A DNA stretch of 64,000 bases from Nitrospirota bacterium (lineage in GTDB: Bacteria; JACPQY01), in assembly GCA_016190245.1 (NCBI GenBank), contig JACPQY010000060.1, positions 62,001 through 126,000 on the forward strand, given 5' to 3'. The notes under the pieces are model-generated. The model ran no database searches. It was not told the origin of the DNA and worked only from the letters and a program-made list of their open reading frames with translations. Numbering within the stretch: the stretch's first letter is position 1; each line of letters begins with the position of its first letter. Positions 1 through 64,000 of this stretch are shown piece after piece. A program made the translations under genes and the position numbers.

Positions 1-740
1 TCGGCCACCTCAACTTCGCGCCGGCCCCTCTCTTCTGGCGGACGGAAGTAGCGGGTCTGCCGAAGCCCTTCCAGCTCGCGCAACACGTCTTCGGGCAGAG
101 GCAGAACCTTCAGGGCGTCCCGAGTGATCTGGGCCTGCTCCATGGGGCGAACGAGGATGGGCCGCGTGGGGTCGCCCGCCGGTGCGAGCCCGACGGATCC
201 CTCCAGCACGGAGAGTACCGTGTCCTCCCCGAAACTCGTCACGCTGAAGACGGTGCCGCGCACCCCCATCGTGGCGTTCTTCGTGATCACGTTAACCTGG
301 CGTCCGGCCAGGTAGTGCAACGCGGCGGCCAGTCGGCCCTGGATCATCTCGAAGGAGAGAACGCTCCACAGCCCACGGCCGGGCGCTTCTCCCTGCGCGG
401 TGATCCTCACTTCGCTCTCAGGCCCGATCCGCACGTAGTTCTGCGCGTCGAGCATGAGGTCCACATAACTGAAGGGGCCCGTGCGGACCCAGTCTTCCGC
501 GTCCACGAGCGACGAGAACTTGATGGCTTCCCACTCGTCCCGCCCTGCTCGTCGCAGATGCGTGGCGCCGGCCGCTGTGAGCACGGGGAACCCGTTGGCC
601 GGCGCGGCATGGACGGCCAGGACGGACCCGCGGTGATCGAGGCGCTGGCCCGACCGCACAATGAGCGCCACGACGGCGATGGCCAAGCCCCCCATTGCCA
701 AGAGGCCCACGCGGAGGTGGCGCCGCCGTTGGGGGTTCAA
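1..740 (-). CDS. FecR-domain membrane-anchored protein (C-terminus cut by window edge)
   Basis: This frame is missing from the ORF track because it runs off the left edge; I translated it by hand. Residues 1-30 hold a basic stretch and one membrane helix (GLAIAVVALIV). After that comes a FecR-type domain: DWVRTGPFSYVDLML, then VRIGPESEVRI, and the hallmark VRGTVFSV about 55 residues later. Such domains sit in the periplasm and often accompany polysaccharide export genes. The TTG start overlaps the upstream stop by 4 nt (TTGA), so it is probably translated by coupling to the Wzc-like gene; an in-frame ATG 15 codons later is the alternative start. About 246 residues are visible; the C-terminus lies outside. 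The family assignment is firm, the exact role in exopolysaccharide export is inferred. Confidence 0.8.
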   Translation of the reverse strand, partial: MNPQRRRHLRVGLLAMGGLAIAVVALIVRSGQRLDHRGSVLAVHAAPANGFPVLTAAGATHLRRAGRDEWEAIKFSSLVDAEDWVRTGPFSYVDLMLDAQNYVRIGPESEVRITAQGEAPGRGLWSVLSFEMIQGRLAAALHYLAGRQVNVITKNATMGVRGTVFSVTSFGEDTVLSVLEGSVGLAPAGDPTRPILVRPMEQAQITRDALKVLPLPEDVLRELEGLRQTRYFRPPEERGRREVEVA

Positions 741-3091
741 GTGGAGGGCAGAGAGGGTGAGTAATAGGGCCGGGTGGGGTAGGGGTAGCTGAGCGGATGG
801 TACCCCACCACGCGGCTGGGGCGCGTGTAGTTGACGATGATGCCCATCAGCCTCGCCTGGGCCCGTGTCAGCATCTGCACGGCATGCTGCAAGACGGGCA
901 GGGGCGTGCGACCCGCGGAATAGACGAGAATGACCTTGTTGACCAGTCTCGCGAACTCGAGCGTGTCGCTGACGCGCAGGAGCGGCGGGGTGTCGATGAA
1001 GGCATAGTCGAAGCGTTTGGCGATCTCATCGAAGAGCGGTCGGAGGGTGGGCGCATGTAGATAAGCCTCGGAGGAGGACATGCCGGGGTAGAGATGGCCG
1101 GGCAGGTAGTTGAAGGGCAGGCCCTCGAACCTGCGGATCGCATCGTCCAGGGATACTTTCCCCGCGAGGACTTCCAGCAGACCCGGCTGATCCTTGAGCC
1201 CGAAGAGTTTGTTGAGGCTGGGGTGGCGCACGTTGGCGTTGATGAGAAGGACGCGGAAACCGGCCGTGGCAAAGGTCTGGGTGAGCGCCACGGAGCTGAT
1301 GGTTTTCCCCTCGGAGGGGGTGCAGCTCGTGATCACGATGATGCGACGCTCCTCGCCGTGCAGGGCCACATCGAGGTTGGTCTTGAGCATCCGGCAGAGA
1401 TCGCGGGCGAGCGCCTGGGAGCGGCGGGAGGAAGAGTCGAGCGTCTTGGCCGGCCGAAGGAGAATGGTGGGGCTCGGGGCGGTGAAGGGGAGCACGCCCA
1501 AGACCCGAGCGCCTGTGCCGCGCTCGATCTCCTCCGGCGAGTAGGTGGTGGCGCTGAACGCCTCCAAGAGGAAGGCCAGGCCGACGAAGAGCATCAGGCT
1601 GGAGACGAGCACGAGCGGAAGGTCGCGCCGCAACTGGGGGCGAATGGTCTTCTCGACCACGCTGGCCTGTTTGAGCACGGTGACGTTGGAGGAGATGTCC
1701 GACAGCGCCAGTTCGGCCTGGGCGAGTTGGGTCTTGAAGTTGCCGTAGATGGATTCGTCGATCTGGATTTCCTTCGTAAGGAAATCCACTTTTTCGGGAT
1801 CGATCCCCTGCTTTTCGAGCCGGCCCAGGCTCTCCTCGAGCTGGCGCCGGGTGTCCGCGATTTGCTGTTCGAGGGCACCTTTCTGGTTCAGCCAATCTTT
1901 CCAGCCAGGCTCGATCTGGATGTCCCCCGCAGCGATCGAGCCGGGAAGGGCCGCAGGAGCGACGGCGGCGGGCGCAGAGCCCGCCGACGGGTGGAGTGCC
2001 ACGCTGCCCCACGTGGTGGCGCGTTCGCGGAGCGTCTTCGCGAAGTTCTCGACGGTGTACCCTTCGCGGCGGACGGAGACCTGCACCGGGCCGGGCGGGA
2101 GTTCAAGCTTGTATTGGCCTCGCTTGTCCGTGACGGCCTGGTAGCCGCCCGGTTCCACGGTGACGATGGCACCGGACAGCGCGTCCTGGCGCAGCGTGCC
2201 GCGGTAGACGAATCCTCTCAGGATCGCATCTCCCGCCGGGGGGGGGGATGAGGGCGCAGAGGTGGTCAGAGGCGGTTGGGGATCGGTCCCCTCGGCGGGT
2301 AGGAGCTGCCCCAGCCACGGGATCTGCCTCTCAATCTCCGCAAAACGCGGATAGGAGCGCTTGAACCGCTTGGCCAGGGTGGCGTGTTCGGTCCGCAGTC
2401 GCCCAATTTCGCCGCGGATCTTTTTGTGGACCTCCTCCCGCGCCGCCTCGATCTGGCGGAGCTCGCCGCGGGTTCTCTCGATTTCGGCAAGCTGCTCGCG
2501 GATGTTCTTGAAGGCCTTGAGCTTCTCCTCGTAGCGCGAGACTTCCTTGATCAGGAAGTCGCGCGTGGTCTCCCGGCGGCTGCGGCGCTGATGCATGTCG
2601 TGGAGGCGGTAGACTTCGATGAGATGATTGACGAAGGGAACGGGCAGGTCGCGGTCGTCGGAGTTGAGACCCACGTGGAGGATGTTGGTTTTGCCCTCGC
2701 GTTGGACGTTGAGGCCCCGCTTGATCCGCTCGATCAGGTCCTGTCGCCTTTCGGCGTCGAGCTGATCCAGGTCCACGTTCATGCGCTCGAGGGCCAGGGC
2801 CACGATCGAGTCGGAGCCCAGGACGCGGATCTGCGTTTCGATGACGTCCTCCGAGCTCGACGAGGAGGCCCCGATTTTCTCGAGGAACCGCGTGATCTCC
2901 TGCATGGGGGTTTCCTGGAGATATTGCAGCTCAGCCCGGGCCACGTAGGTCGGCGGCGTGGCGAGGAAATAGAGAGCGTAGGCCAGGAGGCAGGTCAGGA
3001 GGATGAACGCGCACAGTTTCCACCGGCGAACGATGATGGCGAGCTGCTTCCGAATGACTTCCTGGGGAACGACCGCCACGCGCTCCTGCAT
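737..3091 (-). CDS. Wzc-like polysaccharide co-polymerase / BY-kinase with an inserted carboxypeptidase-regulatory-like domain
   Basis: A 784-residue inner-membrane protein that should set chain length and couple to the exporter encoded just upstream. Order: membrane helix at 27-45, Wzz-type periplasmic region with long coiled coil (about 170-260), a proline-rich linker, an inserted beta-sandwich like carboxypeptidase regulatory domains (about 290-355), more coiled coil, second helix near 490-510, then a cytoplasmic BY-kinase domain. Walker A is PSEGKT (Lys596), Walker B is FIDTPP (Asp700). The C-terminal tail is tyrosine-rich (Tyr755, 764, 769, 771, 776, 777), as expected for autophosphorylation. 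Oddly, the Walker A' motif reads LLINANVRHP; the two usual aspartates are Asn618 and Asn620. It starts 2 bp after the Wza-like gene. Family assignment is strong; kinase activity is uncertain. Confidence 0.9.
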   Translation of the reverse strand: MQERVAVVPQEVIRKQLAIIVRRWKLCAFILLTCLLAYALYFLATPPTYVARAELQYLQETPMQEITRFLEKIGASSSSSEDVIETQIRVLGSDSIVALALERMNVDLDQLDAERRQDLIERIKRGLNVQREGKTNILHVGLNSDDRDLPVPFVNHLIEVYRLHDMHQRRSRRETTRDFLIKEVSRYEEKLKAFKNIREQLAEIERTRGELRQIEAAREEVHKKIRGEIGRLRTEHATLAKRFKRSYPRFAEIERQIPWLGQLLPAEGTDPQPPLTTSAPSSPPPAGDAILRGFVYRGTLRQDALSGAIVTVEPGGYQAVTDKRGQYKLELPPGPVQVSVRREGYTVENFAKTLRERATTWGSVALHPSAGSAPAAVAPAALPGSIAAGDIQIEPGWKDWLNQKGALEQQIADTRRQLEESLGRLEKQGIDPEKVDFLTKEIQIDESIYGNFKTQLAQAELALSDISSNVTVLKQASVVEKTIRPQLRRDLPLVLVSSLMLFVGLAFLLEAFSATTYSPEEIERGTGARVLGVLPFTAPSPTILLRPAKTLDSSSRRSQALARDLCRMLKTNLDVALHGEERRIIVITSCTPSEGKTISSVALTQTFATAGFRVLLINANVRHPSLNKLFGLKDQPGLLEVLAGKVSLDDAIRRFEGLPFNYLPGHLYPGMSSSEAYLHAPTLRPLFDEIAKRFDYAFIDTPPLLRVSDTLEFARLVNKVILVYSAGRTPLPVLQHAVQMLTRAQARLMGIIVNYTRPSRVVGYHPLSYPYPTRPYYSPSLPST

Positions 3092-3093
3092 GG

Positions 3094-4440
3094 TCAGTCT
3101 GCCGTGAGGAGCTTGACGGAGGCGGCCGTGCCGACGGTTCCGGAGAGGGGACCCAGGAGTCGGTTGACGAATTCGAGGACGTCCGACGTCGCCGTCTCCG
3201 GCACGAACAGCACGTCTCCGTCCGCGAGGGCCACATCGTGCTTGAGATCTCCCTTGTTGATCACGCGGTCCAGGTCGAGGGCGATGACCTCCTGATGGGG
3301 AGTACCGTAGTGACGGATGAGTTTCGTGTTCGAGAGGAGCGCGCCGAACTGAGTGTGTTCGGCCAGGGCGAGAGCCTGCATGGCGGTGATGACGCCGGCC
3401 TTGCGGTGGATGCCGGGCTTCTTGACCATGCCCAGCACGTAGACGCCGATCTCGCGGCTGTGGGGGATGAAGAGAGTGTCCGATGGCTCGAGCCGGATCT
3501 CGTCAAGGGCCGCACCGGCAAACAGGTGCGCATTGAGGTCCACGGGGATGGTTTCCCCGCTTGCGCGCACGATGCTGGCGTGGGCGAGATCCGCCTGCAC
3601 CGTGATTCCGCCGGCCTTCGTGAGGGCTTCCCGCATCGTCAGCCAGCCCTTGGCGCTCACGGGGTAGGGTCCCGGCTTCGTCACGGCGCCCTCGATGGTC
3701 ACCGGCGGGGGGGGGGTGAGCATGATAATATCGTCCGGCAAGAGCCGGAGGTTGTAGCGCAGGTCGTTCTCCGTGAAGAGATGACCGAGATCGAGCGAGA
3801 GGGAACGCTGTTCCCGTACGAGTGTGACGGCATGGGCCCGGGTGGGGTCGTAGTTCCAGCCGGAGGCCATCAGCGTTTCGATCAGGGTGCCCTGGCCGAC
3901 GATGGGTGTGCGGCCGGGCTTCGGTACGTCCCCGAGAACGGTCACCATGCGCGGGCCGGTCTCGGTAAGGGCGAGGGTCACTTGGGGCTCCTTCACGTAG
4001 CGGCGGAGAGCCAGGACGATGTTCTTGCGAAGGTCTTCGAGGGTGCCCCCGTGCGCAGATACCGGCGGGCCGACGGTGAGCGCGATCGTACCGTCTTCCA
4101 GCACCTTGTACTCGCGCGAGAACTCGGGATAGCCACTCACCTTCACGTCCACCACGTCCCCTTTGTAAAGAAGATAGGCCTGCGCCTTTCTGCGCGTGGC
4201 CGCCGAGAAATCCGCCAATTCCTCGGGTGTGGCGAATTTCGTGGAGGGGGTTTGTGCCGGGGTCTTGGGGGTGGCCGTGGATTCGACAGAAGAGGGAGCG
4301 GCTGACGGCGTGTGGGGGATGGACTCAGCCGTCCTCGGGGTCTTGATGTTCCGGGCGCAGCTCGGAGAGAACACCGCCACGGAAGCTATGGCTCCCACCG
4401 CGACCGAAAAACCGCAAAAAACTGCCCTTCTCGCTACCAA
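3094..4440 (-). CDS. Wza-like polysaccharide export protein (Poly_export plus SLBB domains)
   Basis: First gene of the exopolysaccharide operon, 448 residues. The N-terminus is basic then hydrophobic and ends in SPSC, a weak lipobox, so a lipoprotein is likely. A Poly_export domain follows (YLLYKGDVVDVKVSGYPEF, DGTIALTVG, about 90-170), then repeated SLBB-type modules (VTVLGDVPKPG, VTIEGAVTKPGPYPV, VYVLGMVKKPG) to about residue 400. The family forms the outer-membrane channel for capsule or exopolysaccharide. The TTG start is chosen because a strong Shine-Dalgarno (GGAGGAGG) sits just upstream and a consensus promoter lies about 30 bp further up. The Wzc-like partner follows after 2 bp. Confidence 0.9.
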   Translation of the reverse strand: MVARRAVFCGFSVAVGAIASVAVFSPSCARNIKTPRTAESIPHTPSAAPSSVESTATPKTPAQTPSTKFATPEELADFSAATRRKAQAYLLYKGDVVDVKVSGYPEFSREYKVLEDGTIALTVGPPVSAHGGTLEDLRKNIVLALRRYVKEPQVTLALTETGPRMVTVLGDVPKPGRTPIVGQGTLIETLMASGWNYDPTRAHAVTLVREQRSLSLDLGHLFTENDLRYNLRLLPDDIIMLTPPPPVTIEGAVTKPGPYPVSAKGWLTMREALTKAGGITVQADLAHASIVRASGETIPVDLNAHLFAGAALDEIRLEPSDTLFIPHSREIGVYVLGMVKKPGIHRKAGVITAMQALALAEHTQFGALLSNTKLIRHYGTPHQEVIALDLDRVINKGDLKHDVALADGDVLFVPETATSDVLEFVNRLLGPLSGTVGTAASVKLLTAD

Positions 4441-4472
4441 GCCCTCCTCCGCTGCGAACGTATTGAAAAGAC

Positions 4473-4501
4473 ATTATAGATACTTGGCGCCAAAGTGTCA
4501 A
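4473..4501 (-). promoter_or_regulatory. Consensus sigma-70 promoter of the exopolysaccharide operon
   Basis: On the minus strand TTGACA (4501-4496) and TATAAT (4478-4473) are separated by exactly 17 bp. The spacer holds a perfect 10-bp palindrome TTGGCGCCAA (4484-4493), which could be an operator. The -35 box lies back to back with the guaB -35 box. Confidence 0.85.
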
Positions 4502-4513
4502 GCTGCGCGAGCC

Positions 4514-4542
4514 TTGACACCATGCGTCACGGTCTATAGACT
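4514..4542 (+). promoter_or_regulatory. Putative guaB promoter with TTGAC-N7-GTCA dyad
   Basis: TTGACA at 4514-4519 is followed by TATAGA after 15 bp or TAGACT after 17 bp. The -35 box is part of TTGAC-N7-GTCAC (4514-4530). A very similar 16-mer covers the -35 of the acyl-CoA dehydrogenase promoter at 42560. GTGTCAAG (4495-4502) and CTTGACAC (4513-4520) make an inverted repeat joining the two divergent -35 boxes. Confidence 0.6.
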
Positions 4543-4665
4543 TCCACCATGGACGCCACAGTTCGCACGAGACAGGGGCGTCCGCGGCGCGGTTTGGGCC
4601 GATATGGCAGCGTGCGTTCCCGCAAGAAGGTCGGCGCGGGGCACCGCTAGAGGCGCTGGGGCACG

Positions 4666-6138
4666 GTGGAATTCCCGGAAGGGCTCACGTTCGATGACGT
4701 GTTGCTCGTGCCGGCGGAATCGGATGTCCTTCCGGCGGAAGTGGACCTGACCACGCGCCTCGCCGCTACCATCGCCCTCAAGATCCCGGTTCTCAGTGCG
4801 GCGATGGACACGGTCACAGAGTCGAGGACCGCGATCGCGATGGCCCAGGAGGGCGGCATAGGGGTGATTCACCGGAACATGTCCATCGCGCGCCAGGTGG
4901 AAGAGGTGGCCAAGGTCAAGAAGTTCGAGAGCGGCATCGTGCGCAACCCCGTTACGATGAGGCCGGATCAGACGATCCAGGACGCGCTCGATGTGATCCA
5001 CAGGTATCGCGTGTCGGGCCTGCCCATCACCGAAAACGGGAAGATCGTGGGGATTCTGACGGCGCGGGACATCCGGTTCGAGACGAACCACGCCCGGCGG
5101 ATCCGCGACGTGATGACGAGGAAGCTGGTGACCGCCGCGCCCGAGGTCACCACGGATGAGGCAAAGCGACTCCTCGCGCAGCACAAGATCGAGAAGCTTC
5201 TGATTGTCAATCGCACCGGAGAACTCGAGGGACTCATCACCGTCAAGGACCTCGAGAAGGCCCGCTTCTACCCCAACGCCACCAAGGATGGCGAGGGGCG
5301 CCTCCGGGTGGGCGCGGCCACGGGCGTGGGGGAGGACGGCGAAGAACGCGCTCGAGCCCTCGGTGAGTCCGGTGCGGATGTGGTGGTGGTGGATACGGCC
5401 CACGGGCATTCCCAGCGGGTCCTGCGCATCGTCGAACGGATCAAGAGCCATTCACCCGATGTGCCTCTCATTGCCGGCAACGTGGCGACCTACGAGGGGG
5501 CGGAGGCTCTCATCAAGTGCGGGGCGGACGCCATCAAGGTCGGCGTGGGCCCGGGCTCGATCTGTACCACGCGTGTGGTCGCCGGCGTCGGTGTTCCCCA
5601 ACTCACGGCGGTGATGGCCTGCCGGCGGGCTGCCGAGAAAACGAACACGCCGGTGATCGCGGACGGCGGGATCCGCTGGTCCGGCGATATCACCAAGGCG
5701 TTGGCCGCCGGGGCGGCGTGCGTGATGGTCGGGAATCTCCTCGCCGGAACGGACGAGAGCCCGGGCGAGGTCATCCTCTATCAGGGACGGAGTTACAAGG
5801 TCTACCGCGGGATGGGATCGCTCGGGGCGATGATGGACGGCTCGGCGGACCGCTACGGCCAGAAGGTGGAGGGCGACGACCGATCGAGGCCGTCCGCTTC
5901 GAAACTCGTCCCCGAGGGAATCGAGGGGCGGGTGCCGTACCGCGGGCCGCTCTCGGCCTCGATCCACCAACTCGTCGGCGGCGTGCGGTCGGGCATGGGC
6001 TACGTGGGCTGCCGAACGATTCCCGAGCTCCAGGCGAGACCGCGCATGATGCGGATCACGAATGCGGGGCTTCGCGAAAGCCACGTCCACAATATCGAGA
6101 TCACCCGCGAAGCGCCGAACTACGGGATCGAGGACTGA
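4666..6138 (+). CDS. guaB: Inosine-5'-monophosphate dehydrogenase
   Basis: Converts IMP to XMP with NAD, the committed step of guanine nucleotide synthesis in the cytosol. The 490 residues match the usual length. The N-terminal TIM-barrel half begins [19 protein letters not shown]; two CBS domains occupy about 95-205 ([47 protein letters not shown]). The catalytic loop is [15 protein letters not shown] with its nucleophilic cysteine, followed by [17 protein letters not shown] and the flap region [10 protein letters not shown]. The GTG start gives the standard N-terminus and has no in-frame upstream alternative. It is divergent from the exopolysaccharide operon and monocistronic here; purH, the other purine gene of the window, is about 15 kb away. 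Confidence 0.97.
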
Positions 6139-6170
6139 GGGGCTGGCCCGCAGGAGGTCGCGGGCAACCC

Positions 6171-6258
6171 GAGATCGCCGCGGTCGCCCCCTCCGGCGGG
6201 GGGACTCCCTCGCGATGACACGTAGCGCGTCATGGCGAGCCGAAGGCGAAGCCATCTC
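6171..6258. repeat. Dispersed palindromic repeat, family R1 (GAGATyGC...GCAATGAC type), copy a
   Basis: Begins GAGATCGCC and ends GCCATCTC, with internal TCGCGATGACA and GCGTCATGGCGAG; the two halves are inverted. The left arm carries a GC hairpin (CCCCC-TCCGG-CGGGGG). Related copies are at 21506-21618, 38843-38926 and 49374-49486. It lies between the convergent guaB and oxidase genes. Confidence 0.7.
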
Positions 6259-6269
6259 CTCGTTCTGGA

Positions 6270-7724
6270 TCAAAACAGCTTGCCGGGGTTGAGAAGCCCC
6301 TCGGGATCGAGCGCGCGCTTGATCTTCCGCATCAGGTTCCAAGCTGAGCCCCATTCCTTTTTCAAGAACGGTTTGAGGTGGACCCCCACGCCGTGGACGT
6401 ACTCCATCGACCCGCCGGCTGCGTGTGCTGCTCGGGCGAGGTCTCGCCTGGCCCGTGCGAGTCGTCGGGGGCCGTCCTTGCCCCAGGCCAAGTAGGCAGC
6501 CGAGTACAGGTCGGGACGGATCCAGACCCCGTCCTGTACGATGCGCAAGCCGCAGCGCCGAGCGACATCGTGCGTGGACTTCCGATACGGCAGCAGGTGC
6601 GATGGGGGCAGGCAGGCGTGGACGTAGTCGAAGAGGAGCGGGGCGTTGCTCTCGGCCGGCGCGCCCGGGGCGCGGAAGCGCAACCACTCTCCGTCGCGAA
6701 CGGCCGGGTCCGCGCGCCACATCTCGGCCACCGCGTGACGGTTGCCCCACTCGGCTTGAGCCTCACTATCGGGGAGAGGGCGGCCGCCGCTGTCCGCGAT
6801 GAGGCGAGCCGCGCGCCGATGATGTGCTTCCACGACTTCGGTGTGCCCGTCGTACACGAGCAAGAGACGGGCGGTGTGAACGCCGCTCGTGGGCGTGGCG
6901 TGATCGCCAGGCCCCGGCCAGTCCTCCACGCCGAGGTCGAGCGATGTCGGCGCGAGCCCCTGTGAAAACAGCCGGAGAAGGCAGCGGAAACCGCCCTCGA
7001 ACGTGGTGAATTCGTAGAGAGCGGGTCGCCGCAACTCAGGGATCGGATGCACCGCGAGCGAGAACTCGGTCACGAGGGCCAGCGTCCCTTCGGAGCCCGT
7101 GAGCAGGCGCGGGAGGTCCGGGCCCACGGATCGCTTCCGCGCCGGTCGAATCCGGAATACGGACCCGTCGGCGGCAACGGCGGAGAGGCCTAAGACCTGG
7201 TCGGCGGCGGATCCATAGCGACCCGCGAGGTAGCCGAGGCCGTTGAGGGCAACTGCGCCTCCGATCGTGGCGATGGAGACGGTCCACGGGTCGTGTCCGG
7301 ATTCGAGTCCGTGGGGGGCGAGTTCCTCGTTGAGCCGGGCCCACGTCAGGCCGGGCTGGACCAGGACGATCTGCGACTCGACATCCAGATCGAGCAGACG
7401 ATTCATTCGCGTGAAGTCCACGGTTACCCCGTCGGCACAGCCCGACGCGGAACCCATCAGCCCGCTGCCGCCGCCGAACGCGATGAGCGGGGCGCGGTGC
7501 TCTCGACACAGGCGCACCGTCTCGGCTACGTGCCGGGCTGTGGAGGGGTAGACAACAGCGAGGGGCCGGTGGCGCACCCGCGTGAGGCTCAGGAAACCCC
7601 TGAACGCCCTCCGCGCGTCCAGGGCGTGCCGATCCAGGTCGTCGGGAGCGATGGATACGCGTTCCCTTCCCAGGCGTCTGACGAGGGCGTTTGCAAGTAT
7701 CGGTTTCATCCTTCGTGGCGTCAT
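6270..7724 (-). CDS. FAD-binding oxidase/dehydrogenase of the GlcD/D-lactate dehydrogenase family
   Basis: A VAO/PCMH-type flavoprotein, 484 residues from the chosen start. The FAD domain shows VVYPSTARHVAETVRLCRE, FGGGSGLMGSASG, and a long match around TIGGAVALNGLGYLAGRYGSAADQVLGL. The C-terminal cap ends YVHGVGVHLKPFL and LDPEGLLNPGKLF, typical of this family. Members oxidise 2-hydroxy acids (glycolate, lactate, 2-hydroxyglutarate); the substrate here cannot be named. The track ORF extends 77 codons further upstream, but that part is low-complexity and overlaps the divergent HAD gene, so I start at MTPRR (7724); MKPIL five codons on is also possible. Confidence 0.85.
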   Translation of the reverse strand: MTPRRMKPILANALVRRLGRERVSIAPDDLDRHALDARRAFRGFLSLTRVRHRPLAVVYPSTARHVAETVRLCREHRAPLIAFGGGSGLMGSASGCADGVTVDFTRMNRLLDLDVESQIVLVQPGLTWARLNEELAPHGLESGHDPWTVSIATIGGAVALNGLGYLAGRYGSAADQVLGLSAVAADGSVFRIRPARKRSVGPDLPRLLTGSEGTLALVTEFSLAVHPIPELRRPALYEFTTFEGGFRCLLRLFSQGLAPTSLDLGVEDWPGPGDHATPTSGVHTARLLLVYDGHTEVVEAHHRRAARLIADSGGRPLPDSEAQAEWGNRHAVAEMWRADPAVRDGEWLRFRAPGAPAESNAPLLFDYVHACLPPSHLLPYRKSTHDVARRCGLRIVQDGVWIRPDLYSAAYLAWGKDGPRRLARARRDLARAAHAAGGSMEYVHGVGVHLKPFLKKEWGSAWNLMRKIKRALDPEGLLNPGKLF

Positions 7725-7846
7725 GGCATTCGGGTCCGTGGGGGACGAATGGCCCAATCCCCCATTGGAGCCCTCTGCACGGAATGGTTCCATGCGGTGT
7801 CCGTCCTGTAAAGGCATCCGATGTGCGCAGGGGAGGTGAGCTCCGG

Positions 7847-7852
7847 TATAAT
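7847..7852 (+). promoter_or_regulatory. -10 box TATAAT, 11 nt before a start codon
   Basis: GGTATAATC lies upstream of the HAD gene with only 11 nt to the ATG, so transcription would begin at or within a few bases of the start codon. No convincing -35 was found. It is one of a set of similarly placed boxes in this window. Confidence 0.5.
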
Positions 7853-7863
7853 CCCTCCCCGCC

Positions 7864-8604
7864 ATGGCTGTACCGGCACCGAAGCCCCCCTCCTCCCGCG
7901 CGCACGCAGGCCCCCGCGCCATCATCTTCGATTGCGACGGGATTCTCGCGGACACCGAGCAGGCGCACTACGAGGCCTTCAATTCCGTTCTCCGGCCTCT
8001 CGGGCATGCCATGACACGGGCCGAGTACGACCGGCAATACCTGGCCCTCAACGACCGGGATTGCTTCCGCGCATTCGGCCGGTTGAACGGCCTGCGCTGG
8101 AGCCCCGAGGAGATAGAGCGCGGCGCGAAGGCGAAGGCGAGGGCCTACGCCCGGTTCCTGGCGCGTGGGAGGGTGCGATTCTACCCGGGCGTCCGCCGGT
8201 TCGTCCGGCTCGCCTGGCTTCGGGTTCCCTTGGCCGTCTGTTCCGGTGCGCTCGGCCTCGAGGTCCGTCGGATCCTGAGGATGGGTGGACTGGCGTCCTT
8301 CTTCCGTGTCATCGTCTCGGCGAACGACGTGCGGCGCGGGAAACCGGACCCGGAGGGCTACCGGCTGGCCCTTGAGCGCCTCAGGCGGCTGGCGGGGTCG
8401 CGTGACTCCATCGTGCCGCGGAACTGTCTGTCCGTCGAGGACTCCCCCCCGGGCATCGAAGCGGCACGGCGTGCGGGCATGCGGTGCCTCGCCGTGTCGA
8501 ACAGCTATGCGCCGTCATCGCTGCGCGCCGCTGATCTGGTGGTGGGATCGCTTGCCGACGTGTGCTGGGCCGATGTGGCGGCGATCTTCGAGAGAACCAA
8601 GTGA
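7864..8604 (+). CDS. HAD-superfamily hydrolase, beta-phosphoglucomutase/phosphatase-like
   Basis: Cytosolic haloacid-dehalogenase fold, 246 residues. Motif I is FDCDGILADTE (nucleophile and acid/base Asp), motif II is the serine in VCSGALG, motif III lysine is in RRGKPDPEGY, motif IV is SVEDSPPGIEAA. A helical cap lies between about 40 and 105. The pattern is that of the beta-phosphoglucomutase, phosphoglycolate phosphatase and 2-deoxyglucose-6-phosphate phosphatase group, and the substrate is not decidable. It starts just behind a TATAAT box and its stop overlaps the MGMT start by 4 nt (GTGA), so the two are likely co-translated. Confidence 0.85.
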   Translation: MAVPAPKPPSSRAHAGPRAIIFDCDGILADTEQAHYEAFNSVLRPLGHAMTRAEYDRQYLALNDRDCFRAFGRLNGLRWSPEEIERGAKAKARAYARFLARGRVRFYPGVRRFVRLAWLRVPLAVCSGALGLEVRRILRMGGLASFFRVIVSANDVRRGKPDPEGYRLALERLRRLAGSRDSIVPRNCLSVEDSPPGIEAARRAGMRCLAVSNSYAPSSLRAADLVVGSLADVCWADVAAIFERTK

Positions 8605-9203
8605 AGGCCGCGGAGAGCGTCCTGGTCCTGCGCGCGCGAGGGTTTCCGCCCCTGAGGATGGTTTCCAGCCCGCGGGGTGTGCGGCGCATCGAGTTCCTCC
8701 CCGAGAGCCCTCACCATCTAACTGTGAGGGAGAGGGAATCCCCTCTCCTCGCAGAGTCCGCCGGCAGGCGGATGCGCCCCACGGCGCGAGAGAGGGTTAG
8801 GGTGTGGAGTTCAGAGGCCGCCGCGATCGCCCGGCTGCTCAACCGCTATTTCAAGGGAGGGAAGCCGAATCTTCGTCGCGCGCCGGCGGACACTCGCGGC
8901 ATGTCCCCCTTCCAATTGGGCGTGCTCCGGGCCGCGCAAGCGATTCCTTATGGTGAGGTCCGATCCTACGGATGGGTGGCGGCCCGGATCGGCCGGCCCC
9001 GCGCGGCGCGTGCCGTCGGTCGCGCCCTCGCGACCAACCCCTTGCCATTGGTTTTCCCCTGTCATCGCGTCGTGGCCTCGGATGGGTCGCTGGGCGGTTT
9101 CTCCTCCGGCCTGGCCGTGAAGCGAAAGCTGCTTGCCCTGGAAGGCGCGCGCGGCCTTAGGTATAATAGGACGCCAAATGGCAGACTCAATACCGAAATC
9201 TGA
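8601..9203 (+). CDS. Methylated-DNA-protein cysteine methyltransferase (MGMT/Ogt family) carrying a repeat-encoded insertion
   Basis: Suicide repair protein that takes alkyl groups from O6-guanine onto its own cysteine. The catalytic domain is at the C-terminus: SPFQLGVLRAAQAIPYGEVRSYG, then the active-site PCHRVVASDGSLGGFSSG. The GTG start (8601) overlaps the HAD stop by 4 nt, which decides it over the longer track ORF. 200 residues. Residues of about 36-68 (SPHHLTVRERESPLLAE and onward) are encoded by a palindromic repeat (8708-8804) that stays in frame; normal homologs have a short loop before the RYFKGG helix. The 3' end overlaps the next gene by 26 nt and contains that gene's -10 box. 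Confidence 0.85.
   Translation: MKAAESVLVLRARGFPPLRMVSSPRGVRRIEFLPESPHHLTVRERESPLLAESAGRRMRPTARERVRVWSSEAAAIARLLNRYFKGGKPNLRRAPADTRGMSPFQLGVLRAAQAIPYGEVRSYGWVAARIGRPRAARAVGRALATNPLPLVFPCHRVVASDGSLGGFSSGLAVKRKLLALEGARGLRYNRTPNGRLNTEI
8708..8804. repeat. Palindromic repeat (CCCTCACC...GGTTAGGGTG family R5) inside the MGMT gene
   Basis: Starts CCCTCACCATCTAACTG and ends GAGGGTTAGGGTG. Internal arms GAGGGAGAGGG and CCCCTCTCCTC can pair. It holds the hairpin TCCGCC-GGCA-GGCGGA (8757-8772). A related element lies at 54303-54400, also inside a coding sequence. Confidence 0.7.
9162..9167 (+). promoter_or_regulatory. -10 box TATAAT, 10 nt before a start codon
   Basis: TATAAT inside the MGMT 3' end, followed by 10 nt and then the ATG at 9178. 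No clear -35. Suggests a leaderless transcript for the next gene. Confidence 0.5.
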
Positions 9204-9816
9204 ACTCAAGGCCAGGATCCAACAACTCGCTGAGCGGGCGCAGGGGATGCATTGGCGCGAGATCCGGCGCATGGACCCCGTGCTCTTCGACGAGATCAAG
9301 CGCCGCTACGGGAGTCTCAAGCGCGCGTTCGCGCGACTCGGGATAGATGTGAGGATGAAGGGCGGTGGCCGGCAGAAGGGGCCATACAAGTGGACACGCG
9401 AGTCCGTTCTGGAGCACCTTCGCAATCTCGTGGCCGGGCGGGATTCCATCGAGGTGATGGAGATCTACCGATCGGGCGCGTATCTCTACAAGAAAACGAT
9501 CCAGTATTTTGGGAGCGTCGAGGCGGCGCTCAGGGAGGACCCGGCGCTGCAGAATGTGAGGCTGATTCGGCGGGAGAAAGGGCGCAAGCCCGTCCCGCTC
9601 TCGAAGGAAACGAAGCAGATGCTGGAGAACCTTTGGAGAGGTGCGATGGATTCCGAGGGGGCAGGGGGCGAACGCCAGGTCTCGGATTCGGAGCTGCTCA
9701 GGTCCTACATCGAGGCGTATTCCAACCCCGACGAGGCAGCCCAATTCCTGAAGATCAGTCCGGATGAGCTTCGGCGTCGTCTCTCGCGTTCCAGCCCCCA
9801 GGCCGGCCCGAGCTGA
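9178..9816 (+). CDS. Putative DNA-binding protein with homing-endonuclease-associated-type repeats and a C-terminal HTH
   Basis: 212 residues, soluble, no enzyme motif. Two helical repeats can be seen: HWREIRRMDPVLFDEIKRRYGS ending LKRAFARLGID (about 25-57), and WTRESVLEHLRNLVAG ending IQYFGSVEAAL (about 69-120). The pattern Trp...(R/Q)(Y/F)(F/G)GS...A resembles the HNHR homeodomain-like repeat found next to homing endonucleases and in stand-alone regulators. The end (EAYSNPDEAAQFLKISPDELRRR) looks like a Fis-type helix-turn-helix. I start at the ATG at 9178 just behind a TATAAT box; the track ORF extends 15 codons upstream. A regulatory role is inferred only. Confidence 0.6.
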   Translation: MADSIPKSELKARIQQLAERAQGMHWREIRRMDPVLFDEIKRRYGSLKRAFARLGIDVRMKGGGRQKGPYKWTRESVLEHLRNLVAGRDSIEVMEIYRSGAYLYKKTIQYFGSVEAALREDPALQNVRLIRREKGRKPVPLSKETKQMLENLWRGAMDSEGAGGERQVSDSELLRSYIEAYSNPDEAAQFLKISPDELRRRLSRSSPQAGPS

Positions 9817-9822
9817 TCCCGG

Positions 9823-9845
9823 CCTTGCCTTTCCTGCCGGCAAGG
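9823..9845. terminator. Possible intrinsic terminator or end-of-gene hairpin
   Basis: CCTTGCC (9823-9829) pairs with GGCAAGG (9839-9845) across a 9-nt loop, 7 bp after the stop of the upstream gene. There is no T-run after it, so it may be only a hairpin. Confidence 0.35.
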
Positions 9846-9889
9846 TCCATGGGTTCTGCGGGTCGGACGACGCGCCCAGAACCGCGCAC

Positions 9890-10107
9890 CCTTCGACAAT
9901 CCACCTATGGCGGACAGGGTGAGCGGAACGCGTCCTTACGCCGACGAGAGAGCCCGCTCGTGGTGAGCGTGCCGTGTAATGCGCAGGCCATCCCATGCCA
10001 CGGAGGGCATGGGACCATGAGTAGATGCGGGCCAGGATGGCCCGCGCATAACAAGGTCCTGGCCTGCGTTCGTCTCACGGCACCAGGACTCCTTGTCCAG
10101 GTGTCGA
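9890..10107. repeat. Non-coding spacer with three palindromic elements (families R4 and R2)
   Basis: The 335-bp gap 9817-10151 holds no convincing gene. It contains CCTTCGACAATCCACC-tatGGCGGACAGG (9890-9918), the inverted partner of 36235-36263. A perfect hairpin CCCATGCC...GGCATGGG (9992-10013) follows, then GCGGGCCAGGATGGCCCGC (10027-10045) and GGCACCAGGACTCC...GTGTCGA (10079-10107). The last two match, in inverted orientation, the element at 13692-13750. Confidence 0.65.
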
Positions 10108-10151
10108 ACCACGAGAAAACCCGCGACACCCTGCCTCGGACCGCCTAGCCC

Positions 10152-10658
10152 ATGGGATCAGAAGAGGTCATCCTCCGACTGAAGAAAACGATTCCCCTGT
10201 TTCGGGATTTCGCGGACGCGGAGGTGGTGGCGCTGCTCAAGCACGCCAAGGTTCAGAATTTTCTCCAGAACCAGGTGATTTTTCGCGAGAAGGACCCGGG
10301 ACATTGCATGTACCTGATCATGTCCGGCGAGGTGAAGATTCATCGCCGGACGCCGGGGGGGGCTGAACAGATCCTCGCCGTACTCCCGGCGGGAAACTAC
10401 TTCGGCGAGATGGCGATCATTGATGGCTCTCCCCGCTCGGCCCAGGCATCGGCACGTGTGGATTCCGCACTCATGATTCTGGATGAGGAGACCCTCAACG
10501 TGACCGAGGCCGGCCTTGTGATCAAGCTGTTCAAGAGCTTCGCGAGGGTCCTCACCGAGCGGCTGAGAGCGGTCAACCTTCAGGTGAAGGAGTTGACGGA
10601 GCGGCTTGAGGCGAAGCCCAAGTCGGCGGGGGACAAGCCGACCGAGCAGGCGGCGTAG
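10152..10658 (+). CDS. Stand-alone cyclic-nucleotide-binding-domain protein
   Basis: 168 residues: one cNMP-binding beta-roll (about 15-125) and a short helical C-terminus. The phosphate-binding cassette is FGEMAIIDGSPRSAQASA, close to the Crp/Fnr consensus. There is no helix-turn-helix after the domain (the tail KELTERLEAKPKSAGDKP is charged), so it is not a Crp-type transcription factor; it more likely senses or relays a nucleotide signal by protein contact. ATG start at 10152 follows the long repeat-filled spacer. The next genes run the same way but are separated by 82 bp. Confidence 0.8.
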   Translation: MGSEEVILRLKKTIPLFRDFADAEVVALLKHAKVQNFLQNQVIFREKDPGHCMYLIMSGEVKIHRRTPGGAEQILAVLPAGNYFGEMAIIDGSPRSAQASARVDSALMILDEETLNVTEAGLVIKLFKSFARVLTERLRAVNLQVKELTERLEAKPKSAGDKPTEQAA

Positions 10659-10740
10659 CCGGGGTGAGGCGAGAGTCCACATGCGTGGTTCTGGCGGCCG
10701 AAGGTCGCGGGTCACGGCCCCTCGGAGGGCGGAGGCACTC

Positions 10741-11238
10741 GTGAGTTCACTCCCCGCTGTGGCTCCAGAGGAGACCGAAACGGTTCCGCCCCCGGCGGCG
10801 GCCGGCCCCCTCTCCACGCTTTCAGAGGCCGAGCGCCGGATCATCCTCGCGTTCGCGGAGGCCGCCATTCCCCCCGTTCGCGGACTCTCTATTTCAACCA
10901 CGCATGTCCAGCACAAGTGGCTCTCGAAATTCGAAGATCTTCTCGCTCGAATGCCTCGCGAGCAACGGCGCGGAATCCGATCGCTCCTCCGTCTGATCGA
11001 ATACTCGCCTCTCATTTTCTCGTTGCGGCCGGCCCGGTTTTCGCGATTGCCTCTCGAGGAGCGGGAGCGCCAGCTTCAGGGCTGGGAGGGCAGCCATTGG
11101 CTGGTTCGCCGGCTGCTTCTCCTCGCACTCAAGGCCATCGTGGCCATGTGCTACACGAGCGTCGAGGAGGTGGCCGCGAGCCTGGGCTACGCGCGGGACT
11201 GCCTCTCGCACCACCGGTCGGACCTGCCCCGCACGTGA
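10741..11238 (+). CDS. Gluconate-2-dehydrogenase-subunit-3-like small subunit of a GMC dehydrogenase
   Basis: 165 residues from a GTG that has a good Shine-Dalgarno (GGAGG) in front; an ATG 20 codons upstream (10681) is the alternative. The helical pattern TLSEAERRIILAFAEAAIPP, the middle SLLRLIEYSPLIFSL, and FSRLPLEERERQLQGW is that of the small subunit that accompanies membrane-bound or periplasmic GMC dehydrogenases. Its stop overlaps the GMC start by 4 nt (GTGA), which strongly supports a complex. No twin-arginine signal is evident, so export is not shown. Assignment rests on pattern plus neighbour. Confidence 0.65.
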   Translation: MSSLPAVAPEETETVPPPAAAGPLSTLSEAERRIILAFAEAAIPPVRGLSISTTHVQHKWLSKFEDLLARMPREQRRGIRSLLRLIEYSPLIFSLRPARFSRLPLEERERQLQGWEGSHWLVRRLLLLALKAIVAMCYTSVEEVAASLGYARDCLSHHRSDLPRT

Positions 11239-12758
11239 TCGTCACCGGTCGCGACATCCACGGCGACCTCCGGATCGAAACGGAGGTGTGCGTCATCGGT
11301 TCCGGAGCGGGCGGTGCCGTGATGGCCAAGGAACTGCGCGAGGCCGGGCTCGAGGTGGTCGTTCTGGAGGAGGGGGGACACTTCACGCGGGCCGATTTCA
11401 ACCGCGAGCCGTTCGACATGACCCGCCTGATGTACCGCGACGGCGGAGCCACCGCGACGATCGGATTCCCGCCCGTTCTCTTGCCGCTCGGGCGCACGGT
11501 GGGCGGGTCGACCACCATCAACTCCGGGACCTGTTTCCGGACGCCGGACTACGTCCTCGATCGGTGGGAGCGCGAGCTGGGGTTGGCTGACACCTCGCCA
11601 CGAACGATGGAACGCTTCTTCGACCGGGTCGAGAAGATCCAGAAGATCGGCGAGGTGCGCGAGGAGCTGATCGGTCGAAATGCCGAGTTGGTCCGACGGG
11701 GAGCCCAACGCCTGGGCTACAGCCACGGCACCCTGAAACGAAACGTCAACGAGAACTGCCGGGGGTGCGGCGTGTGCTGTTTCGGCTGCCCCTCCGACGC
11801 GAAGATGGGGATGCACCTGACGTACATCCCCGCCGGAGTGGGCCTGGGCATGAAGGTTTACGCGCACTGCCGGGTGGAGCGCCTCGCGATGCGCGACGGC
11901 CGCCTCGAATCGGTCGAGGGAACCGTGCTGGATGCCGTCACCCGGCGGCCCAAGCACCGCCTGCATGTCCGCGCGCGCGTGTTCGTGCTTTCCGGCGGGA
12001 CGATCATGACCCCGTACCTGCTCTTGAGAAACGGTCTGTTCAACTCGAGCGGACAAGTCGGTCGCAACCTCACGATCCATCCGGCCGTCCGCGTGCAGGC
12101 CCTTTTCGATGAGGATGTTTACGGCTGGCGCGGCGTGCCTCAGAGCTACTTCGTGGACCAATTCAAGGACCTCGGCATCATGATGGAAGGCGCGCACGGC
12201 CCACCTTCCTTGATGTGTACGTCCGTGCCGTTCATCGGGCGCAAGTACGCGGATCTGCTGGCGCGCATCCGGAACCTTGCAGCCTTTGGCGTGATGGTGT
12301 CGGACACGACCCGCGGCCGTGTCCACGCCTGGGCCCGTCGGCCCGTGATGATCTACCAGATCAACCGCTACGACACGGACCGACTGGCGAAGGGTCTGCT
12401 CGAACTGAGCCGGATCTTCTTCGCCGCGGGCGCCCGAGAGGTGTATCCCACGCTCCACAACCTGCCGATCCTGCGCTCCCCGGACGAGCTGGTGAAACTG
12501 GAACGGATGAAGATCAAGCGCCGGTTCCTCGAGATGTCGGCCTTCCACCCGCTGGGCACCTGCCGGATGGGGAAGGACCCGCGGACGTCGGTGGTGGACA
12601 CGTATGGGAAAGTGCATGATGCGAAGAATGCCTTCATTTCGGACGGGAGCATTTTCCCGACGTCACTTGGCGTGAACCCGCAGGAGACGATCATGGCGTT
12701 TTCCACGCGAAACGCCGAGTACCTCGCCCACAACTTCCGCCGCTTCGCGAACGCCTGA
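11235..12758 (+). CDS. GMC-family FAD oxidoreductase, long-chain-alcohol-oxidase-like, with a Cys-rich motif
   Basis: 507 residues from the GTG that overlaps the small-subunit stop; the track ORF's upstream part is a shadow. FAD-binding CVIGSGAGGAVMAKEL at the N-terminus, GGSTTINSGTCF further on, and C-terminal FHPLGTCRMG with catalytic-type His and VNPQETIMAFSTRNAEYLA. Between about 170 and 190 it carries CRGCGVCCFGCPSD, a ferredoxin-like cysteine cluster seen in the long-chain-alcohol-oxidase/cholesterol-oxidase-like branch of GMC enzymes. It probably oxidises a lipid alcohol or sterol-like substrate and passes electrons on through the small subunit. Substrate is inferred. Confidence 0.85.
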   Translation: MIVTGRDIHGDLRIETEVCVIGSGAGGAVMAKELREAGLEVVVLEEGGHFTRADFNREPFDMTRLMYRDGGATATIGFPPVLLPLGRTVGGSTTINSGTCFRTPDYVLDRWERELGLADTSPRTMERFFDRVEKIQKIGEVREELIGRNAELVRRGAQRLGYSHGTLKRNVNENCRGCGVCCFGCPSDAKMGMHLTYIPAGVGLGMKVYAHCRVERLAMRDGRLESVEGTVLDAVTRRPKHRLHVRARVFVLSGGTIMTPYLLLRNGLFNSSGQVGRNLTIHPAVRVQALFDEDVYGWRGVPQSYFVDQFKDLGIMMEGAHGPPSLMCTSVPFIGRKYADLLARIRNLAAFGVMVSDTTRGRVHAWARRPVMIYQINRYDTDRLAKGLLELSRIFFAAGAREVYPTLHNLPILRSPDELVKLERMKIKRRFLEMSAFHPLGTCRMGKDPRTSVVDTYGKVHDAKNAFISDGSIFPTSLGVNPQETIMAFSTRNAEYLAHNFRRFANA

Positions 12759-12913
12759 AGACGAGTGCGGGCGCTGTCCCCCCGGCCTGTCGGGGGTCTG
12801 GCAGCCGGCGGTCTTGAAACACGTTCTCACGTGTGGAGCATCGCCGGCGCGTGGCATTCGCCGGCGAAGGCGTCTACAATGCCGGCACACGTACAAGGAG
12901 CAAGGAGGGAAGC

Positions 12914-13672
12914 GTGGCCAACATCAATGTGGAGAAGCGAGGCGCGGTTCTCCGACTGACCTTCAACCGCCCCGAGGCCCTCAACGCCGTGAACCAGGCG
13001 ACGATCGGCGAACTCGAACACGCCGTGGGGAGTCTTCGTGACGACCCGGATGTGCGCGTCGCGATCCTGACGGGGTCCGGCGAAAAGGCTTTCGTGGCGG
13101 GGGCCGACATCCGTGAACTTCCCGTGGGCGATGTGCTGAAGTCCAGGCCTTTCGCCGAGCGCATGCAGCGCCTCACGCGCGACTTGGAAACGTGCGGGAA
13201 GCCCGTCATCGCGGCCGTAAACGGCTACGCGCTCGGCGGCGGGATGGAGATCGTCCTCGCCTGCACCATCCGCCTCGCCTCGGAGAAGGCGAAGTTCGGA
13301 CTCCCCGAGATCAACCTGGGCATCATGCCGGGCTGGGGAGGCACGCAGCGGCTTTCCCGGATCGTCGGCGTCGGCCGCGCGCTCGCGTGGACGCTCACCG
13401 GAGATCACATCTCCGCGCAGGAAGCCCTTCAGATGGGACTCGTGGCAAAGGTTGTGCCCCCGGAGCGACTCCAGCCGGAGGCAGACGAATGGGCGGATCG
13501 GCTCGTGAAGAAGAGCGCGCCGGCCCTCCAATGCATCATGCAGGCCGTGCGGGCCAGCGCCGAACTTCCCATTGATCGGGGTCTCGAACTGGAAGCGAAC
13601 TTGCTCTCGCTCCTGTTGGCCACACCGGAGGCGGCCGAAGGCATCCGGGCGTTTTTGGAGAAGAGAAAGTAG
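12914..13672 (+). CDS. Enoyl-CoA hydratase/isomerase (crotonase family)
   Basis: 252 residues. Oxyanion-hole motifs are FVAGADIREL and NGYALGGGMEIVLACT; the two catalytic glutamates of true hydratases are both present (GGGMEIV and FGLPEINLGIMPGWGGTQRL). It should hydrate trans-2-enoyl-CoA in fatty-acid or related catabolism. The GTG start at 12914 is picked because GGAGG lies 6 nt before it; the track ORF starts 27 codons upstream in non-conserved sequence. It follows the GMC gene after 155 bp that hold two GC hairpins (CCCCCG...CGGGGG at 12779-12796; GCCGGCG inverted further on). Confidence 0.93.
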   Translation: MANINVEKRGAVLRLTFNRPEALNAVNQATIGELEHAVGSLRDDPDVRVAILTGSGEKAFVAGADIRELPVGDVLKSRPFAERMQRLTRDLETCGKPVIAAVNGYALGGGMEIVLACTIRLASEKAKFGLPEINLGIMPGWGGTQRLSRIVGVGRALAWTLTGDHISAQEALQMGLVAKVVPPERLQPEADEWADRLVKKSAPALQCIMQAVRASAELPIDRGLELEANLLSLLLATPEAAEGIRAFLEKRK

Positions 13673-13691
13673 GCGCGTCCGAATGAACGTC

Positions 13692-13750
13692 TCGACACCT
13701 GGGCAAGGAGCCCTGGTGCCACGAAATGAAAGCAGGCCAGGATGGCCTGC
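13692..13750. repeat. Dispersed palindromic repeat family R2, copy b
   Basis: Imperfect hairpin around CACCTGGGC-AAGGA-GCCCTGGTG (within 13692-13720), then the perfect palindrome GCAGGCC-AGGAT-GGCCTGC (13732-13750). Both parts occur in inverted order at 10027-10107. The rest of the gap to 13850 has a GTTCGAGCGGAGCGAAGC-type repeat fragment and no gene. Confidence 0.7.
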
Positions 13751-13850
13751 AATCAGCGTGGCAGGCTCGAAGAACACTGTTCGAGCGGAGCGAAGCGGAG
13801 TCGAGAATCCCAGAGATACGCCGCCGCACATTCCATGTTCCAGCCCGAAC

Positions 13851-16800
13851 GTGACGCCACGTTCCCGAACCTTGAACCGAGTTCTGTCGGCGCTGACCGT
13901 GGTGGGCCTCGGGCTCCTCGCCTCGTGCAGCGGCTTCACCGGATCGGGTGAGAGCGCCAAAGGGTTGTACAAGTCCAGGGACGCCATCGGTGGAACCGCC
14001 AACGGCGTTCGGGTGGTTTGGGACCCGCTGGCCAAGCCGGACGCGCGCGTCCCCTTCCCGAACGACCTTCTCACCCGCTTCGATCCCGATTCGCCCAGCG
14101 GTCTCCGGCTCAACTTCCCGCTCGATGCCACCACCGAACTCGAAAACGATACCCGGCGCGGTCTGAACGAATTGACCGGCTTCGGCACCTTTGCTCCCCT
14201 CCGTGTGCCCTTCGACGGGCCGATCGACGTCAAGACCGTCCGCTACAAGATCGAAGATCCCTCCAACTCGAACAATACGCTCTTCCTCATCCGGATCGGT
14301 GGCCCGAACGGTCCCGAGCCGGTCCCCATCGATCTGGGCGAGGGTTTTTTCCTCTACGATGCGAAGGGAGACCCAGAGGTGTTCTGGGCGAACGATCCCC
14401 TCGCGAAGTGGCCATCGTTCCTCTTAGCCCCCTACAACCGCGCGCTTTTCAACCTCGGTCGCCAGGATCCACCGGCCCTGCGCGAGACACTTCTCGCCGG
14501 AGAGGTGCCGGAGCTGTCCCCCTCCGTGGGAGACCGACACGAATACTTCGAGTATTCGACCAACACCCTTCTCTTCCGCCCTCTCGAACCTTTGGTGCCC
14601 CTGAGCAAGTACGCCGTGATCCTTACGACGCGGATCGCGGACCTCGATTCCAACCCGATCCGCTCGCCGTTCCCCTACGTGAATCACGCGCTCCAAAACG
14701 GCGACCTCCGGCCGGTCTGGGAGAAGCTGGATCGCTTCGGTCTCGCGCGCGACGAGGTGGCCTTCATGTGGTCGTTCACGACCCACTGCCCCTACTGCGA
14801 CCTCGTGGACATCCGGCGCGGTCTTGACGGCGAGGGGCCGTTTGCCGCCCTCCGCCAGAAGTTCCCTCCGCGAATACTCAACGTCTACGATCTCGGCGTC
14901 CGCGAACCGACCAATCCCCGGGACGTAAAGCTCATCGGCTTCACAAACCGCGAGGGGCTGGAGCGCGACGAGAATCCCTACACGCTGCATGCCGCCTTCC
15001 TGGCCGGGCTGATCAACGATGTCTTCAACGGGGCGCTCCAATCACTCGTGCAGGGGGCGATCGGCGGCGACGTGATCCCCATGGACTACCAGGCGTCCTT
15101 CCACAATCTCAACTACGTGCTCTTCGGCAGCTTCATCTCGCCCTCGCTCGTGGAGAACGAGCGAGGGGTGTTCACCATGGACGCGACCACAGGCCGCATC
15201 GATGCGCGGATGCCCGAGGACCCCTGGGATGGCGATCCCGGCATCCCGTTTCTCATTGCCGTGCCCAAGCCGACCCGCGAGAACAAGTGCGGCCCACCGC
15301 CCTACCCGGTGGTGATCTACGGGCATGGAAACACGGCCTCGAGCTTCACCGCGCTATTTCAGGCCAACTACCTCGCCCGCTACTGCATCGCCACGGCCGC
15401 GCTGGACTACTACGGCCACGGTCCGTTGTTCGATCTCTTCCGGCTGTTCGACAAGCTACCCGAAAACCCAACTTTGGATGATGTGCTCGTGACGCTGGAA
15501 CCCTTCGGGGTGGACGCGCAGCAGATAACCGAGACGGCCGGCATCGACGCCACACAGCTCGTGCCCACGATCCTCGCGGCCGCCCGCACGATTTTCAGCC
15601 AGAGCCTTTTCCCGATGCTGGACGTACCGACGGAAGGGCGGGAATACCGGACGCTTCACGACGTATCGCAGTCTCTGGAGGACGTGGGGCTGTTCAAGGC
15701 CCTCCTCTACTACGGCCGCTCCCACGACACGAACGGGGACGGCGTTCGCGATCAAGGGGACAGCTTCTTCGACGTGAATATCATGAAGACGCGCGACCAT
15801 TTCCGGCAGTCCGCGGTGGACGCGATGCAGTTCGCCCGCGTGATCAAGAATCTTTGCCGCGATCACAACGGGAACGGCCGGTTGGACCTGGATGAGGGGA
15901 ACTTCGATCGTGACGAAACGCCCCAGCCGGACGGCGTGATCGGGACGTGCGACGCCGGCGGACCGGGACACGAGATCTTCTACACGAGCACTTCGCTGGG
16001 CGGGATCATCGGGAGCCTGGTGACGGGGGCGGACCCGCTCATCACGCGTTCGGCCCTCACCGTCCCCGGCGGAGGCTTGGCCGACATCCTGGCGCGGACG
16101 ACCCTGGGCTCTGTGGCGCGCCGCGTCTATTTCGGCATCGTGGGGACAACCGTTGTTGGCCGCCCTGTGGAAGAGAACGGCCGGGGGCGGGAAGGGGTGA
16201 TCGGGCTATCGGTCAATGATGCGGGCGGCAAAGGCGCCACCGTGAAGTTGCGGGACCTGGCCTGCGAGCCGAGAGAGGCCTGCCTCCTCCCCGTTCAGGA
16301 TGGCGACACGGTTCTCCTGGTCAATCTGAGGTCCGGAGAGCAGCGCCGTGTGCGCGCCGGGCCGAGCGACGATCCCACGTCGAACTTCGCGGCCGGCGGA
16401 AACTTTTCGATGCGCGTGGCGGCCGATCCGGGGGATACCCTGCTCGTCACGCTGCCCGGCGGCCCAGACACCCCTCTCGCCTTCCCGGCAAGCGTCCTGC
16501 CGGCGCGCGCCTGCGAATACGTGACCACTCAAGGCGGTTGGCCCTGTGCCCAGTTCGTGGTGCGGAAAGGCCAGGAGGGGCTGGGGACCGATCGCAATTC
16601 CCCGCACCTGACCTTCCTCATCGGCATCGCGGAGACCGCGCTCGAGTCCGCCGATCCGATCGCCTACGCGCCTCTCTACAATCTGCGGCCGCTGCCTGAT
16701 TCCCCGGCGAAGAAGGTCGTCATCCAGGTCTCCACCGGCGATCTCACGGTGCCCATCAACGCGGGCGTTGCCTTGGGCCGCGCCGCGGGTTACGTGACCC

Positions 16801-17501
16801 ACGACGCCCATGTCGAGTACGTGAGGTCCGGTCTGACGTTCGGATACTCGCAACGGCAGCAGGCCTGCATGGTCCTCACGCCGGACGTCACGTGCCTGCC
16901 CGGCAGCGGTGATCCGGCCTCGATCGCGCGTGCGCCCTCGCTGGATCAGATCTCCTGGACGGCCGAGACGGCGCCCAACGGCCGGTACATCTCCGGCTTC
17001 CGCCCCTACAACGCCAACCAGCACGCATGGTACCTCCTTCCGATCCCCTTCGAGGATGTTGGACTGGATGCGAGCCCCGATTTCCCGAACGGCACGCTCA
17101 ACTCCAGGGAGCCGGGCTACAATCCGTTCGACAATCCGGATCCGTCGGGCGACAACTACTGCCCCGAGACGAACCCCACGGGCCCGGAGGGGAACAGGCG
17201 ACTGGACGGAACGGAAGACCAGACGGTGGAGGACGGCCACATGCGTCTGAATGGTATCTTGGATGTGGATTACACGCAGGCCGCCCAGCAACAGGCGGGG
17301 ATTCTTTTCCGCTACGGCTACATCAAAGAAATCACGCCGGCCCAACCCGACCGGATGCGATGCGAATGCATCGTCAACGAGGCCACGCTCGAAGGATTCG
17401 TGACGGACAGCCTTGAGGCGTGCACGGCGGCCGGCGGCCAACTCGCCTGCATCACCAATCCCCTCTGCCCCGGCTTCGGCGCCCCGCCGTGGTGGCCCTG
17501 A
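13851..17501 (+). CDS. Giant lipoprotein with VolA/Pla-1-like lipase N-terminal domain and alpha/beta-hydrolase core
   Basis: 1216 residues from a GTG that gives a clean lipoprotein signal (TPRSRTLNR, hydrophobic core, LLASC). The track ORF begins 93 codons earlier in repeat DNA. Residues about 45-140 match the N-terminal domain of VolA-type surface lipases (PFPNDLL, LNELTGFGTFAPLRVPFDGPI). The hydrolase core shows VVIYGHGN near 490 and YTSTSLGGIIGS near 712, where the nucleophile elbow reads S-T-S-L-G rather than G-x-S-x-G. Two Asp/Asn-rich loops (DTNGDGVRDQGD, DHNGNGRLDLDEG) look like calcium sites. Probably an outer-membrane-bound, surface-facing lipid or ester hydrolase. LolA follows after 3 bp, which fits lipoprotein traffic. 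Confidence 0.7.
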   Translation: MTPRSRTLNRVLSALTVVGLGLLASCSGFTGSGESAKGLYKSRDAIGGTANGVRVVWDPLAKPDARVPFPNDLLTRFDPDSPSGLRLNFPLDATTELENDTRRGLNELTGFGTFAPLRVPFDGPIDVKTVRYKIEDPSNSNNTLFLIRIGGPNGPEPVPIDLGEGFFLYDAKGDPEVFWANDPLAKWPSFLLAPYNRALFNLGRQDPPALRETLLAGEVPELSPSVGDRHEYFEYSTNTLLFRPLEPLVPLSKYAVILTTRIADLDSNPIRSPFPYVNHALQNGDLRPVWEKLDRFGLARDEVAFMWSFTTHCPYCDLVDIRRGLDGEGPFAALRQKFPPRILNVYDLGVREPTNPRDVKLIGFTNREGLERDENPYTLHAAFLAGLINDVFNGALQSLVQGAIGGDVIPMDYQASFHNLNYVLFGSFISPSLVENERGVFTMDATTGRIDARMPEDPWDGDPGIPFLIAVPKPTRENKCGPPPYPVVIYGHGNTASSFTALFQANYLARYCIATAALDYYGHGPLFDLFRLFDKLPENPTLDDVLVTLEPFGVDAQQITETAGIDATQLVPTILAAARTIFSQSLFPMLDVPTEGREYRTLHDVSQSLEDVGLFKALLYYGRSHDTNGDGVRDQGDSFFDVNIMKTRDHFRQSAVDAMQFARVIKNLCRDHNGNGRLDLDEGNFDRDETPQPDGVIGTCDAGGPGHEIFYTSTSLGGIIGSLVTGADPLITRSALTVPGGGLADILARTTLGSVARRVYFGIVGTTVVGRPVEENGRGREGVIGLSVNDAGGKGATVKLRDLACEPREACLLPVQDGDTVLLVNLRSGEQRRVRAGPSDDPTSNFAAGGNFSMRVAADPGDTLLVTLPGGPDTPLAFPASVLPARACEYVTTQGGWPCAQFVVRKGQEGLGTDRNSPHLTFLIGIAETALESADPIAYAPLYNLRPLPDSPAKKVVIQVSTGDLTVPINAGVALGRAAGYVTHDAHVEYVRSGLTFGYSQRQQACMVLTPDVTCLPGSGDPASIARAPSLDQISWTAETAPNGRYISGFRPYNANQHAWYLLPIPFEDVGLDASPDFPNGTLNSREPGYNPFDNPDPSGDNYCPETNPTGPEGNRRLDGTEDQTVEDGHMRLNGILDVDYTQAAQQQAGILFRYGYIKEITPAQPDRMRCECIVNEATLEGFVTDSLEACTAAGGQLACITNPLCPGFGAPPWWP

Positions 17502-17504
17502 GGC

Positions 17505-18230
17505 GTGAATCGTGAGCCGCAAGCCGTGAGCCGCAGGCCGGAACAGACCCGGCTTTCGATCCTGGTTTCCGTCTTGCTGGTCGCGGCGCTCGGTCTCGCG
17601 GCCCCTCGTGCAGATGCGGCGGACATCGTTGGGCGTCTCGAGGCCTACTACAAGTCCATCAAGGGCTACACGGCCTCCTTCGCAGAAGAGGTGACCCTTC
17701 CGGGGGCATCTGCGCCGATGGTGCAGAAGGGCCGTGTCCGGATTCAGATTCCGTCCCGCCTCAGGTGGGATTACGACGATCCCGAGAAGAGCGACATCGT
17801 GATTGACGGCGAGAAGGTCTGGGTCATCCAGTCGAAGCGGGACGAGGCGTTGTATTGGAAGATGGAGGAGGATCGCAGCTCGCCCGTGGCCTATCAGTTT
17901 CTGCTTGGAGTGGGGGACATCGAGAAGTCGTTCGACGTGAAACCCCAGGAGATCGGCGGCGGCGCCTGGAGGCTGGGTCTCGCGCCGAAGGGCGGCCTCT
18001 CCTCGGTCCAGCAGCTCGCCCTTGAAGTGGAGGGGACGTCCCCACGAATCCGCGCCGTCGAAATGAAGGGCGCCATGGGGGAGAGCGTGCGCTTGGTCTT
18101 CCGCGACTTCGAAGAGGTTGAGCGGTTCCCGCCCGAGACCTTCCAATATCGCCCCGGGCCGAAGACCCGTGTGCGCGACGCGATGGAACTCCTCACCCTC
18201 CCGGGGGGGGCCTCAGAAACGCCGCCGTGA
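17505..18230 (+). CDS. lolA: LolA-like outer-membrane lipoprotein carrier protein
   Basis: 241 residues with a signal peptide (about 17-40, ending ADA). The mature part has the LolA fold signatures: [45 protein letters not shown], and a C-terminal [11 protein letters not shown]. LolA carries lipoproteins across the periplasm; sitting directly behind a giant lipoprotein gene supports a dedicated or linked role. The GTG start and next 35 nt are five 7-nt units (GTGAATC, GTGAGCC, GCAAGCC, GTGAGCC, GCAGGCC), so the N-terminus is repeat-encoded; a later GTG at 17526 is also possible. The stop overlaps the next start by 4 nt. Confidence 0.8.
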
Positions 18231-20854
18231 CCCGGGCGGTCGGCTCGCGCGAAACCGGACGAGGCCGCTCTGTCTGGCTCCTCCTAGCCGCTTCTGGGGC
18301 GATCGGTTTCTCGGCCCTGAGCCTCGCTCTCCTCTACAGGTCGGCATACTCCGGACTCCACACCTCGCTCCGAACGACGGTGACCCACGTTGACACCGTC
18401 AGCCCGGCCGAGCGGGCGGGTCTCCGGCCGGGCGATCGTCTCCTGGAGCTGGACGGGAAGGCCATCCACGGCGTGGCCGAGCTTTTCCTTGTCCGACGGG
18501 CCATCCAGCCCCACCGCCCCGCAGCCTTCGCCGTTGAGCGGGCCGGAGAGAAGGTTCAGGGAGAGATCACGTTCATCCCCTATGGTCAGCTCGGTTCGGC
18601 CGCCCTCGGTTTCGGTGTGGGCCTGGTGCTCCTTGCGGTGGGACTTCTTGCCGCGCGGCTCCACCCGCGCCTGCGCTGGGCGCAGCTCTTGGGGCTGACG
18701 GGGTGTGCGGTGCTTCCGTCGCTCACGATTGTGTCCGAGTGGTATCAACTCATGCCCTGCACGTGGCTGATCCAACTTTGGATCATACCGCTGCTCATCA
18801 TGCCTCCCCTGACGCTCCACCTCTCCCTCTCTTACCCCCGCGAGCGCGCGTGGATGCAGCGGATGCCGTGGCTGGTCTATCTCACGTACCTCCCGGCGGC
18901 AATGTTTCTCTTCCACCTCGAGGTGCGGTCGTTCAGCGTCTACCGCGATTTCAGCGTGGGCGAGAGCGTGGTGGACGCGGCCTTTTTCTCCGATGTCTTC
19001 CAGAGCGCGATCGTGTACGCCACGCTCTCGCTGCTCTACTTCGCGGCGGAGCCCGTCCTCCATTTCCAGGCGTACCGGCGGGCGCGGCCGGGCGCGGAGA
19101 AGTTGTGGGTGGGCGTGGTGTTCCTCGGAGGGCTCCTGGCGCTCGCGCTGGGCCTGCCCGTGTTCGTCTCGGCCATGGGACGGCTGGACGAGGTCTTCTC
19201 GGGCCTCTTCAGGATCGACCTCGTGATGGCGGGCGTTGTCGTGATCACCTTGGGATGGTTGGCGGCCGTGCTTCAGCCCGAGGCGATTCTGGGTGGTGGG
19301 TCCTGGGGAAGGGTGCTGCTTTGGACCTCTCTCGCCTTCTCTCTCACGATCCTGGCGGTGGGGGGAGCGCTCTTGCTCGAGGAGTGGAGTCCGCCGGGCC
19401 CCACGCTCAGAGTGGCGCTCCGTGCGGTCTTGCTCGTCGGAGTCGCGCTCGCGGGGGTCGGTCTGCGTTCGGTGCTCGAAGCGAGGTTCCTCGAGGGTGA
19501 GGCGGGCACGCTTGCCGAGCCGCTCCTCAACGGTGGCGGCCTCGCGGCCGGAGCTGCCGCAACCGCCGGATCTCAGGCCGAGAAGCTGGGGTTGCCGAGG
19601 ATCACCGTGGCGCTCGTCGGGCCGCGTCCCCCCGAGAGTTGGTTGAGCGCCGTGGCGGCGCACATGCGCGTGGAGACGATCGAATCACTCGGGAGGCTGT
19701 CGGACGGACGCGGTTCCCGTGGCTACGACCTCGTGGTGGTGGAAGAGACATCGGGGAGTGTGACGGTGGGTCGGTCCGGAGGCTTGCCGACCGCCCATCT
19801 GGGCGTACCCAATCTCCGCGACCTGTCCCCCGAGGACTTCGTGATGAGGGTCTATGTCCGTCTCGCAGCGGACCGGTTGGTGGACGTTGACGGGCGGTAC
19901 GCGCTCGTCACCGCGAATGCCCGGCTCCGCGAGATCCTGGACTTCGTGAAGACTCGCGTGGGTGGCCTCGATGCGCCGGTGCTGATCACAGGGGAGAGCG
20001 GCACGGGGAAGGAACTTCTTGCCCGCTTTGCCCACCGCTACAGCCGGCGCTCGGCCGGTCCTTTCGTCCCCGTCAATTGCTCCGCGCTCGCACCGGGGGT
20101 GCTCGAAAGTGAGCTGTTCGGCCACGAGAAAGGAGCCTTCACCGGCGCGGTCCAGCGCCGCGTGGGGAAGTTCGAGTCCGCCCACACCGGCACGCTCTTC
20201 CTGGACGAATTCGCCGACCTGCGCCCGGAAATCCAGGTCAAACTCCTGCGCGTCCTGCAGGACCGAACCATCGAGCGCGTCGGCGGCAACGAGGCCATTC
20301 CGATCGACGTCCGCATCATCGCGGCCACGAACCGGGAGATCAAGGCGCTCGTGAAAGAGGGGGCTTTCCGGGAGGACCTGTTCTATCGCCTCAACGGCAT
20401 CCCCCTTCATCTGCCGGCGCTCAGGGAGCGCAGGGAGGACGTGCCTTTCTTGATTGCCCACCTATTGGACGAGTTCAATCGCCGCTACGGGCGCAAGGTG
20501 TGGATGCCGGAACCGACAGACTTGGTTCGGTACCAGGCCTATGCATGGTTGGGAAATGTTCGCGAACTTGAGAACTGGATCAGCCGAGCGGCAAGCGCGG
20601 CCGGCGATCAAGAGCCGCTTCCGTTTTCGAGCGATGCGCCCTCCGGTGCCGTCGCGGACACGCCTCTGTGCCTGTACGATGAGGCCATCCGCGACGCGAC
20701 CGTGTCGCTCATCGTTAAGGCGTTGCGGACCACGGGCGGAAACGTCAAGGAAGCTTCCCGCCTGATCGGGATGGAGTACAACAAGATGCGACGGGAGATT
20801 CGCAGGTACGGGATAGACGTGGAGCAGGTTGTCGCCGCATCAGGGCCGTCCTGA
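18227..20854 (+). CDS. Membrane-embedded sigma-54 activator with PDZ domain and polytopic region
   Basis: 875 residues, unusual order. Helix at about 15-35; PDZ domain at about 48-115 ([20 protein letters not shown]); then roughly eight hydrophobic helices between 120 and 415; a weakly conserved cytoplasmic linker to about 560; AAA+ sigma-54 interaction domain with Walker A GESGTGKE near 589, GAFTGA at 636-641, Walker B LFLDEF, and [12 protein letters not shown]; Fis-type HTH at the end ([21 protein letters not shown]). It should activate sigma-54 promoters in answer to an envelope or lipid cue sensed by the PDZ/membrane part. GTG start overlaps the LolA stop (GTGA). Domain calls are clear; the signal and targets are unknown. 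Confidence 0.88.
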
Positions 20855-20882
20855 TCTCGGTTGGTTTCCACGTGGGTGTTGG

Positions 20883-20957
20883 GTAGGGACCGATTCCCAC
20901 CGCGGGGCGTTCTACGCCTCCGGTCCGCCGCCCGGACGCATCGGGACGCATCCCTAC
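20883..20957. repeat. Dispersed repeat family R3 (GTAGGGACCGATTCyC...GACGCATCCCTAC), copy a
   Basis: Left end GTAGGGACCGATTCCC, right end GGGACGCATCCCTAC. The same ends in inverted orientation bound 42424-42479. It occupies much of the 221-bp gap before the ACT gene; no other feature is seen there apart from the Shine-Dalgarno GGAAGGAGGG. Confidence 0.6.
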
Positions 20958-21075
20958 TTGGCCGGCCCGGGGAGGGTCTGGCATTCCCGTCGAGGTGGGG
21001 CTAAGATCTCCGCTCGCACCCGACCGGAACCCATGGGTGGGCTCGGTTGAGCGGGTGCACGGAAGGAGGGATGAA

Positions 21076-21480
21076 ATGGCTGTGAAAAAAGACACCTGTT
21101 TCTGCCTCGAAGTCGAAGACAAGCCAGGCACTCTGGCGCAGTTCTGCCGCTCCCTCAAGAAATCCAACGTGAACCTCAAAGGGGTTTGGGGATTCGGCGT
21201 GGGGGGTGGCAAGGCGAGAATCTTCGCCGTGCCCCAGAGGGCGGAGAAGTTCCAGAAAGCCGCGGCGGCCGAGGGCTGGAACGCGACCAAGTGCGATGTA
21301 TTCTACGTCAGCGGCAAGGACCAGGTTGGGGCGCTCGTGAAGACCCTCGAGGCGGCCGAGCAAGGGGGCGTAAACATCCACGCCGTGGATGCCATCGCCG
21401 TGGGCGGGAAGTTCGGCTCCTACATCTGGGCCGAGTCGGGCAAGGAGAGCGATCTGGGGAAGGTGCTCGGGGCGAAGTAA
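21076..21480 (+). CDS. Tandem ACT-domain protein
   Basis: 134 small soluble residues made of two ACT modules: FCLEVEDKPGTLAQFCRSL (first, about 8-65) and a second from about 72 (VGALVKTLEAAEQGGVNIHAVDAI). ACT domains bind amino acids or related ligands and regulate partner proteins; stand-alone tandem forms are common and mostly uncharacterised. The ATG at 21076 is chosen because a strong Shine-Dalgarno (AGGAGGG) is just upstream. No catalytic residues are evident. The next gene, purH, is separated by a repeat, so no functional link is claimed. Confidence 0.8.
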   Translation: MAVKKDTCFCLEVEDKPGTLAQFCRSLKKSNVNLKGVWGFGVGGGKARIFAVPQRAEKFQKAAAAEGWNATKCDVFYVSGKDQVGALVKTLEAAEQGGVNIHAVDAIAVGGKFGSYIWAESGKESDLGKVLGAK

Positions 21481-21505
21481 TAGCGGGCACGGAGAGGCGT
21501 CTGTC

Positions 21506-21618
21506 GAGATTGCTTCTCCGCCGGCCGGCGGATCGCACCGACACCTATTTCGTGTCATCGCGAGTCCGCCACAGGCGGAGAGGGGCAGCCTGTCCGCCCA
21601 CTGGCGGATGGCGATCTC
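21506..21618. repeat. Dispersed palindromic repeat family R1, copy b, with three TCCGCC/GGCGGA hairpins
   Basis: 113 bp from GAGATTGCTTC to GCGATCTC. Three hairpins are embedded: TCCGCC-GGCC-GGCGGA (21517), TCCGCC-ACA-GGCGGA (21565) and TCCGCC-CACT-GGCGGA (21593). It is nearly identical in layout and length to 49374-49486. Confidence 0.8.
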
Positions 21619-21692
21619 CTGTTCGAGACTTCCTGACTATTTGCGGTCTCGATTGAGTTGCACGGCGCGACGTGATAAGGGCAGGGGGCCGT

Positions 21693-23234
21693 ATGCCCAA
21701 AGCCCTCCTCAGCGTTTCCGACAAGACGGGCCTCGTCGAATTCGCGCGGGGGCTGCACGCTCTGGGCTATGAGATTCTCTCCACCGGCGGGACGGCCCGG
21801 ATGCTCCGCCAGGCCGGTCTACCTATCACGGAGGTGGGCGCCTATACCGGGTTCCCGGAGATGATGGATGGCCGCGTCAAGACGCTCCATCCCAAGATCC
21901 ACGCCGGGATCCTCGCTCGGCGCGACAGGCCGGATGACATGGCCGCAATACAACACACCGGGATCGAACCGATCGATCTCGTGGCTGTGAACCTCTATCC
22001 CTTCGAGGAGAAGGTGCGCGACGGGACGTGCCCGCTGGAAGATGCCCTTGAGGAAGTGGACATCGGCGGTCCGACCCTCGTACGTGCCGCGGCCAAGAAC
22101 TACCGCCATGTCTGGGTAGTCGTCGATCCGGCGGACTACCCGGCTGTGTTGGAGCAGCTCCGCACGGGTCAGGATCCGGAGCCGAACCGGTGGCGCCTCG
22201 CCCGTAAGGCGTTCGATCGGGTGGCGGCCTACGATGCCGCGATCTCGAACGAGTTCGCTCGACGGGTGGCGGGCGACGCCCTCCCGGATGTGTGGACGGT
22301 TCAACTCCGGAAGCTCCAGGCATTGCGATACGGGGAGAACCCGCACCAGCGCGGCGCCGCATACGCCGAGGTAGGTGCCCTTGGGCACGGGCCGCTCGGG
22401 GGCCGACTTCTCCAGGGCAAGGCCCTCTCCTTCAACAACCTCCTCGATGCCGAAGCGGGCTACCAGCTCGCCCGGCAGTTTGCCGAACCCGTCTGCGTGG
22501 TCATCAAGCACAACAACCCTTCGGGTGTGGGTGTCGATTCGAACTCTCTCCTCAACGCCTACGTCCGGGCACGGGACGGGGACCCCGTGTCGGCCTTCGG
22601 TGGTGTGGTCGCCTTCAACCGGCGGGTGGACCGGGCCACAGCCGCCGAAATGGTGAAGATTTTCACCGAAGTGGTGACGGCGCCGGCCTTCGAGACAGAG
22701 GCGCTTGTGGTCCTGCGTGCCAAGAAGGACTTGCGCTTAATCGAGACGGGCGAAGGGGAGCCCGCGCGCTTCCTCGACCTGAAACGGCTCGAAGGGGGGG
22801 TGCTCCTGCAGGATGCGGACTTGGTCCGGGACGACCCTTGGACGTGGAAGGTCGTGTCGAAACGGACGCCTTCTGAGAGCGAGATGCAGGCCCTTGGATT
22901 CGGGTGGAGGGTCTGCCGGATGGTCAAGTCCAACGCGATCGTATTCGCCTCGCGGGAGCGCACGCTGGGGATTGGCGCCGGCCAGATGTCGCGCGTGGAT
23001 TCCGTGCGGCTCGCCACATCTAAGATGCGCGAACACGGCCTGCGCGGAGAAGTTCTGGTCATGGCCTCGGACGCCTTCTTCCCGTTCCGCGATGGCTTGG
23101 ACGAGGCCTGGAAAGCCGGCGTGACGGCCGTGGCTCAGCCCGGCGGGTCGGTCCGCGACGCGGAGGTCATTGCGGCCGCGGACGAGCACGGCATGGCGAT
23201 GGTCTTCACCGGTGTGCGCCACTTCCGCCATTGA
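21693..23234 (+). CDS. purH: Bifunctional AICAR transformylase/IMP cyclohydrolase
   Basis: Last two steps of de novo IMP synthesis. 513 residues, normal length. N-terminal MGS-like cyclohydrolase domain: [52 protein letters not shown]-terminal transformylase domain: [26 protein letters not shown] with the catalytic Lys-His, [14 protein letters not shown], and FTGVRHFRH at the end. Start is the ATG at 21693, with AGGGGG before it; the track ORF begins 7 codons earlier. The stop overlaps the sirtuin start by 4 nt (TTGA). Confidence 0.97.
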
Positions 23235-24052
23235 GTCGGTCTGACCTGACCGAGGCGGCCGGCCGCCTCTCCGCATGCCGGCGCATCGTCGTCTTCACCG
23301 GGGCCGGCGTGTCGGCGGAGAGCGGGATCCCCACGTTCCGCGGCGAGGGTGGGATCTGGGAGAAATACGATCCGGACGTGTTCGGGAACATTCCGGGGCT
23401 CGGACAGGTCTGGCTCACGCAGCCGCAGCGACTCCTCGACTTCATCACGGACGCTCTGGACACCTTTCTGGCCGCCCAGCCGAATGCCGCCCATCTGGTG
23501 ATCGGAAAGGCCGAGGCGGCAGGACGAATCCGAGCCGTGGTCACTCAGAATGTGGACGACCTGCACGAGCGTGGCGGGACCCGCACGGTTTTCAAGCTTC
23601 ACGGCGACTTGTACACACTGCGATGCCTCCGCTGCGGCCGGAGCGGGCCGCTGGACCGCGGCCGCATGGAGCGGATCCGCGATCAACTCGACGGCATGCG
23701 CTCCGGCCGCCTGGCGATCTTGAAGAAGCTGTGGGAGATCATGCCGCGCTGTGGTGAGTGCGAGGGGCTGACACGGCCCGACGTGGTCTTCTTCGGGGAA
23801 TCCCTCCCTGCGAACGTTCTCCGCCAGGCCGAGGAGGAGACTCGTTCCTGTGACGCCTTCCTCATCGTCGGAACATCGGGCGTGGTCTATCCCGCGGCCC
23901 TCCTCCCGAAGCTGGCCCGCTCGCGCGGGGCGCTCGTGGTCGAGGTCAACCGGGAGGCATCGCCCTACACGGAGATGTCAGATTTCTCCTTCTTCGGGCC
24001 TGCCGGCAGCATCGTTCCAGAGCTGATCCCTGAATCTCCTCGGCCGGCCTGA
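23231..24052 (+). CDS. Sir2-family NAD-dependent protein deacylase
   Basis: Removes acyl groups from lysine using NAD. 273 residues. NAD motifs [27 protein letters not shown] and the catalytic His in FKLHGDL are all intact. Zinc site: CLRCG then CGEC about 45 residues later. [13 protein letters not shown] and VEVNRE close the Rossmann part. The TTG start sits in the purH stop (TTGA), implying co-translation. Its pairing with purine synthesis has no clear meaning. Subclass (deacetylase versus desuccinylase-like) is not decided here. Confidence 0.92.
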
Positions 24053-24154
24053 TTCTCTCGACCTTTCAACATGAGTTGATGCGGCCGTATCATGTAGCAT
24101 AGGGAAAGGGGGGAGCTTGAGTTGGGGAGGGGGTGCTGCGACGGTGCGGCTCGG

Positions 24155-25066
24155 TTAGAAGTGCACGTCGATCATGAGGGAGTGGCTGAGGCTCTTGGGT
24201 GATTCGAGCTGCTTCTGGGCGCCCCAGGCGAGCGTGAGCTTGGGGGCGTTCCAGGCGAAACCGAAGGCGAGGCTCTTCTGATCCGGTGCGTCGCCCTCTC
24301 CGACCTGGTGCCGGTAGCCGCCGCGGAAATCGAAGATGTCGAAGGCGGTGGCCTGAAGCGCCGCGCTCCACTCTGAGATCGTGTTGTCCGGGGGACGCTC
24401 GCGGACCTGGCCCGTCGCGAGTACGTAGCTGGAACCGCGCAGGGCCGCGCCCGCGGCGATCTCGCGCCGTCCCTCCGGTAGGATCCCGGGAATCTCGACG
24501 AGGTTGTACCCGGCGAACCCGACGGAGCCCCACTCGAAAGGGGAATAGAGCACGCCCGCGTCCGCGCCCACGCCGTCTTTGACAAGGTCGTCTTGTTTGT
24601 CATCTTTCATCCGGAGGTACTTGGCCGCGGCGCCGATCGAGACCCCTTCGTACACCAGGTAGGAGAGGGCGAGGTGGCCGCGGTGCAGATCGCGGCCGGG
24701 CCGGTCGCTCTCGTCGAGCTCGTAGTGGCGGACGTAGGCGACCCCCGCGCCTACCGGTTGTGTGATCGTGTCCACGATGCTGCCGACGAACTCGCGCTCG
24801 CGGTCGGGTGTCATGTTGAAGGTGAAGGCGGTGGCGTACCGCTCCCACTGGCTCATCCCGGCGGGGTTGAAGAACACGGCCCCGTTGTCGTCGGCCACGG
24901 CCACCATGGCGTTCGCGAGTCCGGCCACCTTCGGGGTCAGGTATTCGGAGGCGTGAACGGTGAACAGCGAACCGTGAATGGCCAGAACAAGAACCGGACT
25001 CAGAGATCGAAGGCATCCCCTGAGCCATCTATTCCAGCTCACGGGCTCTCGGGTTCCCGGGCTCAC
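24155..25066 (-). CDS. PorV/UPF0164-like outer-membrane beta-barrel protein
   Basis: 303 residues from a GTG that overlaps the plsX stop (GTGA). Signal peptide about 12-35. The mature N-terminus has the PorV-type signature GLANAMVAVADDNGAVFFNPAGM. Alternating hydrophobic strands follow and the protein ends in phenylalanine (MIDVHF), typical for BamA-inserted barrels. Function of the family is varied (FadL-like transport or accessory to secretion), so none is assigned. Part of the signal peptide (IHGSLFTVHA) is encoded by a 7-nt tandem array at 24953-24980, so the presequence seems to have been built from repeat DNA. Confidence 0.75.
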   Translation of the reverse strand: MSPGTREPVSWNRWLRGCLRSLSPVLVLAIHGSLFTVHASEYLTPKVAGLANAMVAVADDNGAVFFNPAGMSQWERYATAFTFNMTPDREREFVGSIVDTITQPVGAGVAYVRHYELDESDRPGRDLHRGHLALSYLVYEGVSIGAAAKYLRMKDDKQDDLVKDGVGADAGVLYSPFEWGSVGFAGYNLVEIPGILPEGRREIAAGAALRGSSYVLATGQVRERPPDNTISEWSAALQATAFDIFDFRGGYRHQVGEGDAPDQKSLAFGFAWNAPKLTLAWGAQKQLESPKSLSHSLMIDVHF

Positions 25067-26094
25067 GACCCCAGCTCGCCGAACTCGGCCATCCCCGTCG
25101 CGATCTTCTCGATCAGCCGGCCGTGAACGGTTTTCCCGGCCACCTTGATGGCGTTCTTGACGGCCAGAGCGCGGGAGCGGCCGTGCGCCTTGATCATCAG
25201 GTGGTCGAATCCGATCAAGGGGGCGCCGCCGTACTGCTCCCAATCCGTGATCTGTTTGAGCTGCTTGATCCCGCTGCGGAGCGCGAGGAGCCCGAGCTTC
25301 CAGAGGATGTGCTTCTTGTAGGCATAGAAGGCAAGCCGCATCGCCGCCTCACCGATGCCCTCGAGCATCTTGACCACGAGGTTGCCATGGAAGCCGCCGC
25401 ACACGACGACATCCGCCGTGCCGCGCGGGATGTCAACGCCCTCGATGTTGCCCGTGAAGTTGATCAGGTGGCCGTTCTTGAGCGTCTGGTGGGCTTCCTT
25501 GATCTCCGGAAGGCCCTTGAGCTCCTCCGTACCGTTGGACAGCAACGCGACCTTTGGCCGGGCGTTGCGGCTGATGATGGAGGCGTACACGCTTCCCATG
25601 ACCGCGAAGGAGACGAGATCGCGTCCGGTCACGTTCACGGTGGCGCCGACATCGAGGATGAGCGAAAAAGGATCGTCTTTCTCGCCGCGCCGGATCTCGG
25701 TGGGGTACACGGAGGCAAGCGCCGCGCGCGAGACGCCCGGGGCGCGCGAGAAGCGTTTGGCGCACGCCAGGATACCCGCTCCGGTGCTCCCCGCGCTGAC
25801 CAACACGTCGGCCTGCCCTTCCTTCACGATCCGAACGGCGACATTGATAGAGGCATCGGGCTTCCCCTCCACAGCGGCCTTCGGGTCTTCCTCCATCGAG
25901 ATGGACTGAGCGGCCGGGATGATCTCGATGCGGCGGCTGTTGTGGGGCGCCGAGGCCAGAATCGCCTCGATCCGCGCGGGCTCGCCCACGAGCAGGAGAT
26001 GGTGGTCGGTTTCCATGGAGACCTGCGCCGCTCCGCGCACAACCTCGTCGGGGGCGTGGTCGCCCCCCATGGCGTCAACGGCTATGCGGGCCAT
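25063..26094 (-). CDS. plsX: Phosphate acyltransferase PlsX
   Basis: Makes acyl-phosphate from acyl-ACP for phospholipid synthesis; cytosolic, membrane-associated. 343 residues from MARIAVDAMGGDHAP, the family's usual start; the track ORF adds 32 repeat-derived codons. Other matches: GSTGAGILAC, LDVGATVNVTGRDLVSFAVMGSVYA, VDIPRGTADVVVCGGFHGNLVVKMLEG, GAPLIGFDHLMIKAHGRSRALAVKNAI. In many genomes plsX sits with fabH; here the next gene is an outer-membrane protein with a 4-nt overlap. Confidence 0.96.
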   Translation of the reverse strand: MARIAVDAMGGDHAPDEVVRGAAQVSMETDHHLLLVGEPARIEAILASAPHNSRRIEIIPAAQSISMEEDPKAAVEGKPDASINVAVRIVKEGQADVLVSAGSTGAGILACAKRFSRAPGVSRAALASVYPTEIRRGEKDDPFSLILDVGATVNVTGRDLVSFAVMGSVYASIISRNARPKVALLSNGTEELKGLPEIKEAHQTLKNGHLINFTGNIEGVDIPRGTADVVVCGGFHGNLVVKMLEGIGEAAMRLAFYAYKKHILWKLGLLALRSGIKQLKQITDWEQYGGAPLIGFDHLMIKAHGRSRALAVKNAIKVAGKTVHGRLIEKIATGMAEFGELGS

Positions 26095-26181
26095 GATTCG
26101 TGAAGAGTGAAGTGAGGAGGAGTTGGCGCGAGACGTGATGGGATGGGTCCCCTGACGGGTTTCTTCCGACTGGGTCTCACT

Positions 26182-26209
26182 CTCCAGCACCTAACTCTTT
26201 ACACTTCAC
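26182..26209 (-). repeat. Heptanucleotide tandem array covering the gatB stop codon
   Basis: Read on the minus strand: GTGAAGT, GTAAAGA, GTTAGGT, GCTGGAG. The gatB TGA is inside the first unit. A second small array (GTGAAGA, GTGAAGT) lies at 26100-26113 on the plus strand, 7 bp from the plsX start; the two can pair imperfectly. Related arrays are at 17505, 24953 and 63030. Confidence 0.6.
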
Positions 26210-27639
26210 GAAAGACGAAATTTCCGCCTGAGGATCGCCTGGAGCTTGGGTGGGTTGGCCTTGCCCCCGGTTTCCTTCATCGCCTGACCGACGAAGAACT
26301 GCATGAGTTTGATCTCGCCGGCTTCGACTCTTTTGCGCTCGTTCGGGAATTTCGCGATGAGCGAATCGACCACCCGTTCGAGATCGCCTTCGTCCGTGAT
26401 TTGCCGGAGGCCCTTTTTCTCGATGATGGACGCGGCCGAGGCGCCGGTCGAGACCATTTCGGCGAGGAGTTCCTTCCCCATCTTCCCGCTGATCCGTCCG
26501 GAATCTACTTCGCCCAGAAGCCCGGCGAGAGCGGTCGGTCCGACGGGTCCACCCGCGATCGTTTTTCCGGCCTGGCGGAGGAGGCCGACAAGTTCGGACG
26601 TGAGCCAATTCGCGAGAGGCCGGGCCTCGGGGTAGCTCCGGAGGGCTTCCTCGAAGAAGGCGACGAGTTCGAGGTCGTCCACCAAGGTCTGCGCATCGGA
26701 GGCTGGGAGCCCGAGGTCGCGGGTGTATTTCTCGATTTTCTGGGCGGGGAGTTCGGGGATCTCCCGCGCGATCTCGTCTACCCAGATCTGTGGGACACTC
26801 AGAGGCAGGAGGTCCGGGTCGGGGAAATAGCGGTAGTCATGGGCCTCCTCCTTGCTCCGCATGCTCCGGGTGGCGAGGGCCTCGGGGTCCCACAGCCGAG
26901 TCTCCTGGGCTACGCGGCCGCCTCTGTCGGTCAATTCCGCCTGCCGTTTCGCTTCGAAGGCGAGCGCCTGCTGCACATGGCGGAAGGAATTCATGTTCTT
27001 GATCTCGACCTTTGTACCAAGGGCGCCATCGCCGGCCGGCCGAATCGAGATGTTCGCATCGCACCGCAGGTTCCCTTCCTCCATGTTGGCCTCGGAAGCA
27101 CCGATATAGCGCAGGATGTTGCGCAGCGCCTTGAGGTACTCGGCCGCCTCTTCCGGCGTGCGCAGGTCCGGCTGGCTGACGATCTCCACGAGGGGGACGC
27201 CGCAGCGGTTGTAGTCCACCAGGCTTGCACCGCCCTCGTGGAGAAGTCGGCCCGCGTCCTCCTCCATGTGGATCCGAACGAGGCGAACGGTTCGCCGCGT
27301 GCCCTGCACGTGAAACGGGACCTCTCCGTCGGTCGCCAGCGGCCGCTCGTACTGGGAGATCTGGTAGTTTTTCGGTAGGTCCGGGTAGAAGTAGTTCTTC
27401 CGAGCCATTACGCTGGCGGTCTGAACGCGGCAGCTCATGGCGAGAGCCGTGCGGACGGCGAGGCGGACGGCCTCCTTGTTCATGACCGGGAGAACGCCGG
27501 GCATTCCCGTGCAGACGGGGCACACGTGGCTATTGGGCGCGGGATCGGGCTGGGCGGAGCAGGCGCAGAAGAGCTTCGTCCGTGTCTTGAGGTGGGCGTG
27601 TGCTTCAAGCCCGATGACAGTTTCGTACTCGCGTGCCAA
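26206..27639 (-). CDS. gatB: Aspartyl/glutamyl-tRNA amidotransferase subunit B
   Basis: Subunit of GatCAB, which amidates Glu-tRNA(Gln) or Asp-tRNA(Asn). 477 residues from the TTG chosen. Motifs: ETVIGLEAHAHLKTRTKLFC, CPVCTGMPGVLPVMN, KNYFYPDLPKNYQISQYE, HMEEDAGRLLHE, YNRCGVPLVEIVSQPDLR, DANISIRP, VEIKNMNSF, YRYFPDPDLLP, and the C-terminal YqeY-like tail. The zinc-site cysteines (CACS...CPVC) are present. Because a consensus promoter ends 10 nt before this TTG, and homology begins exactly here, the longer track ORF is rejected. The gatA and gatC genes are not adjacent. Confidence 0.95.
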   Translation of the reverse strand: MAREYETVIGLEAHAHLKTRTKLFCACSAQPDPAPNSHVCPVCTGMPGVLPVMNKEAVRLAVRTALAMSCRVQTASVMARKNYFYPDLPKNYQISQYERPLATDGEVPFHVQGTRRTVRLVRIHMEEDAGRLLHEGGASLVDYNRCGVPLVEIVSQPDLRTPEEAAEYLKALRNILRYIGASEANMEEGNLRCDANISIRPAGDGALGTKVEIKNMNSFRHVQQALAFEAKRQAELTDRGGRVAQETRLWDPEALATRSMRSKEEAHDYRYFPDPDLLPLSVPQIWVDEIAREIPELPAQKIEKYTRDLGLPASDAQTLVDDLELVAFFEEALRSYPEARPLANWLTSELVGLLRQAGKTIAGGPVGPTALAGLLGEVDSGRISGKMGKELLAEMVSTGASAASIIEKKGLRQITDEGDLERVVDSLIAKFPNERKRVEAGEIKLMQFFVGQAMKETGGKANPPKLQAILRRKFRLS

Positions 27640-27649
27640 CGTTCGAGGA

Positions 27650-27678
27650 ACGATAGCGGTGGGTGGGGCGCATGTCAA
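27650..27678 (-). promoter_or_regulatory. gatB promoter, 10 nt before the TTG start
   Basis: Minus strand: TTGACA (27678-27673), 17-bp spacer, TATCGT (27655-27650), 10 nt, TTG start. Transcription should begin within a few bases of the start codon, so the mRNA would be leaderless or nearly so. Confidence 0.7.
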
Positions 27679-27745
27679 TGAAAGCGCCTGCGTGGCCCAT
27701 GGGTGTCCGAGGGAAAGAGGCCGTGGTGGGACGTCGTGAAAGAGC

Positions 27746-27774
27746 TTGACACACCGGACTGAGACCCCTAAAAG
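27746..27774 (+). promoter_or_regulatory. Putative porin promoter
   Basis: TTGACA (27746-27751), 17-bp spacer, TAAAAG (27769-27774). The Shine-Dalgarno GGAGGTG lies 9-15 nt later, before the ATG at 27792. Confidence 0.55.
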
Positions 27775-27791
27775 CGCACATGGAGGTGCGC

Positions 27792-28931
27792 ATGAGACAT
27801 CCGATTCTCGGTCACATCGCGGTTGCCATTGTTCTCGCGGCTGTTTGGGTCGGCCGCGCGTCGGCGGAGGAGCCGGCCGCAGCGCCCAAGGCCATCTCGA
27901 TCGGAAGCCAGGGCACGATCCAGCCCGGGGCACTCCTCCAGAGCTGGTTCTTCCTTCAGAAGCCCGCATCCACCTCCATCTATCATCAGTTCAGGATCCG
28001 GCGCACGGAACTCAAGCTGAAGGGCGAGGTGGTTCCCAAGAGGTTTTCGTTCGAAGTCATGATCGATCCGGCGCAGGTGCTGGAGAAGGACAAGTCGCAG
28101 AAGATCACGGTCTCCACCAAGGCGGTCCTCAAGGACGCCGAGGGTAGTGACGCCACGATTTCGGCCGCTTCGGACACGGATCTCCCGAAGCGCTTCTCCA
28201 TCCTCCAGGATCTGTCTCTCACCCTGAAGCACAACTGGTGCGAGTTCTCCATCGGCCAGTTCAAGATCCCCGTCTCGATGGAAGGATACGGCGGCTCGTC
28301 GAAGCTGATCTTCCCCGAGCGCGCGATGGTATCCAAGACGCTCGGCGACAAGCGGGACATCGGCGTGCGACTCGCCAAGGCGTTCCCCATGTTCGGCTAC
28401 ACGTTGGGGGTGTACAACGGCTCGGGCCAGAACACGAAGGACGCGGACGACGCGAAAGACGTGGCTCTCCGCCTGGAAGGCTATGCGCTGGATGGCTTGA
28501 CGCTTGCGGCCGTGTACTACCAGACCCTCGGAGGCGATGGGAAGAAGGACCAGACGGAAAAGAAAAGGGTCGAGGCCGACGTGAAGGTCGAGATCGGGTC
28601 CGCACTGATTCAGGGCGAGTACATCATCGGGACCGACGAAACGAAGGGCGTGGAAACGAAGCCCAGGGGGTTCTACGCCCTCGCGGGCTACACGCTCGGC
28701 GATTTCCAGCCTGCGGTTCGCTTCGGGCAGCTCGATCCGAATTCGGACTCGGCATCCAAAGATGACGACGGTACGCAGATCGAAGCGGCAGTGAACTACT
28801 ACATCCCCGGTCTCAAGCAGCACGAAGGAAAGATCCAGCTTGCGGGCGGGCAGTTCAGCCGCGGGGCGGAACCGAAGAAGGACGGCCCGAAGGAGATTCA
28901 GGTGACCACGGCTTTCCAAGTGGCGTTTTGA
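27792..28931 (+). CDS. Outer-membrane porin, phosphate-selective OprO/OprP-like
   Basis: 379 residues: signal peptide 1-25 (core VAIVLAAVWV, ending ASA), then a beta-barrel rich in alternating strands ending in phenylalanine (TTAFQVAF). The fold pattern is that of the OprP family: FRIRRTELKLKGEVVPKRFSFEVMIDPA, FSIGQFKIPVSMEG, KTLGDKRDIGVRL, FGYTLGVYNGSG. Anion selectivity is not shown by sequence. I start at 27792, not 27780, because the perfect Shine-Dalgarno GGAGGTG is followed by GCGC and this ATG. It is monocistronic with its own promoter, divergent from gatB. Confidence 0.82.
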   Translation: MRHPILGHIAVAIVLAAVWVGRASAEEPAAAPKAISIGSQGTIQPGALLQSWFFLQKPASTSIYHQFRIRRTELKLKGEVVPKRFSFEVMIDPAQVLEKDKSQKITVSTKAVLKDAEGSDATISAASDTDLPKRFSILQDLSLTLKHNWCEFSIGQFKIPVSMEGYGGSSKLIFPERAMVSKTLGDKRDIGVRLAKAFPMFGYTLGVYNGSGQNTKDADDAKDVALRLEGYALDGLTLAAVYYQTLGGDGKKDQTEKKRVEADVKVEIGSALIQGEYIIGTDETKGVETKPRGFYALAGYTLGDFQPAVRFGQLDPNSDSASKDDDGTQIEAAVNYYIPGLKQHEGKIQLAGGQFSRGAEPKKDGPKEIQVTTAFQVAF

Positions 28932-28954
28932 TGTAGCGGTCAGCCATCAGCTTT

Positions 28955-28991
28955 TCCGCCGGGGCATCCGCCCGCCGGCGGATGTGGCGGA
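28955..28991. repeat. Nested TCCGCC/GGCGGA hairpins
   Basis: Two TCCGCC copies (28955, 28967) face two GGCGGA copies (28977, 28986). The inner pair is TCCGCC-CGCC-GGCGGA. They lie just after the porin stop and could act as a transcription end structure; the rest of the 239-bp gap holds only the comM promoter. Confidence 0.65.
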
Positions 28992-29117
28992 CGCGGCGGC
29001 GGTCGGTTCTTGAAGGATCGAGAGCCGGGTTTTTCCGGCTGAATGCCGACTGCGGAGAGCTGACAGCCAAGGCGTCGGGGCCGGTGGGCCGCGGCTGGCC
29101 GGCCCGGTCTCGGACGT

Positions 29118-29146
29118 TTGACGCGGGGCCGCGTTCGGCATAAAGC
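29118..29146 (+). promoter_or_regulatory. Putative comM promoter
   Basis: TTGACG (29118-29123), 17-bp spacer, TAAAGC (29141-29146), then a purine-rich leader with several GAGG cores before the ATG at 29171. Confidence 0.45.
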
Positions 29147-29170
29147 GAGGTGAGAGAGGAGAAGAGGGGC

Positions 29171-30700
29171 ATGTTGGCCAAGACTCTTTCCGCGTGCGTC
29201 GTCGGGGTGGATGCCCATCCGGTTGAGGTGGAGGTGGATCTCGCACTCGGCCTCCCGGGCTTCGCCACAGTGGGCTTGGCGGAGGGTGCGGTGAGGGAGA
29301 GCAAGGATCGCGTCAAGGCGGCCATCAAGAACTCGGGCTACGAGTTTCCGAACCGCAGGATCACGGTGAACCTCGCTCCTGCGGACGTACGCAAGGAAGG
29401 CGCGCATTTCGATCTCTCGATCGCCGTCGGCGTGCTGGCCGCCCAGGACCTCGTGAAGGGGCCGCGGATCCGCGAGTACTGGCTCTTGGGAGAAGTCTCG
29501 TTGGACGGGACTCTCCGTCGCATTCCCGGCTGCCTCCCGATGGCGCTGGCGGCCAAGTCGCGCGGGATGAAGGGCATTCTGGTTCCTGTCGAGAACGCCC
29601 GGGAAGCCGGGGTGGTGGAGGGCATTGACGTTCTGCCAGTGGCCAGCTTGCCGGAAGCGGTGGAGTTCCTCACCGGCGTTCGCACGATCCAGCCTTTCGA
29701 CCACCCCACGGATGCCCTCCTGCGAGGTGTGCCCGACTATCCCGTTGACTTCAATGAGGTGCGGGGGCAGGACCATGCCAAGCGGGCTCTGGAGATCTCG
29801 GCGGCGGGCGGGCACAACGTGCTCATGATGGGACCGCCGGGAACGGGGAAGACGATGCTGGCGATGCGCCTACCGACCATTCTCCCGGCGATGACCTTTG
29901 AAGAGGCCCTGGAGACAACGAAGGTCTTCAGCGTGGCGGGTTTGCTCGGTCCGGGCGAGGCCCTGGTGACGCACCGGCCGTTCAGATCGCCCCATCACAC
30001 GATTTCGGATGCGGGCCTCGTCGGGGGCGGCCAAAACCCGAAGCCCGGCGAGGTCTCGCTGGCTCACAACGGAGTGTTGTTCCTGGACGAGCTGCCCGAG
30101 TTTCGCAAGAACGTCCTGGAAGTGCTGCGGCAGCCGCTGGAGGACGGGCGGGTCGTCATCTCGCGCGTGGCGGCCTCCATTCTCTACCCCGCGCGGTTCA
30201 TGCTCGTGGCGGCCTCGAACCCGTGCCCGTGCGGGTTCCTCAACGACAACGAGCGGGCATGCACGTGCAATCCCGCCCAGGTGCAGAAGTATCGGTCCAA
30301 GCTCTCTGGACCGCTCATGGACCGGATCGACCTGCACATCGAGGTGCCCACGGTGCCCTTCAAAGAGTTGAGCGGCCTTTCGCCCGGCGAGCCCTCAACG
30401 GTGATCCGTGAGCGAGTCGAGACGGCGCGTCGCCGGCAGGCCGAGCGGTTCGCGGGGAAGCGGGTCTATGCGAACGCCCAGATGGGATCCCGTCTCATCA
30501 AGAAGTATTGCGAGCCGAGAGAGGAGGGGCGCCGTCTGCTGGAGTCCGCCATGGAGAAGTTCAAGCTCTCCGCCCGGGCCTACACACGGATTCTGAAGGT
30601 GGCGCGCACGATCGCGGATCTGGCGGGATCGGAGGATCTCGAGCCGACCCATCTGAGCGAGGCGGTGCAGTACCGGGCCGTGGACCGTTTTGGGGTATAG
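29171..30700 (+). CDS. comM: YifB/ComM-family Mg-chelatase-like AAA ATPase
   Basis: 509 residues, the typical length. N-terminal Lon-protease-like domain (DLALGLPGFATVGLAEGAVRE, NRRITVNLAPADVRKEGAHFDL), central AAA+ core with Walker A GPPGTGKT and Walker B LFLDELPEF, signature GPGEALVTHRPFRSPHHTIS, zinc-type cysteines NPCPCGFLND...CTCNP, and C-terminal helical domain. ComM-type helicases promote branch migration during natural transformation in some proteobacteria; many non-competent bacteria also carry one. Start ATG chosen over an in-frame GTG seven codons upstream because AGAGG precedes it. Confidence 0.92.
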   Translation: MLAKTLSACVVGVDAHPVEVEVDLALGLPGFATVGLAEGAVRESKDRVKAAIKNSGYEFPNRRITVNLAPADVRKEGAHFDLSIAVGVLAAQDLVKGPRIREYWLLGEVSLDGTLRRIPGCLPMALAAKSRGMKGILVPVENAREAGVVEGIDVLPVASLPEAVEFLTGVRTIQPFDHPTDALLRGVPDYPVDFNEVRGQDHAKRALEISAAGGHNVLMMGPPGTGKTMLAMRLPTILPAMTFEEALETTKVFSVAGLLGPGEALVTHRPFRSPHHTISDAGLVGGGQNPKPGEVSLAHNGVLFLDELPEFRKNVLEVLRQPLEDGRVVISRVAASILYPARFMLVAASNPCPCGFLNDNERACTCNPAQVQKYRSKLSGPLMDRIDLHIEVPTVPFKELSGLSPGEPSTVIRERVETARRRQAERFAGKRVYANAQMGSRLIKKYCEPREEGRRLLESAMEKFKLSARAYTRILKVARTIADLAGSEDLEPTHLSEAVQYRAVDRFGV

Positions 30701-30710
30701 CGGGTGGGAT

Positions 30711-30752
30711 GCGGCGGCTGGAGCGGAGGCTCCGGCCTCTCAGCCGCGCCGC
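30711..30752. terminator. Hairpin between convergent genes
   Basis: GCGGC-GGCTG (30711-30720) can pair with CAGCCGC-GCCGC (30741-30752), with an inner hairpin around GGAG...CTCC. It overlaps the last codons of the minus-strand gene; no T-run is visible. Confidence 0.3.
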
Positions 30753-31351
30753 AGGCGGGGGAAGAATCGGCCGGTTCGCTGCATGTAGGGCGGGTACTCC
30801 TCTTTGAAGAGGCCGAGGAGAAAGCGTTCCTCTCGAATCGCTTGGGCCCTCACGCCGAAGATCCCGACCACCGCAAGCAGGCCCAGAACGCCGCTGAGTG
30901 AGAGGAGGAACATTCCGATGACCCAGCACAAGAGGGCCGAATAGATCGGATGGCGGATCGACCCGTAGATCCCGTGCGTCACCAACTTGGTGGGTAGGTC
31001 TGGGTCCACGCCGATCCGCCAACTGTCGCCCAAGGTGTAGGCGGCGCCCACGAAAACGAAGAGGCCGCCCAGCATGAAGAGAGCTCCTGCGGCTTGCAGG
31101 GAGGCGGGAGGATCGATGACACGGCCGAGTTCGGTCAGACGGGGGAAGATGCTGGAGCTGACGAGAAGGACGCAGCCCACCACCAGCAGCAGCATGCGCA
31201 GTTTCTCGGGCGTGGAGCCGGTGCGCAGCACGACAACCGGCGACTTGCCGATCTTGCGGCGCAGCCGGACGGTGTTGAAGACCCCGAAGGCGAGCACCGC
31301 GAGGGCGCTGAAAGCGGGGATCCAACGGGCTATTCCGGCCATCCGGCGCAT
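30740..31351 (-). CDS. Isoprenylcysteine carboxyl methyltransferase-like membrane protein
   Basis: 203 residues with about five membrane helices. The C-terminal half holds the ICMT/PEMT-type SAM-binding signature: THGIYGSIRHPIYSALL, then EERFLLGLFKEEYPPYMQRTGRFFP. Bacterial members are poorly characterised methyltransferases of membrane substrates. It is convergent with comM and divergent from the nitrilase-fold lipoprotein; its start lies only 31 bp from that gene's ATG, so the promoters must overlap. Confidence 0.8.
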   Translation of the reverse strand: MRRMAGIARWIPAFSALAVLAFGVFNTVRLRRKIGKSPVVVLRTGSTPEKLRMLLLVVGCVLLVSSSIFPRLTELGRVIDPPASLQAAGALFMLGGLFVFVGAAYTLGDSWRIGVDPDLPTKLVTHGIYGSIRHPIYSALLCWVIGMFLLSLSGVLGLLAVVGIFGVRAQAIREERFLLGLFKEEYPPYMQRTGRFFPRLRRG

Positions 31352-31382
31352 TCATGCTATAGTGGGCGGGCGAAAGCAAGCG

Positions 31383-32786
31383 ATGAGAGAACGGTTGATC
31401 TTGTGGGTGACGGCGGCCGCGGTGTGCGCCGCCTGCTCCACGGATGGCGGCGGAGAGATGGACGTGCCGATCGCGTGCGAGCCCGCCCACGCTGCCGTGT
31501 CCACGCCCGAGGGCAAGTCGCTCGATGGAGCGCGCGAATGCAGCACGCTTTTCGACCCCGTCATTGTGGGGTCGGTTCTCCCCCAGGCGCGGGTAAGGGT
31601 TTTCGCCGTCGGCCGCAGGTTGGATCTCGACGAGAGTGAGTCCGAGGACGCCTATCGGCGCGTGATCGGCTGCGTCATGGATCGCGCCTCGGAGTATTTC
31701 CGCGATGACGCCCTGAACGTGATCGTGTTCGAGGAGTACACCGGCTTCCCGTTGCTGCTGGTTGGCCCCGAGGCGGCGCGCGCCCGGGCGAACAGCACCC
31801 TGGAACTGGCCGCGGCGCAATTGTACATCGAGCGCTATGGGAGCCTGGCCAAGCCACAGGAACCGGTCGCGGCGGAACAGGAGCTGGTGTATGCGCTAAC
31901 CTACCACGGATGGCCGGCCTTCTACCGGACTTTCGCCGCCGCCGCGAGGTCCTACGGCGTGCCCGTGATGGCGACCAGCCTCGTGCCCATCTACGATCCC
32001 GCCACGCTCGAGCCGAGCCGGACCGACATCCGTGTCACGAATGCGACGCTCCTCTTCGACCCGCGGGGGCGCATCGTGCACCGGTGGGACAAGGTTTACC
32101 TCGTCCCTTTCGAGCAGGGCATCCGGATCACACCGGGCGAGCTGGCCTCGGTCGGGGCGTGCGACATGGGTGGCTATCGCTGGGGCGTGGGGATCTCGCT
32201 GGACGCGTTCAAGAAGGATTACCTGGAGCACCTGAACGCCCTTGGAGTGCAGATTCTGGTTCAGCCCGATGCGAACAACTCGAACTGGGCGGATCTTGGC
32301 GGCAACGGATTCTGGCAGCCCGAGGAGTGGCTCGGCTCGGTCATGTATTCGGTTCAGGATGCCTTCCCATCCATCCAGTTCAATGTGAACCCGATGATGA
32401 CCGGGCATTACCTCGATGTGGTTTTCGACGGTCAAACCGCGATTCTGGCCAAGGAAGGGAGTCGGATTCGTCGGGACATCAACTACGTGGGCAACGCGCG
32501 GCTCGACGCGTACCCGCTCCACCCCGACGCGCCGTTTCCCTACATGGGGCCTTTCCCTAAGGGAGGGTTCCTCGCGCTCGGACCCTGGATCTGGATGGAT
32601 CCCGATTACCCGGATCTCTGCCCGTCGGCGGGCGGAGCATGCATCGGGTTGGAAGGCGTACCCCTTGTCCCCCCGCCCGATGGGGGGCGCGAGGGGATTC
32701 AGGCGGTTTTGCAGTCGCTGGCGTTCGAACGCTCGAACCTCGCTCGCCCCTACCTGGAAACCCTGGCCTTCGCCGACCTGCCCTGA
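31383..32786 (+). CDS. Nitrilase-superfamily lipoprotein with the catalytic cysteine replaced by serine
   Basis: 467 residues. The first 18 are a signal with a cysteine (CAAC), so it is probably a lipoprotein. A carbon-nitrogen hydrolase fold follows: Glu118 in NVIVFEEYTGFP, Lys237 in HRWDKVYLVPFEQ. At the third catalytic position, where family members have a conserved Cys (compare TICEDIW in the NadE of this window), the sequence reads GVGISLDAF, with Ser272. The C-terminal 120 residues are unlike standard nitrilases (FPYMGPFPKGGFLALGPWIWMD). It may be an inactive binding protein or a changed hydrolase. A TATAGT box at 31358 could be its -10. Track ORF upstream of 31383 is shadow. Confidence 0.75.
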   Translation: MRERLILWVTAAAVCAACSTDGGGEMDVPIACEPAHAAVSTPEGKSLDGARECSTLFDPVIVGSVLPQARVRVFAVGRRLDLDESESEDAYRRVIGCVMDRASEYFRDDALNVIVFEEYTGFPLLLVGPEAARARANSTLELAAAQLYIERYGSLAKPQEPVAAEQELVYALTYHGWPAFYRTFAAAARSYGVPVMATSLVPIYDPATLEPSRTDIRVTNATLLFDPRGRIVHRWDKVYLVPFEQGIRITPGELASVGACDMGGYRWGVGISLDAFKKDYLEHLNALGVQILVQPDANNSNWADLGGNGFWQPEEWLGSVMYSVQDAFPSIQFNVNPMMTGHYLDVVFDGQTAILAKEGSRIRRDINYVGNARLDAYPLHPDAPFPYMGPFPKGGFLALGPWIWMDPDYPDLCPSAGGACIGLEGVPLVPPPDGGREGIQAVLQSLAFERSNLARPYLETLAFADLP

Positions 32787-32823
32787 GGCGGCGCAGGTGC
32801 CTCTACGGGTGGCCGGCGTGGTC

Positions 32824-33699
32824 TCAGGCGATGTGCCCGAAGTGTCCGCTCCTGTAGTCTTCGATGGCTTGCCGGATCTGGGACTGCGTGTTCATGACAA
32901 ACGGACCGTAGCGCGAGACCGGCTCGCGTAGGGGCTTGCCTGCGAGGAGCAGGAACTCCATCGGGGCGCGGGCCTCTGAGGGCACTTCGATGCTCACGGT
33001 GTCCCCTTCGTTCGAGAAGATCGCCGCCTGACCGTCCGATATCCGTCGGTGAGGCACCCCAACATCTCCTTCCCCCGAAAACACGTATGCGATGGCATTC
33101 AGGTCGGCACGGACCTTTTGCGTCATTCGACCTCCGGGGCGAATCGCGACGTGCAGGTAGAGGATAGGAATGCGCGTCTGGATCTCGGCGCGCGCTCCGA
33201 GCGACTCCCCGGCGATGACACGCACGGTGGTTCGCCCATCGGGGCTCTGGGCCACCGGGACGCGATTGCCGTCGATCTCCTGGTACCGCGGCTTCACCAG
33301 CTTGTCCTTGCGCGGGAGGTTGACCCAGAGTTGAAAGCCGTGCATGCGCCCCCCGCTGCTCTGAAACTCCGCGGAGGGCATCTCCGAGTGGATGACTCCC
33401 GCCCCCGCGGTCATCCACTGGACGTCGCCGGGGCCGAGCCGTCCTGCGTGTCCCGCCGAATCCCTGTGTTCCATCTCCCCGGAGAGCAGGTAGGTGACGG
33501 TCTCGAAGCCGCGGTGGGGATGATCGGGAGCGCCCTTCGCTTCACCCGGCCTCACGTCCGACGGCCCCATCTCGTCCAGGAGAAGGAAGGGATCGAGATA
33601 GTCGAGTTCGGGCGTTGGGAAGGGGCGGCGGACGGCAAACCCCGCGCCCTCGAAGGTTCTCACGCCGGTGATGATTCTGGAGACGGATCTCGTGCCCAT
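32824..33699 (-). CDS. Pirin-family protein
   Basis: 291 residues with two cupin barrels. Metal ligands of the N-terminal barrel are visible: HPHRGFETVTYLLSGEMEHRD and GAGVIHSE. C-terminal pirin domain shows LLLAGKPLREPVSRYGPFVMNT, the usual end. Pirins act as quercetinases or redox-linked regulators; the role here is open. Start MGTRS has GGAG 8 nt upstream and matches the family N-terminus; the track ORF is 11 codons longer. Confidence 0.93.
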   Translation of the reverse strand: MGTRSVSRIITGVRTFEGAGFAVRRPFPTPELDYLDPFLLLDEMGPSDVRPGEAKGAPDHPHRGFETVTYLLSGEMEHRDSAGHAGRLGPGDVQWMTAGAGVIHSEMPSAEFQSSGGRMHGFQLWVNLPRKDKLVKPRYQEIDGNRVPVAQSPDGRTTVRVIAGESLGARAEIQTRIPILYLHVAIRPGGRMTQKVRADLNAIAYVFSGEGDVGVPHRRISDGQAAIFSNEGDTVSIEVPSEARAPMEFLLLAGKPLREPVSRYGPFVMNTQSQIRQAIEDYRSGHFGHIA

Positions 33700-33759
33700 G
33701 GTTCTCCAATGTGGACCGCTAGAGTACCACAAGTCGCGTCGCTCTCCAAGCCTGCGAAC

Positions 33760-34437
33760 CTAGGCGGACGGAGGGGCTGGTCGGGGGCCGGGATGGTGGG
33801 CGCTCGGCCAAACTCCGGAGCTGAGGGGGGGAATTCTGAGCAGGGAAGAGCGCGAGAGAAACCAGGTCAAGATAAGGCTCATCTCGATGACGGCGAATCC
33901 CACCCATGGGGGCGCGTATGGAGACGGGAAAGGCCAGAGGTAGGGCATGAGCGGGATGGGGCTATCCGTCAGGTCGAGCCCCAGGTGGGTGAGGAGGCCG
34001 TTTCCGACCAGCCACGCGTGGTAGCGCCGTTCGCTGAGCGCGCCGACGAAGGCCGCAAGCATGCCGGCGAAAGCGAGGCTGTGCGTGATCGGCGTGTCGG
34101 TGTTCATCACTTTCAGGAACTCGAATGTGCCGGCGGCGAGGAAGTGATCGGCATCCAGCCCGATGGCGGGAAAGATGGCGAGAAACGCCGCGAGCCGGGG
34201 GAATCGGCCACGCGACGCCCGCAGGCGGGTGAGGGCGGGCCAGTTCGCGACAAGCGCCAGCGGTCCGTGAAACGCGATGGTCTCGAAGATGTTTCCGCCA
34301 TAGCCCGGGAGGGGGAGGAAGGGGTGGATCTCCCAGAGACGATGGAGTACAACGACCGCCCCGAGAAAGAGTTGGCTGAGCAGGAATTCCCCCCACGCGA
34401 CCGGCGGGGACGATTGGGGCGCCCGCGCGCTACCCAC
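33760..34437 (-). CDS. Membrane protein of the metal-dependent hydrolase (YdjM/DUF457-like) type
   Basis: 225 residues, four to five membrane helices. Candidate metal residues lie in the pattern LDADHFLAAG, NTDTPITHSLAFAG and LLTHLGLDLTDSP, which resembles the YdjM/DUF457 family of membrane-bound hydrolases. The GTG start overlaps the end of nadE by 8 nt, so the two are co-transcribed. The short C-terminal tail is proline-rich. Substrate unknown; the family call is from motif pattern only. Confidence 0.6.
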   Translation of the reverse strand: MGSARAPQSSPPVAWGEFLLSQLFLGAVVVLHRLWEIHPFLPLPGYGGNIFETIAFHGPLALVANWPALTRLRASRGRFPRLAAFLAIFPAIGLDADHFLAAGTFEFLKVMNTDTPITHSLAFAGMLAAFVGALSERRYHAWLVGNGLLTHLGLDLTDSPIPLMPYLWPFPSPYAPPWVGFAVIEMSLILTWFLSRSSLLRIPPLSSGVWPSAHHPGPRPAPPSA

Positions 34438-36136
34438 GGTAGCGCTGCGTAATCGGCATCCTCCGATCCCGTCCGAACGCTTTGGGCGTGATCTTCACCC
34501 CCGGGGCCGCCTGCCGACGCTTGTATTCGCTGCGATCCACCAGCGAGGCCACGCGGCGGACCACATCCACGTCGTAGCCTTTGGCGGTGATCTCTTCCAC
34601 GGTCCGATCCTCCTCCACGTAGAGCTTGAGGATGGCGTCGAGAAGGTCGTACGGCGGGAGGCTGTCGGCATCCTTCTGATTCGGGCGGAGCTCGGCCGTG
34701 GGCGGCTTCTCGAAGACGCGCTCGGGGATGACGTTCCCACGGGTGTTGCGGTGGCGGCAGAGGCGATAAACCAATGTCTTTGGGATGTCCTTGATCACGG
34801 CGAATCCGCCCGCGGTGTCCCCGTAGAGGGTACAATAGCCCGTGCTGATCTCGCTCTTGTTCCCCGTGGTGAGCAGGAGCCATCCGAACTTGTTGGAGAG
34901 GGCCATGAGGAGCGTGCCCCGAATGCGTGCCTGGAGGTTCTCCTCGGCCTCGGAGGGGGGGAGTCGCGCGAACTCGACTTTGAGTGCCTCCAGCATGGCG
35001 GCGTGCGAACCCTCGATGGGGATCACGCGGTAGTCTATGCCCAGCCGCCGGGCCAAGTCCTCAGCGTCCTCGATGCTCTCGCGGGAGGTGAAGCGCGAGG
35101 GGAGCGCCACGCCCGTCACATTCGAGGGGCCCAGCGCATCGGCGGCGATCCCGGCTGTGAGTGAGGAATCGATCCCTCCGCTCAGCCCGAGCACGGCTCG
35201 CTTGAAACCGTTTTTCCGGAAGTAGTCCCCTGTGCCCAGGACGAGCGCGTCATATACCTCCGCTTCGCCATTGAGTGCCGTGCGGTGCCTGCGCGGGAGG
35301 ACGGGGCGGGTCGCGGCCGGCCGGATCGGGACCTGAACTGCGCCAAGGGCGCGCTTCGGCCGGGCGCGCGTGGGGCGGGGAAGATCCGCCAGAATCAAGT
35401 CCTCGGCGAACGTGGCCCCGCGAGCGGCCACGGCGCCGTCGGGCGACACCACGAGGCTGTTCCCGTCGAAGACGAGCTCGTCCTGCCCGCCGACGAGATT
35501 GCAATACGCAACCCAGACGCCTCCGGATCGAGCCCACCGGCGCAACAGCGCGAGCCGCTCGCGGCCCTTGCCGGAGTGGAAAGGCGAGGCGGAAAGGTTC
35601 ACGAGTGCGTCCACCCCCCCGTCTCGCAGGAGCACGGGGCAGGGGCCGTGGTCGTGCCAAATGTCCTCACAGATCGTGAGGCCCAGGCGCAAGGCACCCA
35701 GGTTGATGACAAGGGGCGCCGTGCCGGCCCGAAAATAGCGGACTTCATCGAAAACGCCGTAGTTGGGCAGCAGCATTTTGTGGTAGCGCGCAAGGACCCG
35801 CCCCTGCGCGCAGACGGCGGCGGCATTGAAGCGCGCCGATCCCTCGCGATCGACAAATCCCGCAATGAGAGCGCAACGCCGCGCATCTCGCGCGATCTTG
35901 CGGACCCACCGCAGGTTCTCCTCCACGAATCGTCTCTTGAGCAGGAGGTCCTCGGGCGGGTAGCCCGTGAGAGCCAGCTCGGGTGTGACGAGAAGGTCGG
36001 CCCCTGAGCCCTCGGCCCGGTGCAGGGCCTCGAGGATTCGCTTGGCATTGCCCTCAAGATCGCCGACGGTCGGATTGATCTGGGCGAGGGCGATGCGGAC
36101 CCCCCCCGCAGCAGGACGGCGATCACGGTGCCGCAT
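34430..36136 (-). CDS. nadE: Glutamine-dependent NAD+ synthetase
   Basis: Last step of NAD synthesis. 568 residues with an N-terminal glutaminase (nitrilase fold) and a C-terminal synthetase. Glutaminase triad is complete: TPELALTGYPPEDL, YHKMLLPNYGVFDE, TICEDIWHD. Synthetase PP-loop is LGLSGGIDSSLTA; further motifs LLTTGNKSEISTGYCTLYGDTAGG and PTAELRPNQKDADSLPPYD. The ATG at 36136 gives 12 extra residues before VRIALAQINP; a GTG there is an alternative. The membrane hydrolase gene follows with overlap. Confidence 0.96.
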   Translation of the reverse strand: MRHRDRRPAAGGVRIALAQINPTVGDLEGNAKRILEALHRAEGSGADLLVTPELALTGYPPEDLLLKRRFVEENLRWVRKIARDARRCALIAGFVDREGSARFNAAAVCAQGRVLARYHKMLLPNYGVFDEVRYFRAGTAPLVINLGALRLGLTICEDIWHDHGPCPVLLRDGGVDALVNLSASPFHSGKGRERLALLRRWARSGGVWVAYCNLVGGQDELVFDGNSLVVSPDGAVAARGATFAEDLILADLPRPTRARPKRALGAVQVPIRPAATRPVLPRRHRTALNGEAEVYDALVLGTGDYFRKNGFKRAVLGLSGGIDSSLTAGIAADALGPSNVTGVALPSRFTSRESIEDAEDLARRLGIDYRVIPIEGSHAAMLEALKVEFARLPPSEAEENLQARIRGTLLMALSNKFGWLLLTTGNKSEISTGYCTLYGDTAGGFAVIKDIPKTLVYRLCRHRNTRGNVIPERVFEKPPTAELRPNQKDADSLPPYDLLDAILKLYVEEDRTVEEITAKGYDVDVVRRVASLVDRSEYKRRQAAPGVKITPKAFGRDRRMPITQRYRG

Positions 36137-36234
36137 GGCTTGACCTCATTCGGGCCCCCCGGATGGCCGGAGATACGTCTCGTGTGCCTCCAGGGTTCGA
36201 CGGACTCACCATGAGCGGAAAGCGATCCGCTCGT

Positions 36235-36263
36235 CCTGTCCGCCATAGGCGGATTGTCGAAGG
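36235..36263. repeat. Dispersed repeat family R4 with TCCGCC-ATA-GGCGGA hairpin
   Basis: CCTGTCCGCC-ata-GGCGGATTGTCGAAGG; inverted partner at 9890-9918. It lies in the gap between nadE and the response-regulator gene. Confidence 0.75.
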
Positions 36264-36297
36264 AAAAAGTTGCATCGGCAATGCGGGAATCAATAGG

Positions 36298-37743
36298 TCA
36301 GGTGCTGCGTTCGCTACGCCGCTTCCGGCGAAGCGTGTTGCGGTGGATCCCGATCAACTCGGCGGCCTTGACCTGATTGCCCTTCGCGAACGTCAGGGCT
36401 TCGCGAACGAGGATGTCCTCCACGCCGTGGCGAACCCGGGTGCCGACGCCCGTCTCACCGCCGGCCAGGCTCTCGCGCACATGCTCGGCGAGGTTGCGGC
36501 GCCAGTCCGAGATGGGCTCGGACGCGGGGCCGCGCACGTGAGCGGGCAGGAGATCGGGGGTGATGGGCCGGTCGCGGTGGACGGCGATCAGCTTTCGCAC
36601 CAGGTTGCGCAGTTCGCGAACATTGCCCGGGAAATCGTAGCGGCCCAGCGCGGCCTCCGCGGCGGCCGACAGCCCGCCGCGCTGGAGGTGGTACTCGGCC
36701 AGCACCTCGCTCGTGAACGTTCGTATCAGGTCCGACAGATCCTCGCGACGCTCGCGAAGGGGGGGGATGCCCAACTCGAAGACCGCGAGACGGTAGTAGA
36801 GGTCTTCCCGAAAACGGCTGGTTTCCACACGCTCGCGCAGGTTCTGATTCGTCGCGCACACGACACGCACGTTGACCTTCTGGCTCCGGCTGGATCCGAG
36901 GGGGGTGACCTCCCGGTCCTGCAGCACGCGCAGGAACTTGGCTTGCGCCTCGAGGGGGAGCTCGCCGACCTCGTCCAGGAAGAGGGTGCCGGATTGGGCG
37001 GCGGCGAATTTCCCGGCGCGGGCGCGGTCGGCCCCCGTAAAGGCGCCTCGCTCGTAGCCGAAGAGCTCCGCCTCGACGAGACCGGCGGGGATGGCGGCGC
37101 AGTTCACGCTGACGAAGGGGCCTGCCTTGCAGGCGCTGTGTTCGTGGATCGAACGGGCCACCACCTCCTTGCCCACGCCGCTCTCGCCCGTGATTAGAAC
37201 CGTCTCGTCGGAGGAGGCGGCGCGCCCGGCGAGCTTGAAGACCTCCCGCATGGCCTCGCTCCGACTCACCACGAGGGGCGGGCCGGCGGCCCGTTCGGTC
37301 TCCGCGCCCGCCGCGGCAGGCCGATCGTTTTTGGCCGCGGCGCTCAGGGCCTGTTTAACCACCCCCCTGAGCCGGTCGATGTCGAACGGTTTCACAACGT
37401 AGTCGTAGGCTCCCCATCGCATGGCTTCCATCACGTACGTATGCTCCGCGTGGCCCGTGATCACGATGACGCTCGGCGGTGCCGGAAGGGCGGTGATCTC
37501 CTTGAGCAGGTCAATGCCGCACGGCTCGGGCAGGAAAAGATCCAGGAGCACAACCACGGGCTGGAGGCGCTTCACTTCCGCGAGGGCCGCTCCCGCCTCT
37601 CCCACCTCGCCCACGCCGTAGCCGAACGGCGCAAGCGCCTTGCGCACGATCGAGCGCGCAGAAGGGTCGTCGTCCACCGTCAGAATCGTCGGGCGGGTGG
37701 CAGGACGCGCCGCACGGGAGGTCTCGGGGGGGGGGACCGACAT
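36298..37743 (-). CDS. NtrC-family sigma-54 response regulator
   Basis: 481 residues: receiver domain (DDD acidic pocket near the N-terminus, phospho-acceptor Asp in [13 protein letters not shown]), AAA+ domain with Walker [15 protein letters not shown] ([11 protein letters not shown]), [10 protein letters not shown] and [25 protein letters not shown], then Fis-type HTH ([20 protein letters not shown]). It should turn on sigma-54 promoters when phosphorylated by the kinase encoded 4 bp upstream. Targets are not identifiable here; no clear -24/-12 element was noticed in the window. Confidence 0.95.
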
Positions 37744-37747
37744 GGAG

Positions 37748-38743
37748 CTAGACCGTCCGATGGGGCAGGAGGATCTCGAACGTGCTGGGAGGGTGGTAGG
37801 CGAGCACGCCGCGATGTTCCTTGATGATCCGGTAGGCCAGAGCGAGGCCGAGACCCAGCCCTTTCTCCTTGTTCGAACGCGTGGGGCTGAAGAGCCAGTT
37901 CTCGAACCCGCGCGGCAGACCGGGGCCGCTGTCCTCGATCCGCACCGAGATCATGTTTCGAGCGGGGCTGTAGATCGAGTTGAGCGCCACCCCGGTCAAA
38001 AGCGAAACGCGCCCGCCGTCGTCCACCGCCTCAAGGGCGTTCTTGACGATGTTGGACAAGGCCCGCTTGAGCTTCTCGCCGTCCGCGGGGATGAGGGGCA
38101 GGCTGGGGTCGAAGACGCGGACGACCCTCACGCCCTTCTGCCGGACCGTCTCCCGGAAGAGGTTGAGCGTATCGTCGAGCACCTCGTGGATGTTGGTCTC
38201 GCGCATGCTGAGGGCCGCGGGACGCGAGAACTCGACCATCTCGAGAAGCATGTCCTCCAGGCGTCGGGTCTCTTTCTCCAGGATTCCGAGCAATTCGCGG
38301 TCGAACCCTTCCTTGAGGAGTTGAGCGGCCCCCTTGATGCCGGTCAACGGTCCTTTCATCTCGTGAAGGATCTCACTGGCCACCCTTGCCAGCATGACAA
38401 GCGCCTCTTCCTTCTGCATTTGCTCTTCCCTGGCGCGGAAGCGCGTGACGTCGCGGAGGACCACCACGAACTGCGAAGGCGGTGCAGGGGTCGGGAAAAT
38501 GTCCACGAGGAATGTCTGCGGAGGGAAGTTTGCCCAGATTCCGCGCACACCGCGGCCCTCCCGGGCGGCAGCGTACTCGGCGACGAGATCGCGGATCGAG
38601 CCCAAAATCTCCTCCCGATGGCCCAGGGAGAAAGCCTCCTCTGCGGCGGGGTTTGCATAGAGGAGTTCGCCGGTCCCCTCGAGGAGGACGAAACCGTCGT
38701 GTGCGGTCTCGACAAGTTGCAGGGCGTGTTCCTCCTTCCCCAT
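37748..38743 (-). CDS. NtrB-like PAS sensor histidine kinase
   Basis: 331 residues, cytoplasmic, no membrane helix. PAS domain at about 10-110 (ETAHDGFVLLEGTGELLYANPAA), H-box SEILHEMKGPLTGIKGAAQLL with the phospho-His, N-box LKRALSNIVKNALEAV, G-boxes IEDSGPGLP and GLGLGLALAYRIIKEH. The HEMKGPLTGI pattern is close to NtrB/AtoS kinases and fits the NtrC-type partner. Start MGKEEH is chosen because a TATAAT box sits 10 nt before it; the track ORF is 41 codons longer in repeat-like DNA. It likely senses an intracellular cue. Confidence 0.92.
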   Translation of the reverse strand: MGKEEHALQLVETAHDGFVLLEGTGELLYANPAAEEAFSLGHREEILGSIRDLVAEYAAAREGRGVRGIWANFPPQTFLVDIFPTPAPPSQFVVVLRDVTRFRAREEQMQKEEALVMLARVASEILHEMKGPLTGIKGAAQLLKEGFDRELLGILEKETRRLEDMLLEMVEFSRPAALSMRETNIHEVLDDTLNLFRETVRQKGVRVVRVFDPSLPLIPADGEKLKRALSNIVKNALEAVDDGGRVSLLTGVALNSIYSPARNMISVRIEDSGPGLPRGFENWLFSPTRSNKEKGLGLGLALAYRIIKEHRGVLAYHPPSTFEILLPHRTV

Positions 38744-38753
38744 GGATGACGGG

Positions 38754-38759
38754 ATTATA
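38754..38759 (-). promoter_or_regulatory. -10 box TATAAT of the kinase-regulator operon
   Basis: Minus strand TATAAT followed by 10 nt and the ATG at 38743. No good -35 at 16-18 bp. Another leaderless-type arrangement. Confidence 0.6.
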
Positions 38760-38842
38760 GAGCGTTCCGTCGAAAAGACCACGTGCACTTCCGTGGTGCA
38801 CTGCTGGCTGGTAGAGCAAGTCATGACGGAATTTCCCAGCGC

Positions 38843-38926
38843 GAGATTGCTTCGCTTCGCTCGCAATGACGCGGGCTTGGTGTCATTGCGAAGGAGTCAG
38901 TTGGGGCGGACGACTGAAGCAATCTC
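38843..38926. repeat. Dispersed palindromic repeat family R1, copy c (no GGCGGA hairpins)
   Basis: GAGATTGCTTCGCTTCGCTC-GCAATGAC, then GTCATTGCGA and a right end GAAGCAATCTC. This copy keeps the plain CTTCGCTTCGCTC arm that in copies b and d is replaced by the TCCGCC/GGCGGA hairpin. Confidence 0.8.
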
Positions 38927-38977
38927 GGCCAAGACTTCTACCACGGGCCACTTGCTGGAAAATTCCTAGCCGGGGGA

Positions 38978-38983
38978 TATGAT
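38978..38983 (+). promoter_or_regulatory. -10 box TATGAT, 11 nt before a start codon
   Basis: GATATGATTCTCCCCCAAAATG: TATGAT, 11 nt, ATG. Fits the leaderless pattern seen at 7847, 9162, 27650 and 38754. Confidence 0.45.
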
Positions 38984-38994
38984 TCTCCCCCAAA

Positions 38995-40029
38995 ATGAAA
39001 GCGCTATTCATCGAAAGCCACGGCGGCCCTGAGGTGCTGAGGGTAGGGGACCTCCCTGCGCCGGGCGCGGCCGCCGGGCAGGCCCTCGTTCGCGTGCGGG
39101 CGTGTGGGCTGAACCATCTGGATGTGTGGATTCGGCAAGGACTCCCCAATCTGAAGCTCACGTTTCCCCACGTGCTCGGTTCGGATGCGGCCGGAGTGGT
39201 GGAGAGCGTGAATGGCGATGGCGCTGAAGGCGTTGCTCCCGGAGCGCGGGTGGTTGTCTACCCCGGCCTGAGTTGCGGCCGATGCCGTGCCTGCCACTCA
39301 GGGCAGGATGACATGTGCTCCAAGTTCCACTTAATGGGCGAGCATGTGTCGGGCGGCTGCGCGGAGTTGGTGGCCGTTCCGCTGCGGAACCTGTGGGTCT
39401 TGCCCGAGGCGATTTCGTTCGTGCAGGCGGCGTGCCTCCCGGTGGCGTACGTGACCGCCTGGCATATGGTGGCCTGCCGCGGTCGAGTCGAGCCGGACGA
39501 GTGGGTGCTGGTCACTGCGGCGGCAAGCGGCGTGAGCTCGGCCGCGATCCAGATCGCAAAGATGTATCGCGCCCGCGTGATCGCAGCGGCTTCCTCGGAA
39601 CGAAAGCTCACGCTCGCGAAGGAGCTGGGAGCCGACGAAGTTGTGGACTACTCCCGACCCGACTGGGCCAGGGAGGTGAAGCGGATCACGGGCGGGGAAG
39701 GGGTGCAGGTCATCCTCGATCACGTCGGCGCCTCAAAGTGGGAGGACTACGTTCGCCTGCTCTCAAAGGGGGGGCGAATTGTGATCTGTGGCGCTTCGAG
39801 CGGATACGATGCCAAGACGGATCTCCGGCACGTTTTCTTTCGGAGGCTCTCGATCATCGGCTCGACGATGGGATCGTTGTCGGATTTCGGGAGAGTGGTG
39901 GAGGCCGTGGCCAAGGGAAGGATCCGTCCCGTCATCCACAAGACTCTCCCTCTGGAGCAGGCGCGCGAGGCGCATCGGGTACTCGAGGAGAAGGAAGTCC
40001 TGGGCAAGGTGGTGATCGAGATCGGCTGA
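38995..40029 (+). CDS. Zinc-type alcohol dehydrogenase / quinone reductase family (MDR)
   Basis: 344 residues, medium-chain dehydrogenase/reductase. N-terminal GroES-like fold with NHLDVWIRQGLP and HVLGSDAAGVVES; four structural-zinc cysteines CGRCRACHSGQDDMC; nucleotide-binding loop TAAASGVSSAAIQIAK (a quinone-reductase-like variant of GxGxxG); ELGADEVVDYSRPDW and VILDHVG. The catalytic zinc cysteine of true alcohol dehydrogenases is replaced by the NHLDVW pattern, so an NADPH:quinone reductase or enoyl reductase role is more likely. It is preceded by a TATGAT box only 11 nt from the start. Confidence 0.88.
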   Translation: MKALFIESHGGPEVLRVGDLPAPGAAAGQALVRVRACGLNHLDVWIRQGLPNLKLTFPHVLGSDAAGVVESVNGDGAEGVAPGARVVVYPGLSCGRCRACHSGQDDMCSKFHLMGEHVSGGCAELVAVPLRNLWVLPEAISFVQAACLPVAYVTAWHMVACRGRVEPDEWVLVTAAASGVSSAAIQIAKMYRARVIAAASSERKLTLAKELGADEVVDYSRPDWAREVKRITGGEGVQVILDHVGASKWEDYVRLLSKGGRIVICGASSGYDAKTDLRHVFFRRLSIIGSTMGSLSDFGRVVEAVAKGRIRPVIHKTLPLEQAREAHRVLEEKEVLGKVVIEIG

Positions 40030-40062
40030 GCCCTCGGCCTGTTGAACCGTGCCGGACTTCGT

Positions 40063-40620
40063 CTACGCCCGCTCCTCCACCTCCGCGGCTTTCTGCGTTT
40101 CGAAGACGAAGAGCTCCGTGTCCCGTTCTTTCCACGCCGCCGGGGCGAGTCCCGCTTTCCGGCAGGTCTCCGCGAGGAAGGTGGGGACGTCCCATGCGCA
40201 TTCCACGGCCACTTGCGGAAGATATACGCCGCGCCGCCGCCCACGCATGACGCAAAGCCCGTGAGTGCCGATCCGAATCTCGTCCGGGCCTCGAATCCGG
40301 GTGAGGGGGCTCAGGATTGAGAGCTCGATCCGGATCTCGGGAAGTTCGTTGGGCTCAACGGGATCGAACCTGGGATCGCGCGTGGCGGCGGCAACGGCGA
40401 GTTCTTCCACCGCGAGGTGGGGCACGTCACGGCCCGCGAGATTCCCGATGCATCCCCGCAGTTCGCCCCGCTTCCGCAGCGTCACGAACAGGCCAACGGG
40501 TTCGTTCAAGGCGAGGAGATTTGGGGGGGGGGGCGGCGGGGGATCGCCGTGAAGGTGGTTCAGGAGGGTCTGGCGCGCGTGGGCCAGCAGGGCTCGGCCG
40601 GCCTCCGACGAGATCCCCAC
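40063..40620 (-). CDS. AMMECR1-domain protein (AmmeMemoRadiSam system A type)
   Basis: 185 residues, the usual length. Matches: VTLRKRGELRGCIGNLAGRD, AVAAATRDPRFDPVEPNELPEIRIELSILSPL, GVYLPQVAVECAWDVPTFL, FVFETQKA. The LRGCIG core is the family hallmark. In many bacteria this protein is linked to a Memo-like protein and a radical SAM enzyme; those partners are not in the window. Function unknown. Confidence 0.9.
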   Translation of the reverse strand: MGISSEAGRALLAHARQTLLNHLHGDPPPPPPPNLLALNEPVGLFVTLRKRGELRGCIGNLAGRDVPHLAVEELAVAAATRDPRFDPVEPNELPEIRIELSILSPLTRIRGPDEIRIGTHGLCVMRGRRRGVYLPQVAVECAWDVPTFLAETCRKAGLAPAAWKERDTELFVFETQKAAEVEERA

Positions 40621-40668
40621 ACCTTCAGTCTACTCCACGTTGGCGGGGGTGCAAGGCGCCCGCGGGAG

Positions 40669-42204
40669 CTACCGGTCGATTTCTTCGAGGCGGAGCCGAT
40701 CCACCCACACGGGGGGCGAGTAGCAGACTTCGTCCGACGCCCAGACCACCACGCCTTGGCGGGGCCGACCGACGGCACGGACGCGTTCGAGGACCGCGCG
40801 CACGTTGTCGTTGATTCTCACCGTGTTCGCCCGCAATGGGGCCTCCACCTGGCCGCCCCTCACCACGAACGAGTCCCCTACCACCGTTGAAGTGAAATCG
40901 CCGTTGCGGAGGCCGTTGATCGGGTAGGTGTACCAGATGCGGCCGACGTAGAGGCCGTTTCCCATCTGCTTGAGGAGCGAGGGGAGGTCCGAATCGCCCT
41001 CCTCGACGATCACGTTCGTGGCCGCCGTCTGGGGGGGGGCGGTGAAATGGCGGCCGGGTGAAGACCCGTACCGGAAGCCGTTCCGAGTGCCGACGCGCCC
41101 CCGCAGTTCCGAGGGCGACAGCCCTGTCTTTTCCTCGGCCGACGGATCTTCGATCAGTTTCTGTCCGTCGTAGTGGGAGGCGATGAGCCCGACGAGTCTT
41201 CCCTTCGCGATGAGTTCCGTCCGCCCCGTGGGAAGGCCTTCGCACGTGAGCGCCTTGGTGCCCATGAGGCCGGGCGCGGCGCCGTCGTCCGCCAGCGTGA
41301 GGACCGGAGAGGCGACGCGTACGCCCATCTTGCCTGAGAAGGCCGAGCTCGCGCTGTAGAAAGCACCCGCGGTCACCGAGGGAACAACGAGATTGTTGAG
41401 GACGTCCGCCATCGCCTGCGGGCCGAGAATCACGGGATACTCGCCGGAGGCCAACCTTCGCCCACCGAGGCACCGGATGGCGTTCTCGGCGGCTTCCACG
41501 CCCACCTGACCGCTGAAGTCGGCGAGTCTCGAAGAGGCGAAAGTGCTGGTCCCTTTGGCTTGGTCTGCCTCCACCATCGCGGTGACGTAGGCCATGAGCA
41601 GCGTGGTCTCGTCGGCAGACACCCCGTCTGCATCCGTGCGCCCGATGGCCATGCGCTCGGTCACCGCTGTCACATCGCCGCTCAGGATAAGTCCGAGATC
41701 GGCCATGCCGCCCTTGCCGCGGGCGAAGGCCGCTAGATGTTCCGAGGCGCCGAAGGTCTTGAGGGCGCTGCGCACGACATCCCAGCCCAGGCCCACGAGG
41801 GCGCGGTCCGAGAGCCGGGCCAGTGTGGGATCGTGGTAGCGCTTGGGTTGAGTCGAAGCCCTGTTGAGCGGCGGGAAGCCGCGGAACTGTGGATCGCGCA
41901 CGGCATTCCGCTCGGCCTTTTCGAGCGCCAGCCGCACGCCTTCGGTGGAGAGGTCGGAGGCCTCGGAGCCAAAGCCGATGCGGGGTCCATCAGGACCCTC
42001 GAAGAGAGCGCGTACGGCCACACCGCGGAACTCGCACGTTTTGGGCTCTTCGACGCCGTTGCAGGGGAGGTGCGAGGTGTAGTGGAGACGGATCGTGTGG
42101 GCGAGGTTTTCGGAGGCGAACACCTCGGCCACGAGGACCCCGGCCTGCCGTTGTAGCAACCGGGTGCCCTCGATAGCGGCGCCGCGTAGGGGTGCAATGG
42201 GCAT
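40669..42204 (-). CDS. PmbA/TldE-like metallopeptidase-family protein
   Basis: 511 residues. Conserved C-terminal PmbA/TldD features: LASGEYPVILGPQAMADVLNNL, AFSGKMGVRVASPVLTLADD, GLPTGRTELIAKGRLVG, GNGLYVGRIWYTYPINGLRNGDFTSTV, GDSFVVRGG. No HExxxH metal motif is seen, so it is of the TldE (non-catalytic partner) type. TldD/TldE pairs process peptides such as microcins; no tldD lies in the window. The start is taken at MPIAPLRG; the track ORF extends 142 codons into a repeat-filled region, with MRSSHK (42297) as a possible alternative. Confidence 0.83.
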   Translation of the reverse strand: MPIAPLRGAAIEGTRLLQRQAGVLVAEVFASENLAHTIRLHYTSHLPCNGVEEPKTCEFRGVAVRALFEGPDGPRIGFGSEASDLSTEGVRLALEKAERNAVRDPQFRGFPPLNRASTQPKRYHDPTLARLSDRALVGLGWDVVRSALKTFGASEHLAAFARGKGGMADLGLILSGDVTAVTERMAIGRTDADGVSADETTLLMAYVTAMVEADQAKGTSTFASSRLADFSGQVGVEAAENAIRCLGGRRLASGEYPVILGPQAMADVLNNLVVPSVTAGAFYSASSAFSGKMGVRVASPVLTLADDGAAPGLMGTKALTCEGLPTGRTELIAKGRLVGLIASHYDGQKLIEDPSAEEKTGLSPSELRGRVGTRNGFRYGSSPGRHFTAPPQTAATNVIVEEGDSDLPSLLKQMGNGLYVGRIWYTYPINGLRNGDFTSTVVGDSFVVRGGQVEAPLRANTVRINDNVRAVLERVRAVGRPRQGVVVWASDEVCYSPPVWVDRLRLEEIDR

Positions 42205-42423
42205 AGGCTCCGCACTATATCCGAAGCGCCGGACGGCCGACAAGCTCTGTGGGGCGGGTTTCACCGCGTGCACGACGATTTTGTGAGATGACCTCATCGG
42301 GGGCCGGCCGGTACCGCCGACCGCCGTTCCCGGAAGTCCTCGAAGCGGCCGCTCAACGTGCAGGAGCGCAGGGGGTTGATCGCGTCGGCTCCTCCTTAAT
42401 CCGTCGCCAAGCGACCGTGTCCC

Positions 42424-42479
42424 GTAGGGACGCATTCCTATGCGTCCGAGAAGACGGACCGATGAGAATCGGTCCCTAC
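42424..42479. repeat. Dispersed repeat family R3, copy b, in a 453-bp gene-free gap
   Basis: GTAGGGACGCATTCCTATGC at the left and GAATCGGTCCCTAC at the right. It is an inverted relative of 20883-20957. The gap 42205-42657 holds this repeat and the acyl-CoA dehydrogenase promoter; nothing else was recognised. Confidence 0.65.
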
Positions 42480-42559
42480 GACAGACGCACACCCATCGGG
42501 TGCGCCCCCCTGGCTCGGGAATCTGGCCTTGTCTACGGATTAAGGCTCCTGCGAGGGTC

Positions 42560-42589
42560 TTGACATGGTGCGTCAAAAGATTGTAGCAT
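42560..42589 (+). promoter_or_regulatory. Promoter with TTGAC-N7-GTCAA operator-like dyad
   Basis: TTGACA (42560-42565), 18-bp spacer, TAGCAT (42584-42589). TTGAC-atggtgc-GTCAA (42560-42576) is a perfect dyad covering the -35. The guaB promoter has TTGACACCATGCGTCA at the same place, 13 of 16 bases identical. Confidence 0.6.
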
Positions 42590-42657
42590 AGTAGAAATCC
42601 ATCCACTATGGTGGAAATCCCTGAGCGCATCCCACCATCCCGGAAGGGGGTCTCTCC

Positions 42658-43965
42658 ATGAGCGAATCAAATCGTCCCGAAGCGGCCGGTGAGATCGGCG
42701 GCCTGGTTCCCACGCTGTTGGATTTTGCGGAGCCGCACCTCTCTGTCGAGAGGATGTTCCGCGACTTCTGCAAGCGGGAGATCGAGCCGCACACGAACGC
42801 CATGGAGGACGGCGAGATCCTGCCGTTCGATCTCATGCGAAAGCTCGCGAACGCTTTCGGACTGCCCGAGATGGTGAAGGCGGGGTTCGAGACACGCATG
42901 GCGGGGGATGGGGGGGGGCGCATGTCGGAGGCGAGCTTCGGCATGGGCGGCGACCCTTACATCAGCGCGGTGTTCGGGAAGGAGCTGTCGCGCGTCAACC
43001 CGGGATTCACGCTGACGCTGGGAGCGTCGATCGGCCTTTGCGGAGGCACGATCATGGCGAGGGGCACGCCTGAGCAGAAACGGAAGTACGGCCTCCCCGT
43101 TCTGACGATGGAGAAGATCGGGTGCTGGGGCATGACCGAGCCGGATTCGGGATCGGACGCCTACGCGCTCAAGACCATGGCCGTCCCGGAGGGCGATCAC
43201 TACATCCTTAATGGTTCGAAGACGTTCATCACCAACGCGCCCTATGCCGATGTCTTCGTGATCTATGCCAAGATCGACCGGGGCGGATCGTCCAAGCGCG
43301 ACAAGCGGCTCATCTATCCCTTCGTGATGGAGAAGGGCACCCCCGGGCTCTCCGTCAGCCAGCGGATGGAGAAGATGGGGATGCGCTCGTCGCCCACCGG
43401 ACAGGTCTTTCTGGACAACGTGCGCATGCCCAAGGATCAGCTCCTGGGCGGCGAGGAGCGCAGTGCGCGCGAGCAATCGAAGGACGTGTTCTCGGGCGAG
43501 CGCGAGGGCACGCCGGCGATGTGTCTGGGCATCATCGAGCGGTGCCTCGAAGACAGCCTGAAGTACGCGATCCAGCGCAAGCAGTGGGACAAGCCCCTCA
43601 TCGAATTTCAGCTCATGCAGGAAAAGATCGCGAAGATGTACGTGCACTACGAGAACGTAAAGAACCTCGTCTTCAAGCAGATCTGGCTGAAGGTAAACAA
43701 GAAGCGCGCGTGGAAAGAGGCGTGCGCGGCCAAGTACTACGCCAGCGCCGCGGCGGTCGAGGTGGCGATGGAGGCCGTCCAACTCATGGGAGGGAACGGC
43801 TACATCCGCGAGTATCACGTGGAGCGGCTCGCCCGCGATGCGAAACTGCTCCAGATCGGCGGGGGCACGAGCGAGATCCAGCTCCTGAATATCGCGAAAG
43901 ACCTCGCCCGCGAGCAGGGGTACGAGATCATGATCGACGGTTCGCGCCCTCACCAGGAATCCTGA
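42658..43965 (+). CDS. Acyl-CoA dehydrogenase
   Basis: FAD-dependent alpha,beta-oxidation of acyl-CoA. 435 residues, somewhat long, with a glycine-rich loop near 85. FAD/substrate motifs CWGMTEPDSGSDAY and YILNGSKTFITNAPYADV; C-terminal helical domain with RKQWDKPLIEFQLMQEKIAKMY and MGGNGYIREYHVERLARDAKLLQIGGGTSEIQ. The position of the MCAD catalytic Glu (EGTSEIQ in that family) is Gly here. A glutamate in GEREGTPAM lies where isovaleryl- and long-chain enzymes keep their base, so that subclass is suggested. Own promoter with a dyad; start ATG is close behind GGAAGGGGG. Confidence 0.92.
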   Translation: MSESNRPEAAGEIGGLVPTLLDFAEPHLSVERMFRDFCKREIEPHTNAMEDGEILPFDLMRKLANAFGLPEMVKAGFETRMAGDGGGRMSEASFGMGGDPYISAVFGKELSRVNPGFTLTLGASIGLCGGTIMARGTPEQKRKYGLPVLTMEKIGCWGMTEPDSGSDAYALKTMAVPEGDHYILNGSKTFITNAPYADVFVIYAKIDRGGSSKRDKRLIYPFVMEKGTPGLSVSQRMEKMGMRSSPTGQVFLDNVRMPKDQLLGGEERSAREQSKDVFSGEREGTPAMCLGIIERCLEDSLKYAIQRKQWDKPLIEFQLMQEKIAKMYVHYENVKNLVFKQIWLKVNKKRAWKEACAAKYYASAAAVEVAMEAVQLMGGNGYIREYHVERLARDAKLLQIGGGTSEIQLLNIAKDLAREQGYEIMIDGSRPHQES

Positions 43966-44076
43966 TCCGACCCGGGCATAGCCCGTTACCTACGCGGCTC
44001 GCGGCCGGCGGCCCCCCTGCGCGCCGTTATTGATCTTTGGGCCATCCTCATGCACGCTAGGGGTGAGGACACGCTC

Positions 44077-44769
44077 ATGGGTCTTGATTCGACGGACTTG
44101 AAGAATGTGATCCTGAATCACCTGGCCACGCCGCGCAAGTCCCGTGTGGTGCCGATCGCTCAGCCGGGTTGGGATCCTGCGCATACACAGGATGTCGGGC
44201 GTGAAGTCTCCGCGGCCGTCGGCAGCCCATATACCCCCGATCTCGTGGTGATGGATGAGCAGACGGGTGCATACCACCTCTTCCAGTCCGTGCACGGCCA
44301 GCGCGACGCGTCGGCCCTGGCGGCCGCCTTGGCCCAGGCCGTCGGGAAAGGGTTCCGAGGGGCGCGACTCTACGCCTATCTCACGCTCGCCGCGCAGCCC
44401 GACCGGCCCTTGACCCCCGAGGAGACCTCGGTGGTCTGGCAACTGGCGACCTTGCCTGGGATCCGCTGGCTTCTCCTGGCCTGGCCCGACCGGGTTCGGG
44501 CCTTCCGCCCCTCGCAGGCTGTGCACCTGCTTGGGCTGACGCGGGGGAGGAGGGAAGCAACCGAGACCGCGGGAGCCGAAACGACGACGGCACCCGAACC
44601 CATGTGGCCGCCGGACACCCCCGAGCCGGCGGAATCGTCCGAGGGGGATCGGGAGGAGGAAGTGGACGGTGAGGTTCAGAGACCAAAGACGCTCGGCGAT
44701 CTCCTGCGCCGGCCGGTCTTCTGGCTGCTGATCCTGGCGTTTCTACTTCAGCTCTTGCGGTTGTTGTAG
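44077..44769 (+). CDS. Tail-anchored protein of unknown function
   Basis: 230 residues. Residues 1-150 form a globular alpha/beta domain with no family I recognise (SPYTPDLVVMDEQTGAYHLFQ, LPGIRWLLLAWPDRVRAFRP; the latter recalls restriction-enzyme-like or NERD-like folds but no catalytic set is evident). Then an acidic, proline-rich linker (about 165-205) and a single C-terminal helix PVFWLLILAFLLQLLRLL ending at the last residue. That makes it a tail-anchored membrane protein facing the cytosol. The ATG at 44077 has GAGG 8 nt upstream; the track start at 44050 has no ribosome site. Confidence 0.55.
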   Translation: MGLDSTDLKNVILNHLATPRKSRVVPIAQPGWDPAHTQDVGREVSAAVGSPYTPDLVVMDEQTGAYHLFQSVHGQRDASALAAALAQAVGKGFRGARLYAYLTLAAQPDRPLTPEETSVVWQLATLPGIRWLLLAWPDRVRAFRPSQAVHLLGLTRGRREATETAGAETTTAPEPMWPPDTPEPAESSEGDREEEVDGEVQRPKTLGDLLRRPVFWLLILAFLLQLLRLL

Positions 44770-44782
44770 CGGCTTTCGGCGG

Positions 44783-45754
44783 TCAGGAACCCGCGAGCAC
44801 GGTATCGAGGTCCTTGAGGATCTCTTCGATGAGGACCCGATTCAACCGCACCTGTTCGAGCGTGATCTCCGTGTGGGCAAAGTATTCCTTTTCAATCCCG
44901 GTCGTTCCTTCGCGAAGCTCCATGTAGCCGACCTCGTCCTGCCCCGCGTAGCAATGTAACTCCAGCACGGGCTTCACATCCTTGAAGACGGGCAGATACC
45001 CCATCGCCCGAAGCCGGAGTATCTTGTCCATCCAGTTCTTGTAGAGGTCCTTTGGCTCGGCAGGCTTGTCCACGTCCGCCCATGAGGCCTTCTTGGGGTC
45101 CGACGCGTAAGATTGGATCAGGATTTTCTTTCGGTCGCCGGCCGAGATCTCCACGCGCGTGAGGCTTTCGGTCTTGAACGAATGCAGAGTCCGTTCCATC
45201 AGTCGGGCCGAGCCGCCCTTGAGATCGTCGAACGGCCGGCCCTGCATGAGGTAAACCTGCCGGCTGCCCGGGTCCTGGATGTACTGAAGGGTTTTGCCGT
45301 AGGGACGGCCTCCGATCCGATACGCGTACTCGCGACCGCCGGCGGAGATCGTGATCCGGTCCGACGTGTCACTGAGTTCGAATTCCGAAAGCTTCTCATC
45401 AGGGATCGTTCCCACGGCCTGTGCGGCCTCGAACGGAGCCAGACCTTCGACGATCTCGCGGACCGCCTCGTTGCCCTTGTAGGATTCGGTCTCGTTCCCT
45501 GTCCCCTCGGTCGAGGTCTTCGGCGTGCGCGTCACCCAATAGACCTCGCCGCCGGAGTCCGGGTGGCGCCGGGGGACCACTTCGATGCTCGCGTCTTGAA
45601 GATCCAGTTTCACGGACGTCAACTCCGAAGGACGGATATCCACGAGGGTTATCCCTCTGGTTCTTTCAGTGCGGTCCCGCGTCCATGTCCAATACGCGAG
45701 ACCGAGGACCACCGCGAGGAGGACGAGGAGGACGAGCGGGGTGCGGTCCTTCAT
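44783..45754 (-). CDS. DUF4340-domain protein, last gene of the Gld-like ABC operon
   Basis: 323 residues with an N-terminal membrane anchor (VLLVLLAVVLGLAYW) and a periplasmic domain of repeating DUF4340-like modules (LTSVKLDLQDASIEVV, EFELSDTSDRITISAGGREYAYRIGG). DUF4340 proteins usually follow GldG-like ABC genes, as here. ATG start overlaps the previous stop (ATGA). No enzymatic residues are known for the family; a role with the transporter is inferred. Confidence 0.75.
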   Translation of the reverse strand: MKDRTPLVLLVLLAVVLGLAYWTWTRDRTERTRGITLVDIRPSELTSVKLDLQDASIEVVPRRHPDSGGEVYWVTRTPKTSTEGTGNETESYKGNEAVREIVEGLAPFEAAQAVGTIPDEKLSEFELSDTSDRITISAGGREYAYRIGGRPYGKTLQYIQDPGSRQVYLMQGRPFDDLKGGSARLMERTLHSFKTESLTRVEISAGDRKKILIQSYASDPKKASWADVDKPAEPKDLYKNWMDKILRLRAMGYLPVFKDVKPVLELHCYAGQDEVGYMELREGTTGIEKEYFAHTEITLEQVRLNRVLIEEILKDLDTVLAGS

Positions 45755-47598
45755 GCCCGCCGCCCCTTCCGAAGACGCCGCAGGTGGATGTATCCGACCG
45801 CGAGCAGGAGCAGAGGCACGCCCGCGATCGTCGAATAGAACCAGGCCACGTCTTCGCTCTTGGTGTGGGAGATTCGCACGTCCTCGGGCGGAGTGGGTAC
45901 GCCGGCCAGTTCCTCTTCTCCGAGGAGCCACTTGACCGCGTCCGCCAACCAATAGAGATTCCCGAGGTTCCCAAGGGCCTCGTCGGAGACCGCGAACGAA
46001 TCCGCGAGGAGGAGGATTCGACCTTCAGGCGTCTTTGCTTCGGAAGTGGGTTTCACGGTCACCGCCGCCCCCACGTCGTACACCTTCCGGGACTCGGACT
46101 TAGAGTCGAATTCAAAGTTTCCGTTCTCGTCCGCCCAGGTCTCCGGCATCGAGCGGACGGTGACTTGGACATCGGGCTTCTTCTCGCCGCCGCCTTCAAT
46201 CTTTTCAATCCAGCCGAGCCCCTCGAACACCACCGCCATCTGCGTGGAGTGCCGGCTCAGGGTGCTCACGGAGGCGTGGGAAGAGAAGCGGTTGCTAAAG
46301 AGGACGCCGCGGTCGCGGGTGCCGGCGTATCGGCGCACATAGTACTGATCGTTGGCAAGGTTGACCGGATGGAGGCGGACACCGTAGGGGGTGAGCAGTT
46401 CTTCGTGGTTCACGCCCGGTTCGGGATCGAGGAGCAGCACGAGGCGACCGCCCCTGGTCACGTATCGGTGTAGGGCTGACACTTCTTCCTTGATGAATGC
46501 CTGGCGCGGACCGACGGCGATCACGGCCGCGGCATCCTGGGGAACGTCCGCCCCGAGGCCCTCTGCCATGCCGAGCCTTTTGACGGTGGCGTTCCGTCCG
46601 GCGAGGAATTCCCGCAGAGCGCGGACGGGGGCAGGCGCCCCTTCCCCGGTGGCGTACGTGTCGGCCTCGCCGTGCCCCGCGGTGAGGTAGATCGTCTGCG
46701 CCTCGCGCGACACCTTGATGAGCGCCTTCAGGAAGTCGGCATCGAGCGATTTCAGCTTTCGCTTGGCCTCCTCAATTTCGAGTCCGATGAAGAGCTTTTC
46801 GTTTCGGGAGCCGCCCTTCACGACGACGTAGCCGTTCGCGGTCACGCCGAGGTCGCGGGAGAGTTTGGGCTCGGCCACGTGGTCGAAGCTCGTGAGGCGA
46901 AAACGGCCCGACGCATCGCGCAACGGCTCGAAGTAGCTCAGGAGGTCTTCCTTCACCTCATTGACGTTCGGGTAGAAAAGCGACACCTCAACGTCCTGCG
47001 AGAGGGCACCGACGCGGCGCATCGTTTCCTCGCTGGGGTTTGTTGATCTGAGGAAACTCAAGTCGCGCTTTACGTTCCACTCCGAGGTCAGGTAGTTCAG
47101 AACGAAAAGCAGGCAGGCCGCAAGTGCCACGGTGAGGCCGCTGCGGGCCGAGAAGGCGATGCGCCGCGCGTCGAGCTGCGCGCCGCGGGCCATGGAGCGG
47201 AAAGACGTTTCCATGAAGAGAAGGGGAACGAGGGCGCAGGTCAATACGATCGGCCACCCGACCTGGGCCATCGTGCGCGCGCGTCCCGCCCAGTCGCCCC
47301 AGCCGTACCGCAGGCGCAGGAAGCCGAAGAGAGGGTCCGCTTGGAGGGTGTAGGCCACGATGGCGACCAAGCCGGCTAGATACGCCGCGCGGATCCGCCG
47401 CTCGTAGGCTCGCAGGCCCGCGGGATCGTGTCGCCCGATCAAGGCGCGGAGGAAAGGCGTGAGGACGAGAATGCCTAGGCCCGAGGCGTCCAGGATCCAG
47501 CGGGAGGCATGGAAGCGTGGGACGAATCGCTCGCCGGCGAAAATGAGAACCATCCCGGCCGCATAGGCCACGGTCCACAGGACGCGGGCCCCACTCAT
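45751..47598 (-). CDS. GldG-like ABC-associated substrate-binding/auxiliary protein
   Basis: 615 residues. N-terminal part has four to five membrane helices (first 180 residues, ending ACLLFVLNYLTSEWN). A large periplasmic region resembles GldG/DUF4350: DLSFLRSTNPSEETMRRVGALSQDVEVSLFYPNVNE, IYLTAGHGEADTY, LHRYVTRGGRLVLLLDPEPG. A C-terminal helix (YSTIAGVPLLLLAVGYIHL) anchors it again. Family members pair with GldA/GldF-type ABC components; in Bacteroidota these relate to gliding, elsewhere the cargo is unknown. ATG chosen at 47598 because it overlaps the permease stop by 4 nt. Confidence 0.8.
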   Translation of the reverse strand: MSGARVLWTVAYAAGMVLIFAGERFVPRFHASRWILDASGLGILVLTPFLRALIGRHDPAGLRAYERRIRAAYLAGLVAIVAYTLQADPLFGFLRLRYGWGDWAGRARTMAQVGWPIVLTCALVPLLFMETSFRSMARGAQLDARRIAFSARSGLTVALAACLLFVLNYLTSEWNVKRDLSFLRSTNPSEETMRRVGALSQDVEVSLFYPNVNEVKEDLLSYFEPLRDASGRFRLTSFDHVAEPKLSRDLGVTANGYVVVKGGSRNEKLFIGLEIEEAKRKLKSLDADFLKALIKVSREAQTIYLTAGHGEADTYATGEGAPAPVRALREFLAGRNATVKRLGMAEGLGADVPQDAAAVIAVGPRQAFIKEEVSALHRYVTRGGRLVLLLDPEPGVNHEELLTPYGVRLHPVNLANDQYYVRRYAGTRDRGVLFSNRFSSHASVSTLSRHSTQMAVVFEGLGWIEKIEGGGEKKPDVQVTVRSMPETWADENGNFEFDSKSESRKVYDVGAAVTVKPTSEAKTPEGRILLLADSFAVSDEALGNLGNLYWLADAVKWLLGEEELAGVPTPPEDVRISHTKSEDVAWFYSTIAGVPLLLLAVGYIHLRRLRKGRRA

Positions 47599-48323
47599 GC
47601 CTTCCACCTCCGGGCGCCCACGACCTTGGTCGTCAGTGAAAGGAAGAAGCAGATCACCGAGAGGTAGTAGGCGATGTCGCGCGTGTTGACCACGCCCTTC
47701 TGGAAGGGCTCAAAGTGCTTGTTGTGAAGGGCGAGGTACGAGAACACGTCGTTGAACGGGCTATCCGTGACCTTGCCGAGGAGCCAGAGGAGGAGGAAGC
47801 TCACGACAAGCGCCCCGCCGACGGCGGCGGACACGAGCTGACTGCGCGTGAGCGAGGAGGCGAACAACCCCATCGAAAGCGTGGCGGCCCCGAGGAGGAG
47901 GAGTCCGAGGTAGCCGGCGGCGAGGTGGCCGGGCGAGACGCTGCCGCGCACGAGGATCAGGAGCGGCATATAGACCGTGGCTAGCGTGAGCGCCGCAAGG
48001 AAAAGGAACGCGCCGCAGAACTTGCCGAGCACGATGTGGACGTCGCGGACCGGAGCCGTGTACAGGACTACGATCGTCCCGGTCTGACGTTCCTCCGCGA
48101 GGAGTCGCATGGAGAGAAAGAGGCTCGCGACCATGGTCGTGCCGCTGGAGAAATAGAAGAAGAGACGCAGGACGTCCGAGGAGAGCTTGTCCGCCCCGCC
48201 GAGGGCGTACACGTTGAACAGGAGTCCATCCACGAACAAGATGAGAGCGCCGATGGTGTACCCAAGCCAGGAGCCCATGTACGCACCAAGTTCCCTGCGG
48301 GCGATCAGCCAGACGGCGTTCAT
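47595..48323 (-). CDS. ABC-2 type permease (GldF-like)
   Basis: 242 residues with six membrane helices. N-terminal WLIARRELGAYMGSWLGYTIGALILFVDG and the conserved RLLAEERQTGTIVVLYTAPVRDVHIVLGKF loop mark the ABC-2/NosY/GldF group. Start and stop overlap both neighbours by 4 nt (ATGA), so the subunits are made in step with the ATPase and the GldG-like protein. Substrate unknown. Confidence 0.88.
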   Translation of the reverse strand: MNAVWLIARRELGAYMGSWLGYTIGALILFVDGLLFNVYALGGADKLSSDVLRLFFYFSSGTTMVASLFLSMRLLAEERQTGTIVVLYTAPVRDVHIVLGKFCGAFLFLAALTLATVYMPLLILVRGSVSPGHLAAGYLGLLLLGAATLSMGLFASSLTRSQLVSAAVGGALVVSFLLLWLLGKVTDSPFNDVFSYLALHNKHFEPFQKGVVNTRDIAYYLSVICFFLSLTTKVVGARRWKA

Positions 48324-49261
48324 GATGCGGTCTGGGGGGGGGGCTGGGTCAGACGGAGGAAGACCGATTCCAGTTCTTTCTCCACGCGGCGCATCTCCAG
48401 AACGCCGAGGCCGCGTTCGACCAGGCCGTGGTTGAGCGTTTCGCGGATGTCATCCTTGGACTCAATCCGCACTAGCGTGCTCGAGGGGCGTTCACCTCTC
48501 ACCTCATAGTGTTCGATGGCCGGTAGGGAACGCAGATAGGCCACGAGTTCTTGGCGGGAGCCGCGAACCTCCACCTCCAACACGAAACGGCCGGCGAGGG
48601 CCTTTGAAAGCTCCTCCTCGCTCCCCTGGGCGACGATTCGGCCGGCCTGGATCACGAGGAGGCGGTCGCACGTGCGGCTGATCTCAGAGAGGTTGTGGCT
48701 TGAGACGAGGACCGTGTGGCTTCCCTTGAGCCCCTGAACCAACGAGCGCATCTCCACGATCTGGACAGGGTCCAGGCCGGACGTGGGCTCATCGAGGATG
48801 AGCAGCGACGGTTCGTGGATGACGGCCTGTGCGATGCCGAGGCGCCGGCGGTAGCCGAATGAGAGTTGCGCCACCGGTTCGCGGTGGACGTCGCGCAGAC
48901 TTATCCGATCCTCCACCGCCTCCATCCGAAGGCGGGACTGCCGTTTCGATAGACCGCGCAGGCGGCCGACGTACAGGAGGTAGGTGCCCACCTCCATGTC
49001 GCCGTAGAGGGGCGGGTCTTCGGGGAGGAAGCCCACCTTCCGGCGGACCTGGATCGGGTTCTCAACGGTGTCCCAGCCATCCACCCGCACGATGCCGGAC
49101 GTTGGGATGAGGTAAGCGCACAGGACCTTGAGCGCGGTGCTCTTGCCCGCGCCGTTGAGGCCGAGGAAGCCGACGCACTCGCCCTTCCTGATCTCGAACG
49201 ACAGATCGTCCAGGGCGCGAAGGGCGCCGTAGTCTTTCGTCAGATGCTCAACAACCACCAT
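48320..49261 (-). CDS. ABC transporter ATP-binding protein (GldA-like)
   Basis: 313 residues from MVVVEHLTKDYG; the track ORF adds 55 codons that are repeat DNA. Walker A GLNGAGKST, Q-loop VGFLPEDPPLYGDM, signature QLSFGYRRRLGIAQ (LSFGY in place of LSGGQ), Walker B LLILDEPTSGLDP, H-loop VSSHNLSEI. The C-terminal 80 residues form an extra domain as in GldA/NatA. First gene of a four-gene operon read toward 44783; no clear promoter was found within the repeat upstream. Confidence 0.92.
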   Translation of the reverse strand: MVVVEHLTKDYGALRALDDLSFEIRKGECVGFLGLNGAGKSTALKVLCAYLIPTSGIVRVDGWDTVENPIQVRRKVGFLPEDPPLYGDMEVGTYLLYVGRLRGLSKRQSRLRMEAVEDRISLRDVHREPVAQLSFGYRRRLGIAQAVIHEPSLLILDEPTSGLDPVQIVEMRSLVQGLKGSHTVLVSSHNLSEISRTCDRLLVIQAGRIVAQGSEEELSKALAGRFVLEVEVRGSRQELVAYLRSLPAIEHYEVRGERPSSTLVRIESKDDIRETLNHGLVERGLGVLEMRRVEKELESVFLRLTQPPPQTAS

Positions 49262-49373
49262 GGGTGACGATTCCGGTTCCGATGGCCGCCGATGATAGCG
49301 CGATCGCGCGGGCTCGTCCACAAGAGGGGGGCCGGAGGAGAGATTCCCTAACTTGCCTGGGCCGGTGCCCGCC

Positions 49374-49486
49374 GAGATTGCTTCTCCGCCGGCTGGCGGA
49401 TCGCAATGACGCCCTCTTCGGGTCATCGCGAGTCCGCCGTAGGCGGAAAGGGGCAGCCTGTCCGCCCGCTGGCGGATGGCGATCTC
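49374..49486. repeat. Dispersed palindromic repeat family R1, copy d, with three TCCGCC/GGCGGA hairpins
   Basis: 113 bp from GAGATTGCTTC to GCGATCTC, laid out as copy b at 21506. Hairpins at 49385, 49433 and 49461. The gap 49262-49637 also holds the tRNA-Pro fragment at 49566; otherwise no gene. Confidence 0.8.
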
Positions 49487-49565
49487 ACGTTGGAGAATCT
49501 CTGAGGCCGGAAGGCGGATTTGAAAAAGTCGGGCGGTGGGTATAGCGTCTTCAGCTTACTCCCCA

Positions 49566-49610
49566 CGGGGCGTAGCCCCGCCGGAGGCGGGGCACCTGAA
49601 TGGTGCTTGG
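49566..49610 (+). pseudogene. Fragment of a remodelled tRNA-Pro (copy A)
   Basis: CGGGGCG-TA matches the 5' acceptor strand of the real tRNA-Pro exactly. The D-arm is replaced by the hairpin GCCCCGCC-GGA-GGCGGGGC (49575-49593), then ACCTGAATGG begins the anticodon arm and homology is lost. It lies 27 bp upstream of the intact tRNA. Confidence 0.75.
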
Positions 49611-49637
49611 AAGTGAGACAATCGGAACGCGGAAGTT

Positions 49638-49711
49638 CGGGGCGTAGCGCAGCCTGGTAGCGCACCTGAATGGGGTTCAGGTGGTCCGCGGTTCAAATCC
49701 GCGCGCCCCGA
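49638..49711 (+). tRNA. tRNA-Pro (GGG anticodon)
   Basis: 74 nt. Acceptor CGGGGCG/CGCCCCG, D-arm GCGC-AGCCTGGTA-GCGC, anticodon arm CCTGA-ATGGGGT-TCAGG with GGG at 34-36 and G37, variable TGGTC, T-arm CGCGG-TTCAAAT-CCGCG, discriminator A. All stems pair perfectly. The CCA end is not encoded (next bases CGAG). It reads codon CCC. The track ORFs across it are artefacts. Confidence 0.96.
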
Positions 49712-49731
49712 CGAGAGAAGGGCGAAGGGCA

Positions 49732-49980
49732 TTGCCGTATTTCGTGTACGTGCTGAGAAGCCTGAAGGACGGCCGGTTCTACATCGGCTCGACGAGAGAC
49801 GTACAGGCCCGACTGGCCTTTCGCAATGCCGGGTTGCAGCGGTCCACCTGGCATCGCACCCCCTTCGAACTCGCCTACATGGAGGAGCATCCTGTCCGAA
49901 CCGAGGCCCTTCGACGGGAAAGGCAGTTGAAGAGGATGAAAGGGGGAGAGGGTCTGCGCAGGATTCTTGAAAGGGTGTGA
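49732..49980 (+). CDS. GIY-YIG endonuclease-domain protein (UPF0213 type)
   Basis: 82 residues, a complete minimal GIY-YIG module: FVYVLRSLKDGRFYIGSTRD (the VYV and YIG strands), conserved Arg in QARLAFRN, and the Glu helix TEALRRERQLKRMKG. Such small nucleases are common but their cellular role is mostly unknown. The TTG start has GAAGGG before it; the track start at 49681 lies inside the tRNA and is not real. The gene starts 20 bp after the tRNA-Pro and stops 3 bp before a remodelled tRNA-Pro copy, so it sits exactly between two tRNA-related sequences, like cargo. Confidence 0.85.
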   Translation: MPYFVYVLRSLKDGRFYIGSTRDVQARLAFRNAGLQRSTWHRTPFELAYMEEHPVRTEALRRERQLKRMKGGEGLRRILERV

Positions 49981-49983
49981 GGC

Positions 49984-50059
49984 GGAGGCGTAGCCCCGCC
50001 GCCGGCGGGGCACCTGAATGGGGTTCAGGTGGTCTCCCGCCGGAGGCGGGACGCCCCGA
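49984..50059 (+). pseudogene. tRNA-Pro-shaped element with D- and T-arms replaced by GC hairpins (copy B)
   Basis: 76 nt. Acceptor strands GGAGGCG and CGCCCCG plus discriminator A are kept; a 25-nt stretch spanning the anticodon arm and variable loop (50010-50034) is identical to 49662-49686. The D-arm is replaced by GCCCCGCC-GCC-GGCGGGGC (19 nt) and the T-arm by TCCCGCC-GGA-GGCGGGA (17 nt). Without TTC in the T-loop it cannot be a normal tRNA. Confidence 0.8.
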
Positions 50060-50064
50060 CCAAG

Positions 50065-50331
50065 TTAGACATTGAGAGTTTTCGCAAAGATCCGTTCGAT
50101 GTTCTGCCTCAACTCCGGAGGCACGTGAATCCCCATCTCGGCGGAACGGGTCATACGGACGCCTTTCAGCGTTGACCGAAGTTCGGCCAGCCACCTCCGG
50201 CAGCCGGCACAGACACCGAGGTGAATCCGGATTCGAATCCTCTTGAAGAGGGGGGTCCGCCCCTCGATGTAGTCGCTGATATTCTGGGCGGTCTCACGAC
50301 ACGTGCCCATCACGGAGGTCGGCATCATCAT
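50065..50331 (-). CDS. Small zinc-finger (zf-HC2) anti-sigma-factor-like protein
   Basis: 88 residues. The zf-HC2 pattern is clear: TCRETAQNISDYIEG, then IHLGVCAGCRRWLAEL, giving Cys...His-x3-Cys-x2-Cys. Such proteins bind ECF sigma factors and release them on redox or metal stress. Start MMMPTS has AGAGGAAG before it; the track ORF's longer N-terminus has no coding character. No sigma factor gene is adjacent, so it is an orphan within this window. It is divergent from the PiT gene and could answer metal or arsenic stress, which is only a guess from context. Confidence 0.7.
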   Translation of the reverse strand: MMMPTSVMGTCRETAQNISDYIEGRTPLFKRIRIRIHLGVCAGCRRWLAELRSTLKGVRMTRSAEMGIHVPPELRQNIERIFAKTLNV

Positions 50332-50646
50332 GTCTCTTCCTCTGGGATTCCAATCCCCAGTGCCTCGGGCGCAGACCAGCCCTGTGGCGAGGCACACGCA
50401 GGTGGGTGGCCGATACCTCCACCGCGTTACACGTTTCACGACGCCCCCACTCGCCGATGCATGCCGGGTGTGGAACATCATGACCAAGGCTCCGGTCAAT
50501 CTGCTCATGCGTGTTCTCGTGCCTCCATTCCTTGGAGCGTTCGAGAATGACGTGGAGCGCCGGAAGTTGTCGTTGCGACCACGCAACTGTAACGAATCCT
50601 GACCCCGGAGCCACTGACCAAGAAGCGTGAAAGAGCAGCGAACATC
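50332..50646. other. Gene-free divergent spacer (315 bp)
   Basis: Lies between the zf-HC2 gene and the PiT gene. All track ORFs here are short and lack homology-like features. No strong sigma-70 boxes were recognised; regulators of both divergent genes probably bind here. Confidence 0.5.
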
Positions 50647-51795
50647 GTGAACTCGGTTCTCGGGGCTAAAGGTCTCTTCGCTCTTGTGGCCGTCATTGTG
50701 GGACTACTCGCGTTCGCCAATGGGGCAAATGACAACTTCAAGGGCGTGGCAACTCTCTTTGGCAGCGGCACCACCCGCTATCGCTCGGCCCTCGTGTGGG
50801 CCGCGGCGACCACGCTGGCGGGTTCGGTGTGCTCCTTCCTCTTGGCAGGAGAGCTCATGCTCGTGTTCAGTGGAAAGGGCATCGTCCCGAATGAGCTCGT
50901 CGGCCAGCCTGGCTTCCTGTCCGCTGTCGGCGCGGGTGCTGCGGGCTCGGTCCTCCTGGCCACACGTTTCGGCTTCCCCATCTCCACGACTCACGCGCTG
51001 GTCGGCGGGCTTGTTGGAGGGGGTCTGGTTGCCTCAAGCGGGCAAGTCCAATTCGCGGCACTTGCAGGAACCTTCGTATTGCCCTTGATTGCAGGCCCGA
51101 TCGCCGCCTTGGGTCTGACCTTTATCGTCTACGGGCTGGGCACGCGGATCCGTCGCTGGATGGGCATTTCGAAAGAGTTCTGCGTGTGCGTCGGGCGCGA
51201 GGAGCAGGTGGTGGCGGTGGGCCTGAACCCGGCAGGAGAGGGCTACGCAGCAGCTCGGAGCCTGTTCACCGTGCGTGCCGACCAGCCGACGCGCTGCCAC
51301 GAACGCTATCAGGGGGAGTTTGTCGGCCTGGGTGTACAGTCCATCCTCAACGGTGTCCATTTCTTCTCGTCTGGAGCGGTCGGTTTCGCCCGGGGTCTGA
51401 ACGATACGCCCAAGATCGCCGCCCTCCTGATGGTGGCGGGTGCGCTCCGCCCCGAGATGTCGGCCTTGGCGGTCGCGTTGGTGATGGCCTTGGGTGGCCT
51501 CGTGGCCGCTCGCCGCGTGGCGCACACCATGAGTCAGAGAATTACCGAGATGAATCACGGCCAGGGACTTGCCGGCAATCTGGTTACGGCGGCGCTCGTG
51601 GTCTTGGCGTCGCGTTGGGGAATGCCGGTCTCCACGACACACGTCTCGGTCGGTTCGCTCCTGGGTGTCGGGGTTGTTTCACACAAGGCCCGCTGGGCGA
51701 TGATCCGCCAGATCTTGGTTGCCTGGATTGTCACGCTGCCCGTGGCTGCGGGGCTCTCCGCGGCCACGTATTGTTTGTGGCACAGTTTGAGCTAG
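50647..51795 (+). CDS. PiT-family inorganic phosphate (arsenate) transporter
   Basis: 382 residues, about ten membrane helices in two homologous halves. Signatures: FANGANDNFKGVATLFGSG (first half), STTHALVGGLVGGG, then ARGLNDTPKIAALLMVAG and STTHVSVGSLLGVG (second half). The family imports metal-phosphate with protons and also takes up arsenate. A middle cytosolic loop (about 170-230) holds CVCVGREEQ. The GTG start lacks a strong ribosome site. It precedes the radical SAM-ArsM fusion by 10 bp, so the two form an operon and phosphate or arsenate handling is a fair reading of the cluster. Confidence 0.9.
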   Translation: MNSVLGAKGLFALVAVIVGLLAFANGANDNFKGVATLFGSGTTRYRSALVWAAATTLAGSVCSFLLAGELMLVFSGKGIVPNELVGQPGFLSAVGAGAAGSVLLATRFGFPISTTHALVGGLVGGGLVASSGQVQFAALAGTFVLPLIAGPIAALGLTFIVYGLGTRIRRWMGISKEFCVCVGREEQVVAVGLNPAGEGYAAARSLFTVRADQPTRCHERYQGEFVGLGVQSILNGVHFFSSGAVGFARGLNDTPKIAALLMVAGALRPEMSALAVALVMALGGLVAARRVAHTMSQRITEMNHGQGLAGNLVTAALVVLASRWGMPVSTTHVSVGSLLGVGVVSHKARWAMIRQILVAWIVTLPVAAGLSAATYCLWHSLS

Positions 51796-51805
51796 GGAGG
51801 TTGTC

Positions 51806-54463
51806 ATGAAAGAAATCGGAGAAGCTTATTCGGACAAGACGATTTGGCACATTCCCCCTCTCGTGGAGAAGCGGCACGGCGATACCTTCACATTTCTCGA
51901 CCCGGAAGGCCCCAACTGGATCTCGACCGACGCGCGTGGTGCGAGCATTCTGCGTCTGGTCGATGGAAAGATCTCGTTCGCCGAACTGGTCCGGCGCTAC
52001 TCCGAGCATTCAGGCACGGCGATGGCTCTCGCCTGGACACATTGTTTCACCTTTCTGAAGGATGCCGCTCGGGCCGGGCTCGCCGGCCGTCAACCGTTTT
52101 CTAGCAGGCAAGCCTACGAGGGCCGAGCCGCCATCATCGAGCCGGCACTCCGGGAGATTTGGATTCATACGAACAATTCCTGCAATCTTGCGTGTGCCCA
52201 TTGCCTTGTGAGCTCCGGACCCAAGGAGGACAAGGGGCTTGCACTGGACCAGTGGAAAGGCATCTTGGCGCAAGCTTTCGATCTTGGCGCCAGGCAGGTC
52301 TATTTCACCGGTGGCGAGCCGTTCGTTCGGAAGGACATCTTCGACTTGATCGACACCGTCCTGGCCGATCCGGGGCGTAGGCTCGTGATCCTGACCAACG
52401 GGATGCTACTGAAGGGGAGGATTCTCGAACGGCTGAAGGACTATTCAAGACGGCCTCTCACCCTCCAGATCAGTCTGGACGGACCGGATGCGGGGACGAA
52501 CGATCCGATTCGAGGCAAGGGGAGTTTCGAGCCCATCGTCCACGGCATCCGGGCTGGGCTCGACGCAGGTTTCCAGCCGATCGTCACCACCGTTGTAAAC
52601 GAATCGAATCGGCGAAAGGTGGCGGGGGTGACCCGTCTGCTGGGCTCGCTGGGCGTGAAGAGTCACCACCTGCTTTGGCCTCATCTGCGTGGGCGCGCGG
52701 CGATGCTCAATGGAAACTTCACGCTGACGGCCGAGAAGTGCCTGGACGTGTTGCTGGAGGCTCGCGAGGCGGGGCGCGAGGCGGGTGTTGCAGTGGACAA
52801 CTTCGAGTCCTTCCGAGCCCGAATCAGCGGTCGGCGGTTCGTCAGGATGGACCTGACCGGGGCCGGTGTCGAAAGCCTTTGCGTGTATTCGGATGGCCGA
52901 GTGTTCCCGTCCGCCTCGACGGCCGGCTACGCGAACCTATCGTGTGGCAATGCGCTTGAACTGCCCCTGTCGTCCATCTGGGAGAGCGCGAGGGTCCTCG
53001 CCGAGGCGAGACAGGCATCTGTGAAGGACAAGGTGATATGTCGTTCCTGCGAGTGGCGCTACATCTGCGGCGGAGGCGAGATCGAGCACGCATATGCCTA
53101 TTCGCAGAACGGCAAGGCCCGTGCCGCCTACGTGGGGTTCATGGAACACGACCCCTTCTGTGGTCTCTACAAAGGAGCGCTGGAGCGGATTCTTGTGGAG
53201 GAGTCCAAACCAAGGGGCCCTCTCAACAGGACGAGCGGGTTCAACTCGCCCGTGGTGTTTCGTTCGATGGGGGACTCCATCCTCTGCGGGCGGGAATCCG
53301 AACTGACGCGAGGCCGAAACGGCGTGGCCGTGGGTCATTCGTCTTGCCACTTGTCTGTGGACATCGCCCATCTTCGGGAAGACGTGCGGAACTACTACGC
53401 CGAGGCCGCCAAGGAGCCTCAGGAGGCTCTTTGCTGCCCGGTGAAATACGATTCCTCGGAGCTGAGCCACATCCCGAAGGACGTTATCGACCGATTCTAC
53501 GGATGTGGCGGTCCCGTCGCCGCGGCACGGATCAAGGAGGGGGAGGTTGTCGTGGATTTCGGCAGCGGAGCGGGCATCGATTGTTTCATTGCCGCGCGGA
53601 AGGTCGGTTCCTCGGGCGGAGTGATCGGCGTGGACATGACCGACGAGATGCTCGCGGTCGCTGAGCGGTGCAAGGCCGAAGTGGCCGGGCGGCTCGGGTA
53701 CGACGTGGTCGAATTCCGAAAGGGCTTCCTCGAGGAAGTGCCCGTCCCCGACGCCACAGCCGACCTCGTCATGTCCAACTGCGTGGTGAATCTCTCGCCG
53801 GACAAGCGGAAAGTTTTCGCGGAGATGTGGCGCATTCTGAAGGACCATGGGCGCGTGGTGATCTCGGATATCGTCGCCGACAAGGCCGTTCCCTTGGACA
53901 TGCAGCGAGACGTGGAGCTTCGGGGCGCCTGCATCAGCGGTGCGCTGACGGAAGAGGAGTTCCTCGCCTATCTCGAGCGTGCGGGATTCTATGGGTTGCG
54001 ATTGATCGATAGGAAGCCTTGGAAGGAGGTCGAGGGTAGTCGCTTCTCCTCGGTCACGGTGGAAGGATACAAGTTCGAGAAGAAGGCGGGCTGCACCTAC
54101 ATCGGTCAGCGGGTGGTCTACTCCGGTCCGTTCAAGGCCGTGATCGACGAGGAAGGGCACCTCTTTCCGCGAAACGAGCCGGTCGAAGTCTGCACCGACA
54201 CGGCGGCCAAGCTCAGACATTCGCCGTATTCCGGAACATTTGTCGTGTTGGAACCAGATGGCTCAGAGGCCGAATCACCGTCCGGCGAGATCCTGTCCGA
54301 AAACCCTAACCCCGACCCTTCCGCCAAAGGCGGATTCCCTCTCCTCGAAGAGGACCTGCCCGTCCGCCGAGGCGGACAGGCGGGGAGGGATAGGGTGAGG
54401 AATTCTGAAGCCCTCGACTCGGGCTCTAGGATAGGCGCTAAGTGCGGTCCGGGTTGCTGCTGA
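51806..54463 (+). CDS. PqqD-like / radical SAM / SPASM / ArsM-like methyltransferase fusion
   Basis: 885 residues in one frame, strong ribosome site (AGGGAGG). Order: PqqD-like recognition domain (about 25-95); radical SAM core with CNLACAHC at about 129 and FTGGEPFVRKD; SPASM region with CRSCEWRYICGGG near 415; linker; ArsM-like methyltransferase from about 530 (ALCCPVKYD, YGCGGPVAAA, VVDFGSGAGIDCFIAARKVG, SNCVVNLSPDK, GACISGAL), which keeps the cysteines used to bind arsenic; then a C-terminal tail ending CGPGCC. Likely makes an organoarsenical (C-As bond by radical chemistry plus methylation) or modifies a thiol-rich peptide. About 40 residues near the end are encoded by a palindromic repeat. 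Fusion is directly seen, substrate inferred. Confidence 0.85.
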   Translation: MKEIGEAYSDKTIWHIPPLVEKRHGDTFTFLDPEGPNWISTDARGASILRLVDGKISFAELVRRYSEHSGTAMALAWTHCFTFLKDAARAGLAGRQPFSSRQAYEGRAAIIEPALREIWIHTNNSCNLACAHCLVSSGPKEDKGLALDQWKGILAQAFDLGARQVYFTGGEPFVRKDIFDLIDTVLADPGRRLVILTNGMLLKGRILERLKDYSRRPLTLQISLDGPDAGTNDPIRGKGSFEPIVHGIRAGLDAGFQPIVTTVVNESNRRKVAGVTRLLGSLGVKSHHLLWPHLRGRAAMLNGNFTLTAEKCLDVLLEAREAGREAGVAVDNFESFRARISGRRFVRMDLTGAGVESLCVYSDGRVFPSASTAGYANLSCGNALELPLSSIWESARVLAEARQASVKDKVICRSCEWRYICGGGEIEHAYAYSQNGKARAAYVGFMEHDPFCGLYKGALERILVEESKPRGPLNRTSGFNSPVVFRSMGDSILCGRESELTRGRNGVAVGHSSCHLSVDIAHLREDVRNYYAEAAKEPQEALCCPVKYDSSELSHIPKDVIDRFYGCGGPVAAARIKEGEVVVDFGSGAGIDCFIAARKVGSSGGVIGVDMTDEMLAVAERCKAEVAGRLGYDVVEFRKGFLEEVPVPDATADLVMSNCVVNLSPDKRKVFAEMWRILKDHGRVVISDIVADKAVPLDMQRDVELRGACISGALTEEEFLAYLERAGFYGLRLIDRKPWKEVEGSRFSSVTVEGYKFEKKAGCTYIGQRVVYSGPFKAVIDEEGHLFPRNEPVEVCTDTAAKLRHSPYSGTFVVLEPDGSEAESPSGEILSENPNPDPSAKGGFPLLEEDLPVRRGGQAGRDRVRNSEALDSGSRIGAKCGPGCC
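54303..54400. repeat. Palindromic repeat family R5 with two TCCGCC/GGCGGA hairpins inside the fusion gene
   Basis: Starts ACCCTAACCCCGACCC and ends GGGATAGGGTGAGG. Hairpins TCCGCC-AAA-GGCGGA (54320) and TCCGCC-GA-GGCGGA (54363), with CCCTCTCCTC in between. It is translated in frame into the C-terminal tail. Confidence 0.75.
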
Positions 54464-54529
54464 CATGGGCTCCCCGCAATTCTTGGTTTGCTCGCCGGTG
54501 CCGCGAATCGGATTCCCTGAGGAGGCGCG

Positions 54530-56053
54530 ATGACGACGCAGCCCTCAGTCCTGCCCCAAGACCCCCACAACTTGGCGCTTGTCCAGAATGTGCATCCGCG
54601 CGGCTGGAAAAACCCCACGCCGGAAAAACGTTACAACCTCGTGGTCATTGGAGGGGGGACGGCGGGGCTTGTGACCGCCGCCGGTGCGGCCGGCTTGGGC
54701 GCGAAGGTGGCCTTGGTCGAGAAACACCTGCTCGGCGGCGATTGTCTCAACTACGGCTGCGTCCCTTCGAAGGCGTTGATTCGCGCCTCACGGGCTGCGG
54801 CCGACGCGCGCGACGCAGGCGCCTTCGGGGTCACTGGCGCCACGGGCGTGAGTGTGAACTTCCCCGCCGTGATGGAGCGCATGCGAGGGCTTCGCGCGCA
54901 CATCAGCGAGCACGATTCGGCAACAAGGTTTCGGGGCCTGGGCGTGGATGTCTTCCTTGGCGAAGCACGGTTCAACGGAACCGATACGGTAGAGGTTGAT
55001 GGTGCGAAGTTGCGGTTCCGTCGCGCGGTGATCGCCACGGGCGGTCGCGCCACCGGCCTCCCCATCCCCGGGCTCGCAAAGGCCGGTTTCCTCACCAACG
55101 AAACGATCTTCTCCCTTACCCGCCTCCCGGCCAGGCTCGCGGTCATCGGCGCGGGCCCTATTGGATGCGAAATGGCACAGGCCTTCCGGCGTTTTGGCTC
55201 GGAGGTCTGCTTGCTCGAGGCGGAAGGCCACGTCCTGCCGCGTGAAGACCGCGAGGCGGCTTCGATTGTGGCTGGGGCCTTCAAGCGGGACGGGATTCGA
55301 TGCGTCTGTTCCGCGAAAATCTCTGACGTGGAGAGCCAAGGCGCAACAAAGACCATCAGGTACGCCTGCGATGGGACTCCGGTAACCCTCGAGGTGGATG
55401 AAGTTCTTGTCGGTGTCGGTCGATCACCCAACGTGGAGGGACTAGGCTTGGAGTCGGCCGGTATCGAGTACGACACGAAACAGGGCATCAGGGTGGACGA
55501 CCGGCTTAGGACGACCAACCCGCGCGTTCTTGCGGCCGGGGATGTGTGTTCGCGCTACAAGTTCACGCACGCCGCCGACTTCATGGCCCGAATCGTCATC
55601 CAGAATGCGCTCTTCTTCGGCCGGGCGAAGGTAAGCGCCCTCACGATTCCGTGGTGCACGTACACGGACCCCGAGATCGCCCACGTCGGACTCTACGAAC
55701 ACGAGGCTGAGTCCAGGAACATCATGACGCGGACCTTCACTCAGAAACTTGACGAAGTGGACCGCGCCGTTCTGGATGGGGAGTCGGATGGCTTCGTCAA
55801 GGTTCTCATCCAAGAGGGCACCGACAGAATCCTCGGCGCCACGATCGTGGCGAGGCACGCCGGGGAAATGATTTCGGAAATCACGCTGGCGATGACCGGC
55901 AAGCTCGGCCTGAAAACCATCGCCGGCACGATCCACCCATACCCCACTCAGGCCGAGGCCATACGGAAGGTCGGTGACGCTTACAATCGGACGAGGCTGA
56001 CGCCGTTCCTCAAGGGTCTGTTTGCCCGCTGGTTGGCGTTCATGAGACGATAA
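54530..56053 (+). CDS. Mercuric-reductase-like pyridine-nucleotide-disulfide oxidoreductase
   Basis: 507 residues. FAD motif VVIGGGTAGLVTAAGAAGLG, redox-active disulfide GGDCLNYGCVPSK, NAD domain AVIGAGPIGCEMAQAFRRFG, VLAAGDVC, and C-terminal dimer interface with IHPYPTQAEAIRKV. The N-terminal ~30 residues lack a MerA heavy-metal (HMA) domain and the C-terminal Cys-Cys pair of MerA is absent (ends LAFMRR), so it is not a standard mercuric reductase. Start has GGAGG before ATG. Close behind the arsenic-type fusion gene, it may supply reducing power to that pathway; this is inference. Confidence 0.85.
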   Translation: MTTQPSVLPQDPHNLALVQNVHPRGWKNPTPEKRYNLVVIGGGTAGLVTAAGAAGLGAKVALVEKHLLGGDCLNYGCVPSKALIRASRAAADARDAGAFGVTGATGVSVNFPAVMERMRGLRAHISEHDSATRFRGLGVDVFLGEARFNGTDTVEVDGAKLRFRRAVIATGGRATGLPIPGLAKAGFLTNETIFSLTRLPARLAVIGAGPIGCEMAQAFRRFGSEVCLLEAEGHVLPREDREAASIVAGAFKRDGIRCVCSAKISDVESQGATKTIRYACDGTPVTLEVDEVLVGVGRSPNVEGLGLESAGIEYDTKQGIRVDDRLRTTNPRVLAAGDVCSRYKFTHAADFMARIVIQNALFFGRAKVSALTIPWCTYTDPEIAHVGLYEHEAESRNIMTRTFTQKLDEVDRAVLDGESDGFVKVLIQEGTDRILGATIVARHAGEMISEITLAMTGKLGLKTIAGTIHPYPTQAEAIRKVGDAYNRTRLTPFLKGLFARWLAFMRR

Positions 56054-56191
56054 CCGATCGGGGGTACGGGGCGGTGATGAGCCTTCTTTTTGAAAGCCTG
56101 GTTCCCTCCGCAGACAGCCACGCCGCTGGGGGCGTTCCCGGCCAAGCTGCAAGACCCGCGCGCGGACTCCGTGTATGCTTTCTGGACCTGA

Positions 56192-58321
56192 ATGAGACTC
56201 GACGACAAGAAGATCCTGGTTTTCGGCCCACTCATGTATGTTTCGAACCGCCGTGGCAACGCCGATGAGAGGCTGAGCGAGCCGAAAGGCCTCACCTGGT
56301 ACGACACACGAATGGTGCGCACATTTGATCTTCGCATCAACGGTGAAATCCCGAACCTTCTGACGACCGAAGAGCCGCAGCCGAACCTCAGGCGATTCGG
56401 TCTCACCCTGACGGATCGTACATCGGCGGGGCTCTTCCAGCATCCGCGCCATTTCGTCCACATCACGAGGACGCAGTTTCTTGACGCGGCCTTCGTGGAC
56501 GCGCTCGAAATTCGGAATTTCACACCACGGCCCGTTCCGATCCATATTCGCTACCAATGGAGCGCGGACTTCGCCGACGTCTCCGAGATTCGCCAGCCGG
56601 GGCTCCACGATGGGGGGGGTCGGCGCGTTGTCGTGGAGCGGCTAGGGTCCGGCGTGCGACTCGCGTATCGAGGACACGACGCCAGGACGTACTTCTGTGA
56701 CATCTTGATGTCTCATCCAGCGGCCAGCGTGCGTGCCGATGGTGGCCGCGTTCGCGTCGCCTTGGCTTCGCGCGGGATCATGCGACTCTCCATCGAAATC
56801 CGCGCGGGAGCGGAAGCCGGCAGGCGGCTGACCGGCCGAAGGAAAGAGGAGCCCCGCACCGACGGGGCCTCCATACCTCTGCGCCTTCGCGCCCTCGAGC
56901 GGCAGCGTGACAAGTGGTTCGACGGAACGGCGACTATCGAGAGCGACAACCCCGCCCTGGACCGCGAACTCGAACGCGCCCTCGACGACGTACGGTGCTT
57001 GGACCTTCCCCTCGATGGCTTATCCGTCCCCTCTGCCGGTGTTCCACTGTTTCACGCTCCCTTTGGGCGAGACATGATCCTCACGGCATTCTCTCTGCTT
57101 CCGTTCCGGCCGCAGATGGCAAGGGAGGTTCTGCTCTTCCTGGCCGAGCGACAGGGCCGTGTGACCGACGTTGTCCGAGAGGAAGAGCCGGGCAAGATCC
57201 TCCACGAACTCCGCCTGGGGGAACTGGCTGGAGCCGGCAAGGTGCCGCACAACCCCTACTATGGAAGCATCGACGTCTCGCTGCTTTTCGTTTCCCTCCT
57301 CCACGAGTACTTCCTCTGGACGGGAGACGAAGGAACCGTTCGCAATCTCGCGCCGGCGCTCGCCCGCGCCTTGGAGTGGGCTGAGGTGCATGGCGACGCG
57401 GACGGCGATGGTTGGATCGAATACGACCGTCTGCCGGGGCGAGGACTCGTCCACAAGGGATGGAAAGACAGTCGGGACAGCCTGACGGACGAGAGGGGGA
57501 GGTCCCCTCGGCCGCCCATCCGACTTGTCGAGGTTCAGGGGTATTGGGTGGATGCTCTCCGCCGTTCATCAGAACTCTTCGGAGCTTTAGGTGACACCCT
57601 GCGGGCATCGCGATGCGCGGTTCGGGGGCGCGAATTGCAGCGCCGTATCGAAAGCCAATTCAGCCTGCCCCGAACGCGCTACACCGCCCTCGCGCTGGAT
57701 GGGGCCTATCGTCAGCTCCGCCTGATCACCTCGAACCCCGGCCATCTGCTCTTTTCAGGCGCCGTCGGCCGACGCGTTGCCCTTTCGATACGCGACCGTC
57801 TCTTCAAGCCCGACATGCATTCCGGCTGGGGGATTCGCACACTTTCATCGGACGAAGCGGCGTATCACCCTCTTCACTACCACCGAGGGACCGTCTGGCC
57901 GCACGACAACGCCATCATCGCCTTCGGTCTGTCGCGATACGGGATGACCTCGGATGCCGCGTCGCTCTTCACGAGTCTTCGCGAAGCGGTGAGCTCCTTG
58001 CCGGGCCGGAGATGGCCTGAGCTGTTTTGCGGATTCGGCCGAACAGATCACCCACTCCCCGTTCCCTACCCACTGGCCTGCGCGCCGCAGGCGTGGTCCG
58101 CAGCGTCGCTGTTCCTGATGCTCCGCGCGTCCATGGGCCTCTTTGCGGACGCGCCGGCGGGCCACCTCGAGCTCCGCAAACCCATCCTGCCGCCGGGGCT
58201 GACGCGTCTTTCGATTCGCGGCTTGCGAATCGGCCGATCGGTCGGAACGCTGTCCGTTTCCCGTGCCCGTTGTGAGTGGATTCGGCGCTCAGGCCCGAAG
58301 ATTCGGCTCCGTAGGCTCTGA
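56192..58321 (+). CDS. Glycogen-debranching/amylo-alpha-1,6-glucosidase-like protein
   Basis: 709 residues. N-terminal GDE-type domain (about 20-215: GLTWYDTRMVRTFDLRING, RNFTPRPVPIHIRYQW) and a C-terminal (alpha/alpha)6 barrel (about 270-650) with PFGRDMILTAFSLLPF, GDADGDGWIEYDR, GWKDSRDSL, HRGTVWPHDNAIIAFGL. Asp/Glu residues in these motifs fit a glucan or trehalose-related glycosidase. Its location before the convergent otsBA genes suggests work on alpha-glucans or trehalose. The 3' end overlaps otsB by 33 bp on the opposite strand. A TATGCT box lies 12 nt before the ATG. Confidence 0.82.
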   Translation: MRLDDKKILVFGPLMYVSNRRGNADERLSEPKGLTWYDTRMVRTFDLRINGEIPNLLTTEEPQPNLRRFGLTLTDRTSAGLFQHPRHFVHITRTQFLDAAFVDALEIRNFTPRPVPIHIRYQWSADFADVSEIRQPGLHDGGGRRVVVERLGSGVRLAYRGHDARTYFCDILMSHPAASVRADGGRVRVALASRGIMRLSIEIRAGAEAGRRLTGRRKEEPRTDGASIPLRLRALERQRDKWFDGTATIESDNPALDRELERALDDVRCLDLPLDGLSVPSAGVPLFHAPFGRDMILTAFSLLPFRPQMAREVLLFLAERQGRVTDVVREEEPGKILHELRLGELAGAGKVPHNPYYGSIDVSLLFVSLLHEYFLWTGDEGTVRNLAPALARALEWAEVHGDADGDGWIEYDRLPGRGLVHKGWKDSRDSLTDERGRSPRPPIRLVEVQGYWVDALRRSSELFGALGDTLRASRCAVRGRELQRRIESQFSLPRTRYTALALDGAYRQLRLITSNPGHLLFSGAVGRRVALSIRDRLFKPDMHSGWGIRTLSSDEAAYHPLHYHRGTVWPHDNAIIAFGLSRYGMTSDAASLFTSLREAVSSLPGRRWPELFCGFGRTDHPLPVPYPLACAPQAWSAASLFLMLRASMGLFADAPAGHLELRKPILPPGLTRLSIRGLRIGRSVGTLSVSRARCEWIRRSGPKIRLRRL

Positions 58322-59110
58322 GACTGCTTCAGTGCACACCCGTTCAAGCAACTCCAGCACGCGGGCCGGATTGGCGAGACGATACTCGGCAGCGCTGGGC
58401 AGCGGTTTGCCCACTCGGACGGTGACAGCCTTCCCTCGAAGCGCACGGAAGGCGGCCTCGTCGCTCGTGTCATCGCCGATGTAGACGACGGCGGGTCGCC
58501 GCCACCGTCCGTTCCGGCTGATCAGAAGCTGCGACACGGCCCAGCCTTTGTCGATCCCCCTGGGGCCGACCTCGATCCCGTAGGCGTTTTCAGCCACCAC
58601 GAGGCACCGGCGCCTGTCGAGCCGCCGAAGTCGCGCGCGCACGATCTGAGCCACCTCGGTCCTTGCGGCCGGCGGCAGCAGTCGCGCCTGCACGCCGACG
58701 CAGCCCCACTTGTCCTCGATGATCAGATCGGGAAAGCGTGCCAAGTCCCGAAGCAGCGATCGATGCATGCGGCGGACAAGGGGCCGAAGCGCGCGCACAC
58801 GGGGGTGCCATGTGGCTTTCCCCCCGGGCCGCTTGGTCTGAGCCCCGTACGCGCCCAGGTGCGTCAGGCCTCGAATCGGCAGCAGCCTGACCAACTGGGC
58901 TGCCGTCCGACCGCTGACCATGAAGACACGAACGTTCGAGAACCTGACAAGCCTACGTAGCGCCTCGAGGACAGGCCTCGGAGTCCGCGCGTCTCCCGGC
59001 CGATCCTTCAGTTCCGCAAGCGTGCCGTCGTAGTCCAGACAGAGGAGGAGGGGGGTGCCGTGCCGCCGCGCCAAGCCGATCCGGGACACGATTCGGTCAA
59101 TGTCGGCCAT
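58289..59110 (-). CDS. otsB: Trehalose-6-phosphate phosphatase
   Basis: HAD phosphatase that releases trehalose from trehalose-6-phosphate. 273 residues. Motif I LCLDYDGTLAEL, motif II VSGRTAAQL, conserved HLGAYGAQ, IEDKWGCVGVQ, GIDKGWAVSQLL (motif III Lys) and YIGDDTSDEAAFRAL (motif IV). It follows otsA after 9 bp on the same strand, so the pathway is encoded as one unit. The HLGAYG motif differs slightly from the more usual (A/G)xHG. Confidence 0.92.
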   Translation of the reverse strand: MADIDRIVSRIGLARRHGTPLLLCLDYDGTLAELKDRPGDARTPRPVLEALRRLVRFSNVRVFMVSGRTAAQLVRLLPIRGLTHLGAYGAQTKRPGGKATWHPRVRALRPLVRRMHRSLLRDLARFPDLIIEDKWGCVGVQARLLPPAARTEVAQIVRARLRRLDRRRCLVVAENAYGIEVGPRGIDKGWAVSQLLISRNGRWRRPAVVYIGDDTSDEAAFRALRGKAVTVRVGKPLPSAAEYRLANPARVLELLERVCTEAVSEPTEPNLRA

Positions 59111-59119
59111 GGGTGACTG

Positions 59120-60526
59120 TTACATGGAAGAGAGGCAGGCCTGCGCCCAATGCCTGAGGTCGTGGGCGGCGACCAACTCCCGCATTCTTCTCATGCGCCT
59201 GCGTTTTTCGGGGAGTGGCATCTCAAGGGCGGCGGCCAAGGTTTTCGCCACCTCTTGCGGGTTGTAGGGGTTGACGACGAGCGCGTCCGACATCTCCTCG
59301 ACGGCCCCCGCGAACTCGCTCAAGACGAGGACCCCTCGCTCCTCCGGATGACAGGCCACATATTCCTTCGCCACGAGGTTCATGCCGTCTCTCAGGGGCG
59401 TAACCAGCGCCACGTCCGCCGCTCGGTAGTGCGCCGCCAGGCTGGGAAGAGCCAGCATCCGGAAATAGTAGTGGATCGGGACCCACCCCGAGCGCGAGAA
59501 GCGCCCGTTGATCCGACCGATGGACCGGTCGATGTCCTCTTTCATCCGGCGGTATTCCCCCACCCGCGTTCGGCTCGGCACCATCACCTGGAGGAAGACG
59601 AACCGCTCGTGATACGCTGGATTCTGTTCAAGGAAGACCTCGATGGCCTCCAGCCTTTCCAGCACCCCCTTCGTGTAGTCGAGCCGGTCCACCGCGAGCG
59701 CCAGGTGACGCGCCCGGAGCTGGCGCCTCAGTTCACGCACGTGCTGTTTCACCTCCGCGGAGTCCGCGAGCTGAGCCAGCGCCTCCGCGTCGACGCCCAT
59801 GGGGAAGGCCCGCACCTTGACCCGCCTGTCCTCGAGCCGCACCGTGCCTTTCTTTCGGAGGACCTTCAGCCCCAGGACCTTGTTCACGCATTGCAGGAAG
59901 TTCCTCGCGTACTCGACGGTGTGGAAGCCGATCACGTTGCTGTCCAGGAGCCCCAGGAGCAGTTCGGCGCGCCACGGGAAGACGGCGAAGACTTCCCTTG
60001 CGGGAAAGGGCACATGCCAGAAGAAGAGGATCCTGGCTCGCTTTCGCCGGGTTCGGATCATGTGCGGAACCAGCGCCAATTGGTAGTCGTGCACCCAGAT
60101 GACATCTCCGGGCCGGTACTCATCCAGGACGGCCCGCGCGATCTTCTGGTTGACTTGGAGGAACGTCTCCCACTCCTCCGTGCTGAACTTGCATCGGCCG
60201 ATGAAATAGTGGGCGAGGGGCCAAAGGGCGTTGTTCGACAGCCCCGAATAGAAACCGGAGACCTCTTTGTCGGTGAGATGGACCAGCCGGAGCGCGTAGC
60301 GTGGAGCCTCGATCGGCACCTCGACTCGGCGCAGGCCCCGCCGATCGCCCCCCGTGTCCCCCCACGCGATCCACAGGCCGCCGCGCTCCTGCATGATCGG
60401 ATCGAGGCCCGCCACGAGACCTCCCACCGCGCGCTCGGCCTTAAGCTCCGTCGGCGCGCCGCGAACGCTGTAGGGCGCCCGGCTGGACACCACAATCAAC
60501 CGTTGGTCCTTGGGCGGCGCCGGCAC
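59120..60526 (-). CDS. otsA: Trehalose-6-phosphate synthase
   Basis: GT20 glycosyltransferase joining UDP-glucose (or ADP-glucose) and glucose-6-phosphate. 468 residues, normal length. Motifs: LIVVSSRAPYSV, GGLVAGLDPI, NNALWPLAHYF, VIWVHDYQLALVPHMIR, FFWHVPFPAREVFAVFPW, FPMGVDAEA, RLDYTKGVLERLEAIEVFL, TPLRDGMNLVAKEYVAC, VLSEFAGAVEEM. Start GTG at 60526. It heads the otsAB pair, divergent from the MerR gene. Trehalose suggests tolerance of drying or osmotic stress. Confidence 0.95.
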   Translation of the reverse strand: MPAPPKDQRLIVVSSRAPYSVRGAPTELKAERAVGGLVAGLDPIMQERGGLWIAWGDTGGDRRGLRRVEVPIEAPRYALRLVHLTDKEVSGFYSGLSNNALWPLAHYFIGRCKFSTEEWETFLQVNQKIARAVLDEYRPGDVIWVHDYQLALVPHMIRTRRKRARILFFWHVPFPAREVFAVFPWRAELLLGLLDSNVIGFHTVEYARNFLQCVNKVLGLKVLRKKGTVRLEDRRVKVRAFPMGVDAEALAQLADSAEVKQHVRELRRQLRARHLALAVDRLDYTKGVLERLEAIEVFLEQNPAYHERFVFLQVMVPSRTRVGEYRRMKEDIDRSIGRINGRFSRSGWVPIHYYFRMLALPSLAAHYRAADVALVTPLRDGMNLVAKEYVACHPEERGVLVLSEFAGAVEEMSDALVVNPYNPQEVAKTLAAALEMPLPEKRRRMRRMRELVAAHDLRHWAQACLSSM

Positions 60527-60615
60527 AACACCAATCTACCCCAACTCGTCCCTCTTGCCCACGTTCCATTCGGTCGGCGGTCGAGGCGGGGGGCTGGCCT
60601 TGACAGGGGGGCATA

Positions 60616-60637
60616 GGAAGTAGTAAGTGGTACTTCC
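60616..60637. promoter_or_regulatory. Inverted repeat operator GGAAGTA-N8-TACTTCC, just before the MerR gene
   Basis: Perfect 7-bp arms, 3 bp before the ATG. A TTGACA (60600-60605) lies upstream and TAAGTG (60624-60629, 18-bp spacer, 11 nt before the ATG) is the nearest -10. A MerR-type regulator could bind here to control itself and the genes behind it. Confidence 0.55.
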
Positions 60638-60640
60638 GAC

Positions 60641-61396
60641 ATGCCACAACGGGAACGGCTCAGGATGAGCGAGATCGCCCGGCGCGCGGCCGTCGCGCCG
60701 AGCACGATCAAGTATTACATGAGCCAGGGTCTCCTGCCCAGGCCCGTCAAGACGAGCCGCAACATGGCCTACTACGACCAGAGCACGGTCGAGCGCGTGC
60801 GGCTGATCAAGGAATTGCAGGAGAAGGCCTTCCTGCCGCTTAGTGTGGTTCGCCGGATCCTCCGGCACACGCCGGACCCCGGCGACATCCGCGAAGTCCT
60901 CAAGTTCCGAGGCTTCCGTCCACCCGAGTGGGGAGGGGGGCTGGAGGGAATCGAGGAACGGCGTCTGACGGAGGAGGGCCTGATCACGGCCGAGGACTTG
61001 AGGCGCCTCGAACGCGTAGGGATCATAGACCCCGAGGTGCGCCATGGGGAGAGGTTCTACGGGCCGGACGATGCCTCCATCATCCGGAATCTGGTGAGGG
61101 TGAGGAAGGCGGGGTTCACGCCGCAGCGGGGTTTTCGAATCGAACATCTCAAGATCTACAGAGAGGCGCTTGAGGAATTGGCCAAGAAGGAGATCGGACT
61201 GGCCCTCCAGGGCATCCTCGGAAAGATGAAGCCGGAGGAACTGCTGAAGGTGGCGGAGGAGGTCATGACCTGTACGAACGAGATGATCGCTGCGCTGCAC
61301 CGCAAGATCGTCCGGCGGCTCCTCGGCGCCATCCGGAAGGAGATGCGGGCGCGGGATGAAGGGAGCCGAAAGGGAGGCAACGGTGGCCGATCGTAG
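60641..61396 (+). CDS. MerR-family transcriptional regulator with long C-terminal domain
   Basis: 251 residues. N-terminal winged helix: LRMSEIARRAAVAPSTIKYYMSQGLLPRPVKTS, RNMAYYDQSTVERVRLIKELQEKAFLPLSVVRRIL. The C-terminal ~150 residues form a helical effector-binding region with no metal-binding cysteines in the usual place. This form often governs fatty-acid or CoA-thioester catabolism genes, which fits the operon that follows. The next start overlaps the stop by 14 bp. Confidence 0.9.
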   Translation: MPQRERLRMSEIARRAAVAPSTIKYYMSQGLLPRPVKTSRNMAYYDQSTVERVRLIKELQEKAFLPLSVVRRILRHTPDPGDIREVLKFRGFRPPEWGGGLEGIEERRLTEEGLITAEDLRRLERVGIIDPEVRHGERFYGPDDASIIRNLVRVRKAGFTPQRGFRIEHLKIYREALEELAKKEIGLALQGILGKMKPEELLKVAEEVMTCTNEMIAALHRKIVRRLLGAIRKEMRARDEGSRKGGNGGRS

Positions 61397-62591
61397 GCGG
61401 ATGCGGAAGGCGGCGATCGCGGGCGTGGCGATGAGCCCCATCGCGAAGCACTTCAAGAGGCCGTACAAGGACGAAATTCGTGCCGTTGTGGAGGCAGCGC
61501 TGTCGGATGCCGGATTGGCACTGACGGACGTGGATGGCATGGTGTTCACGCCGCCCGGGATCGCCGGCCTCAGCCACGCCATGCACGCTCACCACATGGG
61601 CCACCTCTTCGGCCTCCCGCTGAAGACCGAGACGATGGTGGAGAATGGCGGAGCCACGGCAGCACAGGCGCTCCGATTCGGCCTCTATGAAGTGATGTCG
61701 AAGCGCTGCGACGTCTGTGTGGTCTGCGCCATCGACATCCGACTGGACCCGACCGCGGACAGCGGGATGGACATGAGCCAATTCCTGACCGTGACGGTCA
61801 CGTCGCTTTTCTCGGTGTACGGTCCGATTGACGCGCTGTACGGTCTCGGCGCTCCGATTCCCTACTACGCGATGTCGGCCCAGCGGTACCTCCACGAAAC
61901 GGGCGTGACGCGTGAGCAACTCTCGTGGGTTCCGGTGACGCTCAGGCTTTCCTCTGCGCGGATCCCCGAGGCGATGTACAAGGAAACGATTGGCCCCGAA
62001 GACGTGACGGCCTCGCCCGTCATCAGTCCGCCGTTGCATCTTCTTGACTGCTCGGCCTTTGCGTCGGGTACCGCGGCGACCGTGATTGTCTCGCCGCGGG
62101 TGGCCAAGGAGCTCAAGAAGCGTCCCGTCTGGGTGGTGGGGATGGGCGAGTGGCACGATCCCTCATCCTTCTTCTCGAACACCAAACCGATCTCGACGTT
62201 CGAGAGCATCCGCCGCGCGAGCAAGGAGGCGTTCCGCCAAGCGCGGGTTGCTCCATCGGACCTTCACGTGGCCGAGGTGTACGGGGTCTTTTCAGCGACG
62301 GAACTGATCATTCTGGAGGACCTTGGGCTTTTCGAAAGGGGGACAGCGTGGAAGGCGTTCGCGGACGGCTCGATCGGTCCCGACGGGACCGGCGTGTGGG
62401 TGGATCCCTCGGGCTCGCGTCTCTCGCTCGGCCATCCGGCGGCGGCGACGCCGCTGATGGAAGTCTGGGGGGCGACCCGGGCGCTGCGCGGCGAACTCCA
62501 GACGAGTCGGAGCAAACTCGACTTGGCACTCGTACACGCCGAGCACGGGATGCTGAACGGGTCTTCGGTGTATATCCTCGAGGGGGCATGA
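61383..62591 (+). CDS. SCP2/Ltp2-like thiolase-fold protein lacking the thiolase cysteines
   Basis: 402 residues from a GTG with GGGAGG before it; MRKAAIAG at 61401 is an alternative. Thiolase fold: RKAAIAGVAMSPIA, DVDGMVFTPPGIAG, VENGGATAAQALRFGLYE, RLSLGHPAAATPLMEVWG, and end VHAEHGMLNGSSVYIL. Where thiolases have the acyl-binding Cys (CASG) this has GGAT, and the second Cys (CxGGG) region reads AEHGMLNG. Such cysteine-free members with a DUF35 partner act as retro-aldolases or acyl-CoA lyases in steroid-side-chain-type catabolism (Ltp2 group). Its DUF35 partner is the next gene. Confidence 0.8.
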   Translation: MADRRRMRKAAIAGVAMSPIAKHFKRPYKDEIRAVVEAALSDAGLALTDVDGMVFTPPGIAGLSHAMHAHHMGHLFGLPLKTETMVENGGATAAQALRFGLYEVMSKRCDVCVVCAIDIRLDPTADSGMDMSQFLTVTVTSLFSVYGPIDALYGLGAPIPYYAMSAQRYLHETGVTREQLSWVPVTLRLSSARIPEAMYKETIGPEDVTASPVISPPLHLLDCSAFASGTAATVIVSPRVAKELKKRPVWVVGMGEWHDPSSFFSNTKPISTFESIRRASKEAFRQARVAPSDLHVAEVYGVFSATELIILEDLGLFERGTAWKAFADGSIGPDGTGVWVDPSGSRLSLGHPAAATPLMEVWGATRALRGELQTSRSKLDLALVHAEHGMLNGSSVYILEGA

Positions 62592-62604
62592 GGGGAGACC
62601 GAGC

Positions 62605-63033
62605 ATGAACCCCAAGGAAATCATAGGAAACCTCGGCCAGGCGTGCCTGCGCCACTACGGTGACGAGGCCACGCTGAAATTCTTCGCACATCTCAAGGCG
62701 CGCGAGTTCAAGTCCACGCGATGCCTCTCGTGCCGGAAGATCGGGTACCCGCCGCGCGCGTTCTGTCCCTTCTGCGGCAAGGGTGAGGTCGAGTGGGTGG
62801 ATCTGCCCCGCAGCGGAAAGCTTTACGCCTTCTCACAGCAGGACCGGGCGCTGAGATTCACGAAACCCGACGTGCTCGGGCTCGTCGAACTCAGGGGTGT
62901 TGGACACATCCTGACCAAGATCGCCGCCCCGATCGAGACGCTTCGGATCGGACTGCCCGTGCGGCTCGATTTCATCGAGATCGAGGGGGAGATTGTCCTT
63001 CACCAGTTCAAGCAGGTGGGAGGGCAGGGGTGA
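62605..63033 (+). CDS. DUF35 OB-fold / zinc-ribbon protein
   Basis: 142 residues. Zinc ribbon TRCLSCRKIGYPPRAFCPFCG (Cys-x2-Cys...Cys-x2-Cys), then an OB-fold (GKLYAFSQQDRALRF, VLGLVELRGVGHILTKI). DUF35 proteins partner SCP2-like thiolases and bind or deliver the CoA substrate. It starts 14 bp behind the thiolase-like gene. The start ATG has GGGGAGACCGAGC upstream. Confidence 0.9.
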   Translation: MNPKEIIGNLGQACLRHYGDEATLKFFAHLKAREFKSTRCLSCRKIGYPPRAFCPFCGKGEVEWVDLPRSGKLYAFSQQDRALRFTKPDVLGLVELRGVGHILTKIAAPIETLRIGLPVRLDFIEIEGEIVLHQFKQVGGQG

Positions 63034-63078
63034 ACGGCCAACGGCAAAGGGCCGGGGGCAGAGTGCAGAGCGCAGGGG
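63030..63078 (+). repeat. Heptanucleotide tandem array at the DUF35 stop
   Basis: Seven 7-nt units in step: GTGAACG, GCCAACG, GCAAAGG, GCCGGGG, GCAGAGT, GCAGAGC, GCAGGGG. The DUF35 TGA lies in the first. Another GTGAGC then provides the start of the next gene. Confidence 0.55.
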
Positions 63079-63091
63079 CGGGGCGCGGAAA

Positions 63092-64000
63092 GTGAGCTTT
63101 GCGCTCAGCGGCGAGCAGAAACTGATTTCCGAATCGGCGGCCCGGTTCGCGCAGACCTTGCGCGAGCGCCAAAGGGACACGGAGGCTCAGGGTCTGAGCG
63201 GGGAGCTCGTCCGCACGTACCGGGAGTTGGGATTGCTGGGCCTCGACTGGCCTGAGAAGGACGGTGGTGTGCAGCTCGGACGTTTGAGCAAGGGGATCGC
63301 GCTCGAGGAGTTGGCGTTTGGCGACGCGGCGGCGGCGCTTGCGCTGGACCGCGTCTCCTGGGTTTGCTCGCCGTTACTCGATATCGAGGGCGCGGCGGAC
63401 CGAGTGGCGGCGGCGATCCGCGAGGGCGGCGAGGGGTTCTCGCCCGTTGCCTGCGTGGACACGGACGAGCGGCTCGCGCTCGAATCGGGCCGGTTGAAGG
63501 GACGGCTTCCCTACCTGCCAGCCTCGCGGTGCGATGTTCTCTATGTGTTGAAAGGGAGGAGGTTGGCGGCGATCCGGGATGGTGTCTCGCTCGCGCCCAC
63601 GCTTCCCGGCGCTCTCGACGCGCTGGGTGCGTCGTCGGCCGAAATAGACGGACCGGTCCTGTGGTCGTTGGATTTCCCGCGGCCCGTCGCGCTCGAACTG
63701 GCTGGCCTGTGGCGCTTCTATCTGGCGTCGGTCCTTCTCGGGGTCTCGCGCGCGGCGACGGAGTACGCCCAAGCCTACTGCCTGGAACGGGTCGCGTTCG
63801 GGAAGAAGGTGGCGCACCACCAGGCGGTGGCCTTTGCGCTGGTGGACATGTCGATTGCGGTCGAAGCGGCGCGGCTGCTCGTGCGCCGCGCAGCGGCTGC
63901 CGCGGATGAAGGAAAGCCGGCCGCGCTGGAACTCAATGCGGCGTTCCTCCAGGCGTCGGAATGCGCCCTCATGACCACCACGGGCGCCGTGCAGTTCCTT
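63092..64000 (+). CDS. Acyl-CoA dehydrogenase-like protein (cut by right edge)
   Basis: Hand-translated since it runs off the edge; GTG start, 303 residues visible. N-terminal helical domain FALSGEQKLISESAARFAQTL and LGLLGLDWPEKDGG, a short beta domain, and a C-terminal domain with ERVAFGKKVAHHQAVAFALVDM. The FAD/substrate motif (TEPxxGSD) typical of active subunits is not seen in the middle (it reads FSPVACVDTDERLALES). It may be the partner subunit of a heteromeric acyl-CoA dehydrogenase, as in steroid-degrading FadE pairs. It belongs to the thiolase-like/DUF35 operon. Confidence 0.8.
   Translation, partial: MSFALSGEQKLISESAARFAQTLRERQRDTEAQGLSGELVRTYRELGLLGLDWPEKDGGVQLGRLSKGIALEELAFGDAAAALALDRVSWVCSPLLDIEGAADRVAAAIREGGEGFSPVACVDTDERLALESGRLKGRLPYLPASRCDVLYVLKGRRLAAIRDGVSLAPTLPGALDALGASSAEIDGPVLWSLDFPRPVALELAGLWRFYLASVLLGVSRAATEYAQAYCLERVAFGKKVAHHQAVAFALVDMSIAVEAARLLVRRAAAAADEGKPAALELNAAFLQASECALMTTTGAVQFL

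Follow-up and report, generated by a model that had tools for sequence, protein, structure and literature searches.

Why should an intact tRNA gene and a minimal nuclease gene lie together between two altered pieces of the same tRNA? The question is raised by a locus in the window (the whole stretch of 64,000 nucleotides that was analysed, from the Nitrospirota contig JACPQY010000060.1). Its features are given below; R denotes the remodelled tRNA, R5 and R3 its 5' and 3' copies.

49566-49603, + strand: R5, the 5' part of a remodelled tRNA-Pro (positions 1-36), in which a GC hairpin replaces the D arm
49569-49603, + strand: left copy of the 35-nt overlap between R5 and R3, duplication-like, 33/35 identical
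49577-49591, + strand: palindrome CCCGCCGGAGGCGGG, in the D arm of R5
49638-49712, + strand: intact tRNA-Pro, anticodon GGG (ARAGORN; Rfam RF00005, 61.6 bits)
49732-49980, + strand: minimal GIY-YIG nuclease gene, 82 aa, TTG start (PF01541, E 6e-13; invariant residues; AlphaFold2 model)
49984-50059, + strand: R3, a remodelled tRNA-Pro copy (tRNA positions 4-75), in which GC hairpins replace the D and T arms
49987-50021, + strand: right copy of the 35-nt overlap between R5 and R3
50036-50050, + strand: identical palindrome CCCGCCGGAGGCGGG, in the T arm of R3

The intact tRNA-Pro(GGG), the GIY-YIG gene and the hairpin copies had been reported by a sequence-only reading of this DNA, and all are present at these positions (ARAGORN, Rfam, PF01541 and the sequence itself). 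The tRNA-Pro is followed after 20 nt by the nuclease reading frame, and the stop of the latter after 3 nt by R3 (starting at 49984). R3 retains the tRNA-Pro anticodon arm and discriminator and shares an exact 25-mer with the intact gene (49662-49686 = 50010-50034). Its D arm is GCCCCGCCGCCGGCGGGGC and its T arm TCCCGCCGGAGGCGGGA; R5 carries the same D-arm hairpin with a different loop (GGA vs GCC). The T-loop motif GTTCAAATC of the intact tRNA-Pro is missing from R. R3 had also been said to keep the acceptor, which is true in part: alone it forms 5/7 acceptor pairs, and 7/7 once R5 provides the 5' strand. Joined in silico at their overlap, R5 and R3 give a 77-nt sequence with a 7/7 acceptor stem, the tRNA-Pro anticodon arm and CCCGCCGGAGGCGGG in both the D and T arms. 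Judged by its sequence, the locus consists of one remodelled tRNA-Pro whose anticodon loop is interrupted by a cassette holding the intact tRNA-Pro and the nuclease gene. This geometry is simpler than the tRNA-like ends of the sequence-only reading; its nuclease-linked tRNA-duplication unit stands, while tRNA-like folding of the copies is unneeded and their role as recognition sites is not supported. RNA fold prediction for R3 places a rod at -57.7 kcal/mol and a cloverleaf at -44.6 kcal/mol; the rod arises because its two hairpins pair mutually. With the rod favoured by 13 kcal/mol, a tRNA-shaped RNA was rejected for R3, and the earlier term 'tRNA-shaped' is therefore true of the sequence layout only.

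Palindromes are abundant beyond the locus: CCGCCNNNGGCGG is present 9 times in the window, where 0.63 would be expected, and 125 times genome-wide against 37 for a control. A scatter of the copies themselves over the genome was considered and rejected; the DNA search returned only tRNA genes and short hairpin matches. Separately, a block at 49370-49505 resembles a dispersed repeat (GAGATTGC...TCGCAATGAC) and contains palindromes, TCCGCCGGCTGGCGGA and TCCGCCCGCTGGCGGA, that resemble those of the tRNA copies. At the Rfam gathering threshold the window holds no element besides tRNA; a 97-nt tRNA-Arg(CCT) called by ARAGORN at 21949-22045 is unsupported at that threshold and is probably a false call.

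The nuclease belongs to the GIY-YIG superfamily, as judged by PF01541 and the catalytic Tyr, Tyr, Arg and Glu; Y6, Y17, R27 and E63 are invariant among 18 aligned proteins, and also among 34. The AlphaFold2 model (pLDDT 89) comprises the GIY-YIG fold only, and a Seg-type DNA-binding domain joined to the catalytic domain is absent from it, the 82 aa leaving no room for one. The nearest solved sequences and folds are 1zg2, 1ywl and Slx1, and the model resembles the catalytic domains of UPF0213, Slx1 and I-TevI. Slx1, a structure-specific nuclease of eukaryotes, has a partner protein. For Slx1 and the UPF0213/YhbQ-like GIY-YIG proteins we know of no tRNA linkage. The known defence models of PADLOC gave no match for the protein, no NCBI-named family was matched by it, tblastn against plasmids returned no match at E 1e-8, and phage records held only relatives below 60% identity.

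Is the arrangement particular to this locus? In the window's genome five GIY-YIG genes were found, three of which follow a same-strand tRNA (Pro, Leu, Arg) by 9-19 nt, and each of the three has a hairpin copy of that tRNA on its other side. All 42 tRNA neighbourhoods were examined; among the 39 tRNAs without a GIY-YIG gene a copy reached threshold at four, some of them weak (3/3 vs 4/39, Fisher p 0.003). Hairpin-bearing copies without nuclease occur at 7/40 tRNAs of G131, a second genome. Pooling both genomes gives copies at 5/5 tRNAs with a nuclease gene against 11/79 without (p 1.4e-4). The phylum of the window is represented in our sample by two genomes only.

The linkage extends across bacterial groups. 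A search profile of 8 proteins was run on 386 genomes, BLAST matches were added, and the matches listed were taken with their surroundings. Among these listed matches a same-strand tRNA lies within 150 nt of 40/59 subfamily members against 3/71 lower-scoring relatives. From the top to the bottom score class the fractions with a tRNA within 150 nt are 10/11, 17/23, 13/25, 5/22, 1/37, 2/28 and 0/6; the profile was seeded with tRNA-linked members (7/8 seeds within 150 nt), and the top three classes without the seeds give 33/51. Many tRNA isotypes are found at the linked loci. On the far side of the nuclease gene, 33/61 linked loci have a partial copy of the same tRNA in the same orientation, and 0/61 have one in reverse. 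The polarity of the copies is fixed, with few exceptions: a copy downstream of the intact tRNA reaches the tRNA 3' end, and a copy upstream of it begins at the tRNA 5' end. Of the 34 loci in which part of the same tRNA is repeated beyond the nuclease gene, 23 hold perfect hairpins. Perfect hairpins of at least 6 bp number 31 in the 34 copies; dinucleotide shuffles give 5.4 and outward control segments 11. The 31 include two hairpins native to the tRNA (L033, L061) and, at L028, a native T arm and a coding-sequence hairpin. As a separate observation, the nuclease stop lies 1-6 nt before the intact tRNA at L187, L189, L191 and L195, and at some other loci the end of the reading frame resembles translated tRNA sequence, so that gene and tRNA may overlap there.

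Nuclease lineage tracks tRNA isotype. The nuclease tree, which comes from a short alignment and has many unresolved forks, needs 30 isotype changes against 45.5 when isotypes are shuffled (0/200 as low). The signal persists with one row per family and isotype (30 vs 37.4, 0/500) and with one row per family (mean p 0.02, largest 0.09). The Pro-linked protein of the window falls into one group (SH-aLRT 82) with proteins that two other families have at tRNA-Pro. The proposal of a nuclease-linked unit with a duplicated tRNA is thus borne out by linkage within one genome, by its recurrence in unrelated genomes and by isotype tracking. The contrary finding, copies only as scattered repeats unlinked to GIY-YIG genes, was looked for and did not emerge; solo copies without the gene do occur.

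Breakpoints cluster in the T-loop, at GTTC^RA. Eleven of 34 R5 copies, which start at the tRNA 5' end, terminate at -1 to +3 of C56 (7 family groups; binomial p 6e-5), and 7/22 R3 copies begin in the C56 region (p 0.0015); the null for both takes positions as uniform and loci as independent, which favours the result. In G131, eight tRNAs with the GIY gene distant or missing have 3' copies that run from the T-loop purine to CCA, mostly exactly 20 nt. The window breakpoint is in the anticodon loop, not in the T-loop.

The remodelling of R offers a further line of evidence. The same change is present at the same tRNA position on both flanks of the cassette at Asn L063 (TCCGCCTTAGGCGGA on each side), at Pro L105 and L089, in the window, and at Ala L035, L036 and L050. 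Repeated R copies with identical hairpins surround the Asp L051 and Tyr L064 cassettes. R is, to judge from such flanks, older than its split by the cassette. In every remodelled tRNA-Ala copy retrieved from four genomes (L033, L035, L036, L050) a GTCGNAYCGAC-type hairpin replaces the anticodon arm, a count conditional on a search pattern that demands a TCG..CGACAGG core (one L035 copy is off by a base); the GIY proteins of these loci are 64-79% identical. At an orthologous tRNA-Gln locus, adjoined by a gene that looks to us, from its translation, like prs, genome G393 has a single tRNA with neither R nor nuclease, in G392 the tRNA is accompanied by a solo R piece, and the full set of R, GIY gene and tRNA is present in G131, G391 and G398. 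This pattern could reflect gain or loss; recombination between repeated tRNA parts would also restore a single tRNA. Elsewhere, a ~139-nt direct repeat at L036 (2520-2800) holds two pieces of remodelled tRNA-Ala, which precede the intact tRNA as a small R array.

We consider it probable, with room for doubt, that the locus is a chromosomal homing-like element that parasitizes tRNA genes and leaves one tRNA intact. The single-domain GIY-YIG nuclease would cut genes of a single tRNA isotype, frequently within the T-loop GTTC^RA, and recombinational repair from an element-bearing donor would place the nuclease gene beside one intact tRNA. The displaced second copy (R) would end up around the nuclease gene, broken and with perfect GC hairpins in its loops or arms. 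These hairpins would likely make the spare copy uncuttable or non-recombining, or serve as a structured substrate for an Slx1-like nuclease. Retention of the cassette would be helped because it carries the intact tRNA, which inexact loss would remove. The support is sequence-based: tRNA linkage across bacterial groups, copy polarity, identical remodelling on both sides of the cassette and isotype tracking all suggest such an element, as do the conserved catalytic residues, the clustering of breakpoints in the T-loop and an orthologous site found both with and without it. What we infer beyond the sequences is that tRNA genes are cut, that repair of the break makes the element mobile, and what its hairpins do.

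Several points count against homing. The intact tRNA beside the nuclease gene keeps its T-loop motif and should be cuttable. The window breakpoint falls outside the T-loop, hairpin copies occur without nuclease (7/40 in G131, 4/39 in the window's genome) and no plasmid match was found. As modelled, the protein has no separate DNA-binding domain that would account for sequence-specific cutting. The intact T-loop in many R3 copies, like the motif kept by the tRNA beside the gene, would argue against a simple immunity role; for the R3 copies it also speaks against a general protection by hairpins, and the idea that hairpins always destroy the T-loop cut site was rejected on that count.

A rather unlikely but possible alternative is tandem duplication followed by decay, in which unequal recombination duplicates the tRNA, the GIY-YIG gene happens for historical reasons to lie between the duplicates, and the copy no longer needed collects dispersed GC palindromes. 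Tandem truncated tRNA-GIY units at L105 and L053, the genome-wide palindrome excess (125 vs 37) and the solo decayed copies fit this account, as does the SegB-driven tandem amplification of a tRNA-segB unit described in PMC13096335. Isotype tracking, the same R remodelling between genomes, the fixed polarity and breakpoints at one position exceed what neutral decay would be expected to give.

The palindromes could instead form a REP- or MITE-like family of their own, inserted at tRNA loops by another enzyme, with the GIY-YIG gene an independent resident of these sites; we hold this to be unlikely. Units of the form GGGTTC[TCCGCC..GGCGGA][..]RAATC..CCA lie ~35 nt after many tRNAs that have no GIY gene, and the junction 12-mer GGGTTCTCCGCC has 41 matches in ten genomes against 2 for its reversed control. 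Among 30 GGGTTCTCCGCC loci examined, 21 are near a same-strand tRNA, 9 of them with a GIY gene; of the nine others, several resemble ordinary coding sequence. A separate family is, however, at odds with the greater frequency of copies at tRNAs with a nuclease gene (5/5 vs 11/79), and no other transposase was noticed in an unsystematic inspection. As an observation in its own right, ~100-nt MITE-like units GAGAACCC..GGGTTC[TCCGCC..GGCGGA][TGCGCC..GGCGCA]RAATC..CCA are seen at about position 1500 of L309, L316, L318, L319, L325 and L326, ~35 nt past Ala and Ser tRNAs with no GIY gene nearby; they are possible non-autonomous relatives.

That R is a functional structured RNA (a processing signal, decoy or nuclease cofactor) selected for its hairpins seems improbable. 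In its favour are the high stability of R (z -5.3 in the window copy and -5.8 in the Leu one), the conserved remodelling of R-Ala, and a structure common to the tRNA-Gln R5 leaders of different species, in which a few pairs have changed on both sides. Against it, the altered arms vary by isotype, half of the tRNA is missing in many R copies and the RNAalifold covariation term is slightly unfavourable (+1.28) in the sole alignment folded. That alignment holds five tRNA-Gln R leaders, whose plan is shared between species in a family of ten genomes; 5 pairs changed on both sides, and because of the covariation term RNA-level selection on R is not established. A group I intron homing system was rejected: Rfam finds none in the window at the gathering threshold, and an intact, uninterrupted tRNA adjoins the gene.

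The homing-like element that we favour has its closest known counterpart in SegB of phages T4 and T6, a free-standing GIY-YIG homing endonuclease in a tRNA cluster (PMC13096335, PMC2988022). According to PMC13096335, T6 SegB prefers the motif RAWTSGAAC and cuts inside tRNA genes, and a unit of tRNA-Tyr and segB undergoes tandem amplification. Read on the other strand, RAWTSGAAC is GTTCSAWTY, which we would identify with the T-loop; this identification is made here, the term being missing from the main text of PMC13096335. In both systems a GIY-YIG gene lies beside tRNA genes and is associated with tandem duplication of a tRNA-nuclease unit, and the SegB motif matches the frequent breakpoint seen here. 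Unlike SegB, the present elements reside in bacterial chromosomes, encode ~80-100 aa (the catalytic domain only) and involve many isotypes. They also have split, hairpin-remodelled tRNA copies, of which the available text of PMC13096335 and PMC2988022 yielded no description for SegB.

Integrative elements whose att sites are tRNA genes likewise keep one intact tRNA and leave a partial copy at the other side, and the 20-nt 3'-terminal copies of G131 resemble attR. The unit described here differs in lacking an integrase (none was seen between the two window copies, where the GIY-YIG reading frame is the only recognized domain), in its hairpin-remodelled copies and in the occurrence of both 5' and 3' copies. 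With REP/RAYT systems and other small dispersed palindromes it shares short GC-rich palindromes across the genome near a nuclease-type gene; it differs in having a GIY-YIG nuclease where RAYT is a Y1 transposase, and in palindromes that lie inside tRNA copies.

Free-standing GIY-YIG homing genes beside phage tRNA genes are already known; a chromosomal class with split, remodelled tRNA copies would extend that kind, with a clear chance that it goes beyond it. A literature search for bacterial tRNA-linked GIY-YIG elements or such a class, with most subscription journals and all preprints outside its scope, returned no description. The same layout at many tRNA genes of unrelated bacteria points to a little-noticed kind of selfish element living in tRNA genes. 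More tentatively, and with doubt prevailing, we propose a broad class of minimal chromosomal GIY-YIG elements that would home into tRNA genes by isotype, regenerate one working tRNA and maintain a conserved hairpin-remodelled copy as an integral part of their life cycle (as a site immune to cutting, or as the nuclease's structured substrate or RNA partner); the hairpin-plus-tRNA-end units would be their non-autonomous relatives. If true, the free-standing homing endonucleases would gain a widespread chromosomal class, a selfish nuclease would be seen to persist in essential RNA genes because it brings a working copy along, and there would be an explanation for the tRNA pseudogenes with hairpins and the small nuclease reading frames that lie beside bacterial tRNA genes. 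Through the link to the SegB motif, the choice of target (the near-universal T-loop) can be put to a direct test.

Genes from a different GIY-YIG subfamily are found between inverted repeats CCCCGCACCT.../...AGGTGCGGGG with no tRNA (L030 1479-1778, L031 1478-1779, L047 1435-1733), in the window's genome and in one genome of the same family. They look like a transposon-like element, the second with a GIY-YIG gene. Two of these inverted repeats, ~100 nt apart and with no gene, lie near a tRNA-Lys (L204, 1245 and 1346).
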